Source: Actinoallomurus soli (lineage in GTDB: Bacteria; Actinomycetota; Actinomycetes; Streptosporangiales; Streptosporangiaceae). Taken from it: 64,000 nt of DNA. The notes under the pieces are model-generated. The model saw only the letters and a list, made by a program, of their open reading frames with translations. It made no database searches and had not been told where the DNA came from. Of this stretch, positions 1-64,000 are shown in pieces. Position numbers and translations under genes: made by a program. Position 1 is the first letter of the stretch, and each line of letters starts with the position of its first letter. The stretch is taken from assembly GCF_024055715.1 (NCBI RefSeq), contig NZ_JAMXMV010000010.1:62001-126000 (forward strand), read 5' to 3'.

Positions 1-425
1 ATGAGATCGCGCGCGATGCCGCGATCATGCAGGGCTCGCATCTTCAGACCGATCGCGTCGTCGAAGCCCAGCACGGGGCAGGAGTCCACGATGATGGGGC
101 TGACCCGAAGGGTCGCCTTCATGAGGTCGACCTCGCAGGACTCACTCGTCAGCGGGTCCGTGACCACGAGCCGGGCGAACCGGTAGTTACCCGGAGCGGC
201 GACGACCTCGAATCCTTTGGCCCGATAGCCCGCCACCACACGCTCGGTCAGTTCTTCGACCGGTAGGGGATTCGCGGTCGCGAAGTCGATGTCCTGGCTG
301 GGCCGATCCACCAGGCCATGGGCCTTCATCGCATAACCGCCCGCGAGGAATAACCCGTGCTCCTCGCAGAGGTCGAGTCCCGCCTCGATGAGCCGCCGGT
401 GAAAGGGAGGAAAGTCTATTCCCAC
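1..425 (-). CDS. AbiEii/AbiGii-type nucleotidyltransferase, 3' end outside window
   Basis: The visible 141 codons start at a GTG that overlaps the end of the upstream gene by 10 bases, so the two are probably translated together. Early in the protein LFLAGGYAMKAHGL is followed by RPSQDIDFAT, the glycine-rich loop and Asp-x-Asp-type motif of polymerase-beta-fold nucleotidyltransferases. A later EVDLMKA supplies a further acidic strand. Family knowledge: such proteins are often toxins of type IV toxin-antitoxin or abortive-infection pairs that nucleotidylate tRNA or other targets; stand-alone metabolic roles also exist. The C-terminus lies beyond base 1, so completeness cannot be judged. The partner gene upstream supports a two-gene module. 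The fold is fairly certain; the toxin role is inference. Confidence 0.75.
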   Translation of the reverse strand, partial: MGIDFPPFHRRLIEAGLDLCEEHGLFLAGGYAMKAHGLVDRPSQDIDFATANPLPVEELTERVVAGYRAKGFEVVAAPGNYRFARLVVTDPLTSESCEVDLMKATLRVSPIIVDSCPVLGFDDAIGLKMRALHDRGIARDL

Positions 426-799
426 GGCGACTCCTTCCAACGCGCGAAGGCTGCCGCGAAGGCGTCAGGAGACGCGCCGAGCCTGGCCAGCTCGGGAAAA
501 CGCCCCTCCCATGCCTCTACATAACCGTCGCCCAGTCTTCGATGCAGAAGAGGCCACGCCTCGAGGAGGTAGTCGCCGTTGAGGAACTCCGGATAGTGCG
601 TCTGGAGTCCTTGGACGATCACCAACTCGTAGAGCGCGACTCGCTGGGGGAAGCGCTCGACGTTGTACTGTGCCTGTCCCGACCAGCAGAGGTCCAGGGG
701 AAGGTCGACGACGCCCTTGCGCGGACCGCGCAGGGCGGACAGGGACCGGGGGATCCAGCGCGGCAGGTGCGCCGTCCAGCTCGGCAACGTCTCGGGCAT
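416..799 (-). CDS. Small partner protein of the AbiEii-like nucleotidyltransferase
   Basis: The 127-residue protein begins MPETLPSWTAHLPRW; the ATG at 799 is preferred over an in-frame one 33 bases upstream because homologous starts sit just before this tryptophan-rich motif. It continues with GPRKGVVDLPLDLCWSG and a tyrosine/tryptophan-rich C-terminal half. I recognise the pattern (GVV-LPLDL-WSG, then LNG, then W--FPEL) from actinobacterial proteins annotated loosely as transcriptional regulators next to nucleotidyltransferase genes. The 10-base overlap with the downstream gene suggests an antitoxin-like or regulatory partner. No classical helix-turn-helix or catalytic motif is evident, so the function is inferred from position. 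Confidence 0.65.
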   Translation of the reverse strand: MPETLPSWTAHLPRWIPRSLSALRGPRKGVVDLPLDLCWSGQAQYNVERFPQRVALYELVIVQGLQTHYPEFLNGDYLLEAWPLLHRRLGDGYVEAWEGRFPELARLGASPDAFAAAFARWKESPWE

Positions 800-885
800 G
801 GACCCAGTATGCCAAGGACACGCAACGTACACGGGCGCTCACCGAAACGACTTTCGATTGCGGTGAGCGCCCGTGTGGCGTTCGG

Positions 886-2107
<1,222 letters not shown>

Positions 2108-2191
2108 CGCGAGTGTGCTCCTTCGTCGTACGGTCCCGGCATGGCTCAACACGGCCGGATGCGCGGGGATTCCGGGCTTGGGGGGAAAGGC

Positions 2192-2293
2192 TCAGCCCTG
2201 GCGACAGTCGTAGACGACTTCGGCGCGGCAGTGGCCGAAGAGGAAGTTCTGCACGGGCGTGACGGGCCGGGCCGGGTTCGGGCGCTCCGTCAT
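2192..2293 (-). CDS. Small ORF (33 aa) between mec and cysO
   Basis: An ATG at 2293 (or an in-frame GTG at 2302, five bases after the mec stop) opens a 33-codon frame ending at TGA 2192. The peptide starts MTERPNPARPVTPVQNFLFG and ends with two cysteines in HCRAEVVYDCRQG. It occupies the only sizeable gap in an otherwise tightly packed cysteine operon, is in the operon direction, and has a non-random composition. No ribosome-binding site is strong, so coupling to mec translation is likely if it is made. A cysteine-containing leader or attenuator peptide is one possibility, since polycysteine leaders are known upstream of sulfur genes in mycobacteria; a small redox protein is another. Confidence 0.5.
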   Translation of the reverse strand: MTERPNPARPVTPVQNFLFGHCRAEVVYDCRQG

Positions 2294-2306
2294 CGTCGTC
2301 ACGGGA

Positions 2307-2738
2307 TCAGTCTACCGAGTCGGGTTCGTACGACTCCACGACGCGGACCTCCTCCTCGTCCACCTTCCCGTCGACGATCCGGTAGGAGCGGAACTCCGTC
2401 TCGTCGTCGTCGCGGGTGGAGACCAGCACGTAGTGCGCGCCCGGCTCCGAGGCGTACGAGATGTCGGTGCGCGAGGGGTAGGCCTCGGTCGCGGTGTGGG
2501 AGTGGTAGATGACGACCGGCTCCTCGTCGCGGTCGTCCATCTCCCGCCACACCTTGAACTGCTCCATCGAGTCGAATCGGTAGAAGGTCGGCGAGCGCTC
2601 GGCGTTCGCCATCGGGATGAACCGGGTCGGACGGTCCGAGCCGGCGGCTCCGGCGACGACGCCGCACGCCTCGTCCGGGTGGTCGGCGCGCGCGTGCGCG
2701 ACGATCTGGTCGACGATGGCCCGTTCGATGGTGAGCAT
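2307..2738 (-). CDS. mec: Mec, JAMM-family CysO-cysteine peptidase
   Basis: The 143-residue M67 metallopeptidase has the JAMM zinc signature: Glu in DEACG (22-26), then His79-x-His81 in YHSHTATEAYPSRTD with Ser89 and Asp92. This is the expected length for Mec. The ATG at 2738 is used; a TTG two codons upstream is the alternative. In M. tuberculosis the enzyme hydrolyses the CysO-cysteine adduct and frees cysteine and CysO. Gene order mec, small ORF, cysO, cysM on one strand indicates a single operon. The promoter probably lies in the GC-rich gap toward 2900, which also holds a tandem repeat. Confidence 0.92.
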   Translation of the reverse strand: MLTIERAIVDQIVAHARADHPDEACGVVAGAAGSDRPTRFIPMANAERSPTFYRFDSMEQFKVWREMDDRDEEPVVIYHSHTATEAYPSRTDISYASEPGAHYVLVSTRDDDETEFRSYRIVDGKVDEEEVRVVESYEPDSVD

Positions 2739-2812
2739 GGGCAAAGGGTATCGACGGCCGGTCTCGGCGGGGCCCGTGGCCCAAGGCGGTCACCCCGGGC
2801 GGGAGCCGTGGC

Positions 2813-2938
2813 GGCCGGCCTCACCGGGCCGCGTGGTCCGTGACGGCCGACCTCACCGGGCCGCGTGGTCCGTGACGGCCGACCTCACCGGGCCGCCGGC
2901 CCCTGTCGGCCGGCCTCAGCGGGCCCCGTGGCCCATGT
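2813..2938. repeat. Tandem repeat, about 4 copies of a 32-bp unit
   Basis: Copies begin at 2813, 2845, 2877 and 2908. The unit reads approximately GGCCGACCTCACCGGGCCGC followed by GTGGTCCGTGAC. The second copy is nearly identical to the first, and the third and fourth are degenerate. The last copy runs into the 3' end of the neighbouring MEDS gene. It sits between that gene's stop and the mec start, where the mec operon promoter should be. Confidence 0.8.
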
Positions 2939-3863
2939 GGAGCCGTACGACCGAGCAGTCGGCGCCGGACCGGATCTCCACGAGGTCGCACAGCTGGCGG
3001 ACCGCCCACATGCCCGCGCCCGCGGGCCGGTGCGGCGCGGGCGGGAAGTACCCGAGGTACCGGTCGTCGAGCGCGGTCCCGGCGTCGATGACGTCACAGA
3101 TCAGGCTGCCGTCCGCCGACCAGACCCACACCGATCCGCGGCCCCCGCCGTTGCGTGCGACGTGCCCGGCCACCTCGGCCACCGACTGCACCAGGGCGAC
3201 GCGGCGTTCGCGGGGCAGCCCGTGGCGCTCGGCCACCGCCGCGACGAAGACGCGCAGCCCGGCCAGATCGCCGCCCGAGAACGCCCGGCTCATCACCGGC
3301 TCGACCGGCGGGGTGAGCGGGACCCGGTTGCGTTCGGCGTAGAAGACCGCCGGGTCGGTGAACCGCGCGCTGCGCCGGGTTCCGCCGGCGCCGACCAGCT
3401 CCGGATGGGTACGGCCGACGTCCTCGGCGACCTCGGCGGGCAGCGAGCGCACGTCGTACGCGCACAGCAGGCTGGTCGGGGTGTCGGCGAACGCGACGTT
3501 GAGCAGCGACTCCAGCCGCCCCCACTCCCGGACCTCCGGCCCGGTGCGGGCCCGCCACACCGGCTCGGCGACGAGGTACAGCGGCCCACGGGACCACCAC
3601 CGCTCGCGCGCGGACGCGAGGTAGGCCGTGAGGGTACGGGCCGGCACGCCGAACCAGCCCGGCGCGTCGAGGAACTCCACCCGGCTCACGCCGCGGCCGA
3701 GCCGCCGGCGTACGAGCCCGGCCCGCTCACTGATCACGACCGGGCGGCCGCCGCGCGTCAGGCCCTCCCGTAAGAAGGGGATCGTCACGTCGAGGAACTC
3801 GTCCTCGTGGCCGTACAGCAGGGCCCGGTGGACGAGGACGTCGACGGAGTCGGTGGCGGTCAC
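2916..3863 (-). CDS. MEDS-domain / anti-sigma-factor ATPase-like regulator
   Basis: The 315-residue protein starts at GTG 3863 with GGGAGG seven bases upstream. The N-terminal ~170 residues (HRALLYGHEDEFLDVTIPFL onward) match the MEDS sensory domain (DcmR-like). The C-terminal half ends with GAGMWAVRQLCDLVEIRS, the G-box region of HATPase_c_2 anti-sigma kinases of the RsbW type. Family knowledge: such proteins are stress sensors or partner-switching regulators, and MEDS domains may bind small ligands. It lies between the DUF2017 gene and mec, where M. tuberculosis carries an unrelated peptidase gene (Rv1333). Function is inferred from domains only; the N-box Asn-rich motif is weak, so kinase activity is uncertain. 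Confidence 0.82.
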   Translation of the reverse strand: MTATDSVDVLVHRALLYGHEDEFLDVTIPFLREGLTRGGRPVVISERAGLVRRRLGRGVSRVEFLDAPGWFGVPARTLTAYLASARERWWSRGPLYLVAEPVWRARTGPEVREWGRLESLLNVAFADTPTSLLCAYDVRSLPAEVAEDVGRTHPELVGAGGTRRSARFTDPAVFYAERNRVPLTPPVEPVMSRAFSGGDLAGLRVFVAAVAERHGLPRERRVALVQSVAEVAGHVARNGGGRGSVWVWSADGSLICDVIDAGTALDDRYLGYFPPAPHRPAGAGMWAVRQLCDLVEIRSGADCSVVRLHMGHGAR

Positions 3864-3968
3864 GTCCGCTCCTCCCAGCGCGGGGTCCGGCGGCGCCGCC
3901 AAACTACCAAGCCACCGGTCGGAGGAGAGGCGTGAACGACGGATCGGCCCGGCCCAAGGGACGAATGC

Positions 3969-4505
3969 TTACCAAAGGGCTCGAACCAGGTCCTCTTGGA
4001 GGTAGGTCAGCCAGTCGTAGGCCGCGAACGGGGCGGTCCGCGGATCGTTCCAGTCGAGCCTGCGAATCCGTTCGAGGGTCTCCTCGGTGATCCCCAGGCG
4101 GGTGCCGAGGGCGAGCCGCAGGTCGTTGAGCGACCGCAGCCACACCTGGGCCTGCTCGTCATCGAGGAGGATCTCGCCGCCGTCGCCGAGCGTGTCGAGC
4201 ACGAGCTGGGCCGCGGCCCGCTTGCCGTCGCGCAGCCCGCCCTCGGTGTAGCGCCGGAACTCCGCCGACGCGGCGCCGTCGTCCTTGTAGGCGTCCGGGA
4301 ACAGCCGTGCCAGGACCGGGTCGTCGGAGACGGTGGTGTTCTCCGAGAAGCTGAGGTTCGGCAGGCCGTCATCGCGCGGTCCGGGCGCGGGCCCGCCGAG
4401 CAGATCGAGGAGCTGGGTCACCAGCGCCTGGATGACGGAGGCCTCCTCCCGGGTCATCCGCAGCCGTACGCCGCCCCCGTGAACCCGGGTGAACCAGGTG
4501 TTCAT
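3969..4505 (-). CDS. DUF2017 protein, AosR-like redox regulator
   Basis: The 178-residue protein begins with a short strand and then a helical, charged body (RLRMTREEASVIQALVTQL) and ends in a tryptophan-rich tail. This is the DUF2017 family, always next to clpS in actinobacteria. Its M. tuberculosis counterpart Rv1332 (AosR) is described as an actinomycete-specific regulator of redox balance that affects the mec-cysO-cysM operon. The start abuts the clpS stop without a gap, so the two genes form one transcript. Conservation of clpS, DUF2017 and mec-cysO-cysM here supports the same regulatory link, which is inference for this organism. Confidence 0.9.
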   Translation of the reverse strand: MNTWFTRVHGGGVRLRMTREEASVIQALVTQLLDLLGGPAPGPRDDGLPNLSFSENTTVSDDPVLARLFPDAYKDDGAASAEFRRYTEGGLRDGKRAAAQLVLDTLGDGGEILLDDEQAQVWLRSLNDLRLALGTRLGITEETLERIRRLDWNDPRTAPFAAYDWLTYLQEDLVRALW

Positions 4506-4796
4506 CTACACATCCTGCCGGACCGTTGCCCACAGACCGTACGAATGCAGGATCTCGCAGTCGCGCTCCATCTCCTCCCGCGTGCCGCTCGACACGACGG
4601 CGCGGCCCTTGTGGTGCACGTCGAGCATCAGCTTCTCGGCCTTCATCTTCGAGTAGCCGAACACGCTCTGAAAGACGTAGGTGACGTACGACATGAGATT
4701 GATGGGGTCGTTCCAGACGACCGACACCCACGGACGGTCCGAACGTACGTCTTCGGCGGCGTCCGGCCGATCCAGTTCGACGGGAGCCGTGCTCAC
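4506..4796 (-). CDS. clpS: ClpS, N-end rule adaptor for ClpAP/ClpCP
   Basis: The 96-residue protein carries the ClpS core: [18 protein letters not shown] (the Asn-Asp-x-x-Asn-like pocket entry), then [12 protein letters not shown]. ClpS binds destabilising N-terminal residues and hands proteins to Clp unfoldases. The GTG at 4796 is chosen because GGAGGG stands just upstream; a longer in-frame start at 4859 would overlap the divergent pncB promoter and adds a non-conserved tail. It precedes the DUF2017 gene with no spacing and is divergent from pncB, a conserved actinobacterial arrangement. Confidence 0.95.
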
Positions 4797-4828
4797 CTGA
4801 GTCCCTCCTTCCGGGGTGCTGCCCGAAC

Positions 4829-6160
4829 ATGGTGTACACACCACACCGTAATCTGCCACTCGTGGATCATTCGACGGCGCTGCTGACCGACCGCTACGAA
4901 CTCACCATGCTCCAGGGTGCCCTGACCGCCGGTACCGCGGAGCGTAGGGCGATCTTCGAGGTGTTCGCCCGGCATCTGCCGAACGGCCGCAGGTACGGCG
5001 TCGTCGCCGGGACGGGCCGGTTCCTCGACGCGCTGGAGTCGTTCCGCTTCGGCGGCCCCGAGCTGGAGTACCTCACCTCTCAGGGCATCGTGGACGAGCC
5101 GACCGCGGCGTGGCTGGAGTCCTACCGCTTCACCGGGAACATCTGGGGCTACGCGGAGGGCGACTGCTACTTCCCCGGCTCGCCGATCCTCGTCGTGGAG
5201 GGCAGCTTCGCCGAGGCCGTGATCCTCGAGACCCTCGCGCTGTCGATCCTCAACCATGACTGTGCGATCGCCTCCGCCGCCTCCCGAATGGTGCGCGCCG
5301 CCGCGGACCGCCCGCTCATCGAGATGGGATCCCGGCGCACGCACGAGATGGCCGGAGTTGCCGCCGCCCGGGCAGCCTACCTCGCCGGCTTCCGTACCAC
5401 GTCGAACTTGGAGGCGGGCCGCACGTACGGCGTGCCGACCGCCGGCACGAGCGCGCACGCCTTCACTCTCCTCCACGACAGCGAGCGGCACGCCTTCCAG
5501 GCCCAGCTCGACGCGCTCGGCGCGTCGACCACCCTGCTCGTCGACACCTACGACGTCGCCCGCGCGGTCGCGGTCGCGGTCGAGCTGGCCGGACCGGAGC
5601 TCGGCGCCGTCCGCATCGACAGCGGCGACCTGGGCGAGATGGCGCGGGAGGTCCGCGAACAGCTCGACGCGCTCGGCGCGCCCAAGACGAAGATCATCGT
5701 GACCGGCGACCTCGACGAGTACTCGATCGCCGGCCTCGCCGCCTCGCCCGTGGACGGGTACGGCGTGGGAACGTCGCTGGTCACCGGCTCCGGCGCGCCG
5801 ACCGCGTCGCTGGTCTACAAACTGGTGGCCCGGGCCCAGTCCGACGACGGGCCGCTGCGGCCGGTCGCCAAGCACTCGGTCGGCAAGCCGAGCCGGGGCG
5901 GGCGCAAGTGGGCGGTCCGCCACCGCGACGAGAGCGGCCGGGCCCTCGTCGAGGTCGTCTCGCTGAGCGAGCCGGCCCCCGGCCCGCACGACCGGCCCCT
6001 GCTGCGCCCGCTGGTCGTCGGCGGCGAGGTCGTGGGCCGCGAGGACCTGTCCGAGGCCCGCGACCGCCACCAGCAGGCCCTCGCCGAACTCCCCCCGTCG
6101 GCCTTTCAGCTCTCCCGCGGCGACGCCGCGATCCCGACCGACTTCCTGAACGGCGCCTGA
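4829..6160 (+). CDS. pncB: Nicotinate phosphoribosyltransferase
   Basis: The 443-residue enzyme makes nicotinate mononucleotide from nicotinate and PRPP in NAD salvage. [15 protein letters not shown] near the N-terminus, [10 protein letters not shown] in the middle, and [11 protein letters not shown] near residue 265 are the hallmark motifs; the last contributes the catalytic acidic residues. The start is ambiguous: ATG 4829 is used, while GTG 4862 ([10 protein letters not shown]) is a reasonable alternative, and neither has a good ribosome-binding site, so a leaderless message is possible. It is divergent from clpS. A nicotinamidase gene at 12097 would supply its substrate. Confidence 0.95.
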
Positions 6161-6172
6161 GCCCGTAGCGGC

Positions 6173-7144
6173 TCAGGCGTGCAGGGTGCGGCGGAGAAAG
6201 CCGTGCCAGGTCTGCTCGAACGAGCGGGTCAGGGCCGACGTGGCCGCGAAGCGGTCCCAGGCGTGGAACGCGCGGGCGTAGAGGTGCAGGTCGACCGGGA
6301 CTCCGGCGGCGATCAGCCGGCGGGCGAAGTCGATGCCCTCGTCACGCAGCAGATCGAACTGGGCGGCGGCGACGAAGGTGTCCGGCAGCCCGGCGAGATC
6401 GGTGGCCCGCCCGGGCGCGGAGTACGGGTCCACGTCGTCCGCGCCGAGCCGGTCGCCCAGGACCGCGGCCCAGGCGAGCCGGATGTCCGCGCGGGCGAAG
6501 ACGACCTCGGAGACGGCCTCGGAACTCGACGGCGTCTCGAGGCGGTCGTCGAGCATCGGGTAGAGCAGGGACAGCGAACGCGGCCGCGGAGCGTTCCGGT
6601 CGCGCACCATGAGCGCGGTGGCCGCGGCGGGAGCTCCGCCGCCACTGGCCCCGGCGAGCCCGATCCGGTGCGGGTCGATCCCGTGCTCGGCGGCGTGCTC
6701 GACGAGGTGGGTGTAGGCGAGATAACCGTCCTCGGCGGCGCCGGGAGCCGGCGTCTCCGGAGCCAGCCGGTAGACGACGGCGGCCAGGACGCAGTCGAGG
6801 GCCAGGGCCAGGGCCGTGTGGTACGCGTCGTCGCTGCGGGCGTCGTCGCCGAGGACCTGGGCGCCGGCGTGGAACCACAGCAGAGCCGGCAGGGTGGGCT
6901 CGGCACCGGCCGGGCGGTACAGGACCACCTCCAACTCGGTCCGGTCGTCCCGGGCGATGCGCAGGGCCTCGATCGTCACCCGCGGGTCCGGCGAGGTCGC
7001 GGGCATCCGGTCGTACGCCGCGCGCATCTGCGCGCGCAGGCCCGGGATGTCGGAGAGTTCGAGCAGGGTGCCGTTCGCGGCCTTGGGCATCACGGCGAAC
7101 GCGGCGGCGAGCTCAGGGTCGAGCGCGTCGATCATTCCAGGCAT
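6173..7144 (-). CDS. Alpha/beta hydrolase of the hormone-sensitive-lipase type
   Basis: The 323-residue protein shows the HSL/GDSAG-family layout: LLWFHAGAQVLGDD in place of the HGGG oxyanion motif, GLAGASGGG with the nucleophilic serine near residue 166, DPYSAP, and a C-terminal His in YARAFHAWD. It probably hydrolyses small carboxylic esters or lactones. The oxyanion motif is HAGAQ, not HGGG, which is unusual. It follows an SDR gene with a gap of about 33 bases, so both are probably one operon controlled by the divergent TetR gene through the operators at 7954-8034. Confidence 0.88.
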   Translation of the reverse strand: MPGMIDALDPELAAAFAVMPKAANGTLLELSDIPGLRAQMRAAYDRMPATSPDPRVTIEALRIARDDRTELEVVLYRPAGAEPTLPALLWFHAGAQVLGDDARSDDAYHTALALALDCVLAAVVYRLAPETPAPGAAEDGYLAYTHLVEHAAEHGIDPHRIGLAGASGGGAPAAATALMVRDRNAPRPRSLSLLYPMLDDRLETPSSSEAVSEVVFARADIRLAWAAVLGDRLGADDVDPYSAPGRATDLAGLPDTFVAAAQFDLLRDEGIDFARRLIAAGVPVDLHLYARAFHAWDRFAATSALTRSFEQTWHGFLRRTLHA

Positions 7145-7177
7145 GGGGAGATCCTTTTCGAAGAGGGAGGGTCGGGG

Positions 7178-7939
7178 TCAGAAGAGGGAGGGCTGGGCGC
7201 TGCCGGCGGTGATGCCACCGTCGACGGGCAGGATGACGCCGGTGATGAAACGGGCGTCGTCCGAGGCCAGGAAGCCGACGGCGGCGGCGATGTCGGCCGG
7301 GGTGCTGAAGCCGGTCAGCGCCCGGCGCTGCTCGAAGCGCTCGATCATGGCGGCGTACGCCGTCGCCGCCTCCTCCGGGAGGGTCAGTGACGGGGCGATC
7401 GCGTTCACCCGGATGCCGAACCGGCCGAGGTCGAAGGCGAGCCCGCGGGTGAAGTTCACGACCGCGCCCTTGGCCGCGTTGTAGGCGTTGAGCCGGCGGT
7501 CGCCGCCGAGGCCGGAGGCGGAGGCGATCTGGACGATGCTGCCGCGGCTCTCCTTCAGGTACGGCAGCGCCGCCTGCGCGCCGAAGAAGCAGCTGTCGAC
7601 GTCGGTGGACATGATCGACCGCCAGTCCTCGGCCGTGGTCTCCTCGAACTCCTTGGCGAGGCCGAAGCCGGCGTTGGAGACCAGGACGTCGATGCCGCCG
7701 AACCGGGCCGCGCCGGCCTCGATCATCGCCTGGACGTCGTCCTGGCTGGTGACGTCGGTGACGACCGGGAGCGCGCGGTGGACACCGAGCTCGGCCGCGA
7801 GGGCGTCCAGCCGGTCCTTGCGCCGCGCGGCGAGGACGACGTTCGCCCCTTCGGCGGCGAACCGCCGGGCGATGCCGTCGCCGATGCCGGAGCTGGCGCC
7901 GGTGACCACGACCGTCTTACCGGCGAAACGCTGTTCCAT
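7178..7939 (-). CDS. SDR-family oxidoreductase
   Basis: This classical short-chain dehydrogenase has 253 residues. TGASSGIG near residue 14 binds the nucleotide, NAGFG stabilises the core, and Ser in IASASG, Tyr in YNAAKGA and its Lys form the catalytic set. AARRKDR after the second strand suggests NADP preference. It is the first gene of a two-gene operon with an HSL-type hydrolase, facing away from a TetR regulator, which suggests a substrate-inducible detoxification or degradation pair. The substrate is not evident. Confidence 0.92.
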   Translation of the reverse strand: MEQRFAGKTVVVTGASSGIGDGIARRFAAEGANVVLAARRKDRLDALAAELGVHRALPVVTDVTSQDDVQAMIEAGAARFGGIDVLVSNAGFGLAKEFEETTAEDWRSIMSTDVDSCFFGAQAALPYLKESRGSIVQIASASGLGGDRRLNAYNAAKGAVVNFTRGLAFDLGRFGIRVNAIAPSLTLPEEAATAYAAMIERFEQRRALTGFSTPADIAAAVGFLASDDARFITGVILPVDGGITAGSAQPSLF

Positions 7940-7953
7940 GATGACCTTCTTTT

Positions 7954-8034
7954 CGTCAGATACTGACGTTTCAGTGACAGTGACTGACGGTACAACTCGT
8001 CAGCGACTGACGCAATGTGTGTCAGTAACTGACG
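7954..8034. promoter_or_regulatory. Cluster of four TetR-type palindromic operators
   Basis: The SDR-tetR gap holds four copies of a 15-bp palindrome with consensus CGTCAG-N3-CTGACG, at 7954-7968, 7975-7989, 7998-8012 and 8020-8034. Copies one and three are perfect; copies two and four have one degenerate left half. Start-to-start spacing is 21, 23 and 22 bp, about two helical turns, so bound dimers would lie on the same DNA face. This is the obvious binding site for the adjacent TetR protein controlling both directions. Confidence 0.88.
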
Positions 8035-8054
8035 ATTGTGATAGCGTCAACGCC

Positions 8055-8621
8055 GTGCCACGGAACGGGGATGAAGTGCGGCTGCGGCTCCAGGAGGCCG
8101 CACTGGAGCTGTATCTGGAGCGTGGCTACGACAAGACCGCGGCCGCGGACATCGCCGCCCGCGCCGGAGTCACCGAGCGGACCTTCTTCCGCCACTTCGC
8201 CGACAAGCGCGAGGTCTTCTTCGACGGCGAGGCGGAGCTGCGGGACCTGCTGACCGGAGCGGTCGCCGCGGTGCCGGCCGGCACCAAGCCGCTCCCCACC
8301 CTGCGGGCGGCGTTTCACCAGGCCGTGCCGCTGGTCGAGCGCAACCTCCCGGTCACCGAGCGGCGGGTGCCGGTCATCGCCGCCACGCCGGCCCTGCAGG
8401 AGCGGGCGCTGGCCAAGACCGCGGCTCTGGTCGCCGCACTCACCGACGCCCTGCGGGCGCGCGGCGTCGCCGAGCCGCTCGCCGCCCTGTGCGCCCAGGT
8501 GGGCATGGACACCTACTCGATCGCCATCCGCCGGTGGCGCGCCGACCCTACCGACGACCTGCACACCCACCTCGACCGCGCCTTCACCGATCTGCGACTC
8601 GCCGCCAACGCCCTGAAGTGA
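8055..8621 (+). CDS. TetR-family transcriptional repressor
   Basis: The 188-residue protein starts at GTG 8055, 20 bases after the last operator. Residues 8-55 contain the helix-turn-helix DIAARAGVTERTFFRHFADK, typical of TetR. The C-terminal ligand domain is all-helical and unremarkable. It is divergent from the SDR/hydrolase operon and separated from it only by the four-palindrome array, so it very likely represses that operon and itself, with release by an unknown small molecule. Confidence 0.93.
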   Translation: MPRNGDEVRLRLQEAALELYLERGYDKTAAADIAARAGVTERTFFRHFADKREVFFDGEAELRDLLTGAVAAVPAGTKPLPTLRAAFHQAVPLVERNLPVTERRVPVIAATPALQERALAKTAALVAALTDALRARGVAEPLAALCAQVGMDTYSIAIRRWRADPTDDLHTHLDRAFTDLRLAANALK

Positions 8622-8933
8622 GCGCCCGAGCCGGCAAACCGGCCGCAACGCCACGGCGGTCTCCTCGCCCCGCCGCAGCCATCACGTTGCGCGCGGCCGT
8701 GACCTCGCCACCGCCGCAGTCCCGTTGTCACCGCGGCCCGTTGCCGCCAGCCCGGCAGCCTCCTTGTCGCCGGCGCGGTCACCTTGCCGCCGGCGCGGCC
8801 TCGTTGCCGCGGGCGCGGTCACCTTGCCGTCGGCGGTGACGGATGGATGACCGATTCGCCAGGCTCGCTACGTCAGGAGCGACGTCGAAGCAGCCGGTCG
8901 GTCCGGCCGGGAGCTCGCCGGAGTTCGCGCGAA
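8622..8933. other. Gene-free GC-rich stretch with degenerate repeats
   Basis: No reading frame here has convincing coding character. Between about 8700 and 8845 the motif TTGCCGCSGGCGCGGTCACC recurs imperfectly three to four times. No terminator-grade hairpin or promoter is obvious. It separates the tetR gene from a decayed gene on the opposite strand. Confidence 0.5.
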
Positions 8934-9244
8934 TCAGGGCGCTTCCGAGGTCGGCGGGTCGAGCCAGATGAGCCGTACGTCGGCGCGCCGGGCCAGCAGC
9001 CGCCGCGCCCGGTCCGCGGTCTCCGTACGGAACAGCCGCTGACCGCAACCGCCGACAGGGACGTACACGATCGCCTCGTCGCCGAAGCCCAGCCCCCAGC
9101 CCACCACTACGCCGTCGTCACACTGGACGTCGAGCAGCCCAGCGCGAACCGTCGCGGAGCCGTCTCGGCCGACAGCTCGACGAGCTCGGCGAGCAGGTCG
9201 CGCTCCGCCTGCTCACGAGCCCCGTCCACCGGTACTTCGCACAT
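8934..9244 (-). pseudogene. Small hypothetical gene with a probable frameshift
   Basis: From ATG 9244 the frame gives MCEVPVDGAREQAERDLL and an acidic helix, then stops early at a TAG near 9110. The next frame continues with LLDVQCDDGVVVGWGLGFGD, a coherent beta-rich segment (VGWGLGFGDEAIVYVPVGGC, then TETADRARRLLARRADVRLI), ending at TGA 8934. The total length, 311 bases, is not a multiple of three, so one base has been gained or lost near 9130, or the sequence has an error there. I do not recognise the family. The C-terminal part resembles a small immunity-like or regulatory domain, but this is only an impression. Confidence 0.4.
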
Positions 9245-9292
9245 CCAGAACCCCCGTTTCCGCGGCGACCCTGCCGCCGCGCCTGTCTCCTT

Positions 9293-9305
9293 TGTTGCAG
9301 CAACA
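9293..9305. promoter_or_regulatory. Perfect 13-bp palindrome before XRE gene
   Basis: TGTTGCAGCAACA is symmetrical around its central A and lies 17 bases before the XRE start and just upstream of the opposite-strand pseudogene. It is a plausible autoregulatory operator for the XRE protein. Its shortness means chance cannot be excluded. Confidence 0.4.
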
Positions 9306-9321
9306 GTGACAGCGCACAGTT

Positions 9322-10104
9322 ATGAAGAGCCACCTCACGACCCGCGAGGTCGCCAGGAGGCTCGGCTGGTCCGCGAGCACGGTGAGCCGCACGGAGACCG
9401 GCCATCGGAACATCACCAGCGAGGACGTCGCCGCCCTGCTCGCCCTGTACGGCGTGGCGGGCAAGGAACGCGATCACCTTCTGGCCCTGGCGCGCGAGGC
9501 GAACCAGCCGGGCTGGTGGGAGACCCGCCACCCTGGACTGCCCAGCCAGCTCACCGCACTCATCGGCTTCGAATCGCAGGCGACGCGCATCACGGATGTG
9601 GCGCTCATAGTGGTCCCCGGTCTGCTGCAGACGGCCGATTACGCCCGTGCGGTGATGAAGGCGGCGGGAATCTCGGCGATGCACGCTGAGACGAGAGTCG
9701 CCACTCGGCTCGGCCGCCAGGCGGCGCTCAGCCGCCCGAACCCGCCTCAATATCTCGCGATCCTGGACGAGGCGGTCCTACACCGGCCGATCGGCGGCCG
9801 GGCGACCATGGCGGCACAACTCCGTCACATCCTCGGCGTCGCCGAGCGTCCCAACGTCGAGGTCAGAGTCCTTGCATACGACCAAGGGGCGCATGCCGGT
9901 CTCGCGGGCTCGTTTGTAGTGCTCACCTTCCCGAAGGCCCCGGCGATCGTTCATCTCGAGCACAAACGCTCGTCCCTGCTCCTCGATGAGCCAGGCGACG
10001 TGACGGCATTCATCGAGGCCGCAGACTTGATCCGAAACGTCGCGTTTGATCCCATTCGTTCAGCTGAGTTCATCGCCAAGGTGGCCGCCGAGTACGAAAG
10101 CTGA
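9322..10104 (+). CDS. XRE-family (WhiJ-like) regulator with DUF5753, short N-terminus
   Basis: The 260-residue protein opens directly at LTTREVARRLGWSASTVSRTE, the second and third helices of an XRE helix-turn-helix, followed from about residue 70 by the DUF5753 domain (IVVPGLLQTADYARAV; YLAILDEAVLHRPIGG). Homologues normally have some 15-25 extra residues with the first helix. Here an in-frame TGA at 9307 blocks a longer start and no ribosome-binding site precedes the ATG. The gene may be slightly truncated or leaderless. WhiJ-like proteins act in developmental control in Streptomyces together with DUF397 proteins; a DUF397 gene follows eight bases downstream. GC content is lower than in neighbours. 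Confidence 0.85.
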   Translation: MKSHLTTREVARRLGWSASTVSRTETGHRNITSEDVAALLALYGVAGKERDHLLALAREANQPGWWETRHPGLPSQLTALIGFESQATRITDVALIVVPGLLQTADYARAVMKAAGISAMHAETRVATRLGRQAALSRPNPPQYLAILDEAVLHRPIGGRATMAAQLRHILGVAERPNVEVRVLAYDQGAHAGLAGSFVVLTFPKAPAIVHLEHKRSSLLLDEPGDVTAFIEAADLIRNVAFDPIRSAEFIAKVAAEYES

Positions 10105-10112
10105 GGGCACCC

Positions 10113-10205
10113 ATGGAGCTCTGCCGCACGGTATGGCGCAAGTCCACTCACAGCGCCGAGGAGACGAACTGCGTCGAGATCGCGGTCGTTCGAGGCTCAC
10201 GCTGA
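10113..10205 (+). CDS. Truncated DUF397 protein
   Basis: The frame encodes 30 residues beginning MELCRTVWRKSTHSAEETNC and ending VEIAVVRGSR. The W-R-K-S-x-x-S followed by N-C-V-E-I/V-A is diagnostic of DUF397, a domain of about 55-65 residues found beside XRE/DUF5753 genes. The usual second half (VRDSKDP then a W-x-x-F motif) is missing; the stop comes right where that half should start and a terminator hairpin follows. Either a minimal functional version or a decayed gene. DUF397 proteins are thought to modulate the WhiJ-like partner. Confidence 0.7.
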   Translation: MELCRTVWRKSTHSAEETNCVEIAVVRGSR

Positions 10206-10213
10206 CGTGATCG

Positions 10214-10250
10214 CTGGTGGTCGCTGCGCCCTAAGAGCAGCGACCACCAG
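10214..10250. terminator. Hairpin between convergent genes
   Basis: CTGGTGGTCGCTG (10214-10226) pairs perfectly with CAGCGACCACCAG (10238-10250) around an 11-base loop. It lies nine bases after the DUF397 stop and 12 bases before the end of the convergent gene, so it can serve both strands. There is no long U-tract, as is common in actinobacteria. Confidence 0.8.
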
Positions 10251-10261
10251 TGGTCAGAGCA

Positions 10262-11311
10262 CTACTTGGGGAGGGCGTCGGTCCATGCGGTGGTGATCCG
10301 AACGCCGCCGCCATCCGGGAACCACTCCTCCCCGCCGCCGAGGGCGAGGAAGTTCGTCTCACGGACCTGTGCGGTCGCCGGGTCGACGACCATCGTGGGC
10401 GGGTCGTCGTGAGTCTCGCCGCGGGCGGCCTGGGCCTTGGCCCGCGCTGCCCGGTCCTTCGCCCACCTGGCCGCCTTCTCCCGTTGCGCGGCGGTCGAGG
10501 GAGCCGGCCGGGCCGGCTCCGTGACCTTGGGCAGCGTGAACCGCACCACCTGGCCGCCGTTCGCCCGGCCGGCGACCTTCACGTTCGGGTACGACGCGAG
10601 GGCGCGGAAGGCCGCGGCGCGTACCTTCGGCGGGGCCGGAAGGGTGCTGAGCAGCATGACGAGCGACTCGAACGCCTCCAGCCGCTGCTCCTCGGCGGTG
10701 AGACGGCCGGCGCTGGTCCTCATGTCACTGTGCGCGGCGGAGTCGGCCAGCCAGGCCTTCAGCCGATCCGGGTCGGTCGGCAGTCTCTGGATCTGCTGGA
10801 AGCTCACGAAGTCGGTGCCCAGGTCGAACGGCCGCGCCTTGGGCCGTCCCGGCAGAACGCCCTCGTGAAAGATCTCACCCTCGGTCTTGAGGTCCCTGCG
10901 CCAGATCTCGCCGTCGTGGCGCGTCCAGCGTTCCGCGACGGTCGGCTCGGCGTTCGCGCCGTCTCTCTCCTCCTGCTTGACATACCAGTAGGCGCCGGAC
11001 GTGGCAGGTGCCTTCTCCGCGGTCGTGGCGGCGGCGAGGAGGATCTGCCGGGCGGACAGGGATCGTTCCGCCGTGGACGGCGGGCTGTTGGGGTGCGCGG
11101 TATGCGTCGTTCCGGTCGTGCTCACGAGGATCGCGGTCGCGGCCGTGGCGGCGGTCAGGCCGAGGCCCCCGGCCAGCCGGCCCGTCCGGCGCCGGCGGAC
11201 GGGGCCGCCGCGCATCGTGTTCTGGAGCCGGTGCCGGCTCCGGTCGGCCGCCTCCTCGGACGGTTCCGGGGCCGCCAGGGCGGTGGCGAGCATCGTCAGT
11301 TCTTCATCCAT
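10262..11311 (-). CDS. CU044_5270-family membrane protein (ECF sigma partner)
   Basis: The 349-residue protein has a short cytoplasmic N-terminus, an arginine cluster (RRRRTGR) before one transmembrane segment (LTAATAATAILVSTTG, about 50-67), and an extracytoplasmic domain with SGAYWYVKQEE and late TTAWTDALPK. This is the layout of the CU044_5270 family, which follows ECF sigma genes in actinobacteria and may act as anti-sigma factor or sensor. The gene overlaps the sigma gene by eight bases, so translation is coupled. No zinc-binding anti-sigma motif (HxxxCxxC) is present, so the mechanism would differ from classical ZAS proteins. Confidence 0.8.
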   Translation of the reverse strand: MDEELTMLATALAAPEPSEEAADRSRHRLQNTMRGGPVRRRRTGRLAGGLGLTAATAATAILVSTTGTTHTAHPNSPPSTAERSLSARQILLAAATTAEKAPATSGAYWYVKQEERDGANAEPTVAERWTRHDGEIWRRDLKTEGEIFHEGVLPGRPKARPFDLGTDFVSFQQIQRLPTDPDRLKAWLADSAAHSDMRTSAGRLTAEEQRLEAFESLVMLLSTLPAPPKVRAAAFRALASYPNVKVAGRANGGQVVRFTLPKVTEPARPAPSTAAQREKAARWAKDRAARAKAQAARGETHDDPPTMVVDPATAQVRETNFLALGGGEEWFPDGGGVRITTAWTDALPK

Positions 11312-11861
11312 GAAATGCCTCCTTGAGCTTCTTGCGGGCGCGACTGAGCCGGGAGCCGACCGTGCCGGCGGAGATGCCGAGCGCGTCGGCCACCTCGTCG
11401 TAGCCGAGTTGGCCGAGGGCGATGAGCAGGACGACGTCGCGCTCGCCCGGGGAGAGCCGTGCCAGGGCCTGGACCAGCCGCGGCCTCATGTGGGCGGCGG
11501 CCACCGACGCGACGACGCGGTTCTCGTGGCTGTCGGCGACCGGCTCCGTACCGGCGCGGGCGATGGCCCTGTAGTGCCGCGCCTCCTTGCGGCGGTGCCG
11601 GGCCACGAGGTTCGTGGCGATGCCGAACAGCCACGGCCGCAGGGCGCCGCGGCCGGGATCGAACCGCTCGCGGTCGCGGAACGCCACGCAGAACGTCTCG
11701 GCGGCGATGTCCTCGGCGGTCTGCGCGTCCAGGCGGCCGGCCGCGTACAGGTAGATGGCACGGAAGTACCGGTCGTGGACGGCCGTGAAGAGCTCCGGGT
11801 CCCGGCGGAATCGTGCGGCGAGCTCGGCGTCGCTCGCCTGTTCGCCGACGTCGGCGGTCAT
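11304..11861 (-). CDS. ECF-type RNA polymerase sigma factor
   Basis: The 185-residue protein has region 2 (DRYFRAIYLYAAGRLD through AEDIAAETFCVAFRDR) and region 4 (LARLSPGERDVVLLIALGQL then YDEVADALGISAGTVGSRLS), with no extra C-terminal domain. It should direct RNA polymerase to a small regulon, including probably its own operon. The downstream gene, overlapping by eight bases, encodes a single-pass membrane protein that is the likely regulator. A 23-codon ORF upstream ends in an ATGA overlap with the start. Confidence 0.93.
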   Translation of the reverse strand: MTADVGEQASDAELAARFRRDPELFTAVHDRYFRAIYLYAAGRLDAQTAEDIAAETFCVAFRDRERFDPGRGALRPWLFGIATNLVARHRRKEARHYRAIARAGTEPVADSHENRVVASVAAAHMRPRLVQALARLSPGERDVVLLIALGQLGYDEVADALGISAGTVGSRLSRARKKLKEAFHG

Positions 11862-11929
11862 GGGCCCTCCTTCGTCGGAGGGGCGACTCGTAGGGCTGCG
11901 CCGTTGATTCCCTCGCTTCGCTCGGTCAT
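11858..11929 (-). CDS. Short upstream ORF (23 aa) coupled to the sigma gene
   Basis: ATG 11929, preceded by GGAGGCAGGGCC, opens a frame that reads MTERSEGINGAALRV and ends at a TGA overlapping the sigma start by four bases (ATGA). The Shine-Dalgarno and the overlap suggest translational coupling. The coding string matches the GCGAAGCGAGGGAATC element that I associate with intergenic regions in related genomes, so it may be a repeat element and not a protein. Confidence 0.35.
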   Translation of the reverse strand: MTERSEGINGAALRVAPPTKEGP

Positions 11930-12096
11930 GGCCCTGCCTCCGTCATGCGCTACCTCCTGGGTGAGGGATCGTGGTCACCCATGCTTCGCCGCACGCCGGA
12001 ATCGTCTTCCGTGAGAATCACGAGGCCCGCGGATGATGTTTCCGGCCCGGGCGGGGTAGCTTCTCCTGTGCTGGAGATCTGGCCGGGGAGGCTGCC

Positions 12097-12675
12097 GTGA
12101 GCACGGCGTTCATCATTGTTGATGTGCAGAACGACTTCTGCGAGGGCGGATCGCTGCCCGTGACCGGTGGGGCGAACGTCGCGACGGCGATCTCCACCTA
12201 CCTGCAGGACAACCGACGGGCGTACACGCACGTGGTGGCGACGCGGGACTTCCATCTGGACCCCGGTGACCACTTCTCGGACAGTCCCGACTTCGTCGAC
12301 ACCTGGCCGGCGCACTGCGTGATCGGCACACCGGGCGCCGACTTCCACCCGGGCCTCGACCTCGCGCCGATCGAGGCGGTGTTCAGCAAGGGCGAGCACA
12401 AGGCCGCCTACAGCGGCTTCGAGGGCGCCACCGACGATGGCACGCCGCTGGGCGACTGGCTCCGCAAGCATGAGGTCGAGTCGGTGGACATCGTGGGCAT
12501 CGCCACCGACCACTGCGTGCGCGCGACCGCCCTGGACGCCGTACGCTCCGGCATCAGCACGCGGGTGCTGCTGGGGATGACGGCCGGAGTGGCCGAGGAG
12601 ACCGTCGCGCGGGCGCTGGAGGAGATGGGCGCGGCTGGCGTGGAGCTGGCCGGGCAGCCGATCGTCCACCACTGA
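12097..12675 (+). CDS. pncA: Nicotinamidase (PncA-like isochorismatase fold)
   Basis: The 192-residue cysteine hydrolase has the triad Asp9 (IIVDVQNDF), Lys98 (FSKGEHKAAY) and Cys140 (GIATDHCV), and the metal-binding set around Asp51, His53 and His59 (RDFHLDPGDHF). It converts nicotinamide to nicotinate, which PncB (4829-6160) then uses. GTG 12097 follows GGGGAGG at good spacing. Related pyrazinamidases share these residues. It precedes a gluconokinase gene by 50 bases. Confidence 0.92.
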   Translation: MSTAFIIVDVQNDFCEGGSLPVTGGANVATAISTYLQDNRRAYTHVVATRDFHLDPGDHFSDSPDFVDTWPAHCVIGTPGADFHPGLDLAPIEAVFSKGEHKAAYSGFEGATDDGTPLGDWLRKHEVESVDIVGIATDHCVRATALDAVRSGISTRVLLGMTAGVAEETVARALEEMGAAGVELAGQPIVHH

Positions 12676-12725
12676 GTCCGGGGGCCGGACGCCTCATTTC
12701 GGGATCACTCGGTACGTTTCCACCT

Positions 12726-13241
12726 ATGCAGAACCCGATAGTCCTCATCATGGGCGTCTCCGGCAGCGGGAAGACGACGATCGGCGCCATGCTGGCCGGC
12801 CGGCTCGGCTGGAAGTACGCCGAGGCGGACGACTTCCACCCGCCGGCGAACGTCGAGAAGATGCACGCGGGCGTCCCGCTGACCGATGAGGACCGCTGGC
12901 CGTGGCTGCGGGCCATCGGCGCGTGGATGCACGAGCAGACCGGCCCGGCGGTGGTCACGTGCTCGGCGCTGAAGCGCAAGTACCGCGACGTCCTCCGGGA
13001 GAGCCGATCCGACCTGCACCTGGTCTACCTGGACGGCTCGAAGGAGCTGATCGCCGCCCGCCTCGCCGCCCGGCACGGGCACTTCTTCCCCCGGCAGCTC
13101 CTCGACAGCCAGTTCGCCGACCTGGAGATCCCGGCGCCGGACGAGGACGCGCTGGCCGTATCGATCGACCAGCCGATCGAGGCGATCGTCGAGGAGATCC
13201 ACCGGCGGCTCGGCCTCTCGGACGGCCCGGGCCGCCGCTAG
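12726..13241 (+). CDS. gntK: Gluconokinase
   Basis: The 171-residue P-loop kinase begins with GVSGSGKTT (10-18), followed by EADDFHPPANVEKMHAGVPL and a CSALKRKYRD motif, the signature of thermoresistant gluconokinases. It phosphorylates gluconate to 6-phosphogluconate for the pentose phosphate pathway. Length is normal. No transporter or gluconate regulator is adjacent; the gene follows pncA in the same direction. Confidence 0.93.
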   Translation: MQNPIVLIMGVSGSGKTTIGAMLAGRLGWKYAEADDFHPPANVEKMHAGVPLTDEDRWPWLRAIGAWMHEQTGPAVVTCSALKRKYRDVLRESRSDLHLVYLDGSKELIAARLAARHGHFFPRQLLDSQFADLEIPAPDEDALAVSIDQPIEAIVEEIHRRLGLSDGPGRR

Positions 13242-13297
13242 CCGCCGCTTCCATCGCCGCCGCGCTCGCCTCAGTGCTTACTGCCGCGCTCGCGGCG

Positions 13298-13470
13298 GTG
13301 CCCCCTGCCGCGCTCGCCTTGTCACTCGCTCCGCGGCCGGCTCGTCCCTCACCGACCACTCCGCTCGCTCGTCGGCTCGCTGCAGTGCCCTCTGCCGCGC
13401 TCCCCTCCTCACTCGCTCCGCGGCCGGCTCGTCCCTCACCGACCACTCCGCTCGCTCGTCGGCTCGCTGC
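13298..13470. repeat. Intergenic 87-bp tandem duplication
   Basis: Two copies of a unit with period 87 lie end to end between gluconokinase and the helicase gene. A 61-bp core is identical in both (13323-13383 and 13410-13470); the 5' quarter differs at a few bases. The unit is rich in GCTCG and CACTCGCTCCG motifs. It forms most of the 237-base gap between the two convergent genes; no independent gene is seen there. Confidence 0.9.
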
Positions 13471-13478
13471 GGGGGGGA

Positions 13479-15248
13479 TCAGTCGCGGACGCGGGGCATC
13501 GGGCGGGCGGCCCACTCGCGGATCTTGGCGATGCGCTTGCGGACGTCCTCGCTGCTGGCCTGCGCGCTGGGCGGCCCGCCGCAGACCTTGCGGAGCTCGG
13601 CGTGGATCACGCCGTGCGGCTGGCCGGTGCGGTGGTGCCACGCGCCGACGAGGTTGTTGAGCTCCTTGCGCAGCGCGTGCAGGTCCTCGGCGGCGGTGTG
13701 GTCCTCGGTGGTCGGCGCCTCGCCCTTCTTGTTCCGGCGCTGGGCGGCCAGCTGCTCGGCCTGCCGCTGCTTCAGCAGCTGCGCGACCTGGTCCGGCTCC
13801 AGGAGTCCGGGGATGCCGAGGAAGTCCTCCTCCTCGGGCGAGCCGGGCGCGGCGGTCATGCCGAACTCGCCGCCGTCGAACACGACCCGGTCGAATGTCG
13901 CGGACGCCTCGACCGTCTCGAACGGCAGCTCCTCCCCGACGTCGGGGTTGTCGCGCTGGCGGTTCGCCTCGGCGATGAGGTCGTCGTCGAGGCCGTCCTC
14001 GCGGACCGGCCGGTCCAGGACGTGGTCGCGCTCGGTCTCCATCTCCGCCGCATGGCCCATCAGCGTCGGCACGGACGGCAGGAACACCGACGCCGTCTCA
14101 CCGCGCTTGCGGGCCCGGACGAAACGCCCGATCGCCTGGGCGAAGAACAGCGGCGTCGAGGTCGAGGTGGCGTAGACGCCGACGCAGAGACGCGGGATGT
14201 CGACGCCTTCGGAAACCATGCGGACCGCGACCATCCAGCGGTCCTCCGACGCGCTGAACTGCTTGATCTTCTTGCTGGCCCCCGGGTCGTCGGACAGCAC
14301 GACGGTCGCCTTGGTGTTGGTGAGCTCGCGGATCATCTTGGCGTACGCCCGCGCGGACTCGTGGTCGGTGGCGATCACCAGGCCGCCCGCGTCGGGGACG
14401 CCCCGGCGTACCTCGGTGAGCCGCCGGTCGGCCGCGGCGATCACCTGCTTGATCCAGTCACCCTTCGGGTCGAGCGCGGCGCGCCACGCCTGGGCGGTCT
14501 GGTCCTGGGTGAGCGGGTCGCTGAGGCTGGCGGTGATCTCGTCGCCGGCGCGGGTGCGCCAGCGCATGTCCCCGGCGTACGCCAGGAAGATCACCGGGCG
14601 GACGACCCCGTCGGCGAGCGCCGGGCCGTAGCCGTAGGTGTAGTCGGCGCGGCTGCGCCGGATGCCGTCGGGCCCCTCCTCGTACAGCACGAAGGGGATC
14701 GGGTTGATGTCGGTGCGGAACGGCGTGCCGCTGAGCGACAGCCGCCGGGCGGCCGGGTCGAACGCCTCCCGGATCGCGTCGCCCCAGGACCGGCCGTCGC
14801 CGGCGTGGTGGACCTCGTCGAGGATGACGAGCGTCTTGAGCGTCTCGGTGCGGTTGCGGTGCAGGGCGGGGTGCGCGGCGACCTGGGCGTACGTCACCGC
14901 CACGCCCTGGAAGTCCTTGGCCGTACGGCCCTGGGAGTTCTTGAACTCCGGGTCGATCTTGATGCCGACGCGGTCGGCGGAGTCGGCCCACTGCCGCTTC
15001 AGGTGCTCGGTCGGGCAGACCACGGTGATGCGGGCGACGATCTTGCGGTGCAGCAACTCGGCCGCGAGCCGGAGCGCGAACGTGGTCTTACCGGCGCCGG
15101 GCGTGGCGACGGCGAGGAAGTCGCGCGGGCCGGTGCGGAAGTATTCCTCCAGGGCCCCCTGCTGCCAGGCACGCAGCGCGGTCGCGGTGCCCCAGGGTGC
15201 CCGGTTGGGCAGCGCGGGTGGGGTGTCTGATGCGGCGAACGTGCTCAC
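13479..15248 (-). CDS. DEAD/DEAH-box superfamily 2 helicase
   Basis: The 589-residue protein carries Walker A VATPGAGKTTFALRLA, DEVHHAGD (motif II), SGTPFRTD (motif III), and a C-terminal motif VI region AIGRFVRARKRGE. It is the XPB-like SF2 helicase conserved through actinobacteria, with a charged insertion rich in Gln and Asp after the core (residues 420-540). Start is GTG 15248; its ribosome-binding site is poor. A DNA repair or processing role is likely but unproven. Confidence 0.9.
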   Translation of the reverse strand: MSTFAASDTPPALPNRAPWGTATALRAWQQGALEEYFRTGPRDFLAVATPGAGKTTFALRLAAELLHRKIVARITVVCPTEHLKRQWADSADRVGIKIDPEFKNSQGRTAKDFQGVAVTYAQVAAHPALHRNRTETLKTLVILDEVHHAGDGRSWGDAIREAFDPAARRLSLSGTPFRTDINPIPFVLYEEGPDGIRRSRADYTYGYGPALADGVVRPVIFLAYAGDMRWRTRAGDEITASLSDPLTQDQTAQAWRAALDPKGDWIKQVIAAADRRLTEVRRGVPDAGGLVIATDHESARAYAKMIRELTNTKATVVLSDDPGASKKIKQFSASEDRWMVAVRMVSEGVDIPRLCVGVYATSTSTPLFFAQAIGRFVRARKRGETASVFLPSVPTLMGHAAEMETERDHVLDRPVREDGLDDDLIAEANRQRDNPDVGEELPFETVEASATFDRVVFDGGEFGMTAAPGSPEEEDFLGIPGLLEPDQVAQLLKQRQAEQLAAQRRNKKGEAPTTEDHTAAEDLHALRKELNNLVGAWHHRTGQPHGVIHAELRKVCGGPPSAQASSEDVRKRIAKIREWAARPMPRVRD

Positions 15249-15358
15249 GGTGAAAGAAGGCTACCTTGACCGGCCGACAGGACGGGCCCGGCCTCCCGAG
15301 GTGCCCGGGACGCCGGAGATCACGGTTACCGGTGTTCCGCCCCGTCTCACCTGGCGTT

Positions 15359-16438
15359 TCACCGGTAGCGCGCCTGGCCGCGGGACGACGACGCGCCGAG
15401 GCGGTAGGCGGCCCACATGGCCCTGATCCGAAGGCCCTGGTCGGGGGTGAAGTCGCGCATGCAGCTGTCGAAGCCGTAGTCCATGAAGTTGTGCACCGGG
15501 TCGGTGCCCGGCGCCGGGCAGCTGTCCTTGGACGCCGGGCAGCCGATCGTGGGCACCGACTCGTCGGGCGTGTCGTCGATGCCGTCTCCCGGCGGCTGGC
15601 AGCCGTTCTCGAACGTGTGGAACAGGCCCAGCCAGTGGCCGATCTCGTGTACGGCGGTGAGGCCGCGGTTGAAGTGCGGGAACGTGCCGCCGGGAAGGCT
15701 ACGGTAGTCGACCACGACTCCGCCGACGCCCGGCCGCTCCCGCGCCCACTTGGGGAAGGTCGAGAAGCCCAGCATCTCGAAGCCGACCGCGGCGGTGTAG
15801 AGGTTCAGCGTGCCGTATCCGCCGCGGGCGAGCGCGCCCTCGATCTCCGACCGATGGTCATGAGGCTTGCCGAACCACTGGACGTTGGTCGTCACGTCGA
15901 TGCCGTCGAGCCGGAAGGACACCCCGGTGTCGGCGCCCTGCGGTGCCCTGGAGGCCGATCGCACCGCGCCTCCGGGACCGGCCAGCCGCCCGCCGTACGC
16001 CGCGTTCAGGACCGCGACCTGTCGTTCCACGGCGGCGCGGGAGAGCCGGCCGCTCCGGCCGTCGGTCAGGACGTGGAACCGCAGCGGGACCACGATCCGG
16101 TCGGGGATCCGGTGCGCGGCGGCGAGGGTCCGCTCGTCGGACGAGCCGTACCGCGTGCGGAGCAGGCCACCGAACTCGCCCAGCATCGCGCGGACCTCAT
16201 CGGGGGTGAGGACGTCGCCGTCCGCCGGGCGCGCCGCCCGGACCGTCACCGTACGGGCCGCCGCCGAGGTCCGGCCAATCGCCGTCCCGGCGGCGGCCGG
16301 GGTCCGGGCCGTCGGCGTCCGGCGCGCGCAGGCCGCCGTCGTCCCGTGGGCCGGCTGGACACGTGCGCCGCCGCCGGGCACGGCGGCACACGACGCGAGA
16401 ACGACTCCGAAGAGCCCGGTAAGACCTCTCCGCCTCAT
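15359..16438 (-). CDS. Secreted zinc metalloprotease of the M43 (pappalysin-like) type
   Basis: The 359-residue protein has a signal peptide with an apparent lipobox LASC around residue 17, so it is probably a lipoprotein. An Ala/Thr/Arg-rich linker follows (to about 75). The catalytic domain contains HEIGHWLGLFH, the HExxHxxGxxH zinc motif, then a cysteine-rich stretch and NFMDYGFDSC with the Met-turn. Such enzymes cut extracellular proteins. ATG 16438 is used; a GTG one codon earlier is possible. It stands alone with no obvious operon partner. Confidence 0.9.
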   Translation of the reverse strand: MRRRGLTGLFGVVLASCAAVPGGGARVQPAHGTTAACARRTPTARTPAAAGTAIGRTSAAARTVTVRAARPADGDVLTPDEVRAMLGEFGGLLRTRYGSSDERTLAAAHRIPDRIVVPLRFHVLTDGRSGRLSRAAVERQVAVLNAAYGGRLAGPGGAVRSASRAPQGADTGVSFRLDGIDVTTNVQWFGKPHDHRSEIEGALARGGYGTLNLYTAAVGFEMLGFSTFPKWARERPGVGGVVVDYRSLPGGTFPHFNRGLTAVHEIGHWLGLFHTFENGCQPPGDGIDDTPDESVPTIGCPASKDSCPAPGTDPVHNFMDYGFDSCMRDFTPDQGLRIRAMWAAYRLGASSSRGQARYR

Positions 16439-16522
16439 CACGATCCCCCCGAGACGGAGAGGCTAGACCGCCGCGCCGGGGGTCAGCGCCCGACGCGCGG
16501 GTCCATCACGCCGATTTGACGG

Positions 16523-16768
16523 TCAACTCTCGTCGTCGCCGCCGGCCATCGACTCGTAGATCTCTTTGCACTCCGGGCATACCGGGTACTTCTTCGGGTC
16601 GCGGTTGGGCACCCAGACCTTGCCGCACAGCGCGATCACGGGAGTGCCGCTGACGGCGCTCTCCATGATCTTGTCCTTCTGCACGTAGTGCGCGAACCGC
16701 TCATGATCACCGTCGCCGTGGGAGAGATCAGGTCTGGTGTCGCTCTCCGGAAGGATCTTCGTACTCAC
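16523..16768 (-). CDS. DUF3039 zinc-ribbon-like protein
   Basis: The 81-residue protein has GDGDHERFAHYV, then ALCGKVWVPNRDPKKYPVCPECKEIYE, with Cys-x-Cys-type ligands (CGK, CPEC) that should bind zinc. DUF3039 is conserved in actinobacteria and commonly near helicase and AlgH genes, as here. Its role is unknown. GTG 16768 is the start. The gene follows algH by four bases on the same strand and may be cotranscribed with it. Confidence 0.88.
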   Translation of the reverse strand: MSTKILPESDTRPDLSHGDGDHERFAHYVQKDKIMESAVSGTPVIALCGKVWVPNRDPKKYPVCPECKEIYESMAGGDDES

Positions 16769-16772
16769 GTGC

Positions 16773-17348
16773 TCAGTTTAGTGACGGATCCTCGGGAAAC
16801 GTCGCGACGAAGGCGAGTTCGCCGCCCTGACGCCGCAGAACGGCGGGCCACAGGCCGTCCGGCTCTTCCGCGAACACGTCTCCGGACTCCGCCGAGAGGA
16901 CGTACCACGCGCCCTCGTCGATCTCCGACTGCAACTGCCCGGTCCCCCAGCCGGCGTATCCGGCGAAGACCCGCAGCCGCGCCACCTCCGGGGCGAGGAT
17001 CTCCGGTGGCACGTCCAGGTCCACGAGGCCGACTCTGGCCACGGCCGGGCTGCCGTTGAGGGCCCGCCAGCCGAGCGGTTCGTCGGTGCCCGGCACCTGC
17101 GCCAGGGCGAGCGCGCTGTCGAGCGCCACCGGCCCGCCCTGGAACACCACCGACGGGCCGGTCACCAGCTCCGACCAGGGCGGCAGGACCTGGTCGACCG
17201 GTACCTGGGTCGGCCGGTTGAGCACGACGCCGAGGGTGCCGCCCTCCGGCTCGTGCTCAACGACCAGCACCACGCTGCGCCGGAAGTTCGGGTCGGTCAG
17301 CTGCGGCGTCGCTACGAGCAGCCGGCCGGTGGAAATGCCGTCGTCCAT
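16773..17348 (-). CDS. YqgE/AlgH family protein
   Basis: The 191-residue protein starts at the family core GRLLVATPQLTDPNFRRSVV and shows GGPVALDSALALAQ and FAGYAGWGTGQLQSEI, the YqgE signatures. This family is widespread and its function is not settled; in some bacteria it affects transcription or stress behaviour. ATG 17348 begins just before the conserved segment. It precedes DUF3039 with a four-base gap. Confidence 0.93.
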   Translation of the reverse strand: MDDGISTGRLLVATPQLTDPNFRRSVVLVVEHEPEGGTLGVVLNRPTQVPVDQVLPPWSELVTGPSVVFQGGPVALDSALALAQVPGTDEPLGWRALNGSPAVARVGLVDLDVPPEILAPEVARLRVFAGYAGWGTGQLQSEIDEGAWYVLSAESGDVFAEEPDGLWPAVLRRQGGELAFVATFPEDPSLN

Positions 17349-17473
17349 GCCTTCATCATGCTTTGCTCGGGGACGGTGGGAACACAGGACGGTCCGGTCC
17401 GTCGGTTACGCGCGCGAGGAGCGTGGGTAATCGGCAGAATACCGGCGTAGATCATCACCCCCCGGAGGATGCG

Positions 17474-18139
17474 ATGCCGCTGTCGAGGGTCGCGATCGCG
17501 GCCGTCTTCTTCATCGTGGGGGCGCTGATCGTGTTCCCGATGCTCACGGACTCCTCACAGCCCTCACGGGCGGCGAGCAGCACTCCCCTGCCCAGCGTCA
17601 GCGCCTCGGCGACCGCGAGCCCGACCCGGAGCTCCCGTCCCACGCACAAGGCCTCTCACAAGGCCTCGCCGACGCACTCGCCGACGCGGCCGTCGATCGG
17701 GGAGCCGTTGCCCTCCGCCGGCTCGTCCTCGCCGCTCAACGTCGAGATCGGCAAGGTCCGCTGCCCGGGCCGTACGGTCCAGGTCTCGGTCGTCAACGGC
17801 AGCTCGCAGGCGGAGGACTACGCCATCCTGACCGACGGATCGATCTCGGTGGCCGACCGCATCCCGGCGGGCGCCACCCGCAGGTCCACGGTCAACGTCA
17901 AGGAGGACCGCACCACCACCGTCGCGGTGACCTGGCGCAACCTGCCGGTCAAGAGCGTCGACCGGCACGCGAACTGCGTCCGCAGGACGTCGGACCAGAC
18001 GCTGCCCCACACCGGCCCCGACAGCGGGATGATCGTCGCGCGGGTCGCGACCGGCATCGCCGTCATGCTGACCGGCGTCATCATCTTCTGGTATGGCCGC
18101 CAGTGGCCACGCCGCCACGGCAAGATGTTCGACCGGTAG
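17474..18139 (+). CDS. LPXTG-like cell-surface protein
   Basis: The 221-residue protein has an N-terminal hydrophobic signal segment (VAIAAVFFIVGALIVFPML), a Ser/Thr/Pro/His-rich low-complexity stretch (about 30-85), a beta-sandwich-like domain (NVEIGKVRCPGRTVQVSVVN), and then LPHTG at about 185, a transmembrane helix and a basic tail RRHGKMFDR. This is a sortase sorting signal variant. ATG 17474 has CGGAGG upstream. No sortase gene is visible in the window, so anchoring depends on one elsewhere. Confidence 0.82.
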   Translation: MPLSRVAIAAVFFIVGALIVFPMLTDSSQPSRAASSTPLPSVSASATASPTRSSRPTHKASHKASPTHSPTRPSIGEPLPSAGSSSPLNVEIGKVRCPGRTVQVSVVNGSSQAEDYAILTDGSISVADRIPAGATRRSTVNVKEDRTTTVAVTWRNLPVKSVDRHANCVRRTSDQTLPHTGPDSGMIVARVATGIAVMLTGVIIFWYGRQWPRRHGKMFDR

Positions 18140-18254
18140 GCGGCACCGCGCGGAGACGGCTCCGGCCCGGCGCCGGGCGGGAGCGACTCCGCGGCGGAAC
18201 GACTCGAGCGGGCGGGCGGCATCGGGCGCCGCGCCCGCTCACGTCGTCCTCAGG

Positions 18255-19646
18255 TCACTTGGCGGACTCGGCGGCCTTCTGCACGGCGGCGGCGACGGCG
18301 TGCGCGACGTCCGAGTGGAACACGCTCGGCACGATGTAGTTCGGGCCCAGCTCCTCGTCGGTGACCACGCCGGCCAGGGCCCGCGCGGCCGCCAGGAGCA
18401 TGTCCTGCGTGACCGTACGGCTCTGCGCGTCGAGCAGGCCGCGGAAGACGCCGGGGAACGCCAGCACGTTGTTGATCTGGTTGGGGTAGTCGCTGCGGCC
18501 GGTGGCGACGACGGCGGCGTGCTCGCGGGCGGCGGCCGGGTCGACCTCCGGGTCCGGGTTGGCCAGCGCGAAGACCACGGCGTCGTCGTTCATCGTCGCG
18601 ATGTCGTCGCCGGTCAGGATGCCGGGGGCCGAGACGCCGATGAACACGTCGGCCCCGCGCACGGCGCCGCGCAGGTCGCCGTCGTAGCCCTCGGGGTTGG
18701 TGTTCTCGGCGATCCAGCGCAGCGAGTCGTCCAGGTCGTCGCGGCCCGCGTGCACCGCGCCGTGGTAGTCGCAGACGACCAGGTGCTTGGCGCCGGCGTG
18801 CATGAGCAGCTTGAGCACGGCGTTCCCGGCGGCGCCCGCGCCGGCCAGCGCGATGCGCACGTCGGCCAGGTCCTTGCCGACGACCCGCAGGGCGTTGGTC
18901 AGCGCGGACACCACGACGATGGCCGTGCCGTGCTGGTCGTCGTGGAAGACGGGGATGTCGAGCAGGTCGCGGAGCCGGCGTTCGACCTCGAAGCACCGCG
19001 GCGCGGAGATGTCCTCCAGGTTGATCCCGCCGAACGCCGGCGCGAGGATCTGCACCGTACGGACGATCTCGTCGGTGTCCTGCGTGTCGAGGCAGATCGG
19101 CCAGGCGTCGATCCCGGCGAAGCGCTTGAACAGCGCCGCCTTGCCCTCCATGACCGGCAGGGCCGCCTGCGGCCCGATGTTGCCCAGGCCGAGGACCGCG
19201 GACCCGTCGGTGATCACCGCGACGCTGTTGCGCTTGACCGTCAGCCGCCGGACGTCCTCCGGGTTGCGCGCGATGGCCAGGGAGACCCGGGCGACGCCCG
19301 GGGTGTAGGCCATCGACAGCTCGTCGCGGTTGCGCAGCGGCACCTTCGACTGCATCTCGATCTTCCCGCCGAGGTGCATGAGGAAGGTGCGGTCGCTGAC
19401 CTTGTGGATGGAGACGCCGTCGAGCCCCTCCAGGGCGTCGACGATCTCCTGGGCGTGCTCGGTGTCACGGGTGGCACAGGTGACGTCGATGCGGAGCCTG
19501 TCGTGGCCCGCCGGCGTCAGGTCGAGCGCGGTGACGATGCCGCCCGCGCCCTCGACCGCCCCGGTGAGCTGGCTTACCGCCTTACCCCCTGCGGGGACCT
19601 CGAGACGGACGGTGATCGAATAGGACACGCTCGGCACGGTGGCCAC
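18255..19646 (-). CDS. NAD-dependent malic enzyme with N-terminal ACT domain
   Basis: The 463-residue protein begins with an ACT-like fold (SVSYSITVRLEVPAGG; about 5-80), then the malic domain with YTPGVARVS and VITDGSAVLGLGNIG, and the NAD-binding domain with ALAGAGAAGNAV. It should decarboxylate malate to pyruvate and feed NAD(P)H, with amino-acid allostery through ACT. The GTG at 19646 follows GGAG at suitable spacing; a longer start at 19694 adds an unconserved Cys-rich tail. Genes on either side point the same way but are not tightly packed. Confidence 0.93.
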   Translation of the reverse strand: MATVPSVSYSITVRLEVPAGGKAVSQLTGAVEGAGGIVTALDLTPAGHDRLRIDVTCATRDTEHAQEIVDALEGLDGVSIHKVSDRTFLMHLGGKIEMQSKVPLRNRDELSMAYTPGVARVSLAIARNPEDVRRLTVKRNSVAVITDGSAVLGLGNIGPQAALPVMEGKAALFKRFAGIDAWPICLDTQDTDEIVRTVQILAPAFGGINLEDISAPRCFEVERRLRDLLDIPVFHDDQHGTAIVVVSALTNALRVVGKDLADVRIALAGAGAAGNAVLKLLMHAGAKHLVVCDYHGAVHAGRDDLDDSLRWIAENTNPEGYDGDLRGAVRGADVFIGVSAPGILTGDDIATMNDDAVVFALANPDPEVDPAAAREHAAVVATGRSDYPNQINNVLAFPGVFRGLLDAQSRTVTQDMLLAAARALAGVVTDEELGPNYIVPSVFHSDVAHAVAAAVQKAAESAK

Positions 19647-19719
19647 GTCAATTGCTCCTTTGCAAGGCGAGGGTCCGCACGCCCATGGTGTCATCCCCGC
19701 GTACGGCGCGACGATGAGG

Positions 19720-20355
19720 TCAGCTGATCGCGTGTGCCGCCCTCACGACCATGTCGACGCAGGCAGCCGCGGCCAGCCGCGTACTGTCGATGACCAGATG
19801 ATAAAGGCCGGGATCCGCCGGATCCGTCCTGTAGAAGTGTTTGACGTACGCGGTCCGCGCCCGATCGTTCTCGGTCAGGAGGTGTTCGGCCTCCTGCGCG
19901 GACAGCTCCATCGTCTCCCGGACGCGGGCGATCCGGCGTTTCCGCGGGCCGTCGAGGCGGACGTGGAGCGTGCCGGGATGGCCGGCGAGCACGACCTGCG
20001 CGGCGCGGCCGAGGATCACCGCTCCCTCGCCCCGGTCGGCGACCTCCCTGATCACCTGTTCGGTGTGACGGACGAACTCCTCTTCGGGGACGACGCCGCG
20101 CTGCGGGAGGTGGACGTCCATGCCGCCGAGCGTGACGTTCGGCAGGCGCGCGGCGTCGGCCAGGATGCGGCCCAGCCCGTGCTCGGTGCGGTCGTCGTGG
20201 GCGAGCGCCTCTTCGAGCGAGCAGCCGATGTCGGCGGCCACGGTGTACGGGATGGCGCGGTCGACGAACGGCACGCCGAGGTGCTCGGCGACCGCGGGGC
20301 CGATGGCGCTGCCACCCGCCCCGAACGCCGCGGAGATCGTGACGACTGCCGTCAT
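19720..20355 (-). CDS. Cytidylate-kinase-like P-loop protein
   Basis: The 211-residue protein starts VVTISAAFGAGGSAIGPAVA, where a loose GAGGSAIG replaces the standard GxxGxGKS/T P-loop. The rest (GRAAQVVLAGHPG, RKRRIARV, YHLVIDST) fits the Cytidylate_kin2 family, whose substrate is uncertain and which is distinct from housekeeping Cmk. The missing P-loop lysine is a family trait. ATG 20355 is used; a GTG lies one codon upstream. It precedes a thioredoxin-TPR gene on the same strand by a short gap. Confidence 0.85.
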   Translation of the reverse strand: MTAVVTISAAFGAGGSAIGPAVAEHLGVPFVDRAIPYTVAADIGCSLEEALAHDDRTEHGLGRILADAARLPNVTLGGMDVHLPQRGVVPEEEFVRHTEQVIREVADRGEGAVILGRAAQVVLAGHPGTLHVRLDGPRKRRIARVRETMELSAQEAEHLLTENDRARTAYVKHFYRTDPADPGLYHLVIDSTRLAAAACVDMVVRAAHAIS

Positions 20356-20379
20356 CACCCGCCCATCCCGTCGAGAGGT

Positions 20380-21306
20380 CTAGAAGAGCGCCGAGGCGAG
20401 CCTGCGCCGGGCGCGGGCCACGCGCGGGTCGTCCGGGGGCAGGACGTCGAACAGCGACAGCAGGTGCTTGCGCGCCGCGTCGCGCTCGTCGCCCGTCGTG
20501 CGGCGCACCGCGTCGATCAGGCGGTCGAACGCCTCGTCGACCCGGCCCTCCAGCAGCTCGAGGTCGGCGGCCTTCGCCTGGGCGGCCGCGTCGTCGGGCC
20601 GGTCGGCGGCGTCCTTGCGCACCGCGGCCGGGTCGTACGATCCGGCGCGGCGCTGCAGGTCGACCAGGGCCAGACCGCTCTTGGCGAACGGGTCGTTCGG
20701 CCTGGTCTCCAGGATCCGCCCGAACGCCGTGGCGGCGCCGTCGAGGTCGCCCCGCTGCAGCGCGGCCTCGGCCTCGAGCTCCAGCGGGTCGGCGGCCGGC
20801 TGCTGCGCGGCGTCCGCGCCGTCGTCCTCCGGCAGGAGACCCTGCTGGCGGAGCGCGTCGAACAGCTGGTCCAGCACCTGGCGTACCTGCGGCTCGGGCG
20901 CCGCGCCGTTGAGGACGGGGAGCATCTGGCCCGCGACCACGGCCGCCACGAACGGGATGCCCTGCACCCCCATCCGGGCGAGCTGCTGGCCGAGCGCCGG
21001 GTTCGCGTCGATGTCGACCTTGGCGAGCACCCAGCGGCCGCCCGCCTCATTGGCGAGCTTCTCCAGGATGGGGCCGAGCTGCTTGCACGGCTGGCACCAG
21101 TCGGCCCAGAAGTCGACGAGCACCGGCACGCTGCGCGAGCGCTCGACGACCTCGGTGTTGAACGTCGCGTCGGTCACGTCGATGACGCTCGAAGAGGAGG
21201 AGTCTCCCGAAGCTCCCGAGGCCGGGCGCTGCTGCTGTCTCTGGGCCGCGGCACGCCGCGCGCCGAGGTCGATCGCGCCGTGCAACGAGAAGTCCGATGA
21301 CGTCAT
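20380..21306 (-). CDS. YbbN/CnoX-like co-chaperone: thioredoxin domain plus TPR
   Basis: The 308-residue protein has a disordered N-terminus (SASGDSSSSS), a thioredoxin domain with WCQPCK near residue 74, then a Tetrico repeat region (LELEAEAALQRGDLDGAA and RRLIDAVRRTTGDERDA). This matches YbbN/CnoX, a redox co-chaperone. The active cysteine pair is kept, whereas some YbbN have lost it. The preferred ATG at 21306 opens MTSSDFSLHGAIDLG; one six codons earlier is possible. It sits between the cytidylate-kinase-like gene and the mutase gene. Confidence 0.92.
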   Translation of the reverse strand: MTSSDFSLHGAIDLGARRAAAQRQQQRPASGASGDSSSSSVIDVTDATFNTEVVERSRSVPVLVDFWADWCQPCKQLGPILEKLANEAGGRWVLAKVDIDANPALGQQLARMGVQGIPFVAAVVAGQMLPVLNGAAPEPQVRQVLDQLFDALRQQGLLPEDDGADAAQQPAADPLELEAEAALQRGDLDGAATAFGRILETRPNDPFAKSGLALVDLQRRAGSYDPAAVRKDAADRPDDAAAQAKAADLELLEGRVDEAFDRLIDAVRRTTGDERDAARKHLLSLFDVLPPDDPRVARARRRLASALF

Positions 21307-21427
21307 GTGTCCATCCTGCCGCATGCCCCGCCGTACGAATACGCACGGCCGCCACGAAATCGATCAAGCACGCTCCACGATCGCCCGGACACGTGAGGTG
21401 ACGGCCCTCCAGGGGCGAGGCGACGGG

Positions 21428-23095
21428 TCAGAAGCGGGCCGGCTCGGCGTAGTCGCCCCACTCCTCGCGCAGCACGCCGCAGATCTCGCCGAGGGTCGCC
21501 TCGGCCCGTACGGCGTCGAGCATGGCGGGGATCAGGTTCTCCTCGGTACGGGCGACGTCGATCATCCGGCGCAGGGCCGTGTCGACGGCCTCCTGGTCGC
21601 GCGCCGCGCGCCGCTCGGCCAGGAGGCGGTTCTGCTCACGCTCGACCTCGTGCCCGACGCGCAGGATCTCCAGGGGCTCCTCGATCGACTCGGTATGGCG
21701 GTTGACGCCGACGATCTTCTTCTCGCCCTTCTCCAGCTGCTGCTGGTAGGTGAACGCGGCGTCGGCGATCTCGGCCATGAACCAGCCGTCCTCGATGCCG
21801 CGCAGGATCCCGCCGGTGATGGAGCCGTCCGGGCTCATGTCCTTGATCCGCGCGAAGATCCGCTCGGCCTCCTCCTCGAGGCGGTCGGTCAGCGCCTCGA
21901 CGTACCAGGAGCCGCCCAGCGGGTCGACGACGTTGACGACGCCGGTCTCCTCCATGATCACCTGCTGGGTCCGCAGGGCGATCTCGGCGGCCTTCTCGCT
22001 CGGCAGCGCCAGGACCTCGTCGAGGGCGTTGGTGTGCAGGGAGTTCGTGCCGCCGAGCACGGCGGCGAGCGCCTCGACGGCGGTGCGCACGACGTTGTTG
22101 TCGGGCTGCTGGGCGGTCAGCGACACCCCGGCGGTCTGGGTGTGGAACCGCAGCCACTGCGCCTTCTCCGACGTCGCGCCGTACACGTCGCGCATCCACC
22201 GCGCCCAGATGCGGCGCGCGGCGCGGAACTTGGCGATCTCCTCGAAGAAGTCGATGTGGGAGTCGAAGAAGAACGACAGGCCGGGCGCGAACCGGTTGAC
22301 GTCCAGCCCGCGGGACAGGCCGAGCTCGACGTAGCCGAAGCCGTCCGCGAGCGTGAACGCCAGCTCCTGCGCGGCCGTCGATCCGGCCTCCCGGATGTGG
22401 TAGCCGGAGACGCTGAGCGGCTTGTACGCCGGGATGTCGCGGGCGCAGAACTCCATCAGGTCGCCGATGAGGCGCAGGTGCGGCTCGGGCGCGAAGAGCC
22501 ACTCCTTCTGCGCGATGTACTCCTTGAAGATGTCGGTCTGCAGCGTGCCGTCGAGACCGTGGACGTCGACGCCCTGGCGCTCGGCGGCGACAAGGTACAT
22601 GCAGAAGATCGGCACGGCCGGACCGGAGATGGTCATCGAGGTCGTGATGTCGCCCAGCGGGATGCCGTCGAACAGCACGTCCATGTCGGCGGCGGAGTCG
22701 ATCGCGACGCCGCAGTGCCCGACCTCGCCGAGCGACCGGGGGTCGTCGGAGTCGCGGCCCATGAGCGTCGGCATGTCGAAGGCGACCGACAGGCCGCCGC
22801 CGCCCGCGCCGAGGATCATCTTGTACCGCTCGTTGGTCTGCCGGGCGTTGCCGAAGCCCGCGAACTGCCGGATCGTCCAGGTCCGGCCGCGGTAGCCCGT
22901 GGCGTACAGGCCGCGCGTGTAGGGGTACTCCCCCGGCCAGCCGATGCGCTCGAAGCGCGGGTCCTCGGCCGGCGGCCCGTACACCGGGTCGACCTCGATG
23001 CCGGAGAGCGTGGTGAAGTCGGCGTCGCGTCGGCGGGAGGCGTCGTACCGCTCCTGCCAGCGGTGACGGCCCTCTTCGATGTCCCGGATGTCCAT
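21428..23095 (-). CDS. icmA: Isobutyryl-CoA mutase large subunit (IcmA-type)
   Basis: The 555-residue chain is the catalytic TIM-barrel part of the methylmalonyl-CoA mutase family and has no C-terminal B12 domain, so it needs a separate small subunit. The key selectivity residues match isobutyryl-CoA mutase: Phe78 in RQFAGFGN and Gln196 in KEYIAQKEW, where methylmalonyl-CoA mutase has Tyr and Arg. It interconverts isobutyryl- and n-butyryl-CoA. The MeaB chaperone (29394-30350) and epimerase lie 6-8 kb away. The small subunit gene is not in the window. The MarR gene upstream and its operator (23125-23148) suggest regulation. Confidence 0.88.
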   Translation of the reverse strand: MDIRDIEEGRHRWQERYDASRRRDADFTTLSGIEVDPVYGPPAEDPRFERIGWPGEYPYTRGLYATGYRGRTWTIRQFAGFGNARQTNERYKMILGAGGGGLSVAFDMPTLMGRDSDDPRSLGEVGHCGVAIDSAADMDVLFDGIPLGDITTSMTISGPAVPIFCMYLVAAERQGVDVHGLDGTLQTDIFKEYIAQKEWLFAPEPHLRLIGDLMEFCARDIPAYKPLSVSGYHIREAGSTAAQELAFTLADGFGYVELGLSRGLDVNRFAPGLSFFFDSHIDFFEEIAKFRAARRIWARWMRDVYGATSEKAQWLRFHTQTAGVSLTAQQPDNNVVRTAVEALAAVLGGTNSLHTNALDEVLALPSEKAAEIALRTQQVIMEETGVVNVVDPLGGSWYVEALTDRLEEEAERIFARIKDMSPDGSITGGILRGIEDGWFMAEIADAAFTYQQQLEKGEKKIVGVNRHTESIEEPLEILRVGHEVEREQNRLLAERRAARDQEAVDTALRRMIDVARTEENLIPAMLDAVRAEATLGEICGVLREEWGDYAEPARF

Positions 23096-23124
23096 GAGCG
23101 CTCCTCAGGCCGGTGGCTCTCCCT

Positions 23125-23148
23125 AGATACTAGGATGTCCTATTATCT
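23125..23148. promoter_or_regulatory. Near-perfect 24-bp palindrome, probable MarR operator
   Basis: AGATACTAGGATGTCCTATTATCT is symmetrical in 11 of 12 base pairs around the central TG. It lies 30 bases before the icmA start, across its likely -10 (TAGTAT on the minus strand), and 39 bases after the MarR gene's end. The adjacent MarR protein is the obvious binder. Confidence 0.82.
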
Positions 23149-23186
23149 CGCCGCCAATCATCCCGGCCGGGTGACACCGGCACCGC

Positions 23187-23693
23187 TCAGTCCGCGAAAT
23201 CCCCCGCCGCGACGCGGAGGCCGCGCAGTGTCCGGAACATCTCCTCCAGCTCACCCGCGTCGTACGCGCCCAGCCCGAAGTCCGCGGCGAGGAGGTCGGC
23301 CGTGGCGCGCTCCACGGTCTCCCGGCCGCTGTCGGTGATCTCCGCGAGCACGCCCCGGCCGTCACGGGGGTTGGGGCGCCGCCGGACGTAGCCCTGGCGC
23401 TCCAGCCGGTCGATGGTGTTGGTGACGCTCGTCGGATGGACCATCAGCCGCTCGCCCATCCGCGACAGCGGCAGCGCGCCCTTCCGGCTGAAGGTCAGCA
23501 GCACGAGCGCCTCGTACCGGGCGAACGTCAGGCCGTACGGCTTCAGCAGGGCGTCGAGTTCGGCGATCAGGATGGCCTGGGCCCGCATGATCGAGGTCAC
23601 CGCCAGCATGGCGGGCGACCGGCCCCAGCGGCGTTCCCAGAGATCCCCGGCGCGGGCGATCGGGTCGAAAGGCAGGTTGAGCGGCTTGGCCAC
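23187..23693 (-). CDS. MarR-family transcriptional regulator
   Basis: The 168-residue protein has helical dimer arms (RSPAMLAVTSIMRAQAI), a winged helix with LSRMGERLMVHPTSVTNTIDRLERQGYVRR, and a C-terminal helix. GTG 23693 is the start. It is immediately upstream of icmA on the same strand, so it probably regulates icmA through the palindrome at 23125. Ligand unknown; acyl-CoA or an organic acid would fit the context. Confidence 0.93.
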   Translation of the reverse strand: MAKPLNLPFDPIARAGDLWERRWGRSPAMLAVTSIMRAQAILIAELDALLKPYGLTFARYEALVLLTFSRKGALPLSRMGERLMVHPTSVTNTIDRLERQGYVRRRPNPRDGRGVLAEITDSGRETVERATADLLAADFGLGAYDAGELEEMFRTLRGLRVAAGDFAD

Positions 23694-23945
23694 TCACATA
23701 CGTTATCGCCTGACCGGCCCGACATCGGCCGAATCACGCTTGATATAGGCGCGATCGACCTGGGAATCCCGCGAATCAACCGCAATCCCGGCGGCCGCCT
23801 AAGGAACGCCGACACTCATCATCAAGGCAAGTTATAGTTCCATTGTCGACGCGTGCGGACGACGGCAAAGAGGGGCGTCGCGCAGCGGTTCAGCGCCGCG
23901 ATCGCCCCCGCCCTCGCGCACGCGTCGCCAATTCGGGGGGTAATT

Positions 23946-24629
23946 ATGATCGTGAATTCTTCCGCGATCGTGGCACGGGGCCTGGGGATCCGCCGCAGAC
24001 GGCGGTGGATCCTGCGTCCCACCACGGTCGAGATGGCATACGGTGTCGTGGGCCTGGCCGCTCCGGCGGGCCCGGCCAGGTCGGCGGTGCTGCAGACGCT
24101 GGCGACCCTGCGCCACGCGTCCGTGGGCGAGCTCGAGGTGCTGGGCCAGGACGTGACCCGGCGGGCCGGGCGGCGCGCGGTGCGCGCCCGGATCGGCCTG
24201 CTGCCCGCGCGATTCGCCTGGACGTCCGGCTTGTCGACCCGCGACTTCGTCGCCTACGCGTCTTACTACAAATGCACGCCCCGCCGGGCGGTCGACGCGA
24301 TTCTGGAGCGATTCGGGCTCAGTGACGCCGCGGCGCTCGAAATGGACATGCTCCCGCAAGATCTGCGATTGCGCGCGGGCATCGCCGCGGCGTGCGCGCA
24401 CGAGCCGGAGCTCGTCTTTCTCGACGAGCCGCTCGCCGGCATCGGTGATTCCGAGCGCGAAGAGCTGATCCCGCTGCTGCGGGCCCTGGCCCCGGCGGTC
24501 GTGGTGACCGCCGCCGATCCGGCGGAGCTGTCGGGGTGGTGCGACCAGGGTCTCAGCATGGTGCGGGGGCGCCTGGTCGAGGCGCCGTGCGTCCCCCGTC
24601 CACGGGCGCGGGTGCCCGCCGGTGTCTGA
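23946..24629 (+). CDS. ABC-type ATPase homologue with degenerate Walker A
   Basis: The 227-residue protein has the ABC fold but its Walker A reads APAGPARS (39-46), with Gly to Ala and the essential Lys to Arg. Walker B LVFLDEP (156-162) is intact. The signature is LPQDLRLR instead of LSGGQ, and the H-loop His is Ala (VVVTAADP). ATP hydrolysis is therefore doubtful. The ATG at 23946 follows a run of Gs that can serve as a Shine-Dalgarno. It overlaps the next gene, a membrane protein with a soluble domain, by eight bases, so both form one unit. A pseudo-ATPase or a regulatory subunit is possible. Confidence 0.8.
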   Translation: MIVNSSAIVARGLGIRRRRRWILRPTTVEMAYGVVGLAAPAGPARSAVLQTLATLRHASVGELEVLGQDVTRRAGRRAVRARIGLLPARFAWTSGLSTRDFVAYASYYKCTPRRAVDAILERFGLSDAAALEMDMLPQDLRLRAGIAAACAHEPELVFLDEPLAGIGDSEREELIPLLRALAPAVVVTAADPAELSGWCDQGLSMVRGRLVEAPCVPRPRARVPAGV

Positions 24630-25872
24630 CCTCGGCCGGGTGCTGCGGATCGACGCCCGCCGTACGGCCCTGTTCCTGGCCGTGCCGGCGCTCGCGTTCC
24701 TCGGCGCCGTCGCGGCGTGGCGGGCGCTGCTCCCGGGCGTCGCGTACTGGGACGACGCCGTCGCGGCGCTGTTCTCCTCGGTGTGCCTGCTCGGTCCGGC
24801 GTCGGCGGGGTTCGCCGCGTGGGTCGCCCTGCGCGAGCACCGCCTCGACTACCTCCGCGGGCTGACCGCCCGCTCTCCCGCCCTCGGCCCGCTGCTGGAC
24901 CTGCTCCTGCTGGGGATCGTCACGCTGTGCGCGTACACCGTCGTGGCCGTGGTCGTCGCCGCCAAGACGATGATCCACGTGGAGGCGGGCCATCCGAAGC
25001 CGATCGGGCCGCTCGCCGGAGCCCTCACGCTGCTGGTCTACACCGTTCTGGGCTACCTCGCCGGCCGCGTGGTCCCCCGGCTGCCGACCGTCCCGGTCGT
25101 CGCGGTCCTCACCTACCTGTGGGGCGCCGTCCGCCCCGGGGCGTGGGCGGACCTGCTGCCGCCGCCGGGCATCGGGCACATCGGGCTGTTCGCCGCGCTG
25201 CGCACCGAGCTGCTCGCGGGCCAGGCGCTGTGGGCGTTCGGGCTGGGCACCGTCCTGGTCACCGGATACCTCTGGGCGCTGACCCGGCACGTCTGGCTGG
25301 CGCTGCCGGCGGTCGCGGCGGCGGGCGTCGTCACGGGCACCACGCTGTGGCTCCACGGGCAGCAGCGGACCCCGCCGGTCGTGCCGCGGGCGTTCTCCTA
25401 CGCCTGCCGCCAGTGGCCGCTGACCGTCTGTGTGCACCCGGCGCTGCGCGCGGCGCTGCCGTCGCTGGAGGCGGGGCTGACCCCGCTCGCGACCCGCCTC
25501 AGCGGCACCCCCGGGCGCTTCGTCCGGGTCGAGCACCGGCCCGACAACGACTTTCCCCGGCCCGGCCGCGGCGTCGTCTACATCCACCTCGGCGACCTGT
25601 CCCCGGGGTACGCCCACCGCGCCGAGCAGGAGATCGACATCAGCCTGCTGGACGCGCGCACCTGCGGCGACCCCCGGCACGCGGCCGGCGCGCACTACAG
25701 CGCCCTGGTCTCGGCGTGGCTGCTCGACGAGGCGCCGCCGCGGATCACCGACACGGTGGCCGCGGACGACTTCGCCCGCTGGGACGAGCAGCGGCGGCGC
25801 CGATGGCTGCGCGCCCACTACGCGCGCTACCGCACCTGCACGCTGCGCGGCCGGGACTTCCGCGTCCGCTGA
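24622..25872 (+). CDS. Membrane protein partner of the ABC-like ATPase
   Basis: The 416-residue protein begins at GTG 24622 and has about six to seven transmembrane segments in residues 12-240 (ALFLAVPALAFLGAVAAW, LLDLLLLGIVTLCAYTVV and others). The last ~170 residues are soluble, with VCVHPALRAALPSLEAGL and VYIHLGDLSPGYAHRAEQE. Operon partner of the degenerate ATPase. This looks like an ABC-2-type permease with an extra cytoplasmic or external domain whose family I recognise only vaguely. The substrate is unknown. Confidence 0.7.
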   Translation: MSDLGRVLRIDARRTALFLAVPALAFLGAVAAWRALLPGVAYWDDAVAALFSSVCLLGPASAGFAAWVALREHRLDYLRGLTARSPALGPLLDLLLLGIVTLCAYTVVAVVVAAKTMIHVEAGHPKPIGPLAGALTLLVYTVLGYLAGRVVPRLPTVPVVAVLTYLWGAVRPGAWADLLPPPGIGHIGLFAALRTELLAGQALWAFGLGTVLVTGYLWALTRHVWLALPAVAAAGVVTGTTLWLHGQQRTPPVVPRAFSYACRQWPLTVCVHPALRAALPSLEAGLTPLATRLSGTPGRFVRVEHRPDNDFPRPGRGVVYIHLGDLSPGYAHRAEQEIDISLLDARTCGDPRHAAGAHYSALVSAWLLDEAPPRITDTVAADDFARWDEQRRRRWLRAHYARYRTCTLRGRDFRVR

Positions 25873-25878
25873 CGCGAC

Positions 25879-25950
25879 CGTCCACGGGCGACGTGATCCG
25901 TCCGTCCATGAACGACGTGATCCGTCTGTGCGCGAACGACGTGCTCTGTC
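25879..25950. repeat. Three copies of a 24-bp repeat
   Basis: Units at 25879-25902, 25903-25926 and 25927-25950 share CGTCC-N4-CGACGTGATCCGTC; the third differs at several bases. They immediately follow the permease stop and lie before the DUF2127 gene, where its promoter should be. Confidence 0.85.
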
Positions 25951-25975
25951 TGCCGGTTTTCACTATCGTCGGGCC

Positions 25976-26749
25976 GTGGACTGGAGCCTGCTGAAGTGTG
26001 CCCGTTCGGGGCACGTCACCTACGCCCCCGACGAGCCGCCCCTGCGGAACCGGCTGCACGTGGCCACGCCGACCGGGGAGGCCTGGCGCTGCCTGCGCTG
26101 CGGCACCTACGTCCACGGCGAGCCGCACGGGAAGGGCCCGGCCGACCGCGCCCCGCTCGTCGCGCGCGGCCGGGAGCTGCGCGACGAGCTGATCATGCGG
26201 TTCTTCGCCCTCGAGCGGGTGATCCGCGGCCTGCTGATCGTCGCCGCGGCGTACGGCGTGTGGCGGTTCTCGGCCAACCGCGGGTCGATCCAGCACGCCT
26301 TCGAGAAGGACGTCCCGCTGCTGCGGCCGCTCGCCAACCAGGTCGGCTGGGACCTGGACCACTCGCGCATCATCGAGGAGATCCGGCACGTCTTCACCCT
26401 CAAGTCGGAGACGCTGACCTGGTTCGCGGTGGGGCTCCTGGCGTACGCCCTGATCGAGCTCATCGAGGCGGTCGGCCTGTGGCTCGGCAAGCGCTGGGGC
26501 GAGTACTTCGCGGTGGTCGCCACGTCGTTCGGTCTGCCCGTCGAGATCTACGAGCTCACGGAGCGGATCACCGCCGTCCGCATCGGCGCGCTCGTCATCA
26601 ACGTCGGCCTGGTGCTGTACCTCATCCTCTCCAAGAGGCTGTTCGGCGTCCGTGGCGGCAAGGAGGCGTTCGAGGCGCGCCGGCGCGGCGAGTCGCTGAT
26701 GGAGGTCGAGCAGGCGGCCGTGTCCCCGCACGCCGAGACCGCTGGATAA
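25976..26749 (+). CDS. DUF2127 family membrane protein
   Basis: The 257-residue protein starts at GTG 25976 with a zinc-ribbon-like segment (KCARSGHVTY and WRCLRCGTYVHG), then four to five transmembrane helices (GLLIVAAAYGVWRF; WFAVGLLAYALIELIEAVGLW; IGALVINVGLVLYLIL). DUF2127 proteins are small membrane proteins of unknown role; in actinobacteria many carry this N-terminal Cys pair. It follows the 24-bp repeats and no obvious operon partner is close. Confidence 0.86.
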   Translation: MDWSLLKCARSGHVTYAPDEPPLRNRLHVATPTGEAWRCLRCGTYVHGEPHGKGPADRAPLVARGRELRDELIMRFFALERVIRGLLIVAAAYGVWRFSANRGSIQHAFEKDVPLLRPLANQVGWDLDHSRIIEEIRHVFTLKSETLTWFAVGLLAYALIELIEAVGLWLGKRWGEYFAVVATSFGLPVEIYELTERITAVRIGALVINVGLVLYLILSKRLFGVRGGKEAFEARRRGESLMEVEQAAVSPHAETAG

Positions 26750-26839
26750 CGATTTCGACCGTACGACCAGGTCACCCCCTTTCGTGGGATGAGTGAGCCT
26801 CTTCGGGGGTAATTCCGGTCTTAGCCGAGCCCCCTAGAG

Positions 26840-27544
26840 GTGAGTGAGACGAGAATGGTGCGACCGGAAGCCCCCGAAGACGACCCCGCATCCCGGCGGC
26901 CGCGCCGGCGGCCGGGCCTTCGCTGGATCGCGCTCATCGTCGTGCTCCTGGCGCTGGCGTACGCCGTCCTGCAGGCGGTCAACGCGCTTCCGCACTGGCT
27001 TGACCCGTTCGGTGAGAAGACGAAGGACCGCAGCGGTCCCGCCGTGCTGCGGTCCATCCAGAACCTCTCGCGGTACGAGGCCGCGACCGGTGACTTCCAG
27101 GTCATCGTGGACCTGGAGAAGGACGCGCGCTTCCTGCCCGGCGCGCTCCGGGGCCAGCGGACGCTGTTCGTGGGCAGCGGGAGCGTCGACGCCTACGTCG
27201 ACTTCTCCGGGCTGAGCAACGGAGCCCTCACGACCGACAAGGACCGCACGTCGGTGACGATCCGGCTGCCGCACGCCAGGCTGGAGAAGACCAACCTCGA
27301 TCCGAAACGCAGTTATGTCTTCGCGCAACAGCGCGGACTGTTCGACCGAATCGGACAGTTCTTCAGCTCGAACCCGAATCAGCAACAGCAGCTCTACGTG
27401 CTCGCCGGCCAGAAGATCCAGGATGCCGCCAAGGACAGTGGCCTGGCCGAACGCGCCGACACGAACACCAAGCAGATGATCACGAACCTTCTGCGGGGTT
27501 TGGGCTTCAAAACCGTTACGGTGACTTATGCCACATCACCGTAA
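26840..27544 (+). CDS. DUF4230 membrane-anchored protein
   Basis: The 234-residue protein has an N-terminal basic region, one transmembrane segment (WIALIVVLLALAYAVLQAV, about 30-48) and a DUF4230 domain with FQVIVDLEKDARFLPGALRG and VTIRLPHARLEKTNLDP. It faces outward. The role of DUF4230 is unknown. The start is GTG 26840 or ATG 26855; neither has a good ribosome-binding site. It precedes a lysyltransferase-domain protein on the same strand. Confidence 0.85.
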   Translation: MSETRMVRPEAPEDDPASRRPRRRPGLRWIALIVVLLALAYAVLQAVNALPHWLDPFGEKTKDRSGPAVLRSIQNLSRYEAATGDFQVIVDLEKDARFLPGALRGQRTLFVGSGSVDAYVDFSGLSNGALTTDKDRTSVTIRLPHARLEKTNLDPKRSYVFAQQRGLFDRIGQFFSSNPNQQQQLYVLAGQKIQDAAKDSGLAERADTNTKQMITNLLRGLGFKTVTVTYATSP

Positions 27545-27605
27545 TCTTACCGAGACGGTCCGCGGGGAATAGCACTACCAAACGGCCCGTTACGGATAAA
27601 CCGGG

Positions 27606-29351
27606 GTGATCTTTGTGTCCGTGGCAGGCGTCTCAGCTCTCCACCGCGCGTCCGGTTCCCATCGCCGGCCGACCTGGCCGCTCGCGCTGCCCATCGCGGC
27701 GGCCGCGGTCGCCGTCGCACTCCCCGCCGTCGGCGGCTCGAGCCCCGAACGCCCGGCGCACCTCGTCATCGGGGAACTGTTCCCGAACGGCCAGGAGCTC
27801 CTGCTCGCGCTGATCCTCCTGGCGACCGCGCGGGGCGTTCTCCTGCGCCGCCGGGTCGCGTACTACGTCATCCTGCTGCTCACCGGCCTGTCGGCCCTCG
27901 ACGCGCTCGAGTCCTGGCAGTTGGGCCGCCTGATCCTCCTCACCGTCGCCCTCGCCGCGTTCGTCCGGTACCGCGGGGAGTTCACGACCTCGCCGAGCCG
28001 GGTGCGCACCGCCGTCCGCGCCGGCCTCATCACCTACGGGCTCGCGATCTCGTACGGCCTGGCGGTGATGATCCTGCAGTGGCACCAGATGACGCCCGAC
28101 CCGACCCCGGCCGACGCCGGACGCGAGATCCTCTCCGGTCTCACCGCGTCCGGCCCCGGCCCGGTCCACTTCAGCGGCTCGGCCGACCACTGGTTCGAGG
28201 CGAGCCTGGGCGTCATCGGCGGCGGCGGGCTGCTCGCCATGCTGGTCATGATGCTCACGCCCGCGCCCCCGCCCCCGCCGGGCAGTGACCGGGAACGCGC
28301 GGAGGCGGCGCGCCTGGTCGACGACCAGGGCTCCGACACCCTCGCCCCGTTCGTGCTGCGCAGCGACAAGTCCTACGTCTTCAGCCCCGACCGGCGGGCC
28401 GTCATCGGATACCGCGTGCTGTTCGGCGTCGCGGTCGCGGGCGGCGACCCCGCCGGCGACCCGCGCTCCTACCCGGCCGCGGTCGACGAGTTCGCCGCGC
28501 TGGCGGAGCGCTCCGGGTGGCGGATGGCCGTCCTCGGGGCCCGCGCCGACCTGCTCGACCTGTGGCGCCCGTACGGCCTGCGCTCCATCGAGATCGGCGA
28601 CGAGGTGCTGCTGTCGCCGAAGGAGTTCGGGCTGAGCGGCCGGAGCATGCGCAACGTCCGGCAGGCGGTGCAGCGCACCCGCAACGCGGGCGTGACCGCG
28701 CAGGTCGTCCGCGAGGGCGACCTGACCGCCGACGAGCGGGCGCGGCTTCAGGGCGTGGCCGCCGAGGCCATGGACGGCGCCGAGGAACGCGGCTTCTCCA
28801 TGAACATGGACGACCTGCTGACCGGGCGGCACGCCTCCTCGGTCGTCGTGGTCGCCCGGGACGCCGACGGGGCGCCGATCGGCTTCCAGCGGTACCTGCC
28901 CAGCGCCTGCGGACGGCGGATCTCCCTCGACGCGATGCGCCGCCTCCCCGGCGCCCCGAACGGCCTGAACGAGCGGATGATCGTCGACGTCATGGAGTAC
29001 GCCCGCGAGCGCGGCATCGAAGAGGTCTCCCTCAACTTCGCGGCGTTCCGCGAGCTGTTCGACACCGCGGAGCGCGGGCCGCTGGAGCAGGGCGGCTACC
29101 GCCTGATCCACCTGCTCGACCGGTTCATCAAGGTCGAGTCGCTCTACCTGTTCAACCGGAAGTTCCGGCCGCGCTACGTACGGCGGGCCGTGGCCTTCCC
29201 CTCGTGGACGAGCCTCCTGACCGTCGGGGCGGCCCTGCTGACCCTGGAGTTCGGCCACCGCCACCCACCCCGCGCCGACTCCACCTCCGCCGCCCCCGAC
29301 CAGGTCCCCGAGGACGGCTACGCCCCCTCGTCCTGGCGCTCCGCAGGATGA
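27606..29351 (+). CDS. Membrane protein with phosphatidylglycerol lysyltransferase-like domain (DUF2156)
   Basis: The 581-residue protein has an N-terminal membrane part of about six helices (LALPIAAAAVAVALPAVG; LALILLATARGVLL; LAVMILQWH) and then a GNAT-fold domain with GRSMRNVRQAVQRTRNAG and SVVVVARDADGAPIGFQRYL, the DUF2156/LPG_synthase signature as in MprF and LysX. It probably aminoacylates or otherwise modifies lipids or another envelope acceptor. GTG 27606 is used; GTG 27615 is favoured by an upstream GGGGTGA and is equally likely. Confidence 0.86.
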   Translation: MIFVSVAGVSALHRASGSHRRPTWPLALPIAAAAVAVALPAVGGSSPERPAHLVIGELFPNGQELLLALILLATARGVLLRRRVAYYVILLLTGLSALDALESWQLGRLILLTVALAAFVRYRGEFTTSPSRVRTAVRAGLITYGLAISYGLAVMILQWHQMTPDPTPADAGREILSGLTASGPGPVHFSGSADHWFEASLGVIGGGGLLAMLVMMLTPAPPPPPGSDRERAEAARLVDDQGSDTLAPFVLRSDKSYVFSPDRRAVIGYRVLFGVAVAGGDPAGDPRSYPAAVDEFAALAERSGWRMAVLGARADLLDLWRPYGLRSIEIGDEVLLSPKEFGLSGRSMRNVRQAVQRTRNAGVTAQVVREGDLTADERARLQGVAAEAMDGAEERGFSMNMDDLLTGRHASSVVVVARDADGAPIGFQRYLPSACGRRISLDAMRRLPGAPNGLNERMIVDVMEYARERGIEEVSLNFAAFRELFDTAERGPLEQGGYRLIHLLDRFIKVESLYLFNRKFRPRYVRRAVAFPSWTSLLTVGAALLTLEFGHRHPPRADSTSAAPDQVPEDGYAPSSWRSAG

Positions 29352-29393
29352 CACGGAACGGCCAGGACGAGGGAACGTGGCGGATGTAGGCGT

Positions 29394-30350
29394 TCAGTCG
29401 CCGGTGAGGCCGGCGATGAGTTCGTCGGCGGCGGAGTAGGGGTCGCAGTCACCGGACAGGACCTTGGCGGCGAGCACGTCGAGGCGCTGGTGGCCGTGCA
29501 GATCGCCCATCCGCTCGCGGAGCGCGGTGACGGCGATGGCCTCGACCTCGTCGCGGACCCGCGCCAGCCGGCGCCGGCGGAGCTCGCCGGACTCCTCCAT
29601 CCAGGCGTGGTGCTCGTCGAGCCGCCGGATGACGTCGTCGACGCCCTCACCCTTGACCGCGACGGTCGGCACGATCGGCGGCTTCCAGCCGACGTCGCCG
29701 GCGAGTGCGATCATGTTGCGCAGGTCGCGTACGGTCTGCTGCGCGCCGTCCCGGTCGGCCTTGTTGACGACGAAGACGTCCGCGATCTCCAGGATCCCCG
29801 CCTTCGCGGCCTGGATCGAGTCGCCCATGCCCGGCGAGACCAGCACGATCGTCGAGTCCGCCAGCGAGGCGATCTCCACCTCGGCCTGACCGACCCCGAC
29901 GGTCTCGACCAGCACGACGTCACAGCCGGCCGCGTCGAGCACGCGGATGGCCTGCGGGGCCGCCCAGGACAGGCCGCCCAGGTGGCCGCGGCTGGCCATC
30001 GAGCGGATGAAGACGCCCGAGTCGCTCGCGTGGTCCTGCATGCGCACCCGGTCGCCGAGCAGCGCCCCGCCGGTGAACGGTGAGGACGGGTCCACCGCCA
30101 GCACGCCGACGCGCATCCCCCGCTCGCGGAACGCCCTGACCAGCGCGCCGGTGGACGTGGACTTCCCGACGCCCGGCGCGCCGGTCAGGCCGATGACGCG
30201 CGCCCGGCCGGCGAGCGGGTTCAGCGCGGCCATGATGGGCCGCAGCTGCGGCGAGGCGTTCTCGACCAGGGAGATCAGCCGCGCCAGCGCGCGCGGCTGT
30301 CCCTTCCTCGCCCGCTCGACCAGATCATCGACGTCGACGTGTCGTGCCAC
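29394..30350 (-). CDS. meaB: MeaB/ArgK-type GTPase chaperone of B12-dependent mutases
   Basis: The 318-residue G protein has GLTGAPGVGKST (P-loop), SSPFTGGALLGDRVRM, VETVGVGQAEV, and NKAD near residue 210. This is MeaB, which loads and protects adenosylcobalamin on acyl-CoA mutases. Starts at GTG 30350, ten bases after the thiolase gene, so the two are cotranscribed. Partner mutase in the window: icmA at 21428. Confidence 0.95.
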   Translation of the reverse strand: MARHVDVDDLVERARKGQPRALARLISLVENASPQLRPIMAALNPLAGRARVIGLTGAPGVGKSTSTGALVRAFRERGMRVGVLAVDPSSPFTGGALLGDRVRMQDHASDSGVFIRSMASRGHLGGLSWAAPQAIRVLDAAGCDVVLVETVGVGQAEVEIASLADSTIVLVSPGMGDSIQAAKAGILEIADVFVVNKADRDGAQQTVRDLRNMIALAGDVGWKPPIVPTVAVKGEGVDDVIRRLDEHHAWMEESGELRRRRLARVRDEVEAIAVTALRERMGDLHGHQRLDVLAAKVLSGDCDPYSAADELIAGLTGD

Positions 30351-30359
30351 CCCGGGTCC

Positions 30360-31538
30360 TCAGACCTTCAGGATCAGGGCGTCGCCCTGGCCGCCGCCCC
30401 CGCACAGCCCCGCCGCGCCGACGCCGCCGCCCCTGCGGCGCAGCTCGTACGCCAGGTGCAGGACGATCCGCGCGCCGGACATGCCGATCGGGTGCCCGAG
30501 GGCGATGGCGCCGCCGTTGACGTTGACCTTGCTCGCATCGACGCCGAGGTCGCGCATCGACTGGACGCCCACCGACGCGAACGCCTCGTTGATCTCGATC
30601 AGGTCCAGGTCGTGGACGGTCAGCCCCTGCTTGCCCAGGGCGTGCTTGATGGCGTTGGACGGCTGGGACTGCAGCGAGTTGTCCGGGCCGGCGACGTTGC
30701 CGTGCGCGCCGATCTCGGCGAGCCAGGTCAGCCCGAGCTCCTCCGCCTTGGCCTTGGACATGACGACGACCGCGCACGCGCCGTCGGAGATCTGCGAGGA
30801 CGAACCCGCGGTGATCGTGCCGTCCTTGCTGAACGCGGGCCGCAGGCGGCCCAGCGACTCGGCGGTCGTGTCGGGGCGCACGCCCTCGTCGGCGGAGAAC
30901 ACGACGGGGTCGCCCTTACGCTGCGGGATCTCCACCGGGACGATCTCGTCGTCGAAGAGCTGGTTCTTGATCGCGTCGGCGGCGCGCTGGTGCGAGCGGG
31001 CGGCGAACTCGTCCTGCTCCTCGCGCGAGATGCCGAGCTCGGCGTTGTACCGCTCGGTCGACTCGCCCATCGAGACGCCGTCGAAGGCGTCGGTGAGACC
31101 GTCGTGGGCGGTGGCGTCGAGCACCTCGATCGAGCCGTACTTATAGCCCTGGCGCGCCTTCGGCAGCAGGTGCGGGGCGTTCGTCATCGACTCCATGCCG
31201 CCCGCCACCACGATGTCGAACTCGCCCGCGCGGATCAGCTGGTCGGCGAGGGCGATGGCGTCCAGCCCGGAGAGGCAGACCTTGTTGATCGTCAGCGAGG
31301 GGACGTTCATCGGGATGCCGGCCTTGACGGCGGCCTGGCGGGACGGGATCTGTCCCGCCCCCGCCTGCAGCACGTGGCCCATGATCACGTAGTCGACCTG
31401 GTCGCCGGTCAGGCCGGCGCGCTCCAGGGCGGCGCGGATGGCGATCCCGCCGAGGTCCACCGCTGCGAAGTCCTTGAGAGAGCCGAGCAGGCGCCCGATG
31501 GGCGTCCGCGCTCCGGCGACGATGACGGAACCGGCCAT
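30360..31538 (-). CDS. Acetyl-CoA C-acetyltransferase (thiolase)
   Basis: The 392-residue enzyme has the nucleophile Cys in [11 protein letters not shown] (~88), catalytic His in GHPIGMSG and the C-terminal Cys in [11 protein letters not shown]. It condenses or cleaves acyl-CoA, likely acetoacetyl-CoA. GGAGG precedes the ATG at 31538. It is transcribed ahead of meaB and diverges from mce. The set suggests short-chain acyl-CoA metabolism. Confidence 0.94.
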
Positions 31539-31623
31539 GGATCGAGACCTCCGACGAATGGTGGGGGCGACGTTTGCCAACATACCCACTAGAGAGCCGG
31601 GACTTTCCAGGGAGGCCAGCGCC

Positions 31624-32052
31624 ATGCTCACCCGAATCGATCACGTCGGCATCGCATGCCATGATCTTGAGGAGAAGATCGGTTTCTACGAGAGCACGTT
31701 CGGTCTGGTCGTGGCGTCGCGGGAGGTCAATGAGCAGCAAGGGGTGAGGGAGGCGATGCTCCACGTCGCGGACGGGCCCGCGGGCGCCTCGTACGTGCAG
31801 CTGCTGGAGCCGCTGCACCCCGATACGCCGGTGGGGAAGTTCCTGGCGAAACGGGGAGAAGGCGTGCACCACATCGGATACGGAGTCGACGACGTGGTGG
31901 CCGCCCTCGAGAGCATCGGAGGCAAGGGCGTGCGCCTGCTGGACGAGCGGCCGCGGCACGGCTCGATGGGCGCCTCGATCGCGTTCCTGCACCCCAAGGA
32001 CGTCGGCGGCGTTCTGACGGAACTGGTTCAGGCGAAGCCGCGCGAACACTGA
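31624..32052 (+). CDS. mce: Methylmalonyl-CoA epimerase
   Basis: The 142-residue glyoxalase-fold protein has [31 protein letters not shown] and [22 protein letters not shown] with the metal ligands His7, His85 and Glu. It interconverts (R)- and (S)-methylmalonyl-CoA. GGGAGG precedes the ATG at 31624. It is divergent from the thiolase gene and 85 bases from it. Confidence 0.95.
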
Positions 32053-32290
32053 CTCATCAACACCCTGTGCGAACCGGGTTCCTTACCTGATCGCCACATG
32101 GGCTCTGACAATCGCGACAAAGTGCCCAGGTCGTAAAGTTGAGCCCCCAACACGGCAGTGTCGGGAGTACTCTGCTGTCGCCGGAAAGTGGTAGCGCCCG
32201 TGCCGTACCCCGTAACACGCAGTACTCGCGCGGCCATCGTCTGGTACCTCCACCACTTGTAGCCGTCTCGTCACAGCAGGATTGAGCCTC

Positions 32291-33598
32291 ATGCAGTCCG
32301 ACATCGACGCCCAGCTCAGCAACTTCTTCGAAGACAGCACGCCCCCACGTGAGTTCGACGTGGTGCTGCGCGGCTACGACCGGCACCAGGTCGAAGAGCA
32401 CATCAAGCAGCTCGACGCCGAGGTCCGCCAAAGCCGCGAGCAGACCCAGGCGCTGCAACGGGAGCTCTCCGACGCACATCGTCAGCTTCAGGAGCAGGAG
32501 CGCCCCACCTATTCCGGCCTCGGCGCGCGCATCGAGCAGCTGCTGCGCCTCGCGGAGGAGCAGGCGACCGAGCTCGTGCAGGCCGCCCGCACGGAGGCCA
32601 ACGAGATCAAGGCCGCGGCCAAGGTCGACGCCGCGGAGTTGCGCGCCGCCGCGGAGAGCGAGGCGGCCGATGTCCGCGCCACCGCCAAGCGCGAGGGCGA
32701 CGACATGCGCAACGCCGCCGAGCGGGAGGCCGAGGAGGTGCGCACGGCGGCCCGCCGGCACGCCGACGAGCTGACCTCCACCACCGAGCGCGAGGTCGCG
32801 AAGCTGCGCGCCACCGCCGACCACGAGGTCGCCGAGAAGCGCGCCAGCGCCGAGCGGGAGATCGCCAAGCTCCGGACCACGACCGAGCGCGAGGTCGCGC
32901 AGCTGCGGGCGTCCACCAAGCGCGAGCGCGACGAGATCCTCACCACCGCCAAGCGCCAGGCCGACGAGATGCGGGCGCAGGCCAACCGCATCCTGGAGGA
33001 GAGCGAGGCCCAGCGGGCCCAGGCCGAGGCGGAGTTCGAGATCCAGCTGGCCGCCCGGCGCGAAGAGGCCGAGCGGCAGGACGCCGAGCGGCACGCGGCG
33101 GCGCAGAGCGCCACGCAGAAGCTCGTGGCCGAGGCCGAGCAGCGCGCCGCGTCGGCCGAGCAGCGCGCCACCAAGGCGACCCAGCAGGCCGAGCAGACGC
33201 GCCGCGAGGCCGACAACCACGCCAAGCAGCTCGTCGCGAACGCCCGCAAGAACGCCGAGCAGATCATCTCCGAGGCCAAGTCCCAGGCCGAGCACCTGCT
33301 CAGCGAGACCAAGAGCGAAGCCGAGCGGATGCGCACCACGGCCCAGCGCCAGGTGGACGAGCTCACGCGCCAGCGCGACAGCATCACCAGCCACCTCAAC
33401 CAGCTGCGTCAGCTCATCGGCGGCGTGTCCGCGCCGATGGGCGGCCCGACCGAGGAGGCCATCTCCGCGCCGCCGGAGAAGCCCGCGATCGCCCCGGCCG
33501 AGCCCAAGCCCGCCCCGAAGCCGGCGCCCGCCGCGCCGAGGCCGGCTCCGGCGGAGGCCAAGAAGAGCGACGACGAGGACGACTGGTGGCAGGAGTGA
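32291..33598 (+). CDS. FilP/DivIVA-like coiled-coil protein
   Basis: The 435-residue protein begins with a DivIVA-like motif (FDVVLRGYDRHQVEEHIKQL), then over 300 residues of continuous coiled coil rich in Ala, Glu, Lys and Arg with a repeating AxREA pattern, and a Pro/Ala-rich tail ending in acidic DDEDDWWQE. This matches FilP/Scy-type proteins that support polar growth in streptomycetes. ATG 32291 is chosen over a TTG at 32282 because the AGGA Shine-Dalgarno would be too close to the TTG. The gene ends before two strong hairpins. Confidence 0.88.
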   Translation: MQSDIDAQLSNFFEDSTPPREFDVVLRGYDRHQVEEHIKQLDAEVRQSREQTQALQRELSDAHRQLQEQERPTYSGLGARIEQLLRLAEEQATELVQAARTEANEIKAAAKVDAAELRAAAESEAADVRATAKREGDDMRNAAEREAEEVRTAARRHADELTSTTEREVAKLRATADHEVAEKRASAEREIAKLRTTTEREVAQLRASTKRERDEILTTAKRQADEMRAQANRILEESEAQRAQAEAEFEIQLAARREEAERQDAERHAAAQSATQKLVAEAEQRAASAEQRATKATQQAEQTRREADNHAKQLVANARKNAEQIISEAKSQAEHLLSETKSEAERMRTTAQRQVDELTRQRDSITSHLNQLRQLIGGVSAPMGGPTEEAISAPPEKPAIAPAEPKPAPKPAPAAPRPAPAEAKKSDDEDDWWQE

Positions 33599-33670
33599 CC
33601 TCGTTCGCCGTACGGCCGCACTGAGCCGCGGCCGCGCCGACCGGTTCGACCGGGTGACGAGGCGACGATC

Positions 33671-33702
33671 CGGTCCGTGGTGGCGGCCGCCACCACGGAC
33701 CG
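33671..33702. terminator. Perfect 32-bp palindrome after the coiled-coil gene
   Basis: CGGTCCGTGGTGGCGG is followed directly by its exact reverse complement. The hairpin or cruciform lies 73 bases after the coiled-coil stop and 17 bases before a second hairpin. It may be a tandem terminator; the loop-free stem could also be a protein site. Confidence 0.7.
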
Positions 33703-33718
33703 CTGCACGAGATGGCGG

Positions 33719-33751
33719 AGAGCCTAGGGGAGATGATCCCCTAGGCTCTTT
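33719..33751 (+). terminator. Rho-independent terminator
   Basis: AGAGCCTAGGGG (33719-33730) pairs exactly with CCCCTAGGCTCT (33738-33749) around a seven-base loop, followed by a short T-run. It ends the coiled-coil gene's transcript before the AI-2E gene at 33778. Confidence 0.88.
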
Positions 33752-33777
33752 CCAGCATCTAGCTCAAGGAGACGTGC

Positions 33778-35103
33778 GTGCCGGCCGAAACCCCCCACGA
33801 CGGCGAACCGCGCGAGGAGGCCGGAGCCCTCGCGGACAGCGCCCGGCAGCCGACGGGCGAGGCCGGAACCCTCACGGAAACGACGGGCGAGGCCGGAGCC
33901 CGCGCAGGAAGTCCCCGGAAGCCGACGGGTGAGGCCGGAACCCTTACGGAGAGCCCCCGGAAGTCGACGGGCGAGGTCGCCACCGTCGACCCGGTCACCG
34001 ACATCGAGGCCCGGGAGCGGGAGGCGGGCGTCGACGCGCTGTTCCCGTTCGGCCGTCCCGGCCGTCCGCTGACCCGCAATCATCCGTTCGTCTTCGGCTT
34101 CTACGGCGCGCTCGGAGTGCTCGCCGCGTACATGCTGGTCAAGGCGGTCACCGACGCCCGGCAGGTGATCATCCTGATCGTCGTCGCGCTGTTCCTCGCC
34201 GTGGGCCTCAACCCGGCGGTCGAGGCGCTGACGCGGGTCGGGGTGTCCCGCCGCTGGGGCGTGCTGATCGTCTTTCTCTGCCTGGTCGGGTTCTTCGTCG
34301 GTTTCGGCTTCGCCATCGTGCCGCCGATGACCGAGCAGGTCACCGCCTTCATCAACAACCTCACGAGTGGCCACGGCTATCTCGAGCAGTTGCAGCACAA
34401 CTCCAAGCTGCAGGACTGGGACCACCGCTACCACCTGCTCGAACGCGCCCAGACGGCGCTGCAGAGCAAGGACCTGGGCAAGCAGGCCGCCAACGGGATC
34501 CTCGGCGTCGGCCAAGTGGTGATCAGCGGCGTGTTCAGCACGTTCACCGTGCTGATCCTCACGCTCTACTTCCTCGGCTCGCTGCCGAACATCACCGGAT
34601 TCATGTACCGCCTGGCGCCCCGCTCCCGGCGCGCCCGCGTCGCGCTGCTGGGCGACGAGATCCTCTCCCGCATCGGCGGCTACGTCGCCGGGAACGTCCT
34701 GATCTCGGTCATCGCCGGGATCGTGTCCTACATCTACCTGCTGATCGTCAACGTGCCGTACGCGATCGCGCTCGCCATGCTCGTGGCCATCACCGACCTG
34801 ATCCCGCTGATCGGAGCGACGATCGGGGCCGTCCTCGTCACGGCGATCGCGTTCTTCTCCGGCTTCTGGACCGGCATCGCCACCGCGATCTTCTTCCTGA
34901 TCTACCAGCAGATCGAGAACTACCTGGTTCAGCCGCGCGTGATGAAGAAGTCCGTCGACGTCCAGCCGGCCGTCACGATCATCGCGGCCCTGCTCGGCGG
35001 CGCGCTCCTCGGCGTGATCGGCGCACTCCTGGCCATTCCCACGGCGGCCGCGCTCGCGCTGATCCTCCGCGAGGTCGTCATGCCCCGCCAGGAGGGCCTC
35101 TGA
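33778..35103 (+). CDS. AI-2E family membrane protein with N-terminal repeats
   Basis: The 441-residue protein starts at GTG 33778 with AAGGAG upstream. Residues 1-90 are hydrophilic and contain repeats of PTGEAGTLTE- and SPRKPTGEAG-type units. Then come about eight transmembrane helices of the AI-2E/PerM fold, with an ALFLAVGLNPAVEAL motif and a C-terminal IGALLAIPTAAALALI. This family exports or conducts small solutes and is not specifically tied to autoinducer-2 here. No quorum-sensing gene is nearby. Confidence 0.9.
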   Translation: MPAETPHDGEPREEAGALADSARQPTGEAGTLTETTGEAGARAGSPRKPTGEAGTLTESPRKSTGEVATVDPVTDIEAREREAGVDALFPFGRPGRPLTRNHPFVFGFYGALGVLAAYMLVKAVTDARQVIILIVVALFLAVGLNPAVEALTRVGVSRRWGVLIVFLCLVGFFVGFGFAIVPPMTEQVTAFINNLTSGHGYLEQLQHNSKLQDWDHRYHLLERAQTALQSKDLGKQAANGILGVGQVVISGVFSTFTVLILTLYFLGSLPNITGFMYRLAPRSRRARVALLGDEILSRIGGYVAGNVLISVIAGIVSYIYLLIVNVPYAIALAMLVAITDLIPLIGATIGAVLVTAIAFFSGFWTGIATAIFFLIYQQIENYLVQPRVMKKSVDVQPAVTIIAALLGGALLGVIGALLAIPTAAALALILREVVMPRQEGL

Positions 35104-35155
35104 GCGGGCCGCCGGCGCCGAGCGACCGGCGGGTCGTACGGCCGTCGGCCGGTGG

Positions 35156-35950
35156 TCAGCGGGTCGTCCGGCCGAGCGCCGCCGCGAACTCCGCGACCGT
35201 CTCGTTGAACAGTTGCGGCTGTTCGACCGCGGTGAGGTGACCGGATCGGGGCACCAGGGTGAGCTCGGCGTTCGGCAGGGCGTCGACCATCGCCCGCGCG
35301 TCCGCCTCCGTCGTGATCTCGTCCTCCACCCCGTGGACGACGAGCGCCGGGACCGGCAGCTCGCGGAGCAGGTCGAGCGCGTCCGGGCGAGCCGCCATCG
35401 CCCGCTGCGCCCACGCGGCGGCCGCCGGAGGCGCCGACTGCACCAGGCCGCGCACCCGCCCGTAGATCAGCGCCCGTTGCCGCATCGTCGTCGGCCCGAC
35501 CAGGCGGGGCAGTAACTCCTCCAGGAGGACGTCGACGGTCTTGTCCGCCTCCAGCCGCTCGGCCATGCGCAGCCGCCCGGCCGCCGCCGCCTCGGTGTCG
35601 GCCGTGGCCTTCGTATCGGCGAGCACCACGCCGAGGACGCGGTCGGCGTGCCGGCGGCAGAACGCCAGGGTGACGTAGCCGCCCATCGACAGGCCGCCCA
35701 CGACGGCCCGGTCGATCCCCTTCGCGTCGAGCAGCGCCGCGACGTCGTCCGCCATCACGTCGACCGACGGCTCGGCGGTGCCGAGCGGGGATCCTCCAAA
35801 GCCGCGCAGGTCCGGGGTGAGCACCCGGAACCGCGCGGACAGCGACTCCCGCTGCGCGAGCCACATGGCCGAGGAGAGCGGGAACGCGTGCAGCAGCACC
35901 AGCGGTGTCCCGTCTCCGACGTCACGGCTGTACAGCTGCACGGCTATCAC
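35156..35950 (-). CDS. Alpha/beta-fold hydrolase
   Basis: The 264-residue protein has LLHAFPLSSAMW, GLSMGGYV with the nucleophilic serine near residue 93, VHGVEDEIT (Asp) and SGHLTAVEQP (His). It resembles the small esterases and peroxidases of the BioH/PcaD type. GTG 35950 is the start. No pathway partner is near. Confidence 0.9.
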   Translation of the reverse strand: MIAVQLYSRDVGDGTPLVLLHAFPLSSAMWLAQRESLSARFRVLTPDLRGFGGSPLGTAEPSVDVMADDVAALLDAKGIDRAVVGGLSMGGYVTLAFCRRHADRVLGVVLADTKATADTEAAAAGRLRMAERLEADKTVDVLLEELLPRLVGPTTMRQRALIYGRVRGLVQSAPPAAAAWAQRAMAARPDALDLLRELPVPALVVHGVEDEITTEADARAMVDALPNAELTLVPRSGHLTAVEQPQLFNETVAEFAAALGRTTR

Positions 35951-36111
35951 CTCATCAGCGAAGAATTCGGCTCAGCCCCGGCGAACGCCCGGACCCAGCT
36001 CATCCTCACCGCTCCGGGTGATTCCGCCGAGGGAGTGGCCGTGTTCGGTCGCTGAGGTTTAGGGAACGTGAACGACCGTCGCGAACCCTTATACCGCTGC
36101 GAAGGATTCTT

Positions 36112-36822
36112 CTACTCGACGTCGGTGGGCAGCGGATACGCGTCCGGCGCGACGCGGCGGACGATCTCGCCCAGCACGATCCGGACGTACGGCTCGCCGA
36201 CCCACAGGTGCTTGGCGTCGTCGACGCCGACGACCTCCGCCTGCGGCACCCGCTTGAAGCGTTCGCGGGCCTCCGGCGGCTGCAGGTAGTCGTCGCGTTC
36301 GGGAACGAGCGCGACCAGCGGCCGGCCGAACTCCGCCCACGCGTCGAGGTCGGCGTCGGTCGCCCGGTGCAGCGGCGGGGAGAGCAGGATCGCGCCCTCC
36401 ACGAGCGGATCGCGCCCCCACTTGAGGGCCAGTTCGGTGCCGAACGACCAGCCGAGCAGCCACGCGCGCGGCAGGTCGTGGTACTCCGCCCATTCCAGCG
36501 CCGCCGCCACGTCGTACCGCTCGGCGTCGCCGCCGCCGAACTCCCCCTCGCTCGTCCCCCGCTCGCTGGTCGTCCCGCGCGTGTTGAACCGCAGCACGGC
36601 GAGCCCGGCGAGGGCCGGCAGGCGGTACGACGCCTTGCGCAGCACGTGGCTGTCCATCATGCCGCCGTGCGTCGGCAGCGGGTGCAGGCAGATGAGGGTG
36701 GCGACGGGCGGCCGGTCCTCGGGCAGGGCGAGTTCGCCGACGAGGGTGAGCCCGTCGGCGGTCCGCAGCTCGATGTCCGTACGACGCGCGGGCAGCACCG
36801 TGCTCGCCCGGATCTCCCCCAT
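36112..36822 (-). CDS. Alpha/beta hydrolase (dienelactone-hydrolase-like)
   Basis: The 236-residue protein has LICLHPLPTHGGMMDS, GWSFGTELAL (nucleophile serine near residue 140), VPERDDYLQPPEA (Asp) and DAKHLWVGE (His). It follows a small zinc-ribbon gene by 10 bases on the same strand, so they may be cotranscribed. Substrate unknown. Confidence 0.88.
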   Translation of the reverse strand: MGEIRASTVLPARRTDIELRTADGLTLVGELALPEDRPPVATLICLHPLPTHGGMMDSHVLRKASYRLPALAGLAVLRFNTRGTTSERGTSEGEFGGGDAERYDVAAALEWAEYHDLPRAWLLGWSFGTELALKWGRDPLVEGAILLSPPLHRATDADLDAWAEFGRPLVALVPERDDYLQPPEARERFKRVPQAEVVGVDDAKHLWVGEPYVRIVLGEIVRRVAPDAYPLPTDVE

Positions 36823-36832
36823 CTCGATCCCT

Positions 36833-37144
36833 TCAGTAACGCGGGCCCCGGCGGGACCGCTGGATGTTCGGCAGCCGGTTCAGCCTGTGGTTCCAGCACG
36901 GCCGGTGCCAGTGCCGCCGGTCGTCGAGTCCACCGCCCTCGGCGGGCCAGGCCACGAGGTGCCCCACGCCGGGCATGATCTCCTGGTCGCAGCCCGGGCA
37001 GCGGTACGCCTTGGTCCCGCCCGCCACCGGCCGTACGATCCAGTCGCCGTCGGCCCCCTCTTCGATCCGCTGCGGACCGCCGAACGCGCCCGCCCCGGTC
37101 TCCCGGACGGTGTCGCGGTCACGGCGGTTTCTGCGCGGACTCAT
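36833..37144 (-). CDS. Small Cys/His-rich protein, zinc-ribbon-like
   Basis: The 103-residue protein has a basic N-terminus, YRCPGCDQEIMPGVGHLV and a C-terminal RRHWHRPCWNHRLNRLP. The Cys-x-x-Cys and the H-W-H...C pattern point to zinc binding. Family members are widely annotated as ATP/GTP-binding proteins without support. It is upstream of a hydrolase gene with a 10-base gap. Function unknown. Confidence 0.85.
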   Translation of the reverse strand: MSPRRNRRDRDTVRETGAGAFGGPQRIEEGADGDWIVRPVAGGTKAYRCPGCDQEIMPGVGHLVAWPAEGGGLDDRRHWHRPCWNHRLNRLPNIQRSRRGPRY

Positions 37145-37190
37145 GGCGTTCAGGGTAAAGGGACCGCATCGCAGGCGGACGAACCGGCCC

Positions 37191-38849
37191 TCAGCGGAAG
37201 GTACGGCCCGCGGTGAACAGCTCCTCCAGCAGCGGCGCGGGCGCGTACGCCGGCTCGCGGGACTCGGTGTAGAGGGCGCGCAGCGCCTCCACCGCGTGAC
37301 CGAGGCCGAGCCGGTCGAGGTCGGCGATCGGCCCGATCGGGTACCCGCAGCCGTAGCGCATCGCGGCGTCGATGGAGTCCGCGTCGGCGTAGCCCGCCTC
37401 CAGCATCCGGACGGCGTCGTTGAGGTACGGGACGCGCAGCGCGTCGACGATGTACCCGGCCCGGTCGCGGCAGCGCACCGGACGCCTCCCGAGCGCCGTG
37501 AGGTACTCGGCGGCCCGGCGCGCGACCTCCGGTGCGGTCACCACCGTCGCGGCGATCTCGGCGAGCTCACCCGCGGGGTCGGGCAGGTGCAGCCCGATGA
37601 CGTCCTGCGGCCGGTCGGTCGCGGCGGCCACCTCGATGACCGGCGCCGTGGTCGTCGTCGTGGCGAGAACGGCGCCGGGCTTGGCGACGTCGTCGACCGC
37701 GGCGAACAGCGACCGCTTCACCGACGTGTCCTCGGCCACCGCCTCGATGATGAGGTCGCAGTCGGCGAGCAGCGCCAGCTCCGTACCGCCCTCGACGGGC
37801 TGCTCCAGCGCCGTACGGACGGCGTCGGCCTTCTCCGCGTCCCCCGCGACGAACCGGACGTCGGCCCCGGCCCGCAGGCATCCGCCGATGAGCGCGACGG
37901 CCAGCGGCCCCGAGCCGACGACCCCGACCCGCAGCGGCGCCCCGGCGTTCCGGGCCGCCTCGGAGGCCACGGCGGCCTCGGCGGCTGCGGCGGGTGCGTC
38001 GTAGGAGTAGAAGCCGCGGCCGGTCTTGCGGCCCAGCAGACCGGCGGTCACCATCTGCCGCAGGATCGGCGCGGGCGCGTGCCGCCGGTCCCGCGTCTCC
38101 CGGTAGATCGCCTCGCAGACCTCCAGCGAGACGTCCAGCCCGATGAGGTCCATCAGCGTCAGCGGCCCCATCGGCAGGCCGGTCGCCTTCATCGCCGCGT
38201 CGATGTCCTCACGGCTCGCGTGCCCGGAGTCGTACATCGCCGCCGCCTGGTTGAGGTACCCGAACAGCAGGCGGTTCGCGATGAATCCGGCCCGGTCGCC
38301 GACCGTCACCCCGACCTTGCCGAGCCGCTCGACCAGCCCCTGAACGACGGCCAGGGCCTCCGGCCGGGTCAGCACCGTGTGAATGATCTCGACGAGCCTC
38401 ATCACCGGCGCGGGGTTGAAGAAGTGCACTCCGACGACCTGCTCCGGCCGGCTCGTGCTGACGGCGATCTCGGTGACCGAAAGGGAGGAGGTGTTGGTGG
38501 CGAGGACGGCGTCGGCCCGGCAGACCTCGTCCAGCTGCTCGAACACGCGCCGCTTGAGCCCGAGCCGCTCCGGGACGGCCTCGATGACGAGGTCGCAGTC
38601 GCCGAGCGCGCCGAACGACGTGGACAGCTCGATCCGGTCCAGGATCGCCTGCTGCTCCTCGGCGGAGAGCCTGCCGCGCTTGACCGCCCGGCCGGTGGAC
38701 CTCTCCAGGTGACCGCGACCGCGCTGCAGCGCCTCGTCGCCCACCTCGACCCCGACGACCGCCAGCCCGCTCCGGGCCAGCACCTCGGCGATCCCGGCCC
38801 CCATCGTCCCGAGCCCCACGACCCCGACCTTGTTCAGCGAAGCAGCCAT
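37191..38849 (-). CDS. 3-hydroxyacyl-CoA dehydrogenase with two tandem modules
   Basis: The 552-residue protein has a full HADH unit: NAD loop GLGTMGAGIAEV at 10-21, then the C-terminal HADH domain with YLNQAAAMYDSG and PMGPLTLMDLIGLD. A second unit follows from about residue 310, where the NAD loop is GVVGSGPLAVALIG and the second C-terminal domain has YGCGYPIGPIADLD. The second loop lacks the canonical GxGxxG, so it may not bind NAD. ATG 38849 is used; a start 18 codons upstream gives a glycine-rich, non-conserved tail. It acts in beta-oxidation or short-chain acyl-CoA metabolism, consistent with the mutase/thiolase genes nearby. Confidence 0.92.
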   Translation of the reverse strand: MAASLNKVGVVGLGTMGAGIAEVLARSGLAVVGVEVGDEALQRGRGHLERSTGRAVKRGRLSAEEQQAILDRIELSTSFGALGDCDLVIEAVPERLGLKRRVFEQLDEVCRADAVLATNTSSLSVTEIAVSTSRPEQVVGVHFFNPAPVMRLVEIIHTVLTRPEALAVVQGLVERLGKVGVTVGDRAGFIANRLLFGYLNQAAAMYDSGHASREDIDAAMKATGLPMGPLTLMDLIGLDVSLEVCEAIYRETRDRRHAPAPILRQMVTAGLLGRKTGRGFYSYDAPAAAAEAAVASEAARNAGAPLRVGVVGSGPLAVALIGGCLRAGADVRFVAGDAEKADAVRTALEQPVEGGTELALLADCDLIIEAVAEDTSVKRSLFAAVDDVAKPGAVLATTTTTAPVIEVAAATDRPQDVIGLHLPDPAGELAEIAATVVTAPEVARRAAEYLTALGRRPVRCRDRAGYIVDALRVPYLNDAVRMLEAGYADADSIDAAMRYGCGYPIGPIADLDRLGLGHAVEALRALYTESREPAYAPAPLLEELFTAGRTFR

Positions 38850-38961
38850 GCCCGCAGTCTCCCAAAGCCCCCGCCCGCTCCCAAGCCCCGCCCCGCCCGG
38901 CACCGTCCACCCCTACCGAAGCCCTGGCGAAGCCGCTCGAACGGCCGAGTCGGAGCGCCGT

Positions 38962-39543
38962 TCACCGAGCCTTCTGCGCGCCGCAGCCGATGGCGTCGAG
39001 AACGAACCGCGCGCGTTCCACGACCCCGGCGCGCGGGAGGAGGACCGGCTCGTACCCGTAGTCGGTGTACGCCGCGACGCAGGCGTGGAAGGTCCGCTCC
39101 GCCTCCTCCGGGGACTGACGACGGTCGTCGTCCCGCCGGTAGATCTCCGGCCAGTGCGGGGCGACGAACACCCGCCGGCCGTACCGGAACCGCTGGGCGG
39201 CCGCGTGTAGGTGCGGTGGTACGGGCAGCCGCATCAGCCGCAGATAACCGATGACGTCGACGACACCGCGGTCGAAGAAGACCGGCGCGTTCGCGGTCGC
39301 CCCGTACTCCGTCGCGTGCCGGTACGAGCGCAGGTCCCACCCGAGCATCAACTCGGCGAAGAGCCCGGGATCGCGCCACGGCAACGCCCGACCCCCGATG
39401 GCCGCCTGGTCCTGGATGATGGCGCGGCCCCCTTCCGGCGCACACGCGAAGCGCTCACGGCGCAGATGCTCGATGAGCGTCGTCTTCCCGGCCCCGGGCC
39501 CTCCGGTGACCACGACGAACCGGTTCTGCGACTGCACGGACAT
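38962..39543 (-). CDS. AAA/P-loop kinase-like protein
   Basis: The 193-residue protein has GGPGAGKTTLIEHLRRE at 14-30 and a later FFDRGVVDVIGYLRLM with YGRRVFVAPHWPEIYR. This resembles the AAA_28 family, often single-domain ATPases or kinases of unknown substrate. Ends before a HATPase gene with no close operon tie. Confidence 0.85.
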   Translation of the reverse strand: MSVQSQNRFVVVTGGPGAGKTTLIEHLRRERFACAPEGGRAIIQDQAAIGGRALPWRDPGLFAELMLGWDLRSYRHATEYGATANAPVFFDRGVVDVIGYLRLMRLPVPPHLHAAAQRFRYGRRVFVAPHWPEIYRRDDDRRQSPEEAERTFHACVAAYTDYGYEPVLLPRAGVVERARFVLDAIGCGAQKAR

Positions 39544-39640
39544 CCGAGACCTCCTCGGTACGGGAACGGGGGACGCACTGAGCTCAGGGATGAGGCCGCC
39601 GGTGGGCTTCGCCGCGGCGAAGAGCGTGACCGGCCGGGCC

Positions 39641-40030
39641 TCAGCCGCGCAGGCGGAACCAGGTCGTGGTGCCGTCGCGTTCGGCCTGGACGCCCCAGTC
39701 GGTGGCGAGCGCGGCCACGATGACGATGCCCCGGCCGCTCTCCGCGAACGCCTCGTCCCGCATATGGGGCAGGTCTCCGCTCGCGCCGTCGTCCGCGACG
39801 CGGATCTCCAGCACGTCTCCGTCCCGCGCGACCACGATCGTAACGTGGCCGCGCTCGCCCGACCTCGTATGCACGACCGCGTTCGTCACCAGCTCGCCCG
39901 CGCACAACTCGGCGTCGTCGGCGGCCGGATGGTCCTCCCCCACCAGGTCCCGGACGAAGCGGCGGGCGTGCGCGACGCACCGCTCGCTGCCCGGAAGCGT
40001 CAGCGTCCCCAGCACGATCATCGCCCCCAT
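39641..40030 (-). CDS. HATPase_c_2 anti-sigma-type ATP-binding protein
   Basis: The 129-residue protein has the RsbW/SpoIIAB fold: CAGELVTNAVVHT (N-box), ADDGASG and GRGIVIVAAL (G-box). GAGGAG precedes the ATG at 40030. It is divergent from a WhiJ-like XRE gene, separated by 151 bases. In streptomycetes such ATPases, XRE/DUF5753 proteins and DUF397 proteins form WhiJ/AbaA-like sets, so it probably belongs to the next genes. Confidence 0.9.
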   Translation of the reverse strand: MGAMIVLGTLTLPGSERCVAHARRFVRDLVGEDHPAADDAELCAGELVTNAVVHTRSGERGHVTIVVARDGDVLEIRVADDGASGDLPHMRDEAFAESGRGIVIVAALATDWGVQAERDGTTTWFRLRG

Positions 40031-40083
40031 GACGACTCCTCTCGCCTGATAACGCCGCAAGCATCGTCGCAGTGAGTAACGCG

Positions 40084-40102
40084 TTCAATACGCTTCGTTG
40101 AA
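40084..40102. promoter_or_regulatory. TTCAA-N9-TTGAA inverted repeat in divergent promoter
   Basis: The 19-bp element TTCAATACGCTTCGTTGAA has five-base arms and sits in the divergent gap between the anti-sigma-type ATPase and the XRE gene. It is a candidate operator for the XRE protein, similar to motifs seen upstream of WhiJ-like genes. Confidence 0.45.
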
Positions 40103-40181
40103 TGGGGATGACGGCGAGGAGCCGATTTGCACATAGCCGGTTCCCGTGGCGGCAGGGCCGCTGACCGGCGAAGATGCCGCC

Positions 40182-41036
40182 ATGGCCACCATCACGCCGA
40201 CGATCCGGCTGCGCAGGCTGGGCATGGCCCTTCGCGACCACCGCGAAGCGGCCGGCCTCACCTTAGACGAGGCGGCTCGCGTCCTGATGCGCTCGCCCTC
40301 CTCGCTGAGCCGCATCGAGAAGGGCCTGCACCACGTCCCGGTACGGGACCTGGAGTACATCCTCGGCAAGTACGGCGTCGCCGACCCCGCCGTACGGGAC
40401 CGCCTGTTCGACTGGTGCCGCAACGGCCGCAAGAAGGGCTGGTGGCAGCGCTACGCCACCGACCTCTCCCCCGAGATGATGGACTTCATCGGCCTCGAAG
40501 CCGACGCATCAGCGATCGACTTTTTTGAGCTGATGCTGATCCCCGGCCTACTCCAGACGGAGGAGTACGCCCGAGCTCTGATCGAGACCGGCCCGTTCGC
40601 ACACGATCCACACCAGGTCAGCCGCTTGGTGGCGATACGAATGAAACGTCAGGATGTCCTGACCCGCACCACGCCGCCCTCCATCCGCGTGATCCTGGAC
40701 GAAGCCGTTTTGCGTCGTCAGGTAGGCGGCCCCGATGTTATGCGCGCCCAACTCCAGCGGCTGTTGGATGTCGCCCAATCACCTCAAGTCACTCTGCAGG
40801 TGATTCCGTTCTCTGCGGGAGCCCACTGGGGCGTGACCGGCGCATTCACGCTTATGAAGATCAGCGGTGCTGGCGCGTTGCGGGTCGTAACCGTCGACTC
40901 GTTGAGTACCATCTCCTACCGCGAAGAGGACCAGGATCTGGATACTTACACCGCTGCATTCGACGAGCTACGCAGCCTGGCGCCACCTGCAACGGATTCT
41001 CAGGCGCTGATTCGAAGGCTATTGTCGACGACGTGA
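40182..41036 (+). CDS. WhiJ-like XRE regulator with DUF5753
   Basis: The 284-residue protein has a complete helix-turn-helix (LRRLGMALRDHREAAGLTLDE, then LMRSPSSLSRIEKG) and a DUF5753 domain (LMLIPGLLQTEEYARAL; IRVILDEAVLRRQVGG; YREEDQDLDTY). ATG 40182 is chosen because it starts just before the first helix. Its last bases overlap the DUF397 start by four (GTGA). The region is less GC-rich than its surroundings, which is common for these modules. Confidence 0.94.
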   Translation: MATITPTIRLRRLGMALRDHREAAGLTLDEAARVLMRSPSSLSRIEKGLHHVPVRDLEYILGKYGVADPAVRDRLFDWCRNGRKKGWWQRYATDLSPEMMDFIGLEADASAIDFFELMLIPGLLQTEEYARALIETGPFAHDPHQVSRLVAIRMKRQDVLTRTTPPSIRVILDEAVLRRQVGGPDVMRAQLQRLLDVAQSPQVTLQVIPFSAGAHWGVTGAFTLMKISGAGALRVVTVDSLSTISYREEDQDLDTYTAAFDELRSLAPPATDSQALIRRLLSTT

Positions 41037-41158
41037 ACACATCACAATCGAATACCACCTGGCGGACAAGCAGCTACAGCGGAAACCAGGGCGGGACCTG
41101 CGTACAGGTGGCCGCCCTGTGGAGTACGAGTCGCTACAGCGGCGAGCCCGCGATGTGA
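41033..41158 (+). CDS. Truncated DUF397 protein
   Basis: The 41-residue frame overlaps the XRE stop by four bases and has TTWRTSSYSGNQGGTCVQVA, the DUF397 N-terminal half. The remaining half is missing; a partial repeat of the SSYSG motif (SRYSGEPAM) follows, then TGA. The start is GTG 41033. Family members are about 60 residues, so this copy is short by about 20, as is the first DUF397 gene at 10113. Confidence 0.7.
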   Translation: MNTSQSNTTWRTSSYSGNQGGTCVQVAALWSTSRYSGEPAM

Positions 41159-41250
41159 TCCCTTGCGAATACTGCGTGCTATCGGCAGCATCCGCCAGTG
41201 ATCACTGCGCACTCACGTCCGATGGTCACGTTGTCGCCGAGATTGCCGGG

Positions 41251-41280
41251 TCGTACGCCGCCGGTTTCGGCGGCGTACGA
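41251..41280. terminator. Perfect 12-bp stem hairpin
   Basis: TCGTACGCCGCC (41251-41262) and GGCGGCGTACGA (41269-41280) pair without mismatch around a six-base loop GGTTTC. It follows the WhiJ-like genes by 92 bases and may end their transcript. Confidence 0.65.
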
Positions 41281-41566
41281 AATGCTCGGCGAAGCGCTCC
41301 CCCAGCCGCACTTTGCCCTGGTGCGTCATATCTCTGCGATGCTTCACCGAGGGTTTCGCTCGGGTCGGCGCGGGAGGCGGCCAGCGGAGGCGGCTCGACC
41401 GCCGACCATCGCTTGACGGGTGACCGTCGCCCGCCAGGAGACTGCTCTTCTCTCGCCATCTACCGAGGCGAGAACCCGGTTCTGGCTCCACTTTCGTGAT
41501 GAACGGCGGCCGACCGGTCGAACCCGCCCCTTCACGGCCCACCCCTACCGCCCCGCCTTCCCTCCG

Positions 41567-41637
41567 CCTTTGCTCTGCTCACCTCGGATGTACACCTGAA
41601 GCGGTTCACTGCCTACCCGGCGTGAGCAGAGCAAAGG
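41567..41637. repeat. 16-bp inverted repeat with 39-bp spacer
   Basis: CCTTTGCTCTGCTCAC (41567-41582) and its exact complement GTGAGCAGAGCAAAGG (41622-41637) flank 39 bases. No transposase frame lies between. It may be a structured RNA element, a large-loop terminator or a tiny mobile remnant. Confidence 0.7.
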
Positions 41638-41752
41638 TTCGCGGGAACGCGGGCGGTCTGGTGGGGAACCCGAACGAGCCTTCCGAGTGTGCCGTTCGAG
41701 CGATTGCGGCCTTTCCTGCGGCGGGCTCGTCGCCTTCCGTGGGGTCCGCAGG

Positions 41753-42268
41753 TCAGGCGCGCGGGTCGACGTTCCAGGCGGCGGGGAGCTCCGTGTCGCA
41801 GAAGACGCAGTGGTAGTCGTCGTCTCGGACGACGTTCCGCTCGTCGCAGGCCGGGCAGCGGCGGAAGATGACCGGATGGGTGAAGTGGCCCGGGTGCTCG
41901 AGGCCGGCGCGGTCGAGAGCGTCACGGACCGCGGGCCAGGTCGTGACGTCCGGGCAGTAGCCGGTCGACTGGTTGCTGATCTCGTACACGATCCAGCGGC
42001 CCCACTCGTGGCGGAAGGTGAGCTCGCCGGCGCCCAGGACGGGCGCTCCGCCCGCGCACGCCACGTGCTCGCTTCGCCGGGGTGCCAGCCGCAGCGTGCC
42101 GGTCAGGTCGACGACATAGGTGAAGGGCTCAGCGAGTTCGGCGTCGTCTCGGCCGGTGAGCCAGGAGATGAGGTCGCCGGGAGAACCGATCGCGTGCCTC
42201 TCCTCGCCCGGCTTGACCGCCGAGAGGAGGTCGACGGGACCGACGTATCGGTATCGCCGCTCGGTCAC
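41753..42268 (-). CDS. Conserved actinobacterial protein with a Cys-rich C-terminus
   Basis: The 171-residue protein has YRYVGPVDLLSAVKP at the start, then LRLAPRRSEHVACAGG, EISNQSTGYCPD and a terminal RCPACDERNVVRDDDYHCVFCDTELP, with two Cys-x-x-Cys pairs that would bind zinc. I recognise the family as a conserved hypothetical in streptomycetes. GTG 42268 is preferred, as the longer in-frame start adds a low-complexity tail. It is downstream of a MerR gene on the same strand. Confidence 0.75.
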   Translation of the reverse strand: MTERRYRYVGPVDLLSAVKPGEERHAIGSPGDLISWLTGRDDAELAEPFTYVVDLTGTLRLAPRRSEHVACAGGAPVLGAGELTFRHEWGRWIVYEISNQSTGYCPDVTTWPAVRDALDRAGLEHPGHFTHPVIFRRCPACDERNVVRDDDYHCVFCDTELPAAWNVDPRA

Positions 42269-42311
42269 CGGATCACGCTGCCCACTGCGTCGCGCTGCTT
42301 GAAGAGCCGGT

Positions 42312-42671
42312 TCAGGCGCGGGCGAGTGCGCGGGTGGAGGCTTCGAGGAGGTCGCCGAGCGCGGTGCGGGCATGGGTCAGGTCGGCGATGCGGGAGTCCA
42401 GCTCGGCCAGTTGGGTTCGGAGGTGGTCGAGAACGCACGCCTGGAGTTCGGTGCCGTCACCGACGAAACACGGCATGAGCTCGCGGATGACCCTGGTGGG
42501 GAGCCCGGCGGCCAGAAGAGTGCGGATGCGGGCGACGGTGGCGGGGGCCTCGGAACCGTACTGGCGGTGACCGCCCGCGCTGCGATGAGAGGTGAGCAGA
42601 CCCTGCGCCTCGTAGTAGCGGAGAAGGTGGATGGCCACATCCGTCTCGCGGGACAGCTCCCCGATCTTCAT
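42312..42671 (-). CDS. MerR-family transcriptional regulator
   Basis: The 119-residue protein has the MerR DNA-binding wing KIGELSRETDVAIHLLRYYE and a coiled dimer helix, with no metal-binding Cys at the conserved positions, so a non-metal ligand is likely. ATG 42671 is preceded by the strong operator region. It diverges from a monooxygenase gene and probably regulates it. Confidence 0.93.
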   Translation of the reverse strand: MKIGELSRETDVAIHLLRYYEAQGLLTSHRSAGGHRQYGSEAPATVARIRTLLAAGLPTRVIRELMPCFVGDGTELQACVLDHLRTQLAELDSRIADLTHARTALGDLLEASTRALARA

Positions 42672-42696
42672 GTGACGCACCTCATAACAGAACGGC

Positions 42697-42726
42697 TTGA
42701 ACCTCACATCGATCTGAGATTCTAAC
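42697..42726 (+). promoter_or_regulatory. MerR-type promoter with operator
   Basis: A -35 TTGAAC (42697-42702) and -10 TCTAAC (42721-42726) are 18 bp apart, longer than the usual 17 and typical of MerR control. Between them lies GAACCTCA-N8-TGAGATTC (42699-42722), symmetrical in seven of eight pairs. The monooxygenase ATG follows at 42736, about 10 bases after the -10, so the transcript is probably leaderless. Confidence 0.85.
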
Positions 42727-42735
42727 GTTGGGCTC

Positions 42736-43062
42736 ATGACGACGACATCGACGGCGCAAGCCCCCGTTTCGCTCTACGGATTCCTGACCCCCAAGCCCGG
42801 GCACGCCGACGAACTCCGGCGGTTGCTGCTGGCCCTCGTCGAGCCGTCCCGAGGACACGAGGGCAGCCTTCAGTACCACCTTCACGAGCAGGAGGACGGC
42901 CGGTTCTTCCTGTACGAGGTCTGGCGTACGCAGGAGGACCTCGACCGGCACAACGCGACCCCGCTGCTGCGCGCCTTCATGGACGAAGCGCCGGCGCACC
43001 TGGAAGGGGCGCCCGAGGGCTACTTCGGCGTGATGAGGAGCCCCTACCCGGTCACGGACTGA
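42736..43062 (+). CDS. ABM-domain (quinol-monooxygenase-like) protein
   Basis: The 108-residue protein has the dimeric ABM fold: YGFLTPKPGHADELRRLL, EGSLQYHLHEQED and FFLYEVWRTQEDLDRH. It resembles small YgiN-like quinol monooxygenases. It is divergent from merR and follows the MerR promoter, so it is presumably induced by that regulator's ligand, possibly a quinone or phenol. Confidence 0.9.
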   Translation: MTTTSTAQAPVSLYGFLTPKPGHADELRRLLLALVEPSRGHEGSLQYHLHEQEDGRFFLYEVWRTQEDLDRHNATPLLRAFMDEAPAHLEGAPEGYFGVMRSPYPVTD

Positions 43063-43117
43063 CCGGCCGACCGGGCGACCCGCCGGGGGCACCTGGTGAG
43101 GCGGGTCGCCCGGGAGT

Positions 43118-44005
43118 TCACGGGGTGGCGTCGGGGTTGACGCCGATGACGATGGTGGCGAGCAGGCCGTGTGCGACCGGTCCGTTGCGCAGCGGGCGGA
43201 GGGTCAGGAGACCTGCGGATCCGCCGCTCCGGTAGATGCCGTCCTCCTCCAGGGTCGTCCGTCGCGTGGTGTTGACGGCGTACGGCCGGAGTTCGGCGAT
43301 CCGCTCGGTGACGTTCTCGTCGAAGAAGAACTGGCCGGTGTGGGCCACGTGGCCGCCGGTGTACCTGCGGCCGACGACCTTCCCGTCGAGGTGGACCTTG
43401 GCGTGGATGTGGATCGCCCGGCCGATGTACCAGCCGGGATAGAGCGTGCGGAACTCCGCGACGCCGTGCCGGTCGGTGAGCTGCACGCCCCGGAGGAAGG
43501 TGAGCTTGTCGGTCGGCTCCGCGTGTCCTCCTCCGCCGCCCGGAGGCGGCGAGCCTGGCGGAGGGGCGGTCGGCGTGCCGGTCGGCGGTGGCCCGCCCGG
43601 ACCGCCGCCGTTCGCGCCGCCCACGCCCATCGCCGTGTAGCCGGAGTACTCGCCGAGCGCGTCGCAGTGCCAGACGTCCAGCGCGGCCCTCGGGACGGGC
43701 GCGCAGGTGGACGCATCGACGACGGTGGCGCGCAGGATGAGGGGGACGCCGTCCTTGCGCTCGGTGATGTCACGGCGGAAGAGCTCGTAGTCGAGGTAGT
43801 AGGGGCCTTCGATCATCTCCGGCGCCAGCACGCACGCCGGGCTCGGGCCGCCGGGCGTACGGGTGGTGGAGGCGCCGGCCGCCGCGCGGCCCAGCGCGAC
43901 GACCCCGGCGGCGCCGAGACCCGCACCGCCGAGGGCGGTGAGTGCCGCGCGGCGGTTCACGCCGCCGGGGTTTGGGGACTGCTTCTGCTGTTCTTGGTCG
44001 CTCAT
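43118..44005 (-). CDS. Tat-exported intradiol ring-cleavage dioxygenase
   Basis: The 295-residue protein has a Tat-type signal with NRRAALTALGGAGLGAAG, then the dioxygenase domain: IEGPYYLD (Tyr ligand), GEYSGY and YPGWYIGRAIHIHAKV (Tyr and two His ligands for Fe(III)). A Gly/Pro-rich insert lies between residues about 130 and 165. It probably cleaves catechol-type aromatics outside the cytoplasm. The preferred ATG is 44005, though one eight codons earlier is possible. It lies opposite a YciI gene. Confidence 0.9.
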   Translation of the reverse strand: MSDQEQQKQSPNPGGVNRRAALTALGGAGLGAAGVVALGRAAAGASTTRTPGGPSPACVLAPEMIEGPYYLDYELFRRDITERKDGVPLILRATVVDASTCAPVPRAALDVWHCDALGEYSGYTAMGVGGANGGGPGGPPPTGTPTAPPPGSPPPGGGGGHAEPTDKLTFLRGVQLTDRHGVAEFRTLYPGWYIGRAIHIHAKVHLDGKVVGRRYTGGHVAHTGQFFFDENVTERIAELRPYAVNTTRRTTLEEDGIYRSGGSAGLLTLRPLRNGPVAHGLLATIVIGVNPDATP

Positions 44006-44206
44006 ACGCTCGCCCACCTGAGTTGACAACGGCTATGACGATCAGTCGGCCCCCGCGTGGAGGACGCTAGGCGCGTCACGTGAGATTCCGATGAGAGCGA
44101 ACTGAGAACGGTGAGATTTCCGCCGCCGTCTGTCGAACAGGACCAGGGCGATTCGTGTAGGGAGTGAGACACGGCAGAACGCCGGGTACCGAGGAGAGGA
44201 CCTCCG

Positions 44207-44551
44207 ATGAAGCAATACATCCTCACCGTGTACCAGCCCGACGGGGGCGCGCCGCCCGCCGCCGAGCTCGAGAAGATCATGCAGGAGGTCGAGGCCTGGA
44301 ACGAGAAGCTCAAGGCCGCCGACGCCTGGGTCTTCACGGGAAGGCTGTATCCCGCCGACACGGCCACGGTCGTACGGCTTCGTGACGGCGAGACGCTCAC
44401 GACCGACGGGCCGTACACCGAGGGCAAGGAGCACATCGGCGGCTTCACGATCATCCGGGCGGCCGATCTGGACGCCGCGCTGAAGTGGGCGGATGAGATC
44501 ACCCGGATCACGACGCTGCCCGTAGAGGTGCGTCCCATGGTGAACGACTGA
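44207..44551 (+). CDS. YciI-family (DGPF) protein
   Basis: The 114-residue protein has [32 protein letters not shown] and [13 protein letters not shown], the DGPF/YCII signature. The downstream gene starts at 44553, one base after its stop, and encodes an ECF42 sigma factor. This pairing is a known theme; YciI-like proteins may act in sensing or as small enzymes. Confidence 0.93.
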
Positions 44552-44552
44552 C

Positions 44553-45797
44553 GTGTCCGCGTCTTCCGCCGCCGCGCAGGTCGAGCGGGTGTTCCGTGAG
44601 GAGTACGGCCGCGCGGTGGCCGTCCTGGTCCGCGTCTTCGGCGACATCGGCGTCGCCGAGGAGGCGGTCCAGGACGCCTTCACGGAGGCGCTGCGGCGCT
44701 GGCCGGCCGCCGGGGCACCGCCGAGCCCGGCGGGATGGATCATCACGACCGCGCGCAACCGGGCGGTCGACCGGTTGCGGCGCGAGGCCTCGCGCGCGGA
44801 CCGGCACGCCCAGGCCGCCCTGCTGTACGCCGCCGACCAGCCGCCCGAGGAGGGCCCGGTGCGCGACGACCGGCTCCGTCTGATGTTCACCTGCTGTCAC
44901 CCGGCGCTGGCGCCCGCCGCGCGGGTCGCGCTGACGCTCCGGCTCTTGGGCGGCCTGACCACCGCGGAGATCGCTCGCGCCTTCCTGGTGCCCGAGCCGA
45001 CGATGGCGCAGCGACTCGTCCGCGCCAAGGGGAAGATCCGCGACGCGGGGATCCCGTTTCGGATCCCCGGCGAGGCGGACCTGCCGGACCGGCTGCGAGG
45101 CGTGCTGGCCGTCGTCTACCTGATCTTCAACGAGGGCTACGTCGCCGGCTCCGGGGACCGGCTGGTCCGGGAGGAGCTGTGCGGGGAGGCGATCCGGCTC
45201 GGGCGGCTCCTGGCCGAATTGATGCCGGACGAGCCCGAGGTCGCCGGCCTGCTCGCGCTGATGCTGCTGCTGCAGTCGCGCCGGGCGGCCCGTACCGCGC
45301 CGGACGGGTTCCTCGTCCCGCTGCCCGAGCAGGACCGGAGCCGGTGGGATCGGGACCTGATCGCCGAGGGGCAGGACCTCGTCCGCCGGTGTCTGCGGCG
45401 CGACCGGCCGGGGCCGTACCAGATCCAGGCCGCGATCAACGCGGTGCACAGTGACGCGCCGGACGCCGCCGCCACGGACTGGGGACAGATCCTGCGGCTG
45501 TACGACCTGCATGTCGCGCTCGCCCCGAGCCCGATCGTGGCGCTCAACCGCGCCGTCGCCGTGGCCGAGGTCGCGGGGCCCGGGGCGGCGCTCGCGCTCG
45601 TCGACGACCTGGACCTCGACCGGCATCACGTGTACCACGCCGTGCGGGCCGACCTGCTGCGCCGCCTGGGCCGTACGGGCGAGGCCGAGGCGGCGTACGA
45701 GGCGGCGATCGCGCGCACCGGGAACGCGGTCGAGCGCGACTTCCTGCGGCGCCGCGTCCGGTCGCTCACCGAGGCGTCGGAGCCCGACGGCCGCTGA
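44553..45797 (+). CDS. ECF42-type sigma factor with C-terminal TPR-like domain
   Basis: The 414-residue protein has ECF regions 2 ([19 protein letters not shown]) and 4 ([20 protein letters not shown], then [14 protein letters not shown]), followed by a long helical domain (DUF6596-like, from about residue 180). The typical ECF42 C-terminus and the YciI partner upstream support the class. No anti-sigma gene is adjacent, as expected: the C-terminal domain itself is thought to control activity. Confidence 0.92.
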
Positions 45798-45854
45798 GGA
45801 GCGGTCATTCCCCCGAGGGCCCCCGCTCGGGCCCGACGCCGCCGTCGAGGCGCG

Positions 45855-46136
45855 TCAGGCGAAGAGGATGCGGAGGCGCTCGGACTCTCCGTTCGCCAGC
45901 TGCATGCGGAAGACGGTGCCGCGCGCCGTCTCGTCGCTCAGGAACTTGAACACGGCGAGCGCCCGGCGCACGGCCTCGCCTTCGGTGATCCCGTGCTCCT
46001 CGGCGAGCGTCTCGGCGGCGGCCATGGCCTCTCCGGTCAACGAGATGCTCACACGATTTCTCGGCCGGCCGGTATGCGCGGAAAAGTCGCGATCTTCGCC
46101 TTCGTGGCTTTTGGTGCGTTCCAATGGCGTGATCAT
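45855..46136 (-). CDS. Ribbon-helix-helix (CopG-like) DNA-binding protein
   Basis: The 93-residue protein has NRVSISLTGEAMAAAETLAE, then EHGITEGEAVRRALAVFKFL, matching ribbon-helix-helix repressors. It is convergent with the ECF42 gene and stands opposite to the two-TM/wHTH/UMPK operon. No toxin gene is adjacent, so an orphan antitoxin or a stand-alone regulator is possible. Confidence 0.82.
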   Translation of the reverse strand: MITPLERTKSHEGEDRDFSAHTGRPRNRVSISLTGEAMAAAETLAEEHGITEGEAVRRALAVFKFLSDETARGTVFRMQLANGESERLRILFA

Positions 46137-46330
46137 GAGTCAACCGTACGGGAATGGTGTCGAGCGCACAATGCTGAATACCACAGATCACGGTAACAGT
46201 GACGTTCCCTGCGGCACGTTCACCGCAAGTTTCGCTGCCATGCATGCCATTACCGCAGGTGATGTGGTTGCGAAGGCATGGTGAATACCCCATGATGACA
46301 CGACATGCGCTGCCGAGGGGAGCGTCGAAG

Positions 46331-46654
46331 ATGTCGTGTAACGTACCTCACCCGATCGAAGAGCCGGACCCGGCCGAGGAGTCGGAAATTCCGCGCGACG
46401 ATCGCCCGCATTACTTGATCTCCGATCTTCCGAAGAACGGATCGGTGACGCGCGAACCCGACATCGACGCGAAGACGCGCCATCTGCTCGCGGTCATCCT
46501 CTCGACCTCGTCCTCCGCGACCCTCCTCCTCGTCGTGATCGGAGGGCTGCTGGGCAGGTTCGACGCGAGCCTCGTCGAAGGCGCCATCACGGCGCTGAGC
46601 GCCTCGGCCGGCCCCGTGGCGGCGTTCTTCTTCTTCCGCCGCAACCGCCCCTGA
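46331..46654 (+). CDS. Small two-TM membrane protein
   Basis: The 107-residue protein starts at ATG 46331 with GGGGAG nine bases upstream. The N-terminal 60 residues are acidic (PIEEPDPAEESEIPRDD) and then come two hydrophobic segments (LLAVILSTSSSATLLLVVIG and ALSASAGPVAAFFFF). Function unknown. It precedes a winged-helix regulator by 19 bases and a UMP kinase paralogue, so the three form an operon. Confidence 0.75.
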   Translation: MSCNVPHPIEEPDPAEESEIPRDDRPHYLISDLPKNGSVTREPDIDAKTRHLLAVILSTSSSATLLLVVIGGLLGRFDASLVEGAITALSASAGPVAAFFFFRRNRP

Positions 46655-46673
46655 CCCCCTGGGAGACCTCGTC

Positions 46674-47693
46674 ATGCCGGAATCCACGCTCGACCCGATC
46701 TTGGCGGCCCTCAGCTACGAAGTGATCGAATGGCTGCGGTCATTCCGGTACGACCGGTCGTTCAAGGAGATCGCCGGCCGGTTCGGCAGGGACGAACGGA
46801 CCGTGTCCCAGCAGCTTCAACGACTGGACCAGGCGTTCTGGGACACTCAGCAGGTCCATATCCTCGATCGGGAGTTCGGGCGTAAGACCTATCGGCTCAC
46901 CAGAGCGGGTGAGGCATTCGTCAATCGCCTCGAGGTGATACCGGAGATGACCCGGGCGGCGATCGACGCCGCCACGACCGTCAGCCGGCGTATTCCCATT
47001 CTGTGCACTTCGAACTGCCTGTCCTATTTACGGGACCTCAGCGACGGGCTCGGAGTCGCCTCCGGCTTCAACATCGTCCCGGAGAGCCGGCGCACCGCCG
47101 ACGTCGACCTCACCTTTCCCGAGAACGGCCCCGACCGGCACATCGGCGTCTGCCTCTCCTCGGCGATGATGTCGTCCGAACAGGATCCGCGGGTCGGGTC
47201 GATCGCCCAGTGGAACGAGCGGGTCGAGGTCCTCGTCCTTCGGATCGATCGGTTCAAACTGCTCTGTGTCGGTGACCGGCAGCCGCGGGAGCCGGTCACC
47301 GTTCGTGAGCTCGTCGAGGACGGCATGACCTTCATGACCCCGCGCGGCGGCGTCGTGTGGGACTTCCTCAATCGCAGCTTCCCCGGATGGTGGAAGCTCC
47401 GGCCGTTCCAGTACGTCCAGGTCGGCGACCTGGACTTCGGGCTGAGATGTCTGGCCAGCGGCCTGGTCGAACCGGCGGCGATGGTCGTCCACGGCGTGGA
47501 GCTGGAGGACCTCGAGTCCTACGGGCTCGACCATCCCCGTCTTCTCGACTTCGCCGTCGGCGGCTCACACCGGCTGGTCGCCATCACGGGCGTCTTCCGC
47601 GTCCGTCACGAGAACCCGGACGACCAGGACCCCTACGACCTGGTCTGGAAGACCGCCCAGTCGCTCTGGGCGGAGAAGGAGCGCACGCTGTGA
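46674..47693 (+). CDS. Winged-helix regulator with LysR-like effector domain
   Basis: The 339-residue protein has an N-terminal winged helix (SFKEIAGRFGRDERTVSQQL, then QRLDQAFW) and, from about residue 105, an alpha/beta domain resembling the LysR periplasmic-binding fold (RIPILCTSNCLSYLRDLSDG and VVWDFLNRSFPGWW). It is not a standard LysR: the HTH sits differently and the sequence is diverged. Its stop overlaps the UMP kinase start by GTGA, so the two are translated together. A metabolite-sensing regulator linked to pyrimidine nucleotides is a reasonable guess. Confidence 0.72.
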   Translation: MPESTLDPILAALSYEVIEWLRSFRYDRSFKEIAGRFGRDERTVSQQLQRLDQAFWDTQQVHILDREFGRKTYRLTRAGEAFVNRLEVIPEMTRAAIDAATTVSRRIPILCTSNCLSYLRDLSDGLGVASGFNIVPESRRTADVDLTFPENGPDRHIGVCLSSAMMSSEQDPRVGSIAQWNERVEVLVLRIDRFKLLCVGDRQPREPVTVRELVEDGMTFMTPRGGVVWDFLNRSFPGWWKLRPFQYVQVGDLDFGLRCLASGLVEPAAMVVHGVELEDLESYGLDHPRLLDFAVGGSHRLVAITGVFRVRHENPDDQDPYDLVWKTAQSLWAEKERTL

Positions 47694-48412
47694 CCATCGC
47701 ACCCCGCTACCGGCGTCTCGTTCTAAAGGTCAGCGGCGAATCACTGGGTTCCCGCGACGCTCCCCTCGACCCCGAGCGGATGGGAGAGGTGGCCCAGTCG
47801 GTCGCCGCCATCCGCGCCATGGGAGTGGTCGTCACCCTCATCGTCGGCGGCGGCAACATCTACCGCGGAGCCCAGGCCACCCGATGGCACCTGGACCGCC
47901 CGCAGGCCGACGCCGTCGGCATGGCCGCCACCGCGGTCAACGCGCTGCTCCTCGACGGCATGCTCGACACCATGGGCGTTCCCGCGCACATCTTCGCCCG
48001 CGGGCCCGCCAGCGGCAGCGGCAACCTCTACCACCGCGAAGAGGTGCGCTCCGTGCTCGCCAGGAACGAGGTCGTGATCCTGGCCGGCGGGATGGGCGTG
48101 TCGGGGTTCTCGACCGACGTCCCCGCCGTCCACGCGGCCATCGACACCATGGCCGATGTGATCGTCATGGCCAAGCACGGCGTCGACGGCGTCTACGAGA
48201 AGGACCCGCGTCGGCACTCCGACGCTCGCTTCCTGCCGTCCGTCACCGCGTCCGAGGCGCTCCGGCGGAACCTCCGCATCATGGACGCGAGCGCGCTGAC
48301 GCTCGCCCGCGACCACGGCAAGACCATCCACGTCGTCGGCGCCGCCGATCCGAACGCCGTCAAGTACGCGGTCGAGGGCAAGGAGATCGGATCCATCGTC
48401 CAGCCGCTCTGA
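47690..48412 (+). CDS. UMP kinase paralogue (PyrH-like)
   Basis: The 240-residue protein has LKVSGESLGS, IVGGGNIYRGAQATRW, GMAATAVNALLLDGM, and VMAKHGVDGVYEKDP near the end, all matching bacterial UMP kinase. Housekeeping pyrH lies between tsf and frr, which are absent here, so this is probably a second copy. GTG 47690 overlaps the previous stop. It may sense or control UTP/UMP together with the regulator, or serve a nucleoside-related pathway. Confidence 0.85.
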   Translation: MTIAPRYRRLVLKVSGESLGSRDAPLDPERMGEVAQSVAAIRAMGVVVTLIVGGGNIYRGAQATRWHLDRPQADAVGMAATAVNALLLDGMLDTMGVPAHIFARGPASGSGNLYHREEVRSVLARNEVVILAGGMGVSGFSTDVPAVHAAIDTMADVIVMAKHGVDGVYEKDPRRHSDARFLPSVTASEALRRNLRIMDASALTLARDHGKTIHVVGAADPNAVKYAVEGKEIGSIVQPL

Positions 48413-48420
48413 ACGCCCGG

Positions 48421-48500
48421 ACGCGCGCGGTCGCGTACGCCCTGCGGCCAAGGCGGGCGAACGCGCGCGGCCACGTACGCGCTGCGACTAAGGTGGGCGA
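48421..48500. repeat. Two copies of a 40-bp direct repeat before nucS
   Basis: 48421-48460 and 48461-48500 share 34 of 40 bases, with ACGCGCGCGG and GTACGC conserved and an AAGGYGGGCGA end. The second copy ends two bases before the nucS GTG, so its AAGGTGGGCGA overlaps the Shine-Dalgarno. The repeat fills the gap between the UMP kinase and nucS. Confidence 0.85.
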
Positions 48501-48502
48501 CC

Positions 48503-49162
48503 GTGCGCCTCGTCATCGCCCGGTGCAGTGTCGACTACGCCGGCAAGCTCACCGCCCACCTGCCCATGGCTCCACGGCTCATCCTGATGAAGGCCGACGG
48601 CAGCGTCTCCATCCACGCGGACGACCGCGCGTACAAGCCGCTGAACTGGATGAACCCGCCGTGCACCCTCAAGGAGGAAGAGGGCCGGTGGACCGTCACG
48701 CACGGCAAGTCCGGTGAGCAGCTGATCCTGACGATCGAGGAGATCCTGCACGACTCCAGCCACGAGCTGGGCATCGACCCGGGCCTGCAGAAGGACGGCG
48801 TGGAGGCCCACCTGCAGGAGCTGCTGGCCGAGCACATCACGACGCTGGGCGAGGGCTGGAAGCTGATCCGCCGGGAGTACCCCACGGCGATCGGGCCCGT
48901 CGACATCCTGTGCCGGGACGACAAGAGCGCGACGGTGGCCGTCGAGATCAAGCGGCGCGGCGAGATCGACGGGGTCGAGCAGCTCACGCGCTACCTGGAG
49001 CTCCTGAACCGCGATCCGCTCATCGCGCCGGTCCGCGGGATCTTCGCGGCCCAGGAGATCAAGCCGCAGGCGCGGGTGCTCGCCGCGGACCGTGGCATCG
49101 ACTGCGTCACCCTCGACTACGACGCGCTGCGCGGCATCGAACGGGACGGCACGCTCTTCTGA
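48503..49162 (+). CDS. nucS: NucS/EndoMS mismatch-specific endonuclease
   Basis: The 219-residue protein has an N-terminal dimerisation domain and a C-terminal nuclease domain with [19 protein letters not shown] and [10 protein letters not shown], the D-x-E-x-K catalytic set. It ends in DGTLF, a tail that in this family is involved in sliding-clamp contact. It replaces MutS/MutL in actinobacterial mismatch repair. GTG 48503 is the start. It is downstream of the 40-bp repeat. Confidence 0.95.
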
Positions 49163-49207
49163 GTACCTGACAGAAGATGGCAGCCTTTGGCGCCATGCTC
49201 ATCCCCC

Positions 49208-49606
49208 ATGAGCAAGCGAGTAGAAGGAACGTTCGTCCTCGACGTGTGGGACGCCGAGAAGCCCTACGACGAGCGTGACGGGGTCACGTGCACGCGGGTG
49301 CACGTGAAGAAGACGTTCAGCGGCGGCCTCACCGGCGCCAGCACCGCCGAGCTGACCACCGTCGGCACCGGGGCCGGGCCGGCCGCGTACGTGGGGATCG
49401 AGCGGTTCGAGGGCACGCTCGACGGCCGCACGGGCGCGTTCCTCCTCCAGCACAGCGCGGGGGGCGAGCGCGGCAGGCCGTGGCTGACCTGGAAGATCGT
49501 TGAGACGAGCGGCACCGGCGACCTCCGGGGGATCAGGGGCGAAGGCCAGATCATCGTCACCGAGGACGGCGGGCACTCCTACTCGCTCGACTACGAGCTC
49601 GACTGA
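49208..49606 (+). CDS. DUF3224 protein
   Basis: The 132-residue protein has GTFVLDVWDAEKPYDER, VHVKKTFSGGLTG and DLRGIRGEGQIIVTEDGGH, typical of DUF3224, a calycin-like beta-barrel family of unknown role. ATG 49208 is used. A TTG seven codons earlier has no better signals. No operon partner. Confidence 0.85.
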   Translation: MSKRVEGTFVLDVWDAEKPYDERDGVTCTRVHVKKTFSGGLTGASTAELTTVGTGAGPAAYVGIERFEGTLDGRTGAFLLQHSAGGERGRPWLTWKIVETSGTGDLRGIRGEGQIIVTEDGGHSYSLDYELD

Positions 49607-49615
49607 CTCCCCTCA

Positions 49616-50407
49616 TCAGCGCTTGTCGCGCTGGCCCTCGGCGAGGGCCCGGGTGAGCCGGTCCGCGCCGCCCCGCCGCTGAAGGCGGGCGAACAGGCCC
49701 GGAGCCAGGCCGCCCAGCACCACTCCGAAGCGGACCGGCAGCGGGGCGACGTCGACCTCCGCGCGGTCCCGCTCGATGGCGCGGGTCACCGCGCGGGCGA
49801 CGTCGCCGGGCGTGTTCGTGCCGAGGCCCGGCGGCAGGCTCACCCCGGAGTCGGCGAACATCCCGGCGTCCCGGATGAACCCCGGATAGATCGCCGAGAC
49901 GCCGACGCCGTGCGGCCGCAGGTCCTCGCGGAGCCCGAGGGCGAGACCGCGCAGCCCGAACTTGGTCGCGTTGTACAGCGCGGTGCCGCCCGCCGCGACC
50001 TTGCCCCCGATCGAGGACACGAAGACCAGGTGGCCGCGCCCGCGTGCGGTCATCCCCTCCGCGGCCAGGCGGGCCATGACGACCGGCACGCGCAGGTTGA
50101 CGTTCACCGCCCGGTCGATCTCCTCGAGCGTGAAGTCGGTGAGGGGCCCGCTCGCAGGCAGGCCGGCGTTGGCGACGAGGATGTCGACCGGACCGGCCTG
50201 CTCCATGAGGCGTACGGCCCCGTCCCGGTCGGAGAGGTCCGCGGCGACGGCTCTCGCGCCGAGCTCGGCGGCGAGGGGTTCCAGCACGTCGGTGCGGCGG
50301 CCGGTGAGCACCAGCGACGCGCCCTGCGCCGCCAACTCGCGCGCGATGGCCCGGCCGATGCCTCCGGTCGCCCCGGTGACGAGGGCGGTCGCGCCAGCGA
50401 TCTTCAT
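49616..50407 (-). CDS. SDR-family oxidoreductase
   Basis: The 263-residue protein has VTGATGGIGRAIARELA at the N-terminus, NAGLPASG, Ser in VSSIGG, Tyr in YNATKFG, and a longer C-terminal extension ending LARLQRRGGADRL. The ATG at 50407 follows GGAGGATG. It is divergent from a TetR/M50 pair, so it may be controlled by it. Substrate unknown. Confidence 0.9.
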   Translation of the reverse strand: MKIAGATALVTGATGGIGRAIARELAAQGASLVLTGRRTDVLEPLAAELGARAVAADLSDRDGAVRLMEQAGPVDILVANAGLPASGPLTDFTLEEIDRAVNVNLRVPVVMARLAAEGMTARGRGHLVFVSSIGGKVAAGGTALYNATKFGLRGLALGLREDLRPHGVGVSAIYPGFIRDAGMFADSGVSLPPGLGTNTPGDVARAVTRAIERDRAEVDVAPLPVRFGVVLGGLAPGLFARLQRRGGADRLTRALAEGQRDKR

Positions 50408-50523
50408 GTCGGCATCCTCCTCAGCCGCCGTCATCGGGCTCGCCGCGCAGCGTGTCCGTGCTTCGGCGCTACGCGGGATCCGTGTTCACATTCCCTCATG
50501 GTGGGACCGGTACCCTGCCAGGC

Positions 50524-51099
50524 ATGCCGCAGGCCACCACCGACGTCCGGGAGCGGATCGTGGGCGCCGCCGAGCGCTGCTTCGCACGCTACGGCGTCGC
50601 CAAGACGACCGTCGAGGACATCGCGGCGGCGGCAGGGCTGTCCCGTGCGACCGTCTACCGCAGCTTCGCCGGTGGGCGGGACGAGGTGATCATCGAGGTC
50701 CTCCTCCGCGACCTGCGCCGTTTCCTCGACCGGCTGGCCGCCCGGCTCGGCACGCAGAGCTCGGTGTCCGACGGCATCGTCGAGGGCGTGGTGGACGCGG
50801 TCGCGTTCGTGCGCGGCGAGCCGCGGGTGGCCGCCCTCCTCACCCCCGAGGCCGCCGGGCACACCCAGACGGCCGTCGCCGGGGCCGCCCAGAGCGTCCT
50901 GCGCCTGTGCGCCGACCGCGTCCGGCCGTACTTCGCGACGGCCCAGCGGGAGGGTCTGCTGCGCGCGGACATCACGGTGGAGGGCGCGGTGGAGTTCCTG
51001 TTCCGGATCATCTCCTCGATGATCGTTCTCCCCCACGACGGCGATCCTCGGGACTTCCTGCGCGTCTATGCCGTCCCCGCCCTCACAGAGAGCACCTGA
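50524..51099 (+). CDS. TetR-family regulator
   Basis: The 191-residue protein has the HTH VEDIAAAAGLSRATVYRSF near residue 35-53. It is divergent from the SDR gene at 49616-50407 and precedes an M50 peptidase gene by three bases, so both neighbours may be its targets. ATG 50524 is the start. Confidence 0.92.
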   Translation: MPQATTDVRERIVGAAERCFARYGVAKTTVEDIAAAAGLSRATVYRSFAGGRDEVIIEVLLRDLRRFLDRLAARLGTQSSVSDGIVEGVVDAVAFVRGEPRVAALLTPEAAGHTQTAVAGAAQSVLRLCADRVRPYFATAQREGLLRADITVEGAVEFLFRIISSMIVLPHDGDPRDFLRVYAVPALTEST

Positions 51100-51102
51100 T
51101 CG

Positions 51103-51900
51103 ATGTCCAACGTAAGCGCGGTGCGGTCCGCCGTACGGCCCAGCCCGGCGTTCCTGTTCGTCCTCGGCCTGTTCGCCCTGTCCGGCCTGGCGGTCTGGCG
51201 GTACGGCATGAGCCCGGAGCGGACCGCCCGGCTGTTCCTCTTCCTGTTCGTGGTCAGCGGCTGGATCGTGTCGCTGTGCCTGCACGAGTTCGGGCACGCC
51301 TTCTTCGCCTGGCGGTCCGGCGACCGGAGCGTCGCGACCAACGGCTACCTGACGCTGAACCCGCTCAAGTACGGCGACATCACGCTGAGCTTCCTGTTGC
51401 CCGTGCTGTTCGTGCTGCTCGGCGGGATCGGCCTGCCGGGCGGCGCCGTCTACATCGACCGGGGGGCGATCCGCGGGAGACTCCGGCACAGCCTCATCTC
51501 GGCGGCCGGGCCGATCGCCAACCTCGTCTTCGCGATCGTCCTCGGCGTCGTGATCACCAACCTGGCGAAGGACCCGGCGCACCTGCTGTTCTGGACGGGG
51601 ATGGCGTTCCTGGCGTTCCTGCAGGTGACCGCGGCCGTGCTCAACCTGCTCCCGGTGCCCGGCCTGGACGGCTTCGGCATCGTCGAGCCGTACCTGCCAC
51701 GCCGGTGGGTCGCGCAGGCGAACAGGATCGGCGGGTACGCCTTCATGGCGCTGCTCGCGCTGCTGTGGATCCCGGCGGTCAACGACCACTTCTTCTCGCT
51801 CGTCTACCACCTCACCGACCTGTTCGGGATCGACCCCGACCTCATCGCGGTCGGTCACGGGCTCTTCCGGTTCTGGGAGAACGTCGGCTTCTCGGGCTGA
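51103..51900 (+). CDS. Site-2 protease-type M50 membrane metalloprotease
   Basis: The 265-residue protein has six or so transmembrane segments, HEFGHAFFAW (HExxH zinc motif, near 66-70) and NLLPVPGLDGFG, the second M50 motif with Asp ligand. There is no PDZ domain. It probably cleaves membrane-embedded substrates. It is translated directly after the TetR gene (three-base gap). Confidence 0.92.
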   Translation: MSNVSAVRSAVRPSPAFLFVLGLFALSGLAVWRYGMSPERTARLFLFLFVVSGWIVSLCLHEFGHAFFAWRSGDRSVATNGYLTLNPLKYGDITLSFLLPVLFVLLGGIGLPGGAVYIDRGAIRGRLRHSLISAAGPIANLVFAIVLGVVITNLAKDPAHLLFWTGMAFLAFLQVTAAVLNLLPVPGLDGFGIVEPYLPRRWVAQANRIGGYAFMALLALLWIPAVNDHFFSLVYHLTDLFGIDPDLIAVGHGLFRFWENVGFSG

Positions 51901-51909
51901 GCCCCTCGA

Positions 51910-51939
51910 TCCCGTGTCCACCGTTCGGTGGACACGGGA
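51910..51939. terminator. 30-bp hairpin after the M50 gene
   Basis: CCCGTGTCCACCG and CGGTGGACACGGG are exact complements around TT, with one extra T-A pair at each end. It follows the M50 stop by nine bases and precedes the ABC gene. Without a T-run it may be a terminator or an operator. Confidence 0.75.
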
Positions 51940-51990
51940 ATCACCGGACCGCCGATCCCGGACCGGCCGGATCGCCGCGACGCTGGGGGC

Positions 51991-52836
51991 ATGAACGAAA
52001 CGGCGGTGCGGGTCCGGGGCCTGCGCAAGCGATACGGCGACGTCGACGCGGTGAACGGCGTGGACCTGGACATCCTCCGGGGCGAGGTCTTCGCCCTGCT
52101 CGGCCCGAACGGCGCCGGCAAGAGCACGACGGTGGAGATCCTCGAAGGGCACCGGCGGCGGACCGGCGGCGAGGTGTCGGTGCTGGGGGCCGATCCCGGG
52201 AGACCGACCCGGGAGTGGCGCGCCCGTCTGGGCATCGTGCCGCAGAGCTCGAACGAGCGGCCCGAGCTGAGCGTCCGGGAGATCCTCCGGCACTTCGCGG
52301 GCTACTACCCGCGGCCGAGGGACGTCGACGAGGTGATCGAGGCGGTCGGGCTGACCGACAAGGCGGGGGCCCGTCTCGCGCACCTGTCCGGCGGTCAGCG
52401 CCGCCGGGTCGACGTGGCGCTCGGCATCATCGGCGGTCCCGAGCTGCTCTTCCTCGACGAGCCGACCACCGGCTTCGACCCGGACGCGCGGCGGCGGTTC
52501 TGGCGGCTGATCGAGGGGCTGGCGCACGGCGGCACGACGATCCTGCTCACCACCCACTACCTGGACGAGGCCGAGGCGCTGGCCGACCGGGTCGGCGTCA
52601 TCGCCGGCGGCCGCGTCCTCGAGATCGGCTCGCCGATGGAGCTCGGCGGCCGGGCGACCGCCACCGCGCGGGTGGCCTGGGTCGGGCCGGAGGGCCGGCA
52701 GTCGATCGAGACCGACTCCCCCACGCAGGTCGTCACCGAGCTGAGCCACAAGTTCGACGGCGAGGTGCCGGAGCTGACCGTCACCCGTCCCACGCTCGAG
52801 GACGTGTACCTCACGATGATCGGAGAGGGCCGATGA
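51991..52836 (+). CDS. ABC transporter ATP-binding protein
   Basis: The 281-residue protein has an intact ABC domain: GPNGAGKSTT, LSGGQRRRVDVALG, LLFLDEPTTGFDPDAR and TTHYLDEAE, followed by a C-terminal tail with VVTELSHKFDG. It resembles DrrA-type drug or lipid exporters. The ATG at 51991 is used. Its stop overlaps the permease start by ATGA. Confidence 0.94.
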   Translation: MNETAVRVRGLRKRYGDVDAVNGVDLDILRGEVFALLGPNGAGKSTTVEILEGHRRRTGGEVSVLGADPGRPTREWRARLGIVPQSSNERPELSVREILRHFAGYYPRPRDVDEVIEAVGLTDKAGARLAHLSGGQRRRVDVALGIIGGPELLFLDEPTTGFDPDARRRFWRLIEGLAHGGTTILLTTHYLDEAEALADRVGVIAGGRVLEIGSPMELGGRATATARVAWVGPEGRQSIETDSPTQVVTELSHKFDGEVPELTVTRPTLEDVYLTMIGEGR

Positions 52837-53642
52837 CCGCCGTCGCCATGCCGTCCGCCGCACGGATCGGGCTGTCCCGGGGAGGGCTGGAGCTCAGGAC
52901 GTTCCTCCAAGAGCCGCAGGCGGTGGTCTTCACCGTCGCGATGCCGGTCATCCTGCTGCTCATCTTCGGCACGATCTTCAAGGGCGAGGTCGGCAGTACG
53001 GGCGTCGACTTCCGGCAGTACTTCGCGGCCGGGATCATCGCCAGCGGCATCATGTCGACGACGTTCGTCAGCCTCGGCGTCGCGATCACGCAGGAGCGCG
53101 ACGACGGCACCCTCAAGCGGCTGTACGGCACGCCGATGCCGAGGTCGTCCTACTTCATCGGCAAGGCGATCGCGGCGCTGGTCCTGTCGCTGCTGGAGAC
53201 GGTCGTCCTGTTCGTGCTGGGGCACCTGCTGTTCGGGCTGGAGGCGCCGAAGACGCCCGAGCGGTGGCTGACCTTCGCCTGGGTGTTCGTCGCCGGAGTG
53301 ACGGTCTGCACGCTGCTCGGCATCGCGGTCAGCAGCGTGCCGCGCTCGGGCCGCAGCGCGGCCGCCGTGCTGAACGTGCCCTACCTGGTCCTGCAGTTCA
53401 TCTCCGGCGTGTACTTCACCTTCGGCGCGCTGCCGTCCGGCGTCCAGCAGGCCGGCGCGCTGTTCCCGCTGAAGTGGATCAGCCAGGGGCTGCGGTCCGC
53501 GCTGCTCCCGGACACGCTGCTGGCCGCCGAGCCGGCGCACTCCTGGGAGCACGGGCGTACCGGACTGGTGCTGGCCGCCTGGGGTGTCGCAGGGTTGGTC
53601 CTGTGCCTGACGACATTCCGCTGGAAGCGCCGCGACGGATGA
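52833..53642 (+). CDS. ABC-2 type permease
   Basis: The 269-residue membrane protein has six predicted TM segments (VVFTVAMPVILLLIFGTIF; FVLGHLLFGLE; WVFVAGVTVCTLLGIAVS and others) and an ABC-2 domain. Start overlaps the ATPase gene and its stop overlaps the kinase gene by ATGA. With the two-component genes it forms a four-gene operon, probably for export of a lipid or antibiotic under signal control. Confidence 0.93.
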   Translation: MTAVAMPSAARIGLSRGGLELRTFLQEPQAVVFTVAMPVILLLIFGTIFKGEVGSTGVDFRQYFAAGIIASGIMSTTFVSLGVAITQERDDGTLKRLYGTPMPRSSYFIGKAIAALVLSLLETVVLFVLGHLLFGLEAPKTPERWLTFAWVFVAGVTVCTLLGIAVSSVPRSGRSAAAVLNVPYLVLQFISGVYFTFGALPSGVQQAGALFPLKWISQGLRSALLPDTLLAAEPAHSWEHGRTGLVLAAWGVAGLVLCLTTFRWKRRDG

Positions 53643-54808
53643 GCACCATGTCCGCCAAGGACGCGTGGGACTGGGGACTGGGCCGATGGGAGGCGTACTT
53701 CGGCCTGGTCCTCGTCGCCACGATCATCTACGTGCTGAACGACCATCCGACGGCGACAGGGCTGGTCGCGGCGGGTCTCCTCCTCGCCCTGGTGCCGTGG
53801 TACGTCCTGTTCGGCCGGCGTTTCCTCGGGCGGGAGACGCTCGGCCCGGGGCCGTACGTTTACGTCGCCGGGCTCATCGTGCTGTGCGGCGCGGCGGCGC
53901 TGACGGCCCCGGAGAGCTCGCTCGTGCTGTTCGCGGCCTGCGCGCAGTGCTTCATGATCGTGCGCTGGCGCGAGAGCGTGGCCGCGCTCGTGCTCCTCAA
54001 CGCGGTTCCGGCCGTACGCTTCGTGCGCGGCGGCGCCGACGCGGGGACGGTCGTGTCGTTCGTGGTCTGGACCGTCGTGGTGATCGGGTTCTCCGCCTTC
54101 TTCGGCCTGTGGATCGAGCGGATCATCGCGCAGAGCGCGGAACGCCGGGAGCTGATCCGGGAGCTGGAGACGACGCGGGCCGAGCTGGCCGAGGTGAGCC
54201 GGGAGGCGGGCGTCATGGCCGAGCGGGAGCGGATGGCCGGCGAGATCCACGACACGCTCGCGCAGGGCTTCACGAGCATCCTGATGCTGCTGCAGGCGGC
54301 CGACGCGTACGTCGGGCGCGACCCGGAGGAGGCGCGGCGGCAGGTCGGCCTCGCGGCGCGCACCGCGCGGGAGAACCTCGCCGAAGCACGGGCCCTGGTC
54401 GCCGCGCTGCCGCCCGCGCCGCTCGGCGGGTCGTCCCTGGACGAGGCGGTCGGGCGGCTGACGGAGCGGATGTCGGAGGAGCTGGGGGTGACGGCGGACT
54501 ACGACGTCACCGGCCAACCGCGGCGGCTGACCGCCGGGGCGGAGGTCGTGCTGCTGCGGATCGCCCAGGAGGGCCTCGCCAACGTCCGCAGGCACGCGAA
54601 GGCCGACCGGGTCGAGGTGCGCCTCGCGTACGCCCCGGAGTCGGTGCGCCTGGAGATCCGCGACGACGGCGTAGGCTTCGGCCCCGGCACGGCGCGCGGC
54701 TTCGGCCTGCACGGCATGCGCGAGCGGGTCGGCCAGGTCGGCGGCACGTTCGACGTACGGAGCGAGCCGGGAGCCGGAACGATCGTCACGGTGGAGGTGC
54801 CCGCGTGA
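53639..54808 (+). CDS. Sensor histidine kinase (NarL-type, HisKA_3)
   Basis: The 389-residue protein has about four to five TM helices in the N-terminal 150 residues, then a coiled linker and HisKA_3 with EIHDTLAQGFTSIL (His phosphorylation site) and an ATPase domain with DDGVGFGP and GFGLHGMRERV. It overlaps the permease by four bases and the response regulator by four. Confidence 0.94.
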   Translation: MSTMSAKDAWDWGLGRWEAYFGLVLVATIIYVLNDHPTATGLVAAGLLLALVPWYVLFGRRFLGRETLGPGPYVYVAGLIVLCGAAALTAPESSLVLFAACAQCFMIVRWRESVAALVLLNAVPAVRFVRGGADAGTVVSFVVWTVVVIGFSAFFGLWIERIIAQSAERRELIRELETTRAELAEVSREAGVMAERERMAGEIHDTLAQGFTSILMLLQAADAYVGRDPEEARRQVGLAARTARENLAEARALVAALPPAPLGGSSLDEAVGRLTERMSEELGVTADYDVTGQPRRLTAGAEVVLLRIAQEGLANVRRHAKADRVEVRLAYAPESVRLEIRDDGVGFGPGTARGFGLHGMRERVGQVGGTFDVRSEPGAGTIVTVEVPA

Positions 54809-55431
54809 TCAGGGTGTTGCTCGTCGACGACCACCCGGTCGTCCGCGAGGGGCTTCGCGGCATGCTGTCGGCCGAGGACGACCTGACGGTCGTCGCCGAG
54901 GCCGGGGGCGCCGCCGAGGCGGTCGCGGCGGTCCGCGCGCACGAGCCGGACGTCGTGCTGATGGACCTGCGCATGCCGGGCGGCGACGGCGTGGAGGCGA
55001 CCGCGCGCGTCCTCGCGCAGCGCCCGCAGGTCCGGGTCGTGGTGCTGACGACGTACGACACGGACGCCGACATCCTCCGCGCGGTCGAGGCGGGCGCCGC
55101 CGGCTACCTGCTCAAGGACGCCTCACGGCACGACCTCGCGCAGGCCGTACGGGCGGCGGCGCGCGGCGAGACGGTCCTGGCCCCCTCGGTGGCCGCCAAG
55201 CTCGTGTCCCGGATGCGCTCGCCGGTCGAGCTGTCCCGCCGGGAGATCGACGTGCTGCGGCTGGTCGCCCGTGGCCGTACGAACGCGGAGATCGGCCGGG
55301 AGCTGCTGATCAGCGAGGCGACGGTGAAGACCCACCTGCTACGGGCATTCGGCAAACTGGGGGTGTCCGACCGGACCGCCGCGGTCACGGCCGCGATCGA
55401 ACGGGGCATACTCCCCGCCCCCGGCCAGTAA
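54805..55431 (+). CDS. NarL/FixJ-type response regulator
   Basis: The 208-residue protein has a receiver domain with VDDH (8-10), Asp54 in VLMDLRMPG, and a LuxR-type HTH (LSRREIDVLRLVARGRTNAE, then ISEATVKTHLLRAF). GTG 54805 overlaps the kinase stop by four. It probably controls the ABC exporter genes directly upstream. Confidence 0.95.
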   Translation: MIRVLLVDDHPVVREGLRGMLSAEDDLTVVAEAGGAAEAVAAVRAHEPDVVLMDLRMPGGDGVEATARVLAQRPQVRVVVLTTYDTDADILRAVEAGAAGYLLKDASRHDLAQAVRAAARGETVLAPSVAAKLVSRMRSPVELSRREIDVLRLVARGRTNAEIGRELLISEATVKTHLLRAFGKLGVSDRTAAVTAAIERGILPAPGQ

Positions 55432-55472
55432 CGGGTAACTTACTGGACTACAGCCATCTCGTTGGGACAAAG

Positions 55473-56984
55473 GTGACGCCGTTGACCGCGACCGCGAGCG
55501 AGAAGACCGCCGAGACGTTCCGCTCCCTGAACCCGGCGACCGGCGAGGTCGTCGGCGAGCATCCGATCCACGACGAGGCCGCGGTGAACGCCGCCGTCGA
55601 GCGCGCCCGCCTCGCGTCCGTGTGGTGGGCCGACCTGGGCTGGAAGGAGCGCCGCGTCCGGCTGCTCAACATCAAGGGCGCCCTGACCCGGTCACTGCAC
55701 CGGATGGCGACCCTGATCCACCGGGAGACCGGCAAGCCGGTGGCCGACGCCCAGCTGGAGACCGTCCTGGCGATCACGCACCTGGACTGGGCGGCGCGCA
55801 ACGCCCAGAAGGTCCTCGGCCCCCGCAGCGTCTTCCCGGGCCTCGTCTCCATCAACCAGAAATGCGTCCTGGAGTACCAGCCCCTCGGCGTCGTCGGCGT
55901 GATCGGCCCGTGGAACTACCCGCTGTTCACACCCATCGGCTCGATCGCGTACGCCCTCGCGGCGGGCAACGCCGTGGTGTTCAAGCCCTCGGAGTACACC
56001 CCCGGCGTCGGCCTGCTGCTCGCCGAGATCATCTCCGCCGTCATCCCGGAGGAGCCGGTGTTCCAGGTCGTGACCGGCCTCGGCGACACCGGCGCGGCCC
56101 TCGCCCGCGGCGCCGTCGACAAGATCGCCTTCACCGGGTCGGCGCCGACCGCCCGCACGGTCATGGCGGCGTGCGCCGAGCGCCTCACCCCCATCGTCGC
56201 CGAATGCGGTGGCAAGGACGCGTTCATCGTGGACGCCGACGCCGGCCTCGACGAGGCCGCCGAGGCCGCCCTGTGGGGCGCGATGTCGAACGCGGGCCAG
56301 ACCTGCGTCGGCGTCGAGCGGGTGTACGTCGTCGACCGCGTGTACGACGACTTCGTCGCCAGGCTGACCGCGCAGGCACGCGCGCTGCGGCCCGGCGAGG
56401 ACCGCGACGCCGCGTACGGCCCGATCACGATGCCGGGCCAGCTGAACGTCATCAAGCGCCACGTCGACGACGCCCTCGCCCGCGGCGGCCGCGCGCTCGT
56501 CGGAGGCGCGGACGCGGTGAAGGAGCCGTTCGTCGAGCCGGTGATCCTGGTGGACGTCCCGGACGACTCCGCCGCCGTCCAGGAGGAGACGTTCGGCCCG
56601 ACCATCACGGTGCACCGGGTGAAGAGCGTGGACGAGGCCGTCCGGCGCGCGAACGCCACGCCGTACGGCCTGGCCGGCGCGATCTTCTCCCGCAGCCGCT
56701 CGACGGCGATGGAGGCGGCCCGGCGGCTGCGCAGCGGCATGACCTCGATCAACGCGGTGATCGCCTTCGCCGCCGTGCCGGCGCTGCCGTTCGGCGGGGT
56801 GGGCGACTCCGGATTCGGGCGCATCCACGGGGCCGACGGGCTGCGGGAGTTCGCGCGCGCCAAGGCCATCACCCGGCAGCGGTTCGCCGCGCCGATGAAC
56901 CTCACGTCGTTCAAGCGCACCGACAAGGACATGGCCAGGCTGCTGCAGCTGGTCAGCCTCCTGCACGGCAAGCACTACCGGTAG
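55473..56984 (+). CDS. Aldehyde dehydrogenase family protein
   Basis: The 503-residue enzyme has IGPWNYPLFTPIG (NAD site), FTGSAPTA, ECGGKDAF with the catalytic Glu and SNAGQTCVGVERV with Cys near 270. It oxidises aldehydes to acids with NAD(P). GTG 55473 is the start, after AAAGG-like bases. The family resembles succinate-semialdehyde dehydrogenase or a coniferyl-type enzyme; the substrate is not clear. Confidence 0.92.
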   Translation: MTPLTATASEKTAETFRSLNPATGEVVGEHPIHDEAAVNAAVERARLASVWWADLGWKERRVRLLNIKGALTRSLHRMATLIHRETGKPVADAQLETVLAITHLDWAARNAQKVLGPRSVFPGLVSINQKCVLEYQPLGVVGVIGPWNYPLFTPIGSIAYALAAGNAVVFKPSEYTPGVGLLLAEIISAVIPEEPVFQVVTGLGDTGAALARGAVDKIAFTGSAPTARTVMAACAERLTPIVAECGGKDAFIVDADAGLDEAAEAALWGAMSNAGQTCVGVERVYVVDRVYDDFVARLTAQARALRPGEDRDAAYGPITMPGQLNVIKRHVDDALARGGRALVGGADAVKEPFVEPVILVDVPDDSAAVQEETFGPTITVHRVKSVDEAVRRANATPYGLAGAIFSRSRSTAMEAARRLRSGMTSINAVIAFAAVPALPFGGVGDSGFGRIHGADGLREFARAKAITRQRFAAPMNLTSFKRTDKDMARLLQLVSLLHGKHYR

Positions 56985-57008
56985 ACGCGCGGTACGGCCG
57001 GCGGCGGC

Positions 57009-58217
57009 TCACCAGTCGTGCATGCCGCCGTCGGCCAGCCGCGCGACCGGCAGGTACTTCGGGTCGTACGGGTACCGCCGCGCGGCCTCCTCGTCGACCT
57101 CCACGCCGAGCCCCGGCCGGTCCGACGGCCACAGCATGCCGTTCTCGTAGCGGTAGCCCTGGTCGAAGACCTCGCCGGCCGGATCCCGGTGGCCCATGTA
57201 CTCCTGGATCCCGAAGTTCGGAATGGCCAGGTCGAGGTGCAAGTTCGCCGCCAGGCCGACCGGCGAGATGTCCCCCGGCCCGTGCGAGCCGGAGCGCACG
57301 CCGTACAGGTCGGCCAGGTCCATGATCCGCCGCACGTGGGAGATGCCGCCGGCGTGGGTCACCGAGGTCCTGATGTAGTCGATGAGCCGCTCGGTGATCA
57401 ACTCCCGGCAGTCCCAGATCGAGTTGAACACCTCGCCCACCGCCAGCGGAGTGACGGTGTGCGAGCGGATCAGGCGGAACGCCGTCTGGTCCTCGGCCGG
57501 TGTCGCGTCCTCGATCCAGAACATCCGGTACGGCTCCAGCGCCGCGCCCAGGCGCGCGGCCTCGATCGGGGTGAGCCGGTGGTGCACGTCGTGCAGCAGG
57601 TGGAACCCGTATCCGAACTCCTCGCGGACCCGCCTCATCAGCGTGGGGACGAAGTCGAGATACGCGGCGGTGTTCCAGACCTCCTCCGTGGGCAGCGTGC
57701 CGGAGGCGGGCTCGTACAGCTGCGAGCCGGTGTGCACCCCGTACGTCGCGTCCATCCCCGGGATCTTCGCCTGCACGCGCACGGCGGTGTAGCCGAGTTC
57801 GAGGTGACGCGCGACGTCGGCGAGGAGGTCGTCGACGTCCGCGCCGCTCGCGTGGCCGTAGACGGTGGCCGCCTCCCGTGCCCGGCCGCCCAGGAGCTCG
57901 TACACCGGCAGACCCGCGACCTTGCCCTTGATGTCCCACAGCGCCTGGTCGACCGCTGAGATCGCCGTCATCGTGACCGGCCCCCGCCGCCAGTACGCGC
58001 CCCGGTAGAGGTACTGCCACGTGTCGCCGATCCGGGAGGCGTCCCGGCCGGCCAGCAGTGGCAGGACGTGTTCGCGCAGGTAGGCGTCGACGGCGAGCTC
58101 GCGCCCGTTCAGCGTCGCGTCGCCGTACCCCACGACGCCCTCGTCGGTCGTCAGCTTGAGCGTGACGTAGTTGCGGCCGGGAGCGGTGACGATGACCTCG
58201 GCGTCCTTGATCTTCAT
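57009..58217 (-). CDS. D-mannonate dehydratase-type enolase-superfamily enzyme
   Basis: The 402-residue protein has an N-terminal capping domain with [20 protein letters not shown], then a TIM barrel with [29 protein letters not shown] and [12 protein letters not shown]. The H-D-V-H-H and E-D pattern matches ManD, which dehydrates D-mannonate to 2-keto-3-deoxygluconate. CGGAGG precedes the ATG at 58217. No hexuronate genes are adjacent, so a related sugar-acid dehydratase is possible. Confidence 0.88.
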
Positions 58218-58389
58218 GCGTCCTCCGGGTCTGGGATGAGTCGCCGGGTCGCGTGCGCCTCGTCACGGCCCGGGACTCCTGTGCCCGACCATTCTGCGCC
58301 CGCATGTCACAGGGGACCGGGCTGTCTCGTCTCGGGATGCGAAGACGGATTCCGCGAAGAACACATCTCTCCACCGCAAGGAGCCGGTC

Positions 58390-59157
58390 ATGAGCGAGCA
58401 GACCACACACCGGAGGATCGCGCTGGTCACCGGGGCGAACAAGGGGATCGGCCGCGCGATCGCCGAGGGACTCGGCGCGTTGGGCATGACGGTCCTGGTC
58501 GGCGCCAGGGACCCGCGGCGCGGCGAGGAGGCCGCCGCGGCGCTGCGCGCGGCGGGCGGTGACGCGCACGCGCTCATCCTGGACGTCACCGACCCGGACA
58601 CCGTTCAGAAGGCCGCCGCGGAGGTCGGGGAGCGCTTCGGCCACCTCGACGTGCTGGTCAACAACGCCGGAATCACCGGCTCCGGGCAGGTTTCGCCCGC
58701 CGACGCCCACGATCAGATCCCCAGTACCGTCGACCTGGACATGGTCCGTACGGTGTTCGAGACCAACGTCTTCGGGGTGATCGCGGTGACCAACGCCATG
58801 CTGCCGCTGCTGCGGCGGTCACCGGCGCCGCGCGTCGTCAACGTCAGCAGTCACGCCGCGTCGCTGACCCTCACCAGCGACCCGGACGGCCCGTTCGCGG
58901 CGCTGCTGCCGTCGGCCGCGTACACGCCCTCCAAGGCCGCGGTGACGGCGCTGACCGTGCAGTACGCCAATGAGCTGCGGAAGGACGGCGTCCTCGTCAA
59001 CGCCGCCGCCCCCGGCTTCGTCGACACCGACAGCAACGCCCACACCGGAACCCTCACCCCCGCGGAGGGCGCCGCGGTCGTGGTGCGCCTGGCCACGCTC
59101 GGCCCGGACGGACCGACCGCCGGGTTCTTCGGCGCGGAGGGCCGGCTGCCCTGGTGA
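58390..59157 (+). CDS. SDR-family oxidoreductase, ECF41 partner
   Basis: The 255-residue protein has VTGANKGIGRAIAEGL, NNAGITGSG, and the catalytic Ser/Tyr/Lys in VNVSSHA and YTPSKAA. Its stop overlaps the ECF41 sigma start, an arrangement in line with the COE (carboxymuconolactone decarboxylase, oxidoreductase or epimerase) genes typically found with ECF41. AAGGAG precedes the ATG. Substrate unknown. Confidence 0.93.
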   Translation: MSEQTTHRRIALVTGANKGIGRAIAEGLGALGMTVLVGARDPRRGEEAAAALRAAGGDAHALILDVTDPDTVQKAAAEVGERFGHLDVLVNNAGITGSGQVSPADAHDQIPSTVDLDMVRTVFETNVFGVIAVTNAMLPLLRRSPAPRVVNVSSHAASLTLTSDPDGPFAALLPSAAYTPSKAAVTALTVQYANELRKDGVLVNAAAPGFVDTDSNAHTGTLTPAEGAAVVVRLATLGPDGPTAGFFGAEGRLPW

Positions 59158-60131
59158 CGATGGTCAATGGGGCGGCGGGGTCACGGAGAGGCGCCGATGT
59201 GAAGCGGGTCGAGGAGTTCCAGGAGTTGCGGCCGCTGCTGTTCTCGATCGCCTACCGGATCCTGGGCAGCGTGAGCGAGGCCGAGGACGCGGTCCAGGAG
59301 ACCTGGCTGCGCTTCTCGGCCTCCCCGACCCGGCCCGCCTCGGCCAAGGCGTTCCTGTCCGCCGCCGTGAGCCGGATCTCGATCGACGTGCTGCGCTCGG
59401 CGCGGGTCCGGCGGGAGGAGTACGTCGGACCGTGGTTCCCCGAGCCGCTGCTGGCCGATCCCTACCAGGACCCGGAGCGGTCGGCGGAGCTGGCCGACTC
59501 GGTGTCGATGGCGGCGCTGCTCCTCCTGGAGCGGCTCAGCCCGCTCGAACGCGCGGTCTTCGTGCTGCGGGAGGTGTTCGGGTTCGGCTTCCCGGAGGTC
59601 GCGTCGGCGGTGGGCCGGTCGGAGGCGGCGTGCCGCCAGCTCCTGGTGCGGGCGCGGCGCCACATGGACGCGGGCCGCCCCCGGTTCGAGGCCGACCGGC
59701 GCGACCGCGAGGAGCTCGCCGGCCGGTTCTTCGACGCCTTCCGGGAGGGGGACCTCGACGGGCTTCGGGACCTGCTGGCCGCCGACGTCCAACTGGTCGC
59801 CGACGGCGGCGGTAAGGCCCCGCAGTGGGCCGACCGCTTCATCGGCGTCCGGAACGTGGCCCGGGCGCTCGGCGCGCTCATCCCGCTCTTCGGCCGGAGC
59901 GGAGCGGAGCTGGAGCCCCACTCGGTGAACGGCCAGCCAGGTGCGATCTTCCGCGACCGGGACGGCAACGTCCTCACCGCCTGGGTGCTCGACGTCGCCG
60001 AAGGGCGGATCCAGACGATCCGCACGGTGCTCAACCCCGACAAGCTCGGGCACGTGGGTCCCGTGGCGGACGTCTGGGCGGCCCTCCACGAGGCGATGCG
60101 GGCGCGCCGGACCACGGATGGTGGTTCTTAG
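59154..60131 (+). CDS. ECF41-type sigma factor with SnoaL-like C-terminal domain
   Basis: The 325-residue protein has ECF regions 2 (LLFSIAYRILGSVSEAED) and 4 (LSPLERAVFVLREVFGFGF, then EVASAVGRSEAACRQLLV) and a SnoaL-like C-terminal domain from about 180. The class motifs are present: WFPEPL in the linker, DGGGK and NPDKL in the C-terminus. In ECF41 this domain serves as a built-in regulator in place of an anti-sigma factor. GTG 59154 overlaps the SDR stop by four bases. Confidence 0.94.
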   Translation: MTMVNGAAGSRRGADVKRVEEFQELRPLLFSIAYRILGSVSEAEDAVQETWLRFSASPTRPASAKAFLSAAVSRISIDVLRSARVRREEYVGPWFPEPLLADPYQDPERSAELADSVSMAALLLLERLSPLERAVFVLREVFGFGFPEVASAVGRSEAACRQLLVRARRHMDAGRPRFEADRRDREELAGRFFDAFREGDLDGLRDLLAADVQLVADGGGKAPQWADRFIGVRNVARALGALIPLFGRSGAELEPHSVNGQPGAIFRDRDGNVLTAWVLDVAEGRIQTIRTVLNPDKLGHVGPVADVWAALHEAMRARRTTDGGS

Positions 60132-60295
60132 GCGCACCGCGGTGACTTAGGCGGCTGCCGGTGGCGGGCCCGCGGATCTAGGCCCGGAGGGCGACCGGGA
60201 TGAGGCATTGTTCCGATGCCCCGGCCACCGCCTTAGGACGAACCTTATGAGTGCGAGGCCGGACCGGCCGGCCCGCACCACGAGGAGCACCAACG

Positions 60296-60394
60296 ATGCA
60301 CCCGGACATTCTGAAGGCGCTGATGGACGAGCGTGACCGCGAGGCGCGCGAGGCGGAGCGGCCCCGCGGCCTCCTGCGCCGCCGCGCCCGGTGA
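60296..60394 (+). CDS. Small basic-acidic protein of 32 residues
   Basis: The frame MHPDILKALMDERDREAREA ends in PRGLLRRRAR. GAGGAG lies at optimal spacing before ATG 60296, and the pattern of an N-terminal MHPDI plus alternating charged residues matches small actinobacterial proteins. Function unknown. It lies downstream of ECF41 but 165 bases away. Confidence 0.6.
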   Translation: MHPDILKALMDERDREAREAERPRGLLRRRAR

Positions 60395-60469
60395 ACCCGC
60401 TCAGGGCCTGTGCGCCCACGCCGAGCCCCGCCTGCACAGGCGCCCTCCATCCGGGCGGGGCTCAACGCG

Positions 60470-60640
60470 GGCGCACAGGCCGCCGCGAGCTCGACGTGGG
60501 CACCCGACCCAGCGCTCGACGCGGCCGCGCAGGCCGCCGTCGCGGGCTCGGCGCGGGCGCCCGGTCCACCGCGCCCCGAAGGCCCGGCGCGACCGCGCAG
60601 GTCGCCGCCGAGAGAACGCGCGCCCGGTCCGGCGGGCGGC
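60470..60640. repeat. Degenerate GC-rich repeats
   Basis: Three to four imperfect copies of a unit with GCGCAGGCCGCCGYCGCGGG and GCGGGCGCCCGGTCC appear here, the last two about 60-65 bp apart. The gap between the small protein gene and the GMC gene (258 bases) contains nothing else obvious. Confidence 0.5.
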
Positions 60641-60652
60641 GCGGCCCCACGG

Positions 60653-62239
60653 TCAGGCGAACTCGATCGGGGGCAGCAGCGGGCCGCCGGCGATCAGGTC
60701 GGCGGCCCGCTCGGCTATCGCGATCGTCGGGGCGTTGGTGTTGCCGCGCGGCACCACCGGCATGACCGACGCGTCGACGACGCGCAGGCCCTCCACGCCG
60801 CGCACCCGGAGTTCGGGGTCGCAGACCGAGTCCTCGGTGCCGCCCATCGCGCACGTGCTCGTGGGGTGGTAGAGCGTCACGACCTGACGGCGCACCCACT
60901 CGGCGAGGTCGTCGCCGTCGCGGCCGGGGGCGTACTCCCCGCCCACGATCCGGGCCATGGGCCCGGTCGCCGCGATCTCCCGGGCCTGGCGGACGCCCGC
61001 GAGGAGCACCTGGAGATCCGCCTCGTCGCCCAGGTAGTCCGGGTCGATGAGCGGCTTCCACCGCGGGTCGGCGGACCGCAGCGTCACGCTCCCCCGGCCG
61101 GCCACGGCCACGGTCGTGGCGAACACCGACATGGCGCGCTTGTTCGCGTCGGTGAGGCCCTGGTCGAGGTACGGCGTGGGGAGCACGTGGTACTGCAGGT
61201 CCGGGGCCGGCAGGTCGGGCCGCGTCCGTACGAAGCCGCCGCCCTCGGCGATGTTCGAGGCGTACGGGCCGCGCCCCAGGGCCTGGTACAGCATGAGGCT
61301 GCGCAGGTTGACGCCCTCCCAGAGCGCCTTGGTGTCCGGGGTGTGCCACATGACGGGCACCATCGGATGATCCTGCAGCCCGGTGCCCACGGCGGGCAGG
61401 TCGACGATCACGTCGATGCCGTGCGAGCGCAGGTGGTCGGCCGGCCCGATCCCGGACAGCATGAGGACCTGCGGGGAGTTGACCGCTCCCCCGGACAGGA
61501 TGACCTCGCGCCGGGCGACGGCGCGCTGCTCGGTGCCGCCGCGCAGGTACGCCACGCCGGTGGCCCGGCCGTCCTCGATGACCACGCGGGTGACGAGCGC
61601 GTCGGTCGCGACGGTGAGGTTCGGCCGGTCGGCGGCGCGGGACAGGTAGCCGTCCGCGGTCGACCAGCGGCGGCCGCGCCGCTGCGTCACCTGGTAGAAC
61701 CCCGCCCCGTCCTGCTCGGCGCCGTTGAAGTCGTCGTTGGCGGCCAGGCCGAAGTCGGTCGCCGAGTCGATCCAGGCGCGGACCATCGGATGCTTGAAGC
61801 GCAGGTCCTCGACCCGGAGCGGCCCGCCGGTGCCGTGGTAGTCGGACGCGCCGCGCTGCTGGTCCTCGGCGCGCATGAAGTACGGCAGCAGGTCGGCGTA
61901 TCCCCAGCCCTTGCAGCCGTACTCGTCGCGCCAGGTGTCGAAGTCGTGCCGGTGCCCCCGGATGTAGATCATCGCGTTGGTCGACGAGCTGCCGCCGAGC
62001 GTGCGGCCGCGCGGCCAGTAGACGGTGCGGCCGGCGGCGTGCGGCTGCGGGGTCGTCGTGTAGTCCCAGTCGTACTGGCTCTTGAACAGCGCCGCGAGCC
62101 CGGCCGGGATGTGGATCTCGGGGGCGTCGTCGGGTGGTCCGGCCTCCAGGAGCAGGACCTTCGTGCCGGGGTCCGCGGTCAGCCGATCCGCGAGCACGCA
62201 GCCCGCGCTGCCGGCACCGACGATGACGTAGTCGTACAC
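60653..62239 (-). CDS. GMC-family oxidoreductase (choline dehydrogenase-like)
   Basis: The 528-residue flavoenzyme has VGAGSAGCVLADRL (FAD site), RGRTLGGSSSTNAMIY, and in the C-terminus YHPTSTCAMGG and NTNAPTIAIAE, the GMC catalytic His and Asn. It oxidises an alcohol, perhaps choline or another. GTG 62239 follows GGAGG at five bases; a GTG four codons earlier is less likely. No betaine aldehyde dehydrogenase is adjacent, though the aldehyde dehydrogenase at 55473 could be a partner. Confidence 0.92.
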   Translation of the reverse strand: MYDYVIVGAGSAGCVLADRLTADPGTKVLLLEAGPPDDAPEIHIPAGLAALFKSQYDWDYTTTPQPHAAGRTVYWPRGRTLGGSSSTNAMIYIRGHRHDFDTWRDEYGCKGWGYADLLPYFMRAEDQQRGASDYHGTGGPLRVEDLRFKHPMVRAWIDSATDFGLAANDDFNGAEQDGAGFYQVTQRRGRRWSTADGYLSRAADRPNLTVATDALVTRVVIEDGRATGVAYLRGGTEQRAVARREVILSGGAVNSPQVLMLSGIGPADHLRSHGIDVIVDLPAVGTGLQDHPMVPVMWHTPDTKALWEGVNLRSLMLYQALGRGPYASNIAEGGGFVRTRPDLPAPDLQYHVLPTPYLDQGLTDANKRAMSVFATTVAVAGRGSVTLRSADPRWKPLIDPDYLGDEADLQVLLAGVRQAREIAATGPMARIVGGEYAPGRDGDDLAEWVRRQVVTLYHPTSTCAMGGTEDSVCDPELRVRGVEGLRVVDASVMPVVPRGNTNAPTIAIAERAADLIAGGPLLPPIEFA

Positions 62240-62434
62240 GGCCGCCTCCACGCCTCGAGAGCCTGCGCGAAACGATAGCGATCAGGGACGATCTCGGACA
62301 GTGGCCCGAATCACGTTCTAGTCCCCGATTTCCGGCATCCCTGCAACGAGTCGATCTCATGGCCTGGCGCGCGAAACCCGGCGATGTCAGGATGCGCGGC
62401 ATTACCTCCGCTTTACCCCACGAAGGGAACGGCG

Positions 62435-63934
62435 TTGCGAAAACTCGCCATCGGTACCCTCATCGGCCTGGTGGCGGCCTCCATCGGGGCCGCCACCCCC
62501 GCGGACGCGGCCGCACAGCCGCGCCTCGACCGGCTGGTGAAAGTGAAGGACATCCGCCGGCACCAGAAGGACCTTCAGACGATCGCCACCGACAACGGCG
62601 GCACCCGCGCGGCGGGCGAACCCGGCTTCGAGGTCTCCACGAAGTACGTCGTCAAGCAGTTGCAGAAGGCCGGCTACCGGCCGACGGTGCAGGACTTCCC
62701 GTTCGACTACTACAAGCAGAAGACACCCGCGGTCTTCGACCGGCCCGGCGGCGCGAACTACGTCTATGGCACCGACTACGCGACCCTGGACTTCTCCGGC
62801 TCCGGTGACGTCACCGCCACCGCGACGGCGGTCGACCCGGCGGGCGCCGGCGTGGGCAGCGGCTGCGAGGCCGACGACTTCACCGGCTTTCCCAAGGGCA
62901 ACATCGCCCTGGTCAAGCGCGGCGGCTGCAACTTCTCGGTGAAGGCCGGCAACGCTCAGAACGCCGGCGCCGCCGCCATCGCCATCTACAACGACGGCGC
63001 CTCGCCCGACCGGATGGGCCCCGTGGAGGGCACCGCCAGCACCCCCTGGCAGATCCCGGTGATCGGCCCGACCTACCGGCTCGGCACCGACCTGGTGCAG
63101 GCGGCATCGTCCGGGATCCTGACGCTGCACATCAAGACGGACACCTTCAGCGAGCAGCGGACGGCGCACAACGTCATCGCCGAGACCAAGCGCGGCCGCG
63201 CGGACAACGTCGTCGTCCTCGGCGCGCACCTCGACAGCGTCACCACCGGCCCCGGCATCAACGACAACGGCAGCGGCACCGCCACGGTCCTCACCATCGC
63301 CGAGCAGATCGGCAAGCTGGGCAAGGGCATCAAGAACAAGGTGCGGTTCGCGTTCTGGGGCGCCGAGGAAGAAGGCCTGCTCGGCTCGGAGTACTACGTC
63401 ACGCACCTGACCGCCGCGCAGAAGGCCAGGATCGCCCTGAACCTCAACTTCGACATGCTCGGCTCGCCCAACGGCGTCCGGGGCGTGTACGACGGCGACG
63501 ACTCCCAGGGCGCGGGCACCAACCCGCCCCCCGGCTCCGGCGCGATCGAAAAGGTCTTCCTCGACTACTACGGCCGGCGGAAGCTCGCGACCTCGCCGAG
63601 CGAGTTCAACGGACGCTCGGACTACGGGCCGTTCATCGAGAACGGCATTCCGGCCGGCGGCCTCGACTCCGGCGCGGAGGGCATCAAGACGGAGGCCGAG
63701 GCGAAGACCTACGGCGGTCAGGCGGGCGTCGCGTACGACCCGTGCTACCACCAGGCCTGCGACACCTACACCAATAACAACAGCACCATCCTCGACCAGC
63801 TCGCGGACGGCGCGGCCCACGCCGCCCAGGTCTTCGCGGGCAGCACGCTCCCGGTCAACGGCGACCGCGTCGCCGCTCCGCGGACGGCCCGCGCGCACGT
63901 CCAGCACGCGCCCGCCGGCCGAGTGCTCCGCTAG
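62435..63934 (+). CDS. Secreted M28 peptidase with PA domain
   Basis: The 499-residue protein starts at TTG 62435, supported by GAAGGG upstream; its first residues LRKLAIGTLIGLVAASIGAA form a signal peptide. A PA insert (residues about 105-220, RGGCNFSVKAGNA) is followed by the M28 domain with GAHLDSVTTGPGIND, EEEGLLGSEYY and a final ligand region NFDMLGSPN. It is an extracellular aminopeptidase using zinc. A perfect 34-bp hairpin follows. Confidence 0.93.
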   Translation: MRKLAIGTLIGLVAASIGAATPADAAAQPRLDRLVKVKDIRRHQKDLQTIATDNGGTRAAGEPGFEVSTKYVVKQLQKAGYRPTVQDFPFDYYKQKTPAVFDRPGGANYVYGTDYATLDFSGSGDVTATATAVDPAGAGVGSGCEADDFTGFPKGNIALVKRGGCNFSVKAGNAQNAGAAAIAIYNDGASPDRMGPVEGTASTPWQIPVIGPTYRLGTDLVQAASSGILTLHIKTDTFSEQRTAHNVIAETKRGRADNVVVLGAHLDSVTTGPGINDNGSGTATVLTIAEQIGKLGKGIKNKVRFAFWGAEEEGLLGSEYYVTHLTAAQKARIALNLNFDMLGSPNGVRGVYDGDDSQGAGTNPPPGSGAIEKVFLDYYGRRKLATSPSEFNGRSDYGPFIENGIPAGGLDSGAEGIKTEAEAKTYGGQAGVAYDPCYHQACDTYTNNNSTILDQLADGAAHAAQVFAGSTLPVNGDRVAAPRTARAHVQHAPAGRVLR

Positions 63935-63937
63935 CAC

Positions 63938-63971
63938 CGTGCGGGGCCGGGCGGCCGCCCGGCCCCGCACG
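63938..63971. terminator. Perfect 34-bp palindromic terminator
   Basis: CGTGCGGGGCCGGGCGG and its exact complement lie four bases after the M28 stop, with no loop beyond the centre. It is a strong stem without a U-tract, consistent with actinobacterial terminators. Confidence 0.85.
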
Positions 63972-63992
63972 CGTACTCATAGGGTGGCGGGC

Positions 63993-64000
63993 ATGGCGAA
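63993..64000 (+). CDS. Start of a further gene, cut by the window edge
   Basis: ATG 63993 with AGGGTGG about ten bases upstream is a plausible start for a gene that continues beyond base 64000. Only two codons are seen, so the product is unknown. Confidence 0.35.

Follow-up and report, generated by a model that had tools for sequence, protein, structure and literature searches.

A UMP kinase paralogue with changed loops, in a tight operon-like array with an atypical regulator and a small membrane protein in Actinoallomurus soli

Background

Enzymes that are tied to transcription regulators have been described in well-studied bacteria. In B. subtilis, GltC is inhibited by glutamate dehydrogenases (PMC6794564), and in E. 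coli, where pyrH is essential, the UMP kinase PyrH has been proposed to act with PepA at the carAB P1 promoter (PMC6245113). The UMP kinase (UMPK) of S. aureus is described with D75, I136, N138, Y140 and T143 around UMP and with basic positions that are used for effectors (PMC12847342), while E. coli PyrH, as reported in the T. thermophilus paper, binds GTP at a different place (PMC12404492).

Here we describe a locus within a 64,000-nucleotide stretch of the Actinoallomurus soli genome (contig NZ_JAMXMV010000010.1, positions 62,001 to 126,000; hereafter the window, in whose numbering all coordinates are given). An earlier note on this DNA had pointed to a UMP kinase paralogue encoded together with a regulator and a membrane protein. 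As with GltC and glutamate dehydrogenase, or with PyrH and PepA at carAB, an enzyme is here tied to a transcription regulator; in those systems the tie was shown or proposed from experiments, whereas here it comes from gene order alone.

Results

A tight array of three genes

The interval 46331-48412 is filled by three co-directional genes on the plus strand, and a further gene lies upstream on the opposite strand:

45855-46136, minus strand: ribbon-helix-helix-like protein, 93 aa, with a Pfam RHH_1 match below cut-off; divergent from the operon
46137-46330, no strand: presumed shared control region, lower-G+C intergenic DNA between the divergent ribbon-helix-helix gene and the operon
46331-46654, plus strand: gene 1, 107-aa membrane protein
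46674-47693, plus strand: gene 2, 339-aa regulator with an N-terminal winged helix-turn-helix (HTH)
47690-48412, plus strand: gene 3, 240-aa UMP-kinase paralogue

The gap between gene 1 and gene 2 is 19 nt, with GGGAG preceding the ATG of gene 2, and the GTG start of the kinase gene overlaps the TGA stop of the regulator gene by 4 nt (GTGA), with GGAG upstream of the GTG. This spacing shows a tight operon-like array, and, judging by the GTGA overlap, kinase and regulator are translationally coupled. No sigma-70 consensus was found in 46137-46330, which gave short repeats only, and a consensus search of 45760-48560 gave no promoters and no terminators (0.3 and 0.8 expected by chance).

The kinase is a second UMPK of its genome

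Gene 3 matched TIGR02075 (pyrH_bact) over its whole length. Its own genome holds five Pfam AA_kinase matches and, at E ≤ 1e-20, two matches for UMPK, and the other UMPK is the housekeeping pyrH at L003 (G000:C59:286813), between tsf and frr, which were named from their sequences rather than by family search. Because this other copy lies between tsf and frr and scores 310.4 bits against TIGR02075, where the window kinase reaches 208.7 bits and stays under the equivalog cut-off of 243.9, we ruled out that the window copy is the housekeeping gene; the case foreseen in the earlier note, a genome with no second pyrH, is thus not the case here.

A fold model of the kinase, built with 12 aligned relatives, had a mean pLDDT of 86.5, and among the solved chains closest to it the best 50 listed are UMP (uridylate) kinases. 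The model is least sure at residues 101-110 and 131-140 (block means of 64 and 60, falling below 50 at 136-138), and these low-confidence blocks fall in the two changed loops described below.

Two other identities were considered and discarded. Molybdenum storage protein is a relative of UMPK, and no such name occurred among the 18 kinase matches at E ≤ 0.001. Pattern scans with the kinase found 16 loci in genome_contigs (27-39% identity) and none in viral_contigs, and a phage collection gave 16 matches at 29-36% identity; we rejected a phage origin after inspecting six of these 16, of which one, a Salmonella contig, carries tsf-pyrH-frr, another carries pyrH-frr, and four are unannotated.

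A second PyrH clade in the family

A UMPK search of 120 family genomes returned matches in 118, with one match in 108 and two in 10; most genomes of the family thus have a single UMP kinase. Besides the window's own, 13 of the 30 loci that we fetched (13/120 genomes) form a separate second PyrH clade, here called PyrH-2; this placement was made from the 30 fetched loci, the remaining matches of the 120-genome search being absent from the tree. Nine of the 13 come from two-match genomes, and four (G341, G178, G191, G338) from genomes in which a PyrH-2 copy was the only one found. A PyrH-2 query against 198 phylum genomes at 1e-60 matched 107, each once, and among the matches listed none exceeded 51% identity; judged by identity, this sample gave no sign of the clade beyond the family. 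Our literature search, directed at second copies of pyrH and at operons joining a LysR regulator to UMP kinase, found no published name for a second PyrH clade and nothing on PyrH-2. In the accessible text of PMC4403831, 'pyrH2' occurs inside a primer name, and in that of PMC8190616 pyrH serves as a core marker gene.

In a 44-row tree (three short rows dropped) the window kinase groups with PyrH-2, with support of 88/78 and a branch of 4.31. A 35-row tree of chosen rows, to which gamma-proteobacterial and other pyrH were added, places a branch supported at 96/91 between PyrH-2 plus the kinase and the 25 others, with a kinase branch of 3.49. Trees in which the kinase was forced to group with gamma-proteobacterial or own-family housekeeping rows were not rejected (p = 0.0552 and 0.055), and its identity to PyrH-2 (34-39%) is hardly above that to housekeeping copies (33-38%). 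The kinase is a fast-diverged relative of UMP kinases, and its relationship is most likely to the second PyrH clade of the family. It shares with PyrH-2 a one-residue insertion before V-D-G, present in 13/13 members (2/29 phylum rows and S. pyogenes 1z9d carry it too), and it differs from the clade in its neighbours and in its effector region, where five PyrH-2 rows, assessed like the kinase, retain 5 to 6 conserved columns out of 6 to 7.

The neighbourhoods of PyrH-2 have features of their own. A DNA polymerase A-like protein adjoins PyrH-2 in 3/3 of the loci L044 (G341), L046 (G337) and L048 (G338); in L046 and L048 a bpMoxR-type AAA ATPase also adjoins it, followed in L048 by a DUF2201/VWA protein. 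These neighbourhoods are possibly a multi-gene cassette in one genus. At L053:4772-6157 (G182), an HD-domain protein directly precedes PyrH-2.

Retained catalytic residues and two changed loops

Residues K13, S15, G55, R59, D74, T142 and D172 of the kinase are identical in 76/76 comparators, and Y169 in 75/76; these retained residues align with active-site residues of the T. thermophilus and S. aureus UMPK (PMC12404492, PMC12847342). The uracil-recognition loop, G-x-G-x-P-[YF], reads GMGVSG in the kinase: P138 is replaced by S (P in 76/76 others) and residue 139 by G (Y or F in 76/76). In our mapping, the equivalents of the S. aureus UMP-site residues are D74, M135, V137, G139 and T142.

To define highly conserved columns, we took those in which at least 95% of 70 other rows carry one residue (n = 50), having dropped L064 and L069 (long or archaeal) and L070-L072 (short); 29 of the 30 phylum loci were usable. 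The kinase keeps 35 of these 50 columns, with 16/20 in residues 1-95, 0/6 in residues 96-128 (effector loop and helix), 6/7 in residues 129-147 (uracil loop) and 13/17 in residues 148-240. Losing 6/6 in the effector region against 9/44 elsewhere has a hypergeometric chance of 3e-4, with region limits chosen once the alignment had been inspected. Twelve other rows, assessed by the same criterion, keep 5 or 6 effector columns out of 6 to 8. When six more rows were included, three of them gamma-proteobacterial, 44 columns were left, of which the kinase keeps 32, with 0/4 in the effector region. Outside both loops, the kinase carries R149A and E152D, where R149 and E152 are present in 70/70 others.

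The earlier note had suggested that the operon might link pyrimidine nucleotide level to transcription. Such sensing is not supported; at the positions that are basic for effectors in S. aureus UMPK (PMC12847342), our motif mapping finds H100, E117, E118, S121 and E127, though R125 is still basic. Gamma-proteobacterial PyrH shares several of the effector-region changes. Loss of allostery in the kinase is possible from the alignment, and we leave it at possible because gamma-proteobacterial rows depart at several of these sites and the GTP site of E. coli PyrH differs.

Overall, the window kinase resembles PyrH (TIGR02075) in fold, length and phosphate- and ATP-site residues, whereas it differs in its sub-cut-off score, its position away from tsf-frr and its replaced uracil-loop P and Y/F. 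From this pattern of residues we judge that it most likely still transfers phosphate and that its acceptor or control has probably changed. A reading of plain redundancy would instead make it a spare UMP kinase, under a regulator, that would raise UDP supply or replace PyrH when the housekeeping enzyme is inhibited. The whole-length UMPK match and fold, the retention of known phosphate and ATP residues and the existence of second PyrH copies, of more normal sequence, in 13/120 family genomes would all suit such a spare enzyme, but a score below the pyrH equivalog cut-off, the replacement of uracil-loop residues that 76/76 others keep and a kinase branch of 3.5-4.3 changes per column would not, and we hold redundancy to be unlikely, if still worth keeping in mind.

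The regulator and the membrane protein

Searches with the regulator matched only its own genome among 150 order genomes (at 0.001) and among 396 phylum genomes (at 1e-4). Eight of 341 family genomes matched at 0.01, namely its own and seven weak ones (best 4.4e-5, 23% identity). Within the genus, six of seven other genomes had no match at 0.01, and the match in G158 (0.0077) falls in a frame that holds a stop. None was found in plasmids, and peptide patterns, which reach close relatives only, gave none in genome_contigs or viral_contigs.

Four of the seven weak outside matches (L007, L009, L011, L012) are LysR-type, with HTH_1 above the Pfam cut-off in 4/4 and LysR_substrate in 3/4, L007 showing the latter at 0.0045 only. 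Of the remaining three (L008, L010 and L013), L013 reads by eye as a transporter. The regulator itself has neither HTH_1 nor LysR_substrate among its Pfam matches at E ≤ 0.1 and is 21-26% identical to the intermediate LysR proteins. L007 is a member of a group of long LysR-like proteins, which 14 of 200 family genomes match at 1e-8, 11 of them strongly. Using a profile built from nine proteins of this group (L102 and L108 were left out for an over-long frame), we found the regulator at E 9.2e-5, versus 0.35 for the best of 1000 shuffles; the score comes mostly from the C-terminal part, and the HTH part does not reach significance by itself (i-Evalue 3.1). A single-sequence fold model of the regulator was useless (pLDDT 35.7).

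Through the intermediate LysR proteins, then, these alignments do place the regulator as a homologue, a remote one, of LysR-type regulators. The label 'atypical winged-helix regulator' in the earlier note was fair, and 'remote LysR-type relative' would be a reasonable, sharper name. Like LysR-type regulators, the protein has a winged HTH at its N-terminus and, behind it, a part that can be aligned with the LysR effector domain by way of relatives; unlike them, it is 339 aa long, has extra wing residues and makes no direct match over Pfam cut-offs. LysR-like regulators of about 350 aa with an extended wing region (L098-L108) are scattered over the family, with 11 strong matches in 200 genomes.

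Two hydrophobic segments are seen in the gene 1 protein. The clear one spans approximately residues 52-74, with a Kyte-Doolittle mean of up to 2.28, and the weaker one approximately residues 80-104 (up to 1.57). It had been labelled a two-TM protein; one transmembrane segment is certain, and the second is probable. No family was found for the 107-aa protein in Pfam, NCBIfam, PHROGs or PADLOC at the thresholds used. Seven of 338 family genomes matched it at 0.01, its own and six weak ones (best E 8.2e-4); the six lie in other, longer frames, and reading L114 gave no lead.

Conservation of the set

The three-gene set was found once, in its own genome, with the regulator searched in 150 genomes of the order, 341 of the family and 396 of the phylum, and the membrane protein in 338 of the family. 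By tblastn (E ≤ 0.01), there were no relatives of the regulator or the membrane protein in the 13 PyrH-2 neighbourhoods or at 16 other UMPK-like loci, while the kinase, as a control for the same search, was found in 29/29. This check is independent of the simple gene caller, which failed to call the window kinase and the PyrH-2 of L056. The earlier note had named a lack of conservation as grounds for refutation, and within the genomes and loci searched we saw no conservation of the set.

The same loci bear on the idea of a trigger enzyme, in which the kinase would directly bind the LysR-like regulator and report its own ligand state. The translational coupling of regulator and kinase would favour it, and there are precedents in GltC with glutamate dehydrogenase and in E. 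coli PyrH in carAB control. However, relatives of the regulator are missing from all 13 second-PyrH neighbourhoods at the tblastn threshold given above, and the 14 L007-type regulator loci are likewise without a UMPK within about 1.5 kb on either side (0/14). We consider direct binding of this kind improbable.

An accessory stretch upstream of nucS

Comparison with a same-genus genome (G155) delimited the stretch in which the operon lies:

45768-48447, about 2.68 kb: stretch unaligned to G155; the sigma gene ends inside it, its last 30 bases being different from those in G155

G155 aligns up to 45767 and again from 48448 onwards, and has about 60 bp between these two points. In G155, nucS comes straight after an ECF sigma gene that shares 88% identity with the sigma gene of the window (44553-45797). 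Besides the differing end of the sigma gene, the stretch contains the three genes of the operon and the divergent ribbon-helix-helix-like gene, whose product matched 3 of 150 genomes at 1e-5 (its own and two weak ones). All eight genus genomes have nucS, and none of the four proteins of the insert was found near it in six genus regions (tblastn E ≤ 1; L094 holds 99 N, and G156 was left out). In G159 the gene before nucS looks by eye like a 3-hydroxyacyl-CoA dehydrogenase; the place upstream of nucS therefore varies in the genus. GC3 is 0.84 in the ribbon-helix-helix gene, 0.85 in the membrane protein gene, 0.86 in the regulator gene and a nearly normal 0.92 in the kinase gene; of six neighbours, the sigma, nucS, DUF3224, SDR and ABC genes have 0.94-0.96 and YCII has 0.90. 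We infer that 45768-48447 is an accessory insertion, gained here rather than lost in G155; loss there could account for the absence.

There is no transposase among the four gene products of the insert. The region 45600-48700 has 29 inverted-repeat pairs, of which one imperfect pair (45753-45775/48403-48425, 78%) lies near both edges; we gave it no weight, since an exact core of 9 nt, as in this pair, was also reached in 146 of 1000 shuffled versions of the edge zones. The right edge of the insert has a 40-bp tandem duplication (48418-48497, 83% identical) that closely precedes nucS.

An acquired stretch might also be neutral or decaying cargo, devoid of present function, with a kinase that is drifting. 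The occurrence of the set in one genome only, the fast divergence of the kinase and the loss of conserved residues beyond the two loops too (R149 and E152, for example) are what drift would leave, but all three frames are intact, with coding GC3 bias and start signals, 35/50 conserved columns are kept, including the catalytic ones listed above, and the losses are densest in the effector region; decay seems to us improbable. A phage-defence or nucleotide-signal system, which the earlier note had raised together with nucleotide second-messenger turnover, would suit the accessory position, the small membrane protein, the nucleotide-type kinase and the weak similarity, in PADLOC, between a CARF_TM model and the winged helix of the regulator (E 5.1e-4), but PADLOC models gave nothing for the kinase, the membrane protein or the ribbon-helix-helix protein and none of the seven neighbouring proteins scanned resembles a defence gene. 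Neither defence nor second-messenger turnover is supported, and we regard such a system as very improbable. The product of nucS weakly matches PADLOC PDC-S models (best 5.5e-5), probably via its nuclease fold.

Discussion

Gene order, overlap and family searches confirm what the earlier note had observed, a genuine second UMP kinase paralogue that is tightly coupled to an atypical regulator and has a small membrane protein upstream, and they support its interpretation in part. The explanation that we prefer, with a probability of roughly 0.4, is that the locus is an acquired accessory cassette that regulates itself and whose kinase is active, with its acceptor or its control changed. The LysR-like regulator would read a small ligand and would most likely control its own operon from 46137-46330, and it would perhaps also control the divergent ribbon-helix-helix gene. 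Translational coupling would keep kinase and regulator in step, and the membrane protein may anchor or export. The kinase itself would phosphorylate an acceptor that is either other than plain UMP or handled under different control; if its acceptor or control has indeed changed, the substrate or product of the kinase is therefore a natural candidate for the ligand of the regulator.

A more specific proposal, which we think doubtful, is that a UMP kinase has been turned to another acceptor, such as some modified pyrimidine nucleotide or another kind of small molecule, and is free of GTP/UTP control, in a one-operon sensor whose LysR-like regulator would read the kinase substrate or product.

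What is unusual at this locus is that a UMP kinase, otherwise intact, has changed loops, and the interest is modest since the set was found once; the second PyrH clade, in 13/120 family genomes, is the broader and better supported point. A copy that keeps the phosphoryl-transfer residues while its uracil loop and effector region are changed would show how a UMP kinase can take a new acceptor or come under new control, and because it is paired with a regulator, the ligand could be read out genetically.
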